Translations under genes and position numbers: made by a program
Notes under the pieces: generated by a model
What the model saw: only the letters and a program-made list of their open reading frames with translations
What the model was told of the DNA's origin: nothing
Database searches by the model: none
Assembly: GCA_002372735.1 (NCBI GenBank)
Contig: DFIE01000087.1
Location: forward strand, 1-20,769
Direction of reading: 5' to 3'
DNA: 20,769 nt
Source: Clostridiales bacterium UBA3705
Lineage (GTDB): Bacteria; Bacillota_A; Clostridia; Oscillospirales; Oscillospiraceae
In this document: piece by piece, positions 1 through 20,769 of the stretch
Position numbering within the stretch: the first letter of the stretch is position 1
Layout: the number at the start of each line of letters is the position of its first letter

Positions 1-1762
1 TCACCGCCTGGCCCCGGGTGATGGTGCCCTGGGGCACAAAGGTGGTGGCAGTCATGCCGTTGGTGACGCCGTTTTCCACCGCCCAGTCAATGGGGTTGTG
101 GGCCCAGGTGCCCCGGTCGGGCATATCGGTAAAGGCGGTCAGGCCCGGGCAGGTGCTCTCGTCCAGGCAGGGCAGGCGGTGGCGGTTTACAATCTCAATC
201 CGATTGGGCTCGCAGTCGCAGGGGTCCAGGTTGCCACCCAGGACCTGCTGCAGGTAGTCCGCAAAAATATCCCGGACCTTCTTGCCATTGCCGTTGTTGA
301 CCCAGGGGGCGCCGGCCTTTTTTGCCTCGGCCAGGGTGTAATAGGTGTCGTTGCCGTTGATGAGATAGTTGTCCGCCACCAGGTTGTAGCTGGCCTGGGG
401 GTCAAAGGGCTGTCCGTTGACGGACAGGATCTCCACCCGGCGGATGGAATCCGCCCGGAAGAACTTGCCGTAGGCCTCCCCGGCGTCATACTCCTCCGGG
501 GCGTAGATCCGGTACTCCAGGCCGGAGACCTGGGCAAAGCCGGGGCAGGGCAGGGTCTGGGTTGCGGCCTCCAGGGTTTCCAGCAGCTGCTGGCCGGTGA
601 CGGTAATCACGCCGATGCCCATGGGGGAGAAGGGCAGGGCCCGGAGCAGCACGGTTTCGGTGACGTCGCCGGTGTAGATAAAGTTGTCCAGGTTGCCGCC
701 GTTCACAATGCCCACCAGGGGCAGGCTCTTGTCGAAGCCGTCCACATAGTTTTTGGCGTACCAGACCAGGGCGTCGGTGACCAGGTCGCCGTAGTCCGTC
801 TCTCTGGCCCGGTTGACGCTGTCGCGGCCGTCCAGAATCATCTCGGCAGTGCCCAGCACCCGGGCGGGGACGTAGGTCTCCACCAGGGCCCCAATGGTCT
901 CGTCCCTGCCGGTGAGATCCAGGGGCTCATGGGTCACGGCCAGGGTGTCGTTGTCAATGACGTACACGCCGGTAAGCAGCTGGCCGTCCTTTTCGGGGGC
1001 CACAACCAGGGTGTCCGCCCCGGCGCCGGTGGGCGCTGTGGGGGCAGTGGGGCCCACGGGTTCCGACAGGGGGCTGTCGCACAGCAGCACCGTCAGATCC
1101 GCCCCGTCCTTGGAAACGCTGACGTCGGCCCGAGCCAGGAAGCCGTCCTGGACCCGGTCAGTAAAGGCGTTGTCGTCTCCGTCCACAAAGCGCAGCACCT
1201 TGCCGCCGGGGAGGGCGCAGTCATAGCTGGGCTCGAAGGCGTAGACGTTCTCCTGCAGGGGGGTGAGCCCGGCGCAGACGGCGGTGAATTTGGCGGGCGC
1301 CCGGGCCGGGAGGGTGCCGGTCACGCTGCCGTCCCGGTTGCGGTTGTAGGTGAGCTCCCCGGTGCCGTTTTGCAGCATGGCCTGGGTGTAATACCGGGTG
1401 AAGTTGCCGTGGTAGGCATAGCCGGTGGTGGCGTCGGCATAGCCGAACTCCGCCAGGCCCATGCCTGCCACCTGGTAGCCCACGGCGTCCATCAGGGTGT
1501 AGGCGGCCTCGCCGAAGGTGTCGTTCACCCGGCCGTCGCCCTGCATAAAGTTGCCGGTGTCCGCCAGGATGACGTTGGCGCCCTTGGCGGCATAGGCGTC
1601 CCGGGCGGCCTTGATGGCGGGGTAGAGCTCCAGGTTGCCCCGGAGATTGCCGGTGCAGATCAGCACGGTTTTGCCGGCGTAGCTGTCCTCCGCGGCGCTG
1701 ACTCCCACCGCCAGGGTGGCGAGCAGGCACAGGGCCAGCAGCAGGCTGAGTAGTCGTTTCAT
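1..1762 (-). CDS. Secreted 5'-nucleotidase-like protein with S-layer homology domain (partial)
   Basis: The gene starts at ATG 1762 behind AAAGGAGAAG and stays open to the left edge, so the C-terminus is missing (about 587 residues seen). Residues 1-24 are a signal peptide ending SAA. Residues about 30-310 resemble the metallophosphatase domain of UshA-type 5'-nucleotidases, and about 325-500 the 5'-nucleotidase C domain (IVNGGNLDN, then LPFSPMGIGVITVTGQQLLE). An S-layer homology segment (FTDMPDRGTWAHNPIDWAVE) follows near 545, so the protein is probably held on the cell wall. The metal-binding motifs look degenerate: family HTNDxHG reads CTGNLRGN (36-43), DxGD reads DTGN (68-71) and GNHEFD reads GLAEFG (102-107). 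Activity may be lost or changed. It lies 55 bases after the lipoprotein gene, probably in the same operon. The fold is clear; catalysis is doubtful. Confidence 0.85.
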   Translation of the reverse strand, partial: MKRLLSLLLALCLLATLAVGVSAAEDSYAGKTVLICTGNLRGNLELYPAIKAARDAYAAKGANVILADTGNFMQGDGRVNDTFGEAAYTLMDAVGYQVAGMGLAEFGYADATTGYAYHGNFTRYYTQAMLQNGTGELTYNRNRDGSVTGTLPARAPAKFTAVCAGLTPLQENVYAFEPSYDCALPGGKVLRFVDGDDNAFTDRVQDGFLARADVSVSKDGADLTVLLCDSPLSEPVGPTAPTAPTGAGADTLVVAPEKDGQLLTGVYVIDNDTLAVTHEPLDLTGRDETIGALVETYVPARVLGTAEMILDGRDSVNRARETDYGDLVTDALVWYAKNYVDGFDKSLPLVGIVNGGNLDNFIYTGDVTETVLLRALPFSPMGIGVITVTGQQLLETLEAATQTLPCPGFAQVSGLEYRIYAPEEYDAGEAYGKFFRADSIRRVEILSVNGQPFDPQASYNLVADNYLINGNDTYYTLAEAKKAGAPWVNNGNGKKVRDIFADYLQQVLGGNLDPCDCEPNRIEIVNRHRLPCLDESTCPGLTAFTDMPDRGTWAHNPIDWAVENGVTNGMTATTFVPQGTITRGQAV

Positions 1763-1817
1763 AGATTCTTCTCCTTTGCTCTTGATTTTTGTATGAGACA
1801 GGCGTGGCACACGCCGG

Positions 1818-3161
1818 TCATCCGGTTTGAATGGGCACGTAGCCCAGGCCCAGCTCCTTGGCCGCCTGGCTCAGATCCACGTCCTTGTACCAGTCCGGGT
1901 ACAGGGCCTTGGCCAGGGCCAGCCGGGCGTACAGGCCGTAGCTGCCGCCCCCCAGCCCGTCGGGGGTGGTGAGAATCACCCTGCGGCCGGGGAAGCGGGC
2001 CGCCAGGGCCGCCCGGGTCTCCGGGGCCTGGGCGAGACTGTCCACGCACTTGAGGATCACCGGGGGATTCTTGGCCAGGACCCAGTCGTCGGTGGTGTGG
2101 GGGTCTGACAGGTTGGCCGCCGCGTTCAGGCTGCCGGTGTCGGTGATGAGCCCGCACTGGAGCAGGGTGACGTTGTCCTGCTGGGTCTCCACATAGACGG
2201 TGGTCTGCTGGCAGAGATAGATCTGCTGGGTCTTGTTTTTCAGGGTAAAGGTCCAAAAGGCCACCGGGTCATACCGCCAGTGGGCGTACAGGGTCTGGTC
2301 GCCGTTCTCCCGATAGGTGGAGCCGGGGCTGATCTGCACCCCGCTGTCCCGGTCGGTAAACCAGCCCAGGAATTCGTAGCCCTCCCGCAGGGGGGTGGGC
2401 ATGGTGCCGTACAGGTCCCCGGGCTGGATCTTCACCGTGGCCTCCCGGGATTTGACCCGGCCGCCGTTGCCGTCGTAGGTCAGGGTGTAGGTGGACGCGG
2501 CCCGCTCCCAGTGGGCGTAGAGGCTGTGGCTCTCTGTGCGGGTGACCACGTCCTGGGCCCGGATCTCCAGGCCCCCCTCCCGGTCGGTAAACCAGCCCAC
2601 AAACTGCCAGCCGTGGCGGGTGACCCGGGGCAGGGCGCCGTAGGTCTCCCCGGGGCGGACCGACACGCTGAGACTGCCGCCGTCCCCGCCGTTGGGGTCC
2701 AGGGTGACGGTGATGGCCGCAGCAGGGGGCTGGGTCTCCGGGGGCGGCTCCGGGGCAGGCTCCGCCACGGGGGCGGGGGCCGCGGTCTCGGGGGGCGCTT
2801 CGCCCCCGGGCTGGGTGCCCCCCTCCCCCGGCTGGGTCAGCGGTACCACCGGCCCGGCCCCCACGGGGCTCTGATCCGGGGCCTGGGGGACGTCCTCGGG
2901 AAGCTCGTCCGCCTGGGTCTCCGGGGGCGCAGTCTCGGGGGGCTGGGTCTCCGGGGCCTCGGTCTCAGGGGGCTCCGTTTCCGGGGCTTCGGTCTCAGGG
3001 GGTTTTGTCTCGGGCGGCTGGGTCTCGGGGGGCTGGGTGGTCTCCGGCACGGACTGCTGCTGCAGCACCACGTCCGCCGCCAGGGCGTCGTCAATCACCC
3101 GCACCCGGCAGCCGGCCAACAGCAGCAGCAGGGCGCACAGCGCAAGAATCCGGAGCTTCAC
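1818..3161 (-). CDS. InlB-repeat lipoprotein with TroA/BtuF-like C-terminus
   Basis: This is a surface lipoprotein of 447 residues. The chosen start is GTG 3161, which overlaps the previous stop as GTGA and follows GGAGGGAGG. The signal peptide ends in lipobox LLAGC, with lipidated Cys18. Residues 44-83 are eight pentapeptides of the form PPETx or APETx, a stiff wall-spanning linker, followed by more Pro/Glu-rich sequence to about 147. Two InlB B-repeat (Flg_new) units follow at about 150-218 and 222-295, each with the GWxFxGWFTD and LYAHW signatures. Residues about 300-447 resemble the C-terminal lobe of cobalamin/siderophore binding proteins (NPPVILK, then GLYARLALAKALYPDWYKDVD). That resemblance is inferred and only one lobe seems present. 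An ECF S component heads the same operon, so a role in ligand capture at the surface is possible but unproven. Confidence 0.85.
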   Translation of the reverse strand: MKLRILALCALLLLLAGCRVRVIDDALAADVVLQQQSVPETTQPPETQPPETKPPETEAPETEPPETEAPETQPPETAPPETQADELPEDVPQAPDQSPVGAGPVVPLTQPGEGGTQPGGEAPPETAAPAPVAEPAPEPPPETQPPAAAITVTLDPNGGDGGSLSVSVRPGETYGALPRVTRHGWQFVGWFTDREGGLEIRAQDVVTRTESHSLYAHWERAASTYTLTYDGNGGRVKSREATVKIQPGDLYGTMPTPLREGYEFLGWFTDRDSGVQISPGSTYRENGDQTLYAHWRYDPVAFWTFTLKNKTQQIYLCQQTTVYVETQQDNVTLLQCGLITDTGSLNAAANLSDPHTTDDWVLAKNPPVILKCVDSLAQAPETRAALAARFPGRRVILTTPDGLGGGSYGLYARLALAKALYPDWYKDVDLSQAAKELGLGYVPIQTG

Positions 3162-4441
3162 TTTCCATCGCCTCCCTCCATGGCCGCCACATACCGGGCG
3201 TACAGCTTTTGTTTTCGGGTCATATGGCCCAGGGCATAGGTCTCCGCCCGGGCAAGAAAGTCCTCCGCCTCCCGGGCCCGCTCCGGGCTGAGTACATGGC
3301 CGCTGTAGGCCGCCTCCTGCCACAGGGGCAGGGCTTTGCGGAAGGCCTGCCCCAGGGCGGGATCTGCGGTCTCCAGGGCCGGGGCATAGGCGCTGAAGGG
3401 CAGATTCTCCCGGGCCAGCCCCGCCAGCCGCAGCCAGCGCAGGGCATAGAGCACGCAGGCCATGCTCCGGACCCTGGGGTCCGGGTCCTGCAGCCCCGCC
3501 CGCTGGGCCTGGGCCCGCTTGTGCAGCCGATCCCGCCACAGGGCAGGGCCGAACAGCAGGGCCAGGATCAGCAGCACCGCCAGGGCGATCCCCGCCGGGC
3601 GCAGCCAGGTTCCGGCCGGAGCCTCCGGGGCGGGAGCTTCCTCCTCCTGCCGCAGGAATTCCCGGGTCTGGGCCCGCTGGGAGAGCACCTGCCGGTACTC
3701 CTCCCGCTGGGCGTAGGAGATGGTCTGGGGGGCCAGCCGGTCCCGGGCGGACTGCTCCCAGGCGCTGAGCCCGGGATGGACCCCGGGCAGCAGGGCCGCC
3801 GTCAGCCAAATGGCCAGGGCAGTCGCTGCCAGGGCAACCGCAGTTCCCCCCAGGCTGGGCCGGTCCTGCAGCAGGCACAGAGCCAGGATCACTGCCCCGG
3901 CGATCAGCCCCAGCCACAGCCCGGCAGGAACAACCCCCAGCCAGGCACAGAGCCCCAGCATCGCCCCGGGCAGGGCCCCAATGCCCATGCGCCAGCGCCG
4001 CCGGGCGCAGAGGGCCAGCCAGGCCCCGGTCCACAGGCCAAAGGGGAGCAGGGCATACCGGATGGCATCCAGGTCCCCGCTGCCCACCTCAAATTTTTCA
4101 TACAGATAGGGCTGGGCCGCCTCGCTGGCGGCAAAGAGCCGGTTGAGATACAGCCCGCAGCCCTCCCAAAACCGGCCCCAGCCCGCCAGGGCCGCCACCG
4201 CGCCGACGGCCAGCACCGCCAGCACCGGCCACAGCAGCCGCCGGGCCGGCAGCAGGCACAGCACCCCGCACAGGACAAAGCCTGCCCCCAGGGGCAGCAC
4301 CCCCCGGCCGGACAGGGCCCCCAGGCTGGACAGGCTGCCCCACAGGGCGGCATAGACGGCCCAGGCCGTCCCCAGGGCCGCCAGGCGCGCCGGCAGGGCG
4401 GAGCCGGGCTGTGCCCGGCGCAGCATCTGTTGTTCTGACAT
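3158..4441 (-). CDS. Polytopic membrane protein with DUF4129-like C-terminus
   Basis: This membrane protein has 427 residues. ATG 4441 is chosen because GGAG lies 8 bases upstream and the previous stop is one base away; an in-frame ATG at 4474 would overlap the DUF58 gene and lacks a good site. The N-terminal half has about six hydrophobic segments in two blocks (roughly residues 20-90 and 125-220). An extracytoplasmic loop rich in Gln/Glu and Arg, one more helix (about 285-305), and a soluble helical tail follow. The tail (DPDPRVRSMACVLYALRWL onward) resembles DUF4129, usually the C-terminal end of TgpA-type transglutaminases. Its place after MoxR and DUF58 is where such a transglutaminase normally sits, but I see no Cys-His-Asp transglutaminase core. 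It may be a stripped-down member of that family. The exact function is unknown. Confidence 0.8.
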   Translation of the reverse strand: MSEQQMLRRAQPGSALPARLAALGTAWAVYAALWGSLSSLGALSGRGVLPLGAGFVLCGVLCLLPARRLLWPVLAVLAVGAVAALAGWGRFWEGCGLYLNRLFAASEAAQPYLYEKFEVGSGDLDAIRYALLPFGLWTGAWLALCARRRWRMGIGALPGAMLGLCAWLGVVPAGLWLGLIAGAVILALCLLQDRPSLGGTAVALAATALAIWLTAALLPGVHPGLSAWEQSARDRLAPQTISYAQREEYRQVLSQRAQTREFLRQEEEAPAPEAPAGTWLRPAGIALAVLLILALLFGPALWRDRLHKRAQAQRAGLQDPDPRVRSMACVLYALRWLRLAGLARENLPFSAYAPALETADPALGQAFRKALPLWQEAAYSGHVLSPERAREAEDFLARAETYALGHMTRKQKLYARYVAAMEGGDGK

Positions 4442-4442
4442 T

Positions 4443-5594
4443 TTATAACTCCAATTGCGTGGTTTTTTCATCACAGGCGATCACCTCGGCCCCCTGCTCC
4501 CAGGCGCCCAGCTGCCGGGCGTCGGCGGGGTCCAGCACCAGGGTGACCCGGTTGCCGTGGCACAGCAGGGACAGGTCCGGGGCCGGATAGGTGGAGAACA
4601 CCGCCACATGGGCATAGGCGCACATGGCGTGCTCCCGGCCGAAGCTGCCGGCCACGGTGGTCTGCCCGGGGCCGATGGGCTGCTCCAGCAGCGCCGCCAG
4701 GGCGGGCAGCAGGTCCTCGGGCTGCCGGATCTCCCGGCTGCAGTAGGTGTCGGTCTGCCGGTGGGTCCAGCCCAGCACATGGTCGATACCCTGGGCGGTG
4801 AGCTCACCGGACACCGCCGCCAGCCGGGCCAGCAGCAGGTCCATCCCGTGGGGGGTCAGCTCGGTGCCGGGGATCCCGGTGGTCTCCGCCAGCAGGAGCA
4901 TCCGCTCCACAATGGGCAGGCCGAACTCCCGGACCAGGAGCTTGTCGGTTTTTTGGGAGAGCTTCCAGTGGATCTGCCGCAGGGGATCCCCGGGGACGTA
5001 CTCCCGGATGCGGAAGGTCTCGCTGGGGTCATAGCCCGGCTTTTGGGCGGAGTACAGCTGGCTGTCCTGCAAAAAGTCCCCGCTCTGCCCCAGGCGGACG
5101 CTGAGCCGCCAGGTCTTGGGCAGCACCAGGCAGACTGCCGGCTCCCCCGCCCAGGCGGGCCTGGCCCACAGGCCCAGCCAATCCACCTGCCGGCAGCCGC
5201 TGAGCTCCAGGTGCACCGCCCCGCAGTGGTCCGGGGTCAGGGTAATGGGGGTGGCCCCCTCCCCTGTCCGGCGGGGCCGCAGGGTCAGGGCCATGGACTG
5301 GCTTTGGCCGGTCATGGCGTTGCGGGCGGTGAGCACGCAGCGCAGCCGCACCGGCAGCAGGCCGGTCCGCCGGGCCCGGAGCAGCACCTCTGCGCTCTGG
5401 CCCAGCTCCAGCTGCCCGGGGGCGGACAGGGTCACCTCTCCCCCGCCGGGGGCCAGGTACAGCCACAGGGCGGAGACCAGGGGCGCCGCCAGGGCCCCGG
5501 CCAGCAGCAGACGGGTGCCCGTCCCGTTGTCAAACACGTAGGCCCCGACGCAGGCCAGCACAAACCCCAGCCAGGCGATTCTGGTTTTCCACAT
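4443..5594 (-). CDS. DUF58 domain protein
   Basis: This is a 383-residue protein of the DUF58 family, the standard partner of MoxR ATPases. Two hydrophobic segments (about 5-22 and 28-47) anchor it in the membrane, a beta-rich region follows, and residues 197-215 carry the family signature REYVPGDPLRQIHWKLSQK. The remainder resembles a von Willebrand-like fold. In other bacteria MoxR-DUF58 pairs act as chaperone-like systems for envelope or metal-containing complexes; that role is by analogy. The start is uncertain: ATG 5594 lies one base after the MoxR stop (TGA-G-ATG), while ATG 5609 is 5 codons longer and has AAGG upstream. It ends one base before the next gene, so the two are translationally coupled. 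Confidence 0.9.
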   Translation of the reverse strand: MWKTRIAWLGFVLACVGAYVFDNGTGTRLLLAGALAAPLVSALWLYLAPGGGEVTLSAPGQLELGQSAEVLLRARRTGLLPVRLRCVLTARNAMTGQSQSMALTLRPRRTGEGATPITLTPDHCGAVHLELSGCRQVDWLGLWARPAWAGEPAVCLVLPKTWRLSVRLGQSGDFLQDSQLYSAQKPGYDPSETFRIREYVPGDPLRQIHWKLSQKTDKLLVREFGLPIVERMLLLAETTGIPGTELTPHGMDLLLARLAAVSGELTAQGIDHVLGWTHRQTDTYCSREIRQPEDLLPALAALLEQPIGPGQTTVAGSFGREHAMCAYAHVAVFSTYPAPDLSLLCHGNRVTLVLDPADARQLGAWEQGAEVIACDEKTTQLEL

Positions 5595-5595
5595 C

Positions 5596-6534
5596 TCAGA
5601 GCGCCCCATGGGGTACCTTGACGGATTTCAGCAGGGCCTGCATCACGTCCCGGGCGCTCCGGTTCTCCACCCGGGCCCGCTGGGAGAGAATCACCCGGTG
5701 GGCGCAGGTGTCGGCAAAGACCTCCTGCACGTCCTCTACAATCACATAGTCCCGGCCCTTGAGATAGGCGCAGGCCCGGGCCATCCGGCTCAGGCTCAAG
5801 GCGCCACGGGGGCTGATGCCCAGCTGGAGCAGGGGGTCCTCCCTGGAGGCCATGCACAGCCGGGTAATATAGCCCAGGATGGACTCCTGCATGGTCACCG
5901 CCATGGCCTGCTGCTGCATGGCCAGCACCCGGTCACAGTCGCAGACCCGGCGCACCTGGTCCAGGGGATCGGCGGTCTGCCGGCGGCGGAGGATCTCCAT
6001 CTGGGCCTCATAGTCCGGGTAGCCCACGGTGAGCTGGACCAGGAAGCGGTCCATCTGGGCCTGGGGCAGGGGCTGGGTGCCCGCGGTGCCCACCCGGTTT
6101 TGGGTGGCAATGACGCAGAAGGGTCTGGCCAGGGGGTGGACCCGGCCGTCCACAGTGACCTGGCGCTCCTCCATGGCCTCCAGCAGGGCGGACTGGGTTT
6201 TGCTGGAGGTGCGGTTGATCTCGTCCCCCAGCAGCAGGTTGGCGTCGTTCACCACCCCGGGGATATAGCGCAGCCGGCCGTCCTGCTTGTCCGGCATGGA
6301 GAAGCCCACAATGTCTGAGGGCAGCACGTCCGGGGTAAACTGGATGCGCCGGTAGGCCAGGCCCATGGCCCGGCACACCGCCACGGCCAGAGTGGTCTTG
6401 CCCACGCCGGGCACGTCGTCCAGCAGAATATGGCCCTCGCTGAGCAGCGCCATCAGCACCCGCTCCAGCACCGCCCGCTTGCCGGTGACGGCCTTTTCGA
6501 TTTCAAACAGGATTTTTTCCAGGTCTTGGTTCAT
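5596..6534 (-). CDS. MoxR-family AAA+ ATPase
   Basis: This is a cytoplasmic AAA+ ATPase of 312 residues, full length for MoxR. Walker A is VPGVGKTT (41-48), Walker B LLLGDEINR (100-108) and sensor 1 ATQNR (143-147); EAMEERQVTVDG at 119-130 is typical of the family. ATG 6534 overlaps the ECF S component stop as ATGA, which fixes the start and shows coupling. MoxR ATPases use ATP hydrolysis to remodel or insert cofactors into partner complexes, usually with a von Willebrand-type protein. The adjacent DUF58 gene is the likely partner. No intact metalloenzyme target is seen in the operon; the nearby lipoprotein and nucleotidase-like protein are possible clients, by location only. Confidence 0.95.
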   Translation of the reverse strand: MNQDLEKILFEIEKAVTGKRAVLERVLMALLSEGHILLDDVPGVGKTTLAVAVCRAMGLAYRRIQFTPDVLPSDIVGFSMPDKQDGRLRYIPGVVNDANLLLGDEINRTSSKTQSALLEAMEERQVTVDGRVHPLARPFCVIATQNRVGTAGTQPLPQAQMDRFLVQLTVGYPDYEAQMEILRRRQTADPLDQVRRVCDCDRVLAMQQQAMAVTMQESILGYITRLCMASREDPLLQLGISPRGALSLSRMARACAYLKGRDYVIVEDVQEVFADTCAHRVILSQRARVENRSARDVMQALLKSVKVPHGAL

Positions 6535-7079
6535 GGGGTTGCCTCCTTGGGATACCGGCGGGGAATCAGTCCCGCCCGGGTGAGAATCAGAATCATTGCC
6601 GGCAGCAGCGCCAGCTGCACCGCGATGCCCGGCAGCGAGGCGGTGAAATAGGCCCCCGCCCACAGGGCCAGGGAGTAGGTCTCATGCTGATAGAGCTGAA
6701 AGGCCGCCCGGGCCAGGCCCCCCACCAGCCGCCCCGCCAGCATGGCGGGCACCAGGGCCAGCCAGATATCCGGCAGGGGCTTGCCCGTGCGGATCAGCCG
6801 GTAGAACAGCCCCGCCGCCCCGCCGTAGGCCGCCAGCTCCGGGAGCATGTAAATCAGCTGCACCGCCGAGGGCATAGAGCTGATCAGGCTGGACAGCACC
6901 GGCCCCGCCACCCCGCAGAACAGGCCGTAGCCCGGCCCGCACACCAGGCCGCACAGCAGCACCGGGATGTGCAGGGGCGAAAAGGCCGCGCCCAGCCCCA
7001 GGGCGTGGAAGGCCAGGGGCAGCACACAGCACAGGGCAATGCAGATGGAGGTGACGGTGGATTTTTTTACAGCAGACAT
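6531..7079 (-). CDS. ECF transporter S component (substrate unknown)
   Basis: This is a small membrane protein of 182 residues with about six hydrophobic segments. FSPLHIPVLLCGLVCGPGYG near residues 34-53 and the following GPVLSSLISSMPSA are typical of energy-coupling-factor S components, which bind a vitamin or similar small molecule in the membrane and share an ATPase/T-component module encoded elsewhere. ATG 7079 is chosen because GGGAG lies about 8 bases upstream; upstream in-frame starts would read through the leader terminator. It is the first gene of the operon and overlaps moxR as ATGA. The substrate cannot be read from sequence. The leader with a terminator suggests that its ligand or another metabolite controls it. 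Confidence 0.85.
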   Translation of the reverse strand: MSAVKKSTVTSICIALCCVLPLAFHALGLGAAFSPLHIPVLLCGLVCGPGYGLFCGVAGPVLSSLISSMPSAVQLIYMLPELAAYGGAAGLFYRLIRTGKPLPDIWLALVPAMLAGRLVGGLARAAFQLYQHETYSLALWAGAYFTASLPGIAVQLALLPAMILILTRAGLIPRRYPKEATP

Positions 7080-7096
7080 GGCGCTCACTCCCAAGC

Positions 7097-7136
7097 AAAA
7101 AAGGTATGCTCCTCCCGCCCGGGAGGCGCATACCTT
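7097..7136 (-). terminator. Leader intrinsic terminator (probable attenuator) before ECF S component
   Basis: On the minus strand AAGGTATGC pairs with GCATACCTT (7128-7136 with 7101-7109), around an inner CCTCCC/GGGAGG stem with a GGGC loop. A run of six T follows. It sits inside the transcribed leader, between promoter and start codon, so full-length mRNA needs readthrough. Two small upstream hairpins (CCGTT/AACGG and CCAC/GTGG) lie in the roughly 70-nt leader before it. I do not recognise the sensor class; T-box, TPP, THF and preQ1 core motifs were not found. Confidence 0.8.
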
Positions 7137-7209
7137 CGTAGTACGCATAGTAAAACAGAGAAAACCACTTCTGTGGCGCGGCCGTTTTCGTAACGGCGGT
7201 TGTAGGAAC

Positions 7210-7238
7210 AGTATAGCAAAACCGGGGCGATTTGTCAA
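7210..7238 (-). promoter_or_regulatory. Sigma-70 type promoter of the ECF-MoxR-DUF58 operon
   Basis: On the minus strand TTGACA (7238-7233), a 17-base spacer, then TATACT (7215-7210). The start point is expected near 7203, giving a leader of about 125 nt before ATG 7079. Confidence 0.85.
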
Positions 7239-7256
7239 GCCCCGCAGGGGCCGGGG

Positions 7257-8279
7257 TTATACCCGGGTCTCCCCCCGGAGAATGCTGCGGTAGTCCGCCA
7301 GGTTCTTCCGCAGCAGGGCGGGAATGTTGAGCCCGTAGGGGCAGCGGGTCATGCACAGGCCGCACTCCACGCACTGGTCGATCTTTTCCATCTGGGCCTG
7401 CCAGTGGGGCGACAGCCACTCCTGGGAGGGGGCCCGCCGGACCATCTGGGACATTCTGGCGCACTGGTTGATGGGAATGTCCACCGTGCAGGGGGCGCAG
7501 TAGCCGCAGCCCCGGCAGAACTCCCCGGCCAGCTCCGCCCGGTCCCTGCGGATCACCGCCTCCACCGCCGGGGTGAGGGCCGCCTCCCGGTCAAAGTAGG
7601 CCAGCCACTGGTCCAGCTCCTGCTGCCGCTGGATGCCCCAGATGGGCAGCACGTCATACTGCTGCATAAAGGCCATGCAGGCCTCGGCGTTGTTCAGCAG
7701 GCCGCCGGCCAGACCCTTCATGGCAATAAAGCCCATGCCGGCCTCCCGGCAGGCCCGGACCAGGGCAATGTCCCGGTCGCTGGCCAGGTAGGAGAAGGGG
7801 AACTGCAGGGTCTCGTACAAGCCGCTCTGCACAATCTCCTCCGCCACGCCGATCAGGTGGGCGGTGATGCCGATGTGCCGGACCATCCCCTTGGCCTTGG
7901 CCTGCTCCATGGCCTCGTACATGCCGGTGCCGTCGCCGGGCCGGAAGCACTGCTTGACGCAGTGGAACTGATACAGGTCAATGTAATCGGTGCGCAGCAG
8001 CGCCAGGCTGGTGTGCAGATCCTGCCAAAACTGCTCCGGGGTGACCGCCGCGGTCTTGGTGGCAAGCCAGACCCGGTCCCGCATCCCCTCAAAGGCGGCG
8101 CCTACCTTGGCCTCGCTGTCGGTATAGGCCCGGGCGGTGTCAAAAAAGCGCATCCCGCCGGCATAGGCGGCCCGGAGCAGCTTCACTGCGGTGTCTTGGT
8201 CCACCCGCTGGATGGGCAGGGCGCCAAAGGCGTTTTGCGGGGTGGTGATGCCGGTGCGGCCCAGGGTGATGGTTTTCAT
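7257..8279 (-). CDS. Aldo/keto reductase with C-terminal 4Fe-4S ferredoxin-like domain
   Basis: This is a 340-residue cytoplasmic oxidoreductase. The N-terminal TIM barrel keeps the aldo/keto reductase tetrad: Asp47 and Tyr52 in FFDTARAY, Lys75 in ATKTAA, and His106 in LYQFHCV. The C-terminal part has two cysteine clusters, C255/C258/C261/C264 (plus C273) and C303/C306/C309/C313 followed by Pro, of the type that binds two 4Fe-4S clusters. Such fusions are common in anaerobic Clostridia; the substrate is unknown. The start ATG 8279 follows GGGAGG. The gene stands alone, with its own promoter and divergent from the metallophosphoesterase gene, and ends about 20 bases before the next minus-strand promoter. 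Confidence 0.95.
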   Translation of the reverse strand: MKTITLGRTGITTPQNAFGALPIQRVDQDTAVKLLRAAYAGGMRFFDTARAYTDSEAKVGAAFEGMRDRVWLATKTAAVTPEQFWQDLHTSLALLRTDYIDLYQFHCVKQCFRPGDGTGMYEAMEQAKAKGMVRHIGITAHLIGVAEEIVQSGLYETLQFPFSYLASDRDIALVRACREAGMGFIAMKGLAGGLLNNAEACMAFMQQYDVLPIWGIQRQQELDQWLAYFDREAALTPAVEAVIRRDRAELAGEFCRGCGYCAPCTVDIPINQCARMSQMVRRAPSQEWLSPHWQAQMEKIDQCVECGLCMTRCPYGLNIPALLRKNLADYRSILRGETRV

Positions 8280-8312
8280 GGGGCAAGCCTCCCTCTTGTT
8301 TGTTCTGCTCTG

Positions 8313-8318
8313 ATTATA
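8313..8318 (-). promoter_or_regulatory. Extended -10 promoter of the aldo/keto reductase gene
   Basis: On the minus strand the box is TATAAT with TGG directly upstream (extended -10). No good -35 is visible 17 bases further up (GCCTTT). The start point would lie near 8306, about 27 bases before the ATG. Confidence 0.6.
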
Positions 8319-8402
8319 CCATATCCCGGGGCAAAAGGCAAAGAAAACCGGTCTTTTCCGGAAAATTTCCCGCCGGGGCTGTACTTTTGGCCGAAAACCA
8401 TG

Positions 8403-8408
8403 TAAAAT
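8403..8408 (+). promoter_or_regulatory. Possible -10 box of the metallophosphoesterase gene
   Basis: TAAAAT with TG upstream lies about 42 bases before ATG 8451. The -35 region is poor, so this is only a candidate. It is the only good -10 candidate seen in the divergent intergenic gap on this strand. Confidence 0.4.
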
Positions 8409-8450
8409 AGAGGCAGCATCCCTGCATCACGGCACAAAGGAGGGAATTTT

Positions 8451-9551
8451 ATGCTCTGGCAGCTGCTCACCCTGGGCTTTGCCCTGCTGACCCTTGCCAT
8501 GGCGCTGACGCTGGTGGTCTGCTTTCACCGGTTCTCTTTTTTGCAGCGTCTGGCCAAGAAGCACCGGTTCTTATCCTGGCTGTGCGCCATTGCGCTGCCC
8601 GCAGCCCTGATTGCCCCGTTTTTGGCCATCAACATCTACACCGCCCTGGTGGTGGTGCTGCACCTGTTTGTCATCTGGATTCTGTGCGACCTGGTCGCCC
8701 TGGCGGTGCGGAAGCTCTCCAAACAGGCCCGGCGGCGGTATTACGCCGGGGCCGCGGCCCTGCTGCTCACCGCCCTCTACCTGGGCTACGGCTGGTACCA
8801 GGCCCACCATGTGTACGTCACCCGCTATACCCTGGGCACCCAAAAGGCCCTCTCCGGCCCGGTGCGGATTGTGGAGCTGGCGGATTCCCACCTGGGCATC
8901 ACCCTGGATGGGGACAGCTTCTCCGCCCAGGTGGACCGGATCGCCGCCGAGCATCCGGATCTGGTGGTCATCACCGGAGATTTTGTGGGCGACGACACCC
9001 TGGCCGTGGATATGCACGCCGCCTGCCGGGCCCTGGGCCGGCTGCACCCCACCTATGGGATCTGCTTCGTCTTCGGCAACCACGACAAGGGCTATTACCA
9101 GTATCGGGACTTTGACTCCGCCGAACTGCGCCAGGCCCTGGCGGAGGCGGGCATCACCGTTCTGGAGGACGAGAGCCTGCCCCTGGACTGCGGCATCACC
9201 GTGGTGGGCCGGCAGGACCGCTCCACCCCGGGCCGGATGTCCGCCGCCCAGGTGCTGGAGGGCACAGACCCGGCGGACTACCGGCTGATGCTGGACCACC
9301 AGCCCAACGACTACGCCGCCGAGGCTGCCGCGGGGCCGGATCTGGTCCTCTCCGGCCACACCCACGGGGGACATATCTGGCCCGCGGGGCTGATCGGTCT
9401 GGCCACCGGGGCCAACGACCGTACCTACGGCATGGAGCAGCGGGGAGACACGGTGTTTTTGGTCACCTCGGGAATCTCCGGCTGGGCCATCCCCTTTAAA
9501 ACCGGCACCTTCTCGGAATTTGTGGTCATTGACCTGATCCCGGAGGGCTGA
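8451..9551 (+). CDS. Membrane-anchored metallophosphoesterase
   Basis: The protein has 366 residues. It begins with about four hydrophobic segments (roughly 3-25, 42-62, 64-86 and 98-114), then a calcineurin-like phosphoesterase domain. Metal-binding motifs are all present: ADSH (Asp145, His147), TGDFVGD (Asp177), GNHD (Asn210, His211), His283 in LDHQPND, and SGHTHGG (His303, His305). The layout matches YkuE/YaeI-type enzymes, which act on lipid-linked or membrane-proximal phosphoesters; the substrate here is not known. The start follows AAAGGAGGGAATTTT, a strong ribosome site. It is probably co-transcribed with the zinc-ribbon gene 26 bases downstream. Confidence 0.93.
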   Translation: MLWQLLTLGFALLTLAMALTLVVCFHRFSFLQRLAKKHRFLSWLCAIALPAALIAPFLAINIYTALVVVLHLFVIWILCDLVALAVRKLSKQARRRYYAGAAALLLTALYLGYGWYQAHHVYVTRYTLGTQKALSGPVRIVELADSHLGITLDGDSFSAQVDRIAAEHPDLVVITGDFVGDDTLAVDMHAACRALGRLHPTYGICFVFGNHDKGYYQYRDFDSAELRQALAEAGITVLEDESLPLDCGITVVGRQDRSTPGRMSAAQVLEGTDPADYRLMLDHQPNDYAAEAAAGPDLVLSGHTHGGHIWPAGLIGLATGANDRTYGMEQRGDTVFLVTSGISGWAIPFKTGTFSEFVVIDLIPEG

Positions 9552-9577
9552 GAGCGTCATTTGGAGGAAACTGTCAT

Positions 9578-10510
9578 ATGTGGAAATGCGTCACCTGCGG
9601 AACCCGGAACGAGGATTCCTATCAATTCTGCACCGGCTGCGGCGCGGCCGCACCCCCCCTGCCGGTGCCCCAGACCCCGCCGGAGTCCCCTGCCCGGCGG
9701 TGGATCGTCATCTGCGCCGCCGTGGTGGCGGTGGCAGCCTTTGCAGGGGCGGTGCTTTTGCTGCTGGGGCAGCTGGGGGTCTTTGACTCCGGCACGATTT
9801 CCCAGCCCGCCGAATCCGGCGCCATTGTGGCCGCCTCTCCCACCCGGACCACCGACGCCCCGGCGGAAACCGAGGCCCCGGCCACAACAGCGGCGCCGGA
9901 GACCGCCCCGGTGTTCTCCGGTCTGTCCGTGGGGGACGTGGTGTATCTGGGCAGCTATGAGCAGGATGGCAACACCGCCAACGGCCGGGAGCCCATCGCC
10001 TGGCAGGTGCTGGCGGTCCAGGGCGACCAGGCCCTGCTGCTCAGCCGCTACGGGCTGGACCGGCAGCTCTACCACCAGACCCTGCAGCAGGTGGCCTGGT
10101 CGGCCTGCGACCTGCGCACCTGGCTGAACGGCAGCTTTTTAGACACCGCCTTCACCCCCATGGAGCAGACGGTGATTCTCCAAAACCGGGTTGGCGCCTC
10201 CTCCAATCCCCAGGGCAGCGCCCTGCCGGGCAGCGACACCTGGGACAGAGTCTTTCTGCTGAGCGTTCAGGAGGCGGAGGCCTATTTTGTCTCAAACGAG
10301 GCCCGGGCCTGCCAGCCCACTGCGTATACCAAGTCCCTTGGGGCCTATCTGAACCCCAACACCGGGGCCTGCTGGTGGTATCTGCGCACCCCGGGCACCG
10401 AGTCCGCCTTCGTGGCGGGGGTGCAGACCTTTGGCGACGTCACCTACGAGGGCATTGAGGTCACCGAGCCCGGCTGCGTCCGCCCCGCCATCTGGATCCG
10501 CCTGTCCTGA
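9578..10510 (+). CDS. Zinc-ribbon membrane protein with DUF6273 domain
   Basis: This is a 310-residue protein. The N-terminus is a zinc ribbon (Cys4, Cys7, Cys18, Cys21). A Pro-rich linker and one membrane helix (about 43-67) follow, then a Thr/Ala/Pro/Glu-rich external linker to about 107. The C-terminal domain (about 110-310) begins VGDVVYLGSYEQDG and contains EPIAWQVLAV, DLRTWLNGSF and WWYLRTPG, the hallmarks of DUF6273, an extracytoplasmic domain of unknown role common in gut Firmicutes. The zinc ribbon is predicted inside the cell and DUF6273 outside. The start ATG 9578 has TTGGAGGAAA upstream. It sits 26 bases after the metallophosphoesterase and is followed by an intrinsic terminator. 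Function is unknown. Confidence 0.88.
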   Translation: MWKCVTCGTRNEDSYQFCTGCGAAAPPLPVPQTPPESPARRWIVICAAVVAVAAFAGAVLLLLGQLGVFDSGTISQPAESGAIVAASPTRTTDAPAETEAPATTAAPETAPVFSGLSVGDVVYLGSYEQDGNTANGREPIAWQVLAVQGDQALLLSRYGLDRQLYHQTLQQVAWSACDLRTWLNGSFLDTAFTPMEQTVILQNRVGASSNPQGSALPGSDTWDRVFLLSVQEAEAYFVSNEARACQPTAYTKSLGAYLNPNTGACWWYLRTPGTESAFVAGVQTFGDVTYEGIEVTEPGCVRPAIWIRLS

Positions 10511-10592
10511 GGCGGGCTGCAAGGGGAATGGCGCCGGGATAGATACCGGGAAAGATACTGGAAAAGCGCCAGGAAAGATACAGAAATATCGC

Positions 10593-10639
10593 ACAGCACC
10601 CGAACCCGGCCAATGGGCCCTGGGCTCGGGTGCTGTTTG
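10593..10639 (+). terminator. Intrinsic terminator after the zinc-ribbon gene
   Basis: ACAGCACCCGA (10593-10603) pairs perfectly with TCGGGTGCTGT (10626-10636), with a partly paired GC-rich interior, followed by a short TTT. Just before it, two AAAGATAC copies (10551 and 10574) form a minor direct repeat. The T run is short, so termination may be partial. Confidence 0.65.
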
Positions 10640-10704
10640 CGTTGGCTGCCCTGTGTGGAGGGTGGGACGGGCTTCGATATGAGCATCCACTATGACGCCT
10701 GGGA

Positions 10705-10991
10705 ATTTCAATCCACCCTCCCTGTTGGGCAAGACCGTAGGGGCCGATGCCTACATCGGCCCTGCCTTCGATTTCAGACCACCCTCCCCGTGATGGGGGA
10801 GGGACTGTCACTGGATGCCGGCTGCGAAGGATTGAATATTTCAACCCACCCTCCCTGTTGGGCAAGACCGTAGGGGCCGAACTCGAAGAGTCACAGAGTA
10901 TGCCCACATCGGCCCTGCTTGCAATTCCAGGCCACCCTCTCCGCGCAGGGGGAGGGACTGAATTAAGGCTTGACACCTTGCCATCAACAAC
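10705..10991 (-). repeat. Decayed distal end of the CRISPR array (at least four degenerate repeats)
   Basis: Four damaged repeat copies lie at 10705-10735, 10771-10805, 10838-10868 and 10924-10958, with spacer-like gaps of 35, 32, 55 and 33 bases. Copies 1 and 3 keep the ATTTCAA...CCACCCTCCC half, then change to TGTTGGGCAAGAC. Copies 2 and 4 keep the hairpin and GGGAGGGAC end, with small insertions in the loop. A fifth remnant may end at 10668 (GTGGAGGGTGGGAC), 36 bases before copy 1. The gaps after copies 1 and 3 both hold a GGGCCGA...CATCGGCCC palindrome. This is the trailer end, oldest in the usual model, where repeats decay. Confidence 0.75.
10741..10762. repeat. Palindromic element inside the decayed array (second copy 10873-10915)
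   Basis: GGGCCGATG (10741-10749) and CATCGGCCC (10754-10762) form a perfect 9-base inverted repeat around CCTA, inside GTAGGGGCCGA...CATCGGCCCTGC. A second copy at 10873-10915 is interrupted by an extra 20 bases (10881-10900). The form is like dispersed intergenic palindromes (REP-like), but genome-wide copy number cannot be seen here. Confidence 0.6.
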
Positions 10992-11894
10992 ATTTCAATC
11001 CACCCTCCACGTGGGGGGAGGGACAATACCCCGGCGGGGATATCTGGGTAATCATAGATATTTCAATCCACCCTCCCCGTGGGGGGAGGGACCAAAAACG
11101 CAATACAGGCCAGGGAAACGGCCCAATTTCAATCCACCCTCCCCGTGGGGGGAGGGATGCGAGCTGGCCGCACAGATCGAGGACGGCATTTTTATTTCAA
11201 TCCACCCTCCCCGTGGGGGGAGGGACGTGGAGCACTCCGGCGCCCACGGCCAGATCCGCAATATTTCAATCCACCCTCCCCGTGGGGGGAGGGACAAGGT
11301 CGGATATGTCCGGGTCAGCAGTGCTGATCAATTTCAATCCACCCTCCCCGTGGGGGGAGGGACTCCGGCAGTCTCAGGCACACGCATTGAGCGCGGATTT
11401 CAATCCACCCTCCCCGTGGGGGGAGGGACGTCGCAGAAGTCGCTATAATCCCGGTAATCTGTAATTTCAATCCACCCTCCCCGTGGGGGGAGGGACCACC
11501 GCCACACCCGCCCCGGAGGTCACGAGGGCAATTTCAATCCACCCTCCCCGTGGGGGGAGGGACCTCTCGCCCGGTTTTGCACAGGATTTGCCGTCAAATT
11601 TCAATCCACCCTCCCCGTGGGGGGAGGGACTCAAGGCGCCCTGGATATCACCCTGCGCCGCTTTATTTCAATCCACCCTCCCCGTGGGGGGAGGGACGTG
11701 ATAATCACCTCGTTCTGCTCCCTCAGACCATTTCAATCCACCCTCCCCGTGGGGGGAGGGACGATATGTGCGAGGAATGCTACAACAAATTCCTGATTTC
11801 AATCCACCCTCCCCGTGGGGGGAGGGACGTAGCGGCTCATCGGGCCGCCCTCGCCAGCAAGATTTCAATCCACCCTCCCCGTGGGGGGAGGGAC
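10992..11894 (-). CRISPR. CRISPR array, 14 well-preserved 33-bp repeats with 13 spacers
   Basis: Repeats start at 10992, 11060, 11126, 11194, 11263, 11331, 11397, 11464, 11531, 11598, 11665, 11730, 11796 and 11862 (plus coordinates). Read on the minus strand each begins GTCCCTCC, has stem arms CCCTCCCC and GGGGAGGG around CCAC, and ends TGGATTGAAAT. That is the type I-C repeat form, whose processing leaves an 11-nt 5' handle. The copy at 10992 has one changed base in the stem-loop and the copy at 11126 a changed end base; the others are identical. Spacers are 32-36 bases. Transcription runs on the minus strand, the same direction as the cas operon, so the leader lies at 11895-12129 and the newest spacer should be 11829-11861. 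Decay at the low-coordinate end supports this polarity. Confidence 0.98.
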
Positions 11895-12129
11895 AGCAAA
11901 AGTGCACAATTTGTACTGTTGAAAATTGTGCGCTTTGCGCGAACAGGCTGATTTTCTGCCTGTTTCTTCGGTTTTGCGCCGGCATTGGGCCTGCCGAAGG
12001 CCGGTCAGACCCAGCCTTTGACCCCCACCATGCCGGATTTCAGGGTATTTGCTTTGTGCGAAGCACCGGGCAGTTTCCTGTGCGATTCCACTTCGCACGG
12101 CGAAGGCGCCCATTGCCAAACAGGCCGCC
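11895..12129 (-). promoter_or_regulatory. CRISPR leader between cas3 and the array
   Basis: These 235 bases carry no gene. The part next to the first repeat is AT-rich and holds a near-perfect 14-base inverted repeat: 11899-11912 with 11923-11936, one mismatch, core GCACAATTT/AAATTGTGC, only 4 bases from the repeat. Other inverted repeats are AACAGGC/GCCTGTT (11942-11948 with 11958-11964) and GTGCGAAG/CTTCGCAC (12056-12063 with 12091-12098). I see no convincing -35/-10 pair, so the array could also be read from the cas operon. No clear intrinsic terminator follows cas3. Confidence 0.7.
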
Positions 12130-14382
12130 TTAATCCTCGGGAGATCCGTCCTTGGTTTTTAAGCAATCCAGCACGCCTGCCATCATGCCGAGAAAGCTGT
12201 CATAACGCATGTTCCAATCGTAAACACCGACACCCGCCAGCAGCTCCTGCAGCCCGTATTCCTTTACTCTGGCTGCACGGATCGGGATACCCATTTTCTG
12301 GAGTTCTTTCCAGTCCGCCTGCCCACACCGAAGCTTCTGCTTCAGCCCTTCGTCTGCGACGGCCAGGACGGTGTTCTCCGAGATTACCCGGAATTTCTCA
12401 CAGACCGTTGGGAAATCTTTGTTTTTCTCTGCCAGCAGCAGCGCTTTTGATAACTCCGTTCCCCGGTCAAGCTCCCGCCGGATGGCTCCTGTGCACAGGC
12501 GCGGACTGATTTCCCTGCCCCTGTCAAAATAATCCTCCAGCACGCTACGGGCATCCTGCAGCGCCGGATTCTGTGTGATCCATTTCTGCTCCCGGAGCTT
12601 GAACGTCCAGATCTCTGCGTCTGCGTATTCTCCGTTTCTGCCGACCCGTCCTGCCGCCTGCAGCAGAGAAAGCAGAGACGCCAGCTCCCGAAACCCGGTA
12701 TGAAAGGAGAAATCTACCCCAGCTTCCACGCAGGAGGTGGCAACCAGAGTCCAGTCCGTGTCAGGGTCATCCGGCGTCTTCCCCTTGCAGCGCTCCAGCC
12801 GCGCCTTGATTTGCCGGATTGTAGTTTCCCTGTCTGCAGGACTCAGCGCAGTGGACAAATGCATGACCTTGCCCTGCATAGGATCGAGCTTGTACTTATG
12901 TCCATAGGACGAGCGAAGCCCATCTGCCACCACCGCTGCCGTTTGCACTGTGTTTACAATGACGATTCGCGGCCCGGGAGCGGATTTGATGGCAGAATAT
13001 AACTCGGCACAGGAGAGTGGCTTTTGAAATCTGGAAAAACGGATTCTGTGCTGTTCATAGGCCGCAAGACGGGCTCGCAAATTTCCAGGAACCAACTGCG
13101 GCACCTTACGCTCTGTCTCAGAAACTTCCGCAAGCTTCCAGAATTCCACCAGAGAGCCCGAGGCCAGCAACCAATAGCAGCCCCAGTGATCCGCCAGGAT
13201 CTGCATCCACCTCCACGCCAGGGGCAGCAGTCTCACCGGCAACGCAGCATGCGCTTCATCCAGGAATATCAGACTCCCGGGCAGCTCATGGAGCTTTCGC
13301 AGGGCAGCGGGGCGATTTGAAGCAAGGGTTTCAAAAAAGGCAACTGCGGTCGTCACTACGATCGGCGCTCTCCATTGGGCACTGTACGCACGAAAGAGCG
13401 CGTTTTGGAAATCTGCTCTGTGATGGAGCTCCGCCACTACTTCCTGCGGATCCTCCCCGGGGAGGACCAGCGCTTCCCGGTAGGCTTGCACCGACTGGCA
13501 GATAATGTTTGTGAAAGGGAGAACCACAAAGATGCGTCTGGCCCTGCGGTTGATGGCCTGCCGCAGCAAATGGGCCATGACAGCGGTAGTTTTCCCGGAG
13601 CCGACAGGGCTGTCACAGGCAGTGATTGTATCGTGGATGACTGCATCGCGGCATTCCCGATACATCTCCCCGCGGAGGATGTTGCGTTCTTCCTGCGGCT
13701 TGAAGCGCCCGATATAGGCATTCAATTGTTCAAGTCTTTCCGCGGCACGGAGCTTTGGGGCGGCTATATCAGAGGGATATTGGTTGTAATGAATGGCAGT
13801 ATCCGTGTGATCCGCGTCCGCCAGGCAGGACAATTCCATACGGCAAAACACGCCTTCGTCTGCCTGTATCGCGGCATTGATTCCACTCGGAGGCGAATGT
13901 CTGACCAGAGTCTTATGCAATTGCAGAAGGGTTTCCAGTTCCGCGTCTGTACGCTTCCTGGTTTCCGGATTCTTGTCACGGTATCGTGTGTTAGCGTAAA
14001 GCGACTCCTCTTGAATGCTCGGCAGGCCGCGATGATGGGAATAAACCATAAGGGCAGCCAAATCGCCGCAATGGCCCGGCATCTTCAAGAGCGCCGCAGC
14101 GCCAGCATCTGCGTGATTCGTCGGAAGACGCTTCCGTTCCCCCGTACCATTCAGTGCCTCTTGGTTTTCCGGCGTCAGTTTGCCCAAATCATGATAATAT
14201 CCCGCATCGGAAGCACATTGTACCAACGCGGCAGCATCCGTACTGTTGCAAAGGGGCTGGCCGTCAGCTCTGTAGGCAGCCGCTCTTGCGTTGGCGACCG
14301 CGCCAACGGAAACGTTTTTTACATGGGCAGTATATGACTGGGGAGGAGCGCCTTCAAAAGCGCTATGGGCTAAGTATTCCAT
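12130..14382 (-). CDS. cas3: Cas3 helicase-nuclease
   Basis: This protein of 750 residues nicks and degrades target DNA after recruitment by the effector complex. The N-terminal HD nuclease has His20, His64-Asp65 in YYHDLGK, His90, His116-His117 and Asp-rich ADADHTD (188-194). The superfamily 2 helicase has Walker A PVGSGKTT (259-266), DEAH (375-378), motif V CVEAGVDF (551-558) and motif VI QAAGRVGRNG (575-584). Motif III reads LASGS where the family usually has SAT, a mild deviation. The start ATG 14382 shares one base with the cas7 stop (TGATG), so translation is coupled; a further upstream ATG at 14490 lies inside cas7 and is unlikely. In type I-C operons cas3 is normally first; here it is last, next to the array leader. 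Confidence 0.95.
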   Translation of the reverse strand: MEYLAHSAFEGAPPQSYTAHVKNVSVGAVANARAAAYRADGQPLCNSTDAAALVQCASDAGYYHDLGKLTPENQEALNGTGERKRLPTNHADAGAAALLKMPGHCGDLAALMVYSHHRGLPSIQEESLYANTRYRDKNPETRKRTDAELETLLQLHKTLVRHSPPSGINAAIQADEGVFCRMELSCLADADHTDTAIHYNQYPSDIAAPKLRAAERLEQLNAYIGRFKPQEERNILRGEMYRECRDAVIHDTITACDSPVGSGKTTAVMAHLLRQAINRRARRIFVVLPFTNIICQSVQAYREALVLPGEDPQEVVAELHHRADFQNALFRAYSAQWRAPIVVTTAVAFFETLASNRPAALRKLHELPGSLIFLDEAHAALPVRLLPLAWRWMQILADHWGCYWLLASGSLVEFWKLAEVSETERKVPQLVPGNLRARLAAYEQHRIRFSRFQKPLSCAELYSAIKSAPGPRIVIVNTVQTAAVVADGLRSSYGHKYKLDPMQGKVMHLSTALSPADRETTIRQIKARLERCKGKTPDDPDTDWTLVATSCVEAGVDFSFHTGFRELASLLSLLQAAGRVGRNGEYADAEIWTFKLREQKWITQNPALQDARSVLEDYFDRGREISPRLCTGAIRRELDRGTELSKALLLAEKNKDFPTVCEKFRVISENTVLAVADEGLKQKLRCGQADWKELQKMGIPIRAARVKEYGLQELLAGVGVYDWNMRYDSFLGMMAGVLDCLKTKDGSPED

Positions 14383-15269
14383 CAGGGGTTGACCAGATCT
14401 ATGCAGCTGCCTACACGGCGCAGCAGCTCCTCCGGAAGTGCAGATTTGTCCAGATAATCTGCCCAGGATTCGGAGGGGTCTGTGCTGCATCCAATCCGCT
14501 CAGGCATCAAGGCCTCCAGCAGCAGGTAGTCGGGGCAGCTTCCCAAATTGTTCTTGTGCTCGATGTACCATGCGTGACGCAGACGCACATCCGGGCGGAC
14601 GGCGGAACGATTCAGATCGTAGAGGTAGGGTATCGCCAGCTTCAGCAGTTCGATATCTTCTGCCTTACAGCCGGTTTTCCCGGCGCAATTGGGGTTCACA
14701 AAGAAGGGCATGCAGTAGACACCGTGTTCCACAACCCGATATGCCAACGGCGCCATACCAGCTTTTTTCCCTTCCTGAACACCGGCCTTGCTGGTATTGG
14801 TGTGGCGAACGATGCGGATCGGAGCAATTGACAGCCCCATTCCCATCTGCACCACCCCGGTCTTGATGTACCCCTTGTTGCCGCCCTCCTCCAAGAAGGT
14901 GTTGCCAAATACGCGGGCGTCCCAATACTTTCTGACAAAGGGACTTTTCAGGAACTGTTCCTGATCGAATTCCTGAAGACGCTTTCCCATTTCAGCCTTG
15001 ATAGTATTTCTGTCACGGCCCCGGGTTTCCAGGATCTGATAACAATCAGGCTCCGCCAGGAAGGACTCAGGCAGATTCTGAAAAAAAGGTGCTTCATGCT
15101 CCCCGATCAGATCCCGGATCTTCCGCTTGACAGACACGGGAGAAATCTCGCCCAGACCGTTATCCCGCATTCTGGGGTCGGATTCCCGATCCGGGTCGCC
15201 ATTGGGATTGGAATTTACCACTTCAATCACCAGCAAACCGGTCGCTCTTTTGATATCGTTCTGTGCCAT
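14382..15269 (-). CDS. cas7: Cas7 (Csd2-like) backbone protein of the type I-C complex
   Basis: This 295-residue subunit polymerises along the crRNA guide. The N-terminus GLLVIEVVNSNPNGDPD (residues 11-27) is the Cas7/Csd2 signature (family form NxNPNGDPD), followed by SVKRKIRDLIG. Near 165-175 is VYCMPFFVNPNCAGKTG, and ELLKLAIPYLYDLNRSAVRPDVRL follows, as in the family. Its start ATG 15269 has AAAGGAG 8 bases upstream. It begins 19 bases after the cas8 stop and overlaps cas3 by one base. The protein looks divergent from classical Csd2, but the fold assignment is safe. Confidence 0.93.
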   Translation of the reverse strand: MAQNDIKRATGLLVIEVVNSNPNGDPDRESDPRMRDNGLGEISPVSVKRKIRDLIGEHEAPFFQNLPESFLAEPDCYQILETRGRDRNTIKAEMGKRLQEFDQEQFLKSPFVRKYWDARVFGNTFLEEGGNKGYIKTGVVQMGMGLSIAPIRIVRHTNTSKAGVQEGKKAGMAPLAYRVVEHGVYCMPFFVNPNCAGKTGCKAEDIELLKLAIPYLYDLNRSAVRPDVRLRHAWYIEHKNNLGSCPDYLLLEALMPERIGCSTDPSESWADYLDKSALPEELLRRVGSCIDLVNP

Positions 15270-15288
15270 TGTAGTATTCTCCTTTCAA

Positions 15289-15738
15289 TTAATCACGTTC
15301 TGCTTCTGTGGATTGCATAGACTGTGCGGGTTCCTTTTTGGGGAAGGATGCAAGATAGCCAAGGAATAGTTTGGCTTTTTCCGTATCGGAGAAGCGTGTG
15401 TTGGGCTCCAGCACCGGCAGCAGCTTGTCCGCGATTTGGGAGAACACAGACAGATAGTAGCCCGCACTGGGTCCATCGGCTGTTTCGCCGTTTTTCTTTA
15501 TTGTCTCAAGGCGCTCGTTCTGATGGCTTCTCGCCCAATTGAGATAAGGCTTCATCCTTTGCAGCAATTGCACAAGCGTTTGGTTCGGATGGTCTGCCGC
15601 TGATGTATAGAGACTCCCTCCAATCAGCTGCGGCATAGCGTTCTGATTGTTGTTTCCCCTAACCTTTACACAATACAGCTCATGCAGATAATCCGCAGCC
15701 TTCAGCATCTGCCCCAGCAGATATGGATACTCGTTCAT
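15289..15738 (-). CDS. cas11: Predicted Cas11c small subunit from an internal start in cas8c
   Basis: Within cas8c, ATG 15738 (codon 545, same frame) is preceded by AGAAAGGAAGATTAT, a good ribosome site at correct spacing. Translation from it would give 149 residues, MNEYPYLLGQMLKAADYLHE to the cas8c stop, almost all helical by composition. In type I-C systems the small subunit Cas11c is known to be produced this way, from the 3' end of cas8, and several copies line the complex. The sequence evidence is the ribosome site, the frame and the size. No separate small-subunit gene exists in the operon, which supports the reading. No direct evidence of translation is available here. Confidence 0.75.
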   Translation of the reverse strand: MNEYPYLLGQMLKAADYLHELYCVKVRGNNNQNAMPQLIGGSLYTSAADHPNQTLVQLLQRMKPYLNWARSHQNERLETIKKNGETADGPSAGYYLSVFSQIADKLLPVLEPNTRFSDTEKAKLFLGYLASFPKKEPAQSMQSTEAERD

Positions 15739-17370
15739 ATAATCTTCCTTTCTATGGTTTGTCCAATAGAGCAACATTCCCAACAGCACCAGTACAGACT
15801 GCAAATTGTTAATCATTTGAAGATCCTGACTATGTGTGCGATTAAGGCGTGCGCCTGCATACACTGCAAGAGGCTTTGTATTTTTCACCAGAATCCGCAG
15901 GTCCTCCCGCAACACTTGCTCAGTAACTCCGAAGAACAGCTCCACGCCGTGAAACGCCGGTACCTCCCTGTACTTTTTATCCAGAACGCTGCCGTCTTGC
16001 TTCCAAATCCGATTGATGATTCCGGCAACGCGAAGAGGGAATGGTACCCAGGGCCTGCCGAAGTGGTACTGCGGCAGATTAGCGGCAGCCTCCTGCCAGG
16101 AATTGCTTCTCTGAATCACTTCATTCGGCGCGACATTGTGGGTATATACCACCTTTGTGCGCGCTTTATCCAATTTACGAAGCACAAAGAATTGGATCCA
16201 TTCGGGGTAACGGTCCGGATCAAGAGCCTTTGTCTCGGTCAAATATTCTGCGAAATCCTTGGCCTTTGCCTCAAACAGCCCTTCTCGGGCTGCCTCATCC
16301 GCAGGCTTTTGAAACGTTCCTGTCAGGGATGGTATTTTCTCGGGCAGTTTAGAGGGATATACAAACAGGGCTTCATTTTCCCCAATTCGCGCCCAGGTTT
16401 TATCCATGCGCTCCTTCCGGGAGAGCCACTCCAAAGCAGCGCTCAGCTCCGCGCGTTTCTCTTTTGAGATAGGATATGACCCATTTTCAATCTCCCCGTA
16501 TCGAAATTGACAGGGCTGGCCATGGAACATGGTGCGGAGGGTCACCTCAAACCCGGCATCCAGCTTCACCTTGGGCATCGTATCTGCCAGCGGTATGTAT
16601 CGCTTGCCAAAGGCGTCAAGCATCTCGCTGGGTGAATCCTTTTGCGCTGCAGTGTCTGCCTGGATCAGCGCATGGTTCAGGGCTCTTGCAAACCTGGGGC
16701 CAACAGTAGACCACCCTTCATCGATCAGATCCTCTGTGTCCAACACCACAGAGAGTTTTCCGGTCTCAGCGTTCTCTTCTTCCTTCTGGGTAGGCATATA
16801 AAACAATATTTGCAGCGCAGGCACAATACCCTCCCTGTTTTCAAGCATCTCAAGCGCTTTTCGTTCCAGCTCGTGAAACAGGATAGAAGGGTCTTGAAAA
16901 GCCTCTGCGGCACGGATCAACTCTAGAGCCGGCTCAAAGGGATTCTCCCCCAGCAGGCATTCCAGGTCATGGGGTCGTATCAGAAAATTCTGGCGGTACT
17001 TCTTCAGAAACTTTGGCGTCCAGTTGGAAGAAACACACCAGGACCGAACCTTCTTTAAGTTCATTCCCTGTCCTTGAGCCCCGATCAACGAGGAGATTTC
17101 CTTTTTCCTCTCGTCATCTGTAATGCGATACAGCGGTGTCAGATTCATCGCCGGGAAAGCGCCTTGGTTGTCTCCATAGCGCCGTATATTGACGCCCTTT
17201 TCCGCAGGGACGCTGACAAGCTTCGATATTCGGGTACCGTCCAAAACAATCTGAATGCAAGGGCTGTCCTCTTTGATGTTGGAGATGGGCCCGTACCTGT
17301 GATGCCAGGCAGAAGCGGAGATATTTGCGTTCTCCATGGCCGCAGCCAGTCGGTTGATTTCGTTAATCAC
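15289..17370 (-). CDS. cas8c: Cas8c (Csd1-like) large subunit
   Basis: This large subunit of 693 residues recognises the PAM and starts DNA unwinding. The start is GTG 17370, overlapping the cas5 stop as GTGA with AGAAGGGAGG 8 bases upstream; the in-frame ATG at 17400 has no such support. There are few recognisable motifs, as is normal for Cas8. The assignment rests on position between Cas5 and Cas7, length, and a helical C-terminus (YLLGQMLKAADYLHELY onward) like that of Csd1. The sequence seems divergent from well-known Cas8c proteins, so a distinct I-C branch is possible. The C-terminal 149 residues may also be made separately (see the internal start at 15738). Confidence 0.85.
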   Translation of the reverse strand: MINEINRLAAAMENANISASAWHHRYGPISNIKEDSPCIQIVLDGTRISKLVSVPAEKGVNIRRYGDNQGAFPAMNLTPLYRITDDERKKEISSLIGAQGQGMNLKKVRSWCVSSNWTPKFLKKYRQNFLIRPHDLECLLGENPFEPALELIRAAEAFQDPSILFHELERKALEMLENREGIVPALQILFYMPTQKEEENAETGKLSVVLDTEDLIDEGWSTVGPRFARALNHALIQADTAAQKDSPSEMLDAFGKRYIPLADTMPKVKLDAGFEVTLRTMFHGQPCQFRYGEIENGSYPISKEKRAELSAALEWLSRKERMDKTWARIGENEALFVYPSKLPEKIPSLTGTFQKPADEAAREGLFEAKAKDFAEYLTETKALDPDRYPEWIQFFVLRKLDKARTKVVYTHNVAPNEVIQRSNSWQEAAANLPQYHFGRPWVPFPLRVAGIINRIWKQDGSVLDKKYREVPAFHGVELFFGVTEQVLREDLRILVKNTKPLAVYAGARLNRTHSQDLQMINNLQSVLVLLGMLLYWTNHRKEDYMNEYPYLLGQMLKAADYLHELYCVKVRGNNNQNAMPQLIGGSLYTSAADHPNQTLVQLLQRMKPYLNWARSHQNERLETIKKNGETADGPSAGYYLSVFSQIADKLLPVLEPNTRFSDTEKAKLFLGYLASFPKKEPAQSMQSTEAERD

Positions 17371-18038
17371 GTTGTGGCCTCCCTTCTGGTGGGAAAGCAC
17401 AAGACTCCTCGCCGGATCATCAGATCTGTGTCATAGGTTGGGAAAAACTTTGATTGATATCCCTTTGAAAAGGTCTGTCGAAGCATTGAAGGAATGACTA
17501 TGCCGTCCACGGCCTCGCAAACCTGGGTCCCGTCCCGGAAGGGTCCAAAATACGAAGGCGTAAATTCCTGCCACCCCATGCAAATCGTCGAATACATTTG
17601 CCCCCTCGACAGCCTGCGATAAAACATTTCCTGATAGGCATGGCCGGGCGACGTTGTCCGCCGGTCCCATCGTCTGGCACATTCCGGCAGCTTATCCTTG
17701 TGAGGATTCGGTCTCGCAATCGCGTAAAGGCGATAGCATACATCTGTCAGTACTGTTGCATAGAATTGATAAGAGTTTCCATCTTTTATGTTTTTAGAAT
17801 CTCGCAGAGGACCGCCATAATTAGTTGCATAACTGTGATATTGAATCGGTGCACAAATCTCCACCCTTGTCGGAACAATCTCAACTGCCGGACCCCAAAG
17901 AATCGCTTCAAACATCCCTTTCACTGCGGCATAAGTTGGAGCAGGATAAGAGACAGGAGAGTCTCCAGTGTCCGGACGTGTCCAAATTGCTGTATTGCCT
18001 GCGATTTCCATTTGGATCGGGTATTCCAACTGGACCAT
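17367..18038 (-). CDS. cas5c: Cas5 (Cas5d-like) crRNA-processing subunit
   Basis: This is a 223-residue RAMP protein and the first gene of the cas operon. The N-terminal MEIAGNTAIWTRPDTGDSPV is followed by SYPAPTYAAVKGMFEAILWGP (about 29-49), matching the Cas5d pattern in which a Ser/Tyr-rich turn precedes AxxGxxEAIxW. In type I-C, which lacks Cas6, Cas5d cuts the repeat at the 3' base of its hairpin and caps the crRNA handle. The array repeat and the stand-alone repeat at 18229-18256 both have the hairpin-plus-11-nt form this enzyme needs. ATG 18038 has AAAGGAGGGAAGG upstream. It ends in a GTGA overlap with cas8c. Catalytic residues cannot be assigned without alignment. Confidence 0.9.
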   Translation of the reverse strand: MVQLEYPIQMEIAGNTAIWTRPDTGDSPVSYPAPTYAAVKGMFEAILWGPAVEIVPTRVEICAPIQYHSYATNYGGPLRDSKNIKDGNSYQFYATVLTDVCYRLYAIARPNPHKDKLPECARRWDRRTTSPGHAYQEMFYRRLSRGQMYSTICMGWQEFTPSYFGPFRDGTQVCEAVDGIVIPSMLRQTFSKGYQSKFFPTYDTDLMIRRGVLCFPTRREATT

Positions 18039-18097
18039 AGCCTTCCCTCCTTTGTATTTCAGATGGTTTCACCATACAACGCTTTTCTGATATACTT

Positions 18098-18126
18098 AGA
18101 ATACCATACATCACCCTGCGTGTCAA
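18098..18126 (-). promoter_or_regulatory. Promoter of the cas operon
   Basis: On the minus strand TTGACA (18126-18121), a 17-base spacer, then TATTCT (18103-18098) with TGG before it (extended -10). AT-rich DNA (AATATTTTT) immediately upstream could act as an UP element. The start is expected near 18091, giving a leader of about 52 nt to ATG 18038. An ACCATACA direct repeat (18071-18078 and 18103-18110, plus strand, 32 bases apart) flanks the start region. Confidence 0.85.
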
Positions 18127-18137
18127 CAGCAAAAATA

Positions 18138-18157
18138 TTCATGTATGAAAAATAGGA
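18138..18157 (+). promoter_or_regulatory. Putative self-target (TTC PAM plus protospacer) upstream of the cas promoter
   Basis: TTC at 18138-18140 is followed by ATGTATGAAAAATAGGA (18141-18157). The guide of the divergent crRNA-like RNA is ATGTTTTGAAACATAGGA (18257-18274). Without a gap only the first four bases match in a row. With one extra guide base at position 5-6, bases 1-4, 7-11 and 13-18 match. The site ends 11 bases upstream of the cas -35 box and lies between the two divergent promoters. TTC is the known type I-C PAM. Binding here could block the cas promoter without complete R-loop formation; this is inference. Confidence 0.55.
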
Positions 18158-18172
18158 AACTAATTCGATCTA

Positions 18173-18201
18173 TTGATTTTCCGCAGGATTTCGTGTACAA
18201 T
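18173..18201 (+). promoter_or_regulatory. Promoter of the crRNA-like RNA
   Basis: TTGATT (18173-18178), 17 bases, TACAAT (18196-18201). This is a near-consensus sigma-70 promoter pointing away from the cas operon. The -35 boxes of the two divergent promoters are 46 bases apart and the putative self-target lies between them. Transcription should begin near 18208. Confidence 0.8.
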
Positions 18202-18207
18202 ATTGCT

Positions 18208-18312
18208 GCCGGTACTCTATCGGTACGCCGTTGTCTAACACAACGTGGATTGAAATATGTTTTGAAACATAGGAGAAAGATCACGCTTTCAACCGCGTGT
18301 TCTTTCTTTTTT
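18208..18312 (+). ncRNA. Stand-alone crRNA-like RNA upstream of the cas operon (CreR-like candidate)
   Basis: This is a transcription unit of about 105 nt with its own promoter and terminator and no plausible protein. Positions 18229-18256 form a CRISPR-repeat-like element: stem arms CGTTGT and ACAACG around CTAAC, then TGGATTGAAAT directly after the stem. That 11-nt tail is identical to the handle of the array repeats and sits at the same place relative to the hairpin, while the stem sequence is different. An 18-nt guide-like segment follows (18257-18274), then the terminator in place of a second repeat. Cas5d could therefore process it and load it into the effector. It is in the crRNA sense, not antisense. 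Similar mini-CRISPR RNAs (CreR, CreA) are known to guide Cas complexes to cas or toxin promoters in other subtypes; equivalence here is inferred. Confidence 0.75.
18275..18312 (+). terminator. Intrinsic terminator of the crRNA-like RNA
   Basis: GAAAGATCACGC (18275-18286) pairs with GCGTGTTCTTTC (18295-18306), 11 pairs and one T-T mismatch, loop TTTCAACC, followed by six T (18307-18312). There is no protein gene on this strand before it, so its purpose is to end the small RNA. Confidence 0.85.
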
Positions 18313-18398
18313 GGCGTAATTTCCTTTCGTCTTTCACAACTGCCCCTCGTGTGCAGGGCGCATCAATCTCCGGCTTTGGTCAATCTGATTATCTCATT

Positions 18399-18426
18399 CC
18401 AACTGTCCCATAGGCCGGACAGTTGG
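18399..18426. repeat. Perfect 10-base inverted repeat in the cas5-esterase gap
   Basis: CCAACTGTCC (18399-18408) and GGACAGTTGG (18417-18426) surround CATAGGCC. No T run follows on either strand, so it is not a classical terminator; an operator or a small structured RNA element is possible. Nothing else is recognised between 18313 and 18452. Confidence 0.6.
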
Positions 18427-18452
18427 CGTATCTGACGCGGAATGTGCGGCAT

Positions 18453-18497
18453 AAATGATGCCGGCCGGCACCTGGGGGGTGCCGGCCGGCGTCGTTT
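18453..18497 (-). terminator. Terminator after the esterase gene (probably bidirectional)
   Basis: AAATGATGCCGGCCGGCACC (18453-18472) pairs with 18478-18497 over 20 positions with only two G-T wobbles, loop TGGGG. T-rich DNA follows the stem on both strands, although the runs are short. It lies 42 bases after the esterase stop. Confidence 0.75.
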
Positions 18498-18538
18498 GTT
18501 CCCCACGGTGGGCCGAGGGACATTATACGTTTTATCCG

Positions 18539-19162
18539 CTATCTGCTTAACAGCCACGACAGGGCCCGGGCGGTGCGCAGGTGGGGGTCGCGGAAATGAT
18601 TGCCCGGGTTCCACTCCAGCACGCAGGGGATGCCCTGCCCCTCCAAACGGGTATGGAGGGCCTGCATCCGGTCCGCCACCGTGGCCATCACCGGGTTGCG
18701 GGTGCGGGCCTCCCGGTCCCCCAGGCTGAGATACACCCGGCCTGTCCGGGGCCGCCGGGCTGCCGTGTAGGCGTCAAAGCCCGGATACCACACCGAGCCG
18801 GATGCCGCCGCCACCCCGGCAAATGCGTCTGTCTCGTACCCCGCCCACAGGGCAAACAGCCCCGCCAGAGAGTAGCCCCCCAGATAGTATTCCCGGCGAC
18901 GGTCGGCGCACAGGGACAAAATCCCCTCCAGGGTCTGGCGGCCCCGGCCGGCAAAAGCCTCTGTGCCGAATACCGCCGGGGCCGGCCAGGGAGATAAGTC
19001 CCCGTTCCAGTCCCCCACAGGCACCGCCAGAAGGCAGAAGTCCTCCCCTGCCGCCCCACGGAGGGCGGAAAGCTCCCCCTCCATGGACGCAAGCTCGTAC
19101 TTGTCCACCGGCTGGATCAGTACCCGCCCGGCCTCCGGATTGCCGAATTGCTCCACTTCCAT
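18539..19162 (-). CDS. Alpha/beta-hydrolase, putative esterase
   Basis: This is a 207-residue cytoplasmic protein of the esterase D/Fes-like alpha/beta-hydrolase type. The nucleophile elbow is GGYSLAG with Ser98. Likely partners are Asp149 (LSLGDRE) and His189 in NPGNHFRDP. PVGDWNGDLSPWPAPAVFG near 48-66 suits the oxyanion/cap region of this family. It is short for the family and lacks a signal peptide. ATG 19162 follows GGGAGGG by 8-9 bases. It is the last gene of a three-gene minus-strand operon with the NifX/SlyD-like fusion (26-base gap) and GNAT genes. The substrate is unknown. Confidence 0.87.
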   Translation of the reverse strand: MEVEQFGNPEAGRVLIQPVDKYELASMEGELSALRGAAGEDFCLLAVPVGDWNGDLSPWPAPAVFGTEAFAGRGRQTLEGILSLCADRRREYYLGGYSLAGLFALWAGYETDAFAGVAAASGSVWYPGFDAYTAARRPRTGRVYLSLGDREARTRNPVMATVADRMQALHTRLEGQGIPCVLEWNPGNHFRDPHLRTARALSWLLSR

Positions 19163-19188
19163 GGCGCAGTCCCTCCCAGAGACGGCTG

Positions 19189-20061
19189 CTACCGGACTTC
19201 CACCAGCTCGATGCGGAAGTTCAGCTCCTTGCCCGCCATCTCGTGGTTGGTATCAAAGGTGACGGTCAGCTCGTCCGCCGCAGACACCAGCGCCGGGATG
19301 GGTCGGCCAAACTGGTCCTGCAGATACACCCGCTGCCCCGCTGTGAGCGCCTCCGCCCCGGGTACCCGGGCCCGCTCCACGGTGAAAATCGCGTCGGGAT
19401 CCGCCTCGCCATAGGCCTGGTCCGGGGTCAGGTGGATCTCCACAATCTGGCCCACCTCCATGTCCGCCACGGCCAGGTCGAAGCCCGGGATCATCTGGCC
19501 CGCCCCGCAGACAAACTCCAGGGGCTCGCCCCGGTCATAGGAAGAATCAAACTGGGCGCCGTCGTTGAAGGTGCCCCGGTAGTGTACCCGGCAGACCTTG
19601 CCCACGTTCTTCCCCGCCGGGCCGCCGTGGCAGCCGGCGCAGCCCTCATGGCCGCCGCAGCCGCCCTCGTGATCGCCGCAGCCGTGCTCACCGCAGCCGC
19701 CCTCGTGCTCGCCGCAGCTGTGGCCCTGGCCGTGGTGGTCGCAGTTGGCGCCGGTGTTCTCCAGCTCGCCCCGGAGATAGGCCGCCACCGCCTGGTCCGC
19801 GTCGCCCTGGGCCCCTGCGCAGAGTTCAATGCCCCGCTGGGCCAGGGCCGACTGGGCCCCGCCGCCGATGCCGCCGCAGAGCAGCACGTCGATCTGCTGC
19901 TCTGCCAGCAGGGCCGCCAGGGCGCCGTGGCCGCTGCCGTTGGCGCTGAGCAGAGAGGTGCCGGTCACCGCGCCGTCTGCAACGTCGTAGAGCTTAAAGG
20001 TCTCGGTGTGACCAAAGTGCTGAAAAATGTTGCCGTTTTCGTATGGTACTGCGATTTTCAT
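19189..20061 (-). CDS. NifX-like / His-Cys-rich / SlyD-like FKBP fusion protein
   Basis: This is a 290-residue three-part protein. Residues 1-105 match the dinitrogenase iron-molybdenum cofactor family (NifX/NafY-like, COG1433 type): MKIAVPYENGNIFQHFGHTE and VLLCGGIGGGAQSAL. Residues about 107-145 are a Gly/His/Cys stretch with repeats of the form GCGxHEGGC, a clear metal-binding linker. Residues about 155-290 are an FKBP-type peptidyl-prolyl isomerase of the SlyD kind: VHYRGTFNDGAQFDSS, GQMIPGFDLAVADMEVGQ, an insert-in-flap region at about 220-268, then a final ELNFRIELVEV. SlyD is a folding catalyst and nickel chaperone, so a cytoplasmic metal-delivery chaperone is likely. ATG 20061 follows GGAGGAAAAAC. 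It is 23 bases from the GNAT gene. Confidence 0.9.
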   Translation of the reverse strand: MKIAVPYENGNIFQHFGHTETFKLYDVADGAVTGTSLLSANGSGHGALAALLAEQQIDVLLCGGIGGGAQSALAQRGIELCAGAQGDADQAVAAYLRGELENTGANCDHHGQGHSCGEHEGGCGEHGCGDHEGGCGGHEGCAGCHGGPAGKNVGKVCRVHYRGTFNDGAQFDSSYDRGEPLEFVCGAGQMIPGFDLAVADMEVGQIVEIHLTPDQAYGEADPDAIFTVERARVPGAEALTAGQRVYLQDQFGRPIPALVSAADELTVTFDTNHEMAGKELNFRIELVEVR

Positions 20062-20084
20062 GGATGTTTTTCCTCCGTGTTAGT

Positions 20085-20639
20085 TCATTCCTGTTCTGCG
20101 GCCACAGGCCGCCTTGTCCACTGATATGCGATTCTGGGGGTGCCGTCCCGGGTGTAGATGGTCCCGCAGCGGGTGAAGCCGCAGCGCAGAATCTGACGCT
20201 GCATGACGTGGTTGTCCCGGTGGGTGTCAATGCGGATGTTGTCCGTTTGGGCCTGCAGGGTCCGCACCGCGCAGGCCAGCAGGCCGTGGACCTGCCCGTC
20301 CCCGGCGATACGATGGATGGTCAGGTAGGGTGCCTGGTTGCGCCAGGCCCCGTCCTCGATGCGGCGGTAGGTGGGGTCCTCCCCCGCTGCCGCCACAAAC
20401 ACCCCGTGGACGCCGGTGTCGTCAAAGATCACAAAGGATCTGCCCGCCTGAATGTCCGCCAGGACCAGGGCGGGGTCCGGATAGGCGTGGCCCCACTGGT
20501 GGGGATTGCCGGAGGCAATCATAAAATCCCGGGCATGGCGGTAGATGGCCAGGATGGTCGGATAGTCCTTCATCCGGGCAGGACGGACTGTAAGGGTCGG
20601 GGCGGCGGTCACAGCACGGCCTCCAGATATCTGTTCCAT
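20085..20639 (-). CDS. GNAT family N-acetyltransferase
   Basis: This is a 184-residue cytoplasmic acetyltransferase. The core has LTVRPARMKDYPTILAIYRHA at the start, FVIFDDTGVHGVFVAAA in the middle, and LTIHRIAGDGQVHGLLACAV followed by NIRIDTHRDNHVMQRQILRCGF, the acetyl-CoA-binding and C-terminal GNAT motifs. Acceptor unknown. ATG 20639 is preferred because AGGAGGGGAG lies just upstream; an in-frame ATG at 20663 would overlap the -10 box. It heads the operon that includes the NifX/SlyD-like fusion and the esterase. Confidence 0.9.
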   Translation of the reverse strand: MEQISGGRAVTAAPTLTVRPARMKDYPTILAIYRHARDFMIASGNPHQWGHAYPDPALVLADIQAGRSFVIFDDTGVHGVFVAAAGEDPTYRRIEDGAWRNQAPYLTIHRIAGDGQVHGLLACAVRTLQAQTDNIRIDTHRDNHVMQRQILRCGFTRCGTIYTRDGTPRIAYQWTRRPVAAEQE

Positions 20640-20661
20640 TGCACTCCCCTCCTGTGGGTCC

Positions 20662-20690
20662 ATTCTACCACAGATCTCTCCCCGGCGCAA
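20662..20690 (-). promoter_or_regulatory. Promoter of the GNAT operon
   Basis: On the minus strand TTGCGC (20690-20685), 17 bases, TAGAAT (20667-20662) with TGG before it. The start point is near 20655, so the leader is very short. Confidence 0.7.
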
Positions 20691-20694
20691 CCTC

Positions 20695-20728
20695 TGAAAA
20701 AAGGGACGGCGCGTTTGCGCCGTCCCTT
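20695..20728 (-). terminator. Intrinsic terminator of the gene beyond the right edge
   Basis: AAGGGACGGCGC and GCGCCGTCCCTT (20701-20712 with 20717-20728) form a perfect 12-base stem with a 4-base loop, followed on the minus strand by six T. It ends the transcript of the partial gene at 20746-20769. Confidence 0.9.
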
Positions 20729-20745
20729 GAGGGTTATTTGGGGAA

Positions 20746-20769
20746 TTACTGCTCTTCAATGGCTCTGCC
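20746..20769 (-). CDS. C-terminal end of an unidentified gene (partial)
   Basis: The last codons read GRAIEEQ and then TAA, 18 bases before the strong terminator. The frame is inferred from the stop codon next to that terminator. Too little is present to identify the product. Confidence 0.45.
   Translation of the reverse strand, partial: GRAIEEQ

Follow-up and report, generated by a model that had tools for sequence, protein, structure and literature searches.

A single-repeat crRNA-like element upstream of cas5 in type I-C-like CRISPR–Cas loci: a predicted repressor of the cas operon

The cas locus and the stand-alone element

The window (the whole 20,769-nucleotide stretch of contig DFIE01000087.1 that was analysed) carries on its minus strand a type I-C-like operon with the gene order cas5–cas8–cas7–cas3, followed by a CRISPR array. 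A crRNA-like element is located upstream of cas5 and antisense to it. The features are as follows.

17367..18038, minus strand: cas5, of Cas5c/d type and diverged (PADLOC Cas5c, E = 2.3e-25; NCBIfam Cas5d, 60 bits, below the cut-off of 85)
15289..17400, minus strand: cas8, a Cas8c variant (PADLOC PDLC01562 Cas8c, E = 7e-185)
14382..15269, minus strand: cas7 (Pfam Cas_Cas7, E = 8.5e-55)
12130..14490, minus strand: cas3 (PADLOC Cas3c, E = 7e-99); the start of the open reading frame overlaps cas7, so the start is provisional
10992..11894, minus strand: CRISPR array with 14 in-register repeats; degenerate repeats extend out to 10705
18098..18126, minus strand: predicted cas operon promoter, TTGACA-17-TATTCT (consensus scan)
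18138..18157, plus strand: damaged target, consisting of a TTC PAM (18138–18140) and the protospacer ATGTATGAAAAATAGGA (18141–18157)
18173..18201, plus strand: predicted promoter of the crRNA-like RNA, TTGATT-17-TACAAT (9/12 consensus matches)
18229..18245, plus strand: diverged repeat-like hairpin CGTTGT-CTAAC-ACAACG, abutting the handle (fold prediction)
18246..18256, plus strand: 5' handle TGGATTGAAAT, the same as the end of the array repeat
18257..18274, plus strand: guide ATGTTTTGAAACATAGGA, its first 12 nt the same as in the guide of the related locus L003
18272..18312, plus strand: intrinsic terminator (stem 18282–18299 and T run)

For the Cas8 of the window NCBIfam gave no match, and Pfam Cas_Csd1 matched only below its cut-off. 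None of cas4, cas1 and cas2 fits into the 235 nt that separate cas3 from the array (11894–12130). Downstream of their effector genes, relatives encode Cas4 and Cas1 (L003 and L017) or Cas4 and Cas2 with a Cas1 tail (L016). The degenerate repeats at the far end of the array (10705–10960) are accompanied by long similar units (D3 and D8).

A promoter, a hairpin, an exact handle, a guide and a terminator had been proposed upstream of cas5 in the initial annotation, and all were located at the coordinates that it gave. The −35 box TTGATT (18173–18178) and the −10 box TACAAT (18196–18201) of the element are separated by a 17-nt spacer; the counterpart in L003 is TTGACA-17-TACAAT, situated 43 nt before the handle compared with 44 nt in the window. 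Allowing at most one mismatch, the 11-nt handle was found 17 times in the window (0.22 expected from shuffles). Sixteen copies lie at the array and one in the element, which therefore holds the single non-array copy, in agreement with the earlier claim that the exact handle of the array repeats recurs in a solitary element. Folding of the 105-nt RNA of the element gave z = −3.9 (200 shuffles). Scans for promoter-like sites (three, against 1.0 expected) and for terminator-like sites (two, against 0.7 expected) are each weak when taken alone. The element is regarded as beyond chance because it is conserved in relatives, not on the strength of the window alone. It had no match in Rfam at the gathering thresholds. 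The start of the guide, ATGTTTTGAAACAT (18257–18270), is palindromic, which makes self-folding possible; the full palindrome is absent from the L003 guide.

Guides and targets in relatives

An alignment of 34 Cas8 proteins led to 21 loci from genome contigs. A search of further genomes returned duplicates and fragments together with L029 and L040, giving 23 distinct relatives with a stretch upstream of cas5 (394 nt available in L006 and 419 nt in L029). L022–L028, L033–L036 and L039 were left out as duplicates, L030–L032, L037 and L041 for a missing cas5, and L038 for an upstream stretch of 51 nt. The loci are not all independent, because L008, L011 and L016 are close kin. No relatives of Cas8 were found in viral contigs.

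A solitary handle lies upstream of cas5 in antisense orientation in ten relatives (L001, L003, L008–L012, L016, L017 and L040) and in sense orientation in L005. The repeat-handle unit is thus set apart from the working array in the window and 11 relatives, the exception being L006, in which the guide unit is not solitary and lies inside the array. The expectation that handle and hairpin would recur upstream of cas5 in related genomes was borne out for a solitary handle in 11 of the 23; the hairpin is kept but is weak in some, since the folding energy of the 26 nt preceding the handle (calculated without a shuffle control) ranges from −14.2 kcal/mol in L040 to −1.1 kcal/mol in L017, with −1.4 kcal/mol in L012. 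A promoter-like site of their own scoring at least 9/12 was present in eight of the ten relatives examined (none in L001 and L017), and stems following the guide were present in all ten, as scanned without a shuffle control; L005 and L006 are outside this set of ten.

A site flanked by TTC, close to the predicted cas5 promoter, is matched by the guide that follows the repeat handle in 12 of the 23 relatives. Seed positions 1–5 and 7–11 are matched at 10/10 in 11 of these 12 relatives and at 9/10 in L009. Eleven distinct seeds occur among the 12 guides, one being common to L008 and L016; L008 and L011 differ at seed positions 4, 5 and 9, in guide and target alike. The in-array guide of L006 matches 16 consecutive nucleotides of the cas5 promoter region. 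In the remaining 11 pairs (L006 excluded), positions 1–5, 7, 8, 10, 11 and 13 are matched in 11/11 and position 9 in 10/11; the corresponding counts are 5/11 at position 6, 1/11 at position 12, 6/11 at position 17 and 3/11 at position 18. In guides of type I systems the bases at positions 6 and 12 are flipped out, and it is at these two positions that the mismatches in the relatives concentrate.

Nine relatives were tested with their own guides, which scored 13–15/15; swaps between loci reached at most 12, except for the seed-sharing pair L008/L016. The observed score was reached by none of 300 shuffled guides in eight of the nine, and by 2 of 300 in L012. One might take the element for a leftover array repeat followed by a chance guide and devoid of function, all the more as degenerate repeats are present at the far end of the array too. 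Guide and promoter site co-vary over 11 distinct seeds beside TTC, however, and the window element is flanked by promoter-like and terminator-like sequences, so that we judge such an origin very improbable. Still less probable is an RNA anti-CRISPR of phage type (Racr), which would occupy Cas proteins by mimicking a repeat. The element resembles the Racrs in being a solitary, single repeat-like unit (PMC10651486), but it lies within a host cas locus and the guides of its relatives match the cas promoter region of that locus. Nor was a phage origin of the Racr kind indicated by the viral sequences searched: an exact copy of handle plus guide is absent from the viral contigs, and the region has no match in phage records.

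On the cas strand of each of the 12 relatives, a promoter-like site overlaps the target or is at most 20 nt away from it; these predicted promoters score 8–12/12 in a scan made around the target only and without a shuffle control. The site scores only 8/12 in L012, and in L006 it has 12/12 consensus bases and is overlapped by the target. The target is upstream of the best-scoring predicted −35 box in four loci (the window, L003, L005 and L009), a less obvious place for blocking transcription. No convincing guide–target pair was found in 11 of the 23 relatives (L002, L004, L007, the variant operon of L013, L014, L015, L018–L021 and L029). With looser handles, weak matches were obtained at 8/10 of the seed in L002, L004, L019 and L020 and at 9/10 in L029; the latter was left out, as it scores 10/15 overall and derives from AGGATTGAAAA inside the cas8 match.

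The pairing was also searched for with fewer assumptions. The whole loci of 24 variants, the window included, were searched on both strands without a PAM rule and with positions 6 and 12 uncounted. The 26 solitary handles yielded 11 matches, all of them (11/11) beside TTC. The window contributed none, and one match, in L013, is that of an adjacent canonical type I-C operon. A further search dispensed with both the PAM rule and the flip rule and took the best match of each of 48 solitary handles in 64 loci, skipping handles beside masked bases and targets resembling repeats or handles. All seven matches at 15/17 or better were beside TTC; at 13/17 or better there were 28 matches, 14 beside TTC and 14 beside other triplets. 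In the 14 TTC matches at this threshold, mismatches fall at position 6 in 9/14, at position 12 in 12/14 and at positions 1–5 and 7–11 in 3/140. Mismatches are enriched at positions 6 and 12 over all 28 matches, TTC or not (Fisher p = 1.3e-7). Among the 24 of 28 matches listed, which include all 14 with TTC, three non-TTC matches score 14/17 (two from L018 and, with a handle on the array side, one from the window).

The target of the window

The target by the cas promoter of the window is one base short with respect to the guide and has one further difference, the corresponding place in L003 being TTC-ATGTTTTGAAA. The distance from the target to the predicted cas −35 box downstream of it is 11 nt in the window and 10 nt in L003. 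Among the TTC sites of the whole window the best-seeded one is this site by the cas promoter (7/10). Scored without gaps, the best match is 11/15, which was equalled by 24 of 300 shuffles and is unremarkable; the window guide scores 12 in the L003 region, above the 11 in its own. With one gap allowed the window target reached 14/15, a score attained by none of 5000 shuffled guides in a 135-nt region, in a test designed post hoc after the match had been noticed. The gapped alignment matches 9/10 seed positions and positions 13–18, and two of the best three alignments place one of the two differences (the missing base and the further change) on position 6, which is unpaired. No intact target for the guide was found within the window, the best score of non-TTC type being 12/15 at 15073 with GGC, and no guide behind the handle-like stretches of the window reached 8/10 against the cas5 upstream region.

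A seed paired at positions 1–5 and 7–11 beside the PAM was found in relatives and not in the window itself, and the window copy is grouped with the family because of its likeness to L003 rather than through its own pairing. As the target is one base short, repression in the window would be reduced or absent unless a one-base bulge were tolerated. In CreA, the RNA of the CreTA module, a change at any of the ten seed positions abolished function (PMC8501985); by that rule repression in the window would likewise be lost or weak. The simplest reading of these alignments is recent damage, on the promoter side, to a formerly intact pair. Any loss looks recent because the gapped match keeps 9/10 of the seed and positions 13–18, with one of the two differences assignable to position 6.

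The RNA of the window may by now be a relic, that is, a once working Cas-regulating RNA with little or no remaining effect after its promoter site had changed. A target one base short within the seed suggests as much, and the lack of room for cas4, cas1 or cas2 between cas3 and the array, unlike in the relatives, would suit a declining locus. Against this, no part of the element (promoter, hairpin, exact handle, guide or terminator) has been lost, 12 guide bases are the same as in L003, and an assembly error or bulge tolerance are alternatives for the altered target. We consider a relic a serious possibility, at somewhat less than even chances.

Canonical type I-C loci and predicted function

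A match to canonical Cas8c was present in 77 of 299 genomes of the phylum, and 40 stretches from 39 of the 77 were examined, a non-random choice made for contig room. The strict test kept 22 of 24 handles (those beside masked bases were skipped) and was passed in three of the 40 stretches, all with TTC, the pairs lying between cas3 and cas5 in L078 and L089 and upstream of cas3 in L080. A looser search that included array repeats gave no excess of TTC (15 TTC against 33 GGT, 22 AAG, 5 GCA and 3 CTA); without the PAM rule, masked bases and array repeats (L095) produced many false non-TTC matches in canonical loci. Two candidates were set aside: L083, in which the target is within an open reading frame of the cas operon and the handle is altered, and L091, in which the handle is AGGATTGAAAC and the match is 10/15 at a distance of 11.7 kb. 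In L013 a guide and a TTC target (4677–4998) lie upstream of cas3 in a canonical type I-C operon beside the variant operon of the same genome. In the canonical locus L074 (3100–3330) a degenerate repeat and short spacer among the array repeats match 10/10 of the seed at a TTC site at most 40 nt upstream of cas3; this candidate is treated as a lead only, at 11/15 overall and among array repeats.

The pairing rule is shared with CreA of the CreTA modules from type I-B haloarchaea, for which a TTC PAM and seed positions 1–5 and 7–11 have been described (PMC8501985); CreA of Haloarcula hispanica likewise has one diverged repeat and a T-rich terminator (PMC8501985). An antitoxin RNA that silences an adjacent small toxin gene could accordingly look much like the present element. 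In 12/12 relatives, however, the predicted promoter close to the matched site is one of the cas5 strand and not a known toxin promoter, and in the three canonical loci the matched site is upstream of cas3 or cas5. The look for a toxin gene was limited to the list of open reading frames of the window, where a tiny RNA toxin would not show. A CreTA module appears improbable on these grounds.

CreR resembles a crRNA and pairs over a limited length with the promoter of the cas operon to which it belongs (Liu et al., 2023, Cell Host Microbe, as cited in PMC13131331, PMC12948488 and PMC12737573), has been termed analogous to CreA (PMC12948488) and has been reported for types I-B, I-E and V-A (review PMC13131331), the same three types that the initial annotation had listed. 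No CreR of type I-C appeared in the titles and abstract starts of the matches listed, subscription papers lying mostly outside the search, and the term 'I-C' had no match in the accessible text of PMC9458426 or PMC8501985. TTC has been named for a type I-C system (PMC8406640).

We consider it highly probable that the element is a single-repeat crRNA-like gene of CreR design, whose RNA is predicted to be taken up by the type I-C complex and to repress its operon. This rests on the conserved handle and guide, the seed match within the own locus, the TTC PAM, the mismatches at the flipped positions and the location near a predicted promoter, all of which were observed here. The design of CreR/CreA had been proposed from the window alone. 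It is supported for the family, in which 12 of 23 relatives have a handle with a target in the promoter region and show the PAM and seed of CreA; for the window copy it carries the caveat of a damaged target, one base short. The likeness to CreR lies in the crRNA-like form and in a short stretch of pairing with the own cas promoter. The differences from it are the type I-C setting with a handle presumably produced by Cas5 instead of Cas6, the single repeat with a terminator in the loci examined closely (the L006 unit being inside the array) and the damaged target of the window.

Since the guides match DNA near the predicted cas promoter in 12 of 23 relatives, the element likely steers the CRISPR complex to turn down its own genes. 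We infer the following course from the sequences, covering expression, processing by Cas5, loading, repression and release. Transcription of the RNA would start at its own promoter and stop at the terminator. The handle of type I-C crRNAs is made by Cas5, not Cas6, and Cas5 would produce the 11-nt handle by cleaving behind the hairpin. Cas5–Cas7–Cas8 would then bring the RNA to the cas promoter, where the pairing is probably too short for destruction of the site by Cas3, so that binding would merely hinder RNA polymerase. If the complex were drawn off by normal crRNAs or by anti-CRISPR proteins, cas expression would be expected to rise.

On balance we favour, with some reserve, the wider proposal that RNA-guided self-repression is a general and fast-evolving layer of type I-C systems. 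Guides would repeatedly re-target the cas promoter, some being born from arrays (L006 and perhaps L074), would shift between antisense, sense, cas3–cas5 and in-array places, and could be switched off by a small change at the promoter site, as in the window. If the CreR reading is correct, RNA-guided self-regulation of cas genes extends to type I-C, for which it is not described in the papers found. The variety of seeds and places, together with the in-array case, would give insight into the emergence of regulators from immune memory, and the damaged pair of the window into their loss. The search recipe (handle, TTC and seed positions 1–5 and 7–11) needs only sequence and is applicable to all type I-C loci, and the guide–promoter pairs are open to simple reporter testing.

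Two further observations concern arrays of relatives. In L006 (6460–7000) an array spacer beside degenerate repeats matches the cas5 promoter region, possibly representing the birth of a regulator from the array. In L012 a spacer behind an array repeat (17916) matches the TTC site of the stand-alone guide, at 9/10 of the seed and 9/15 overall.
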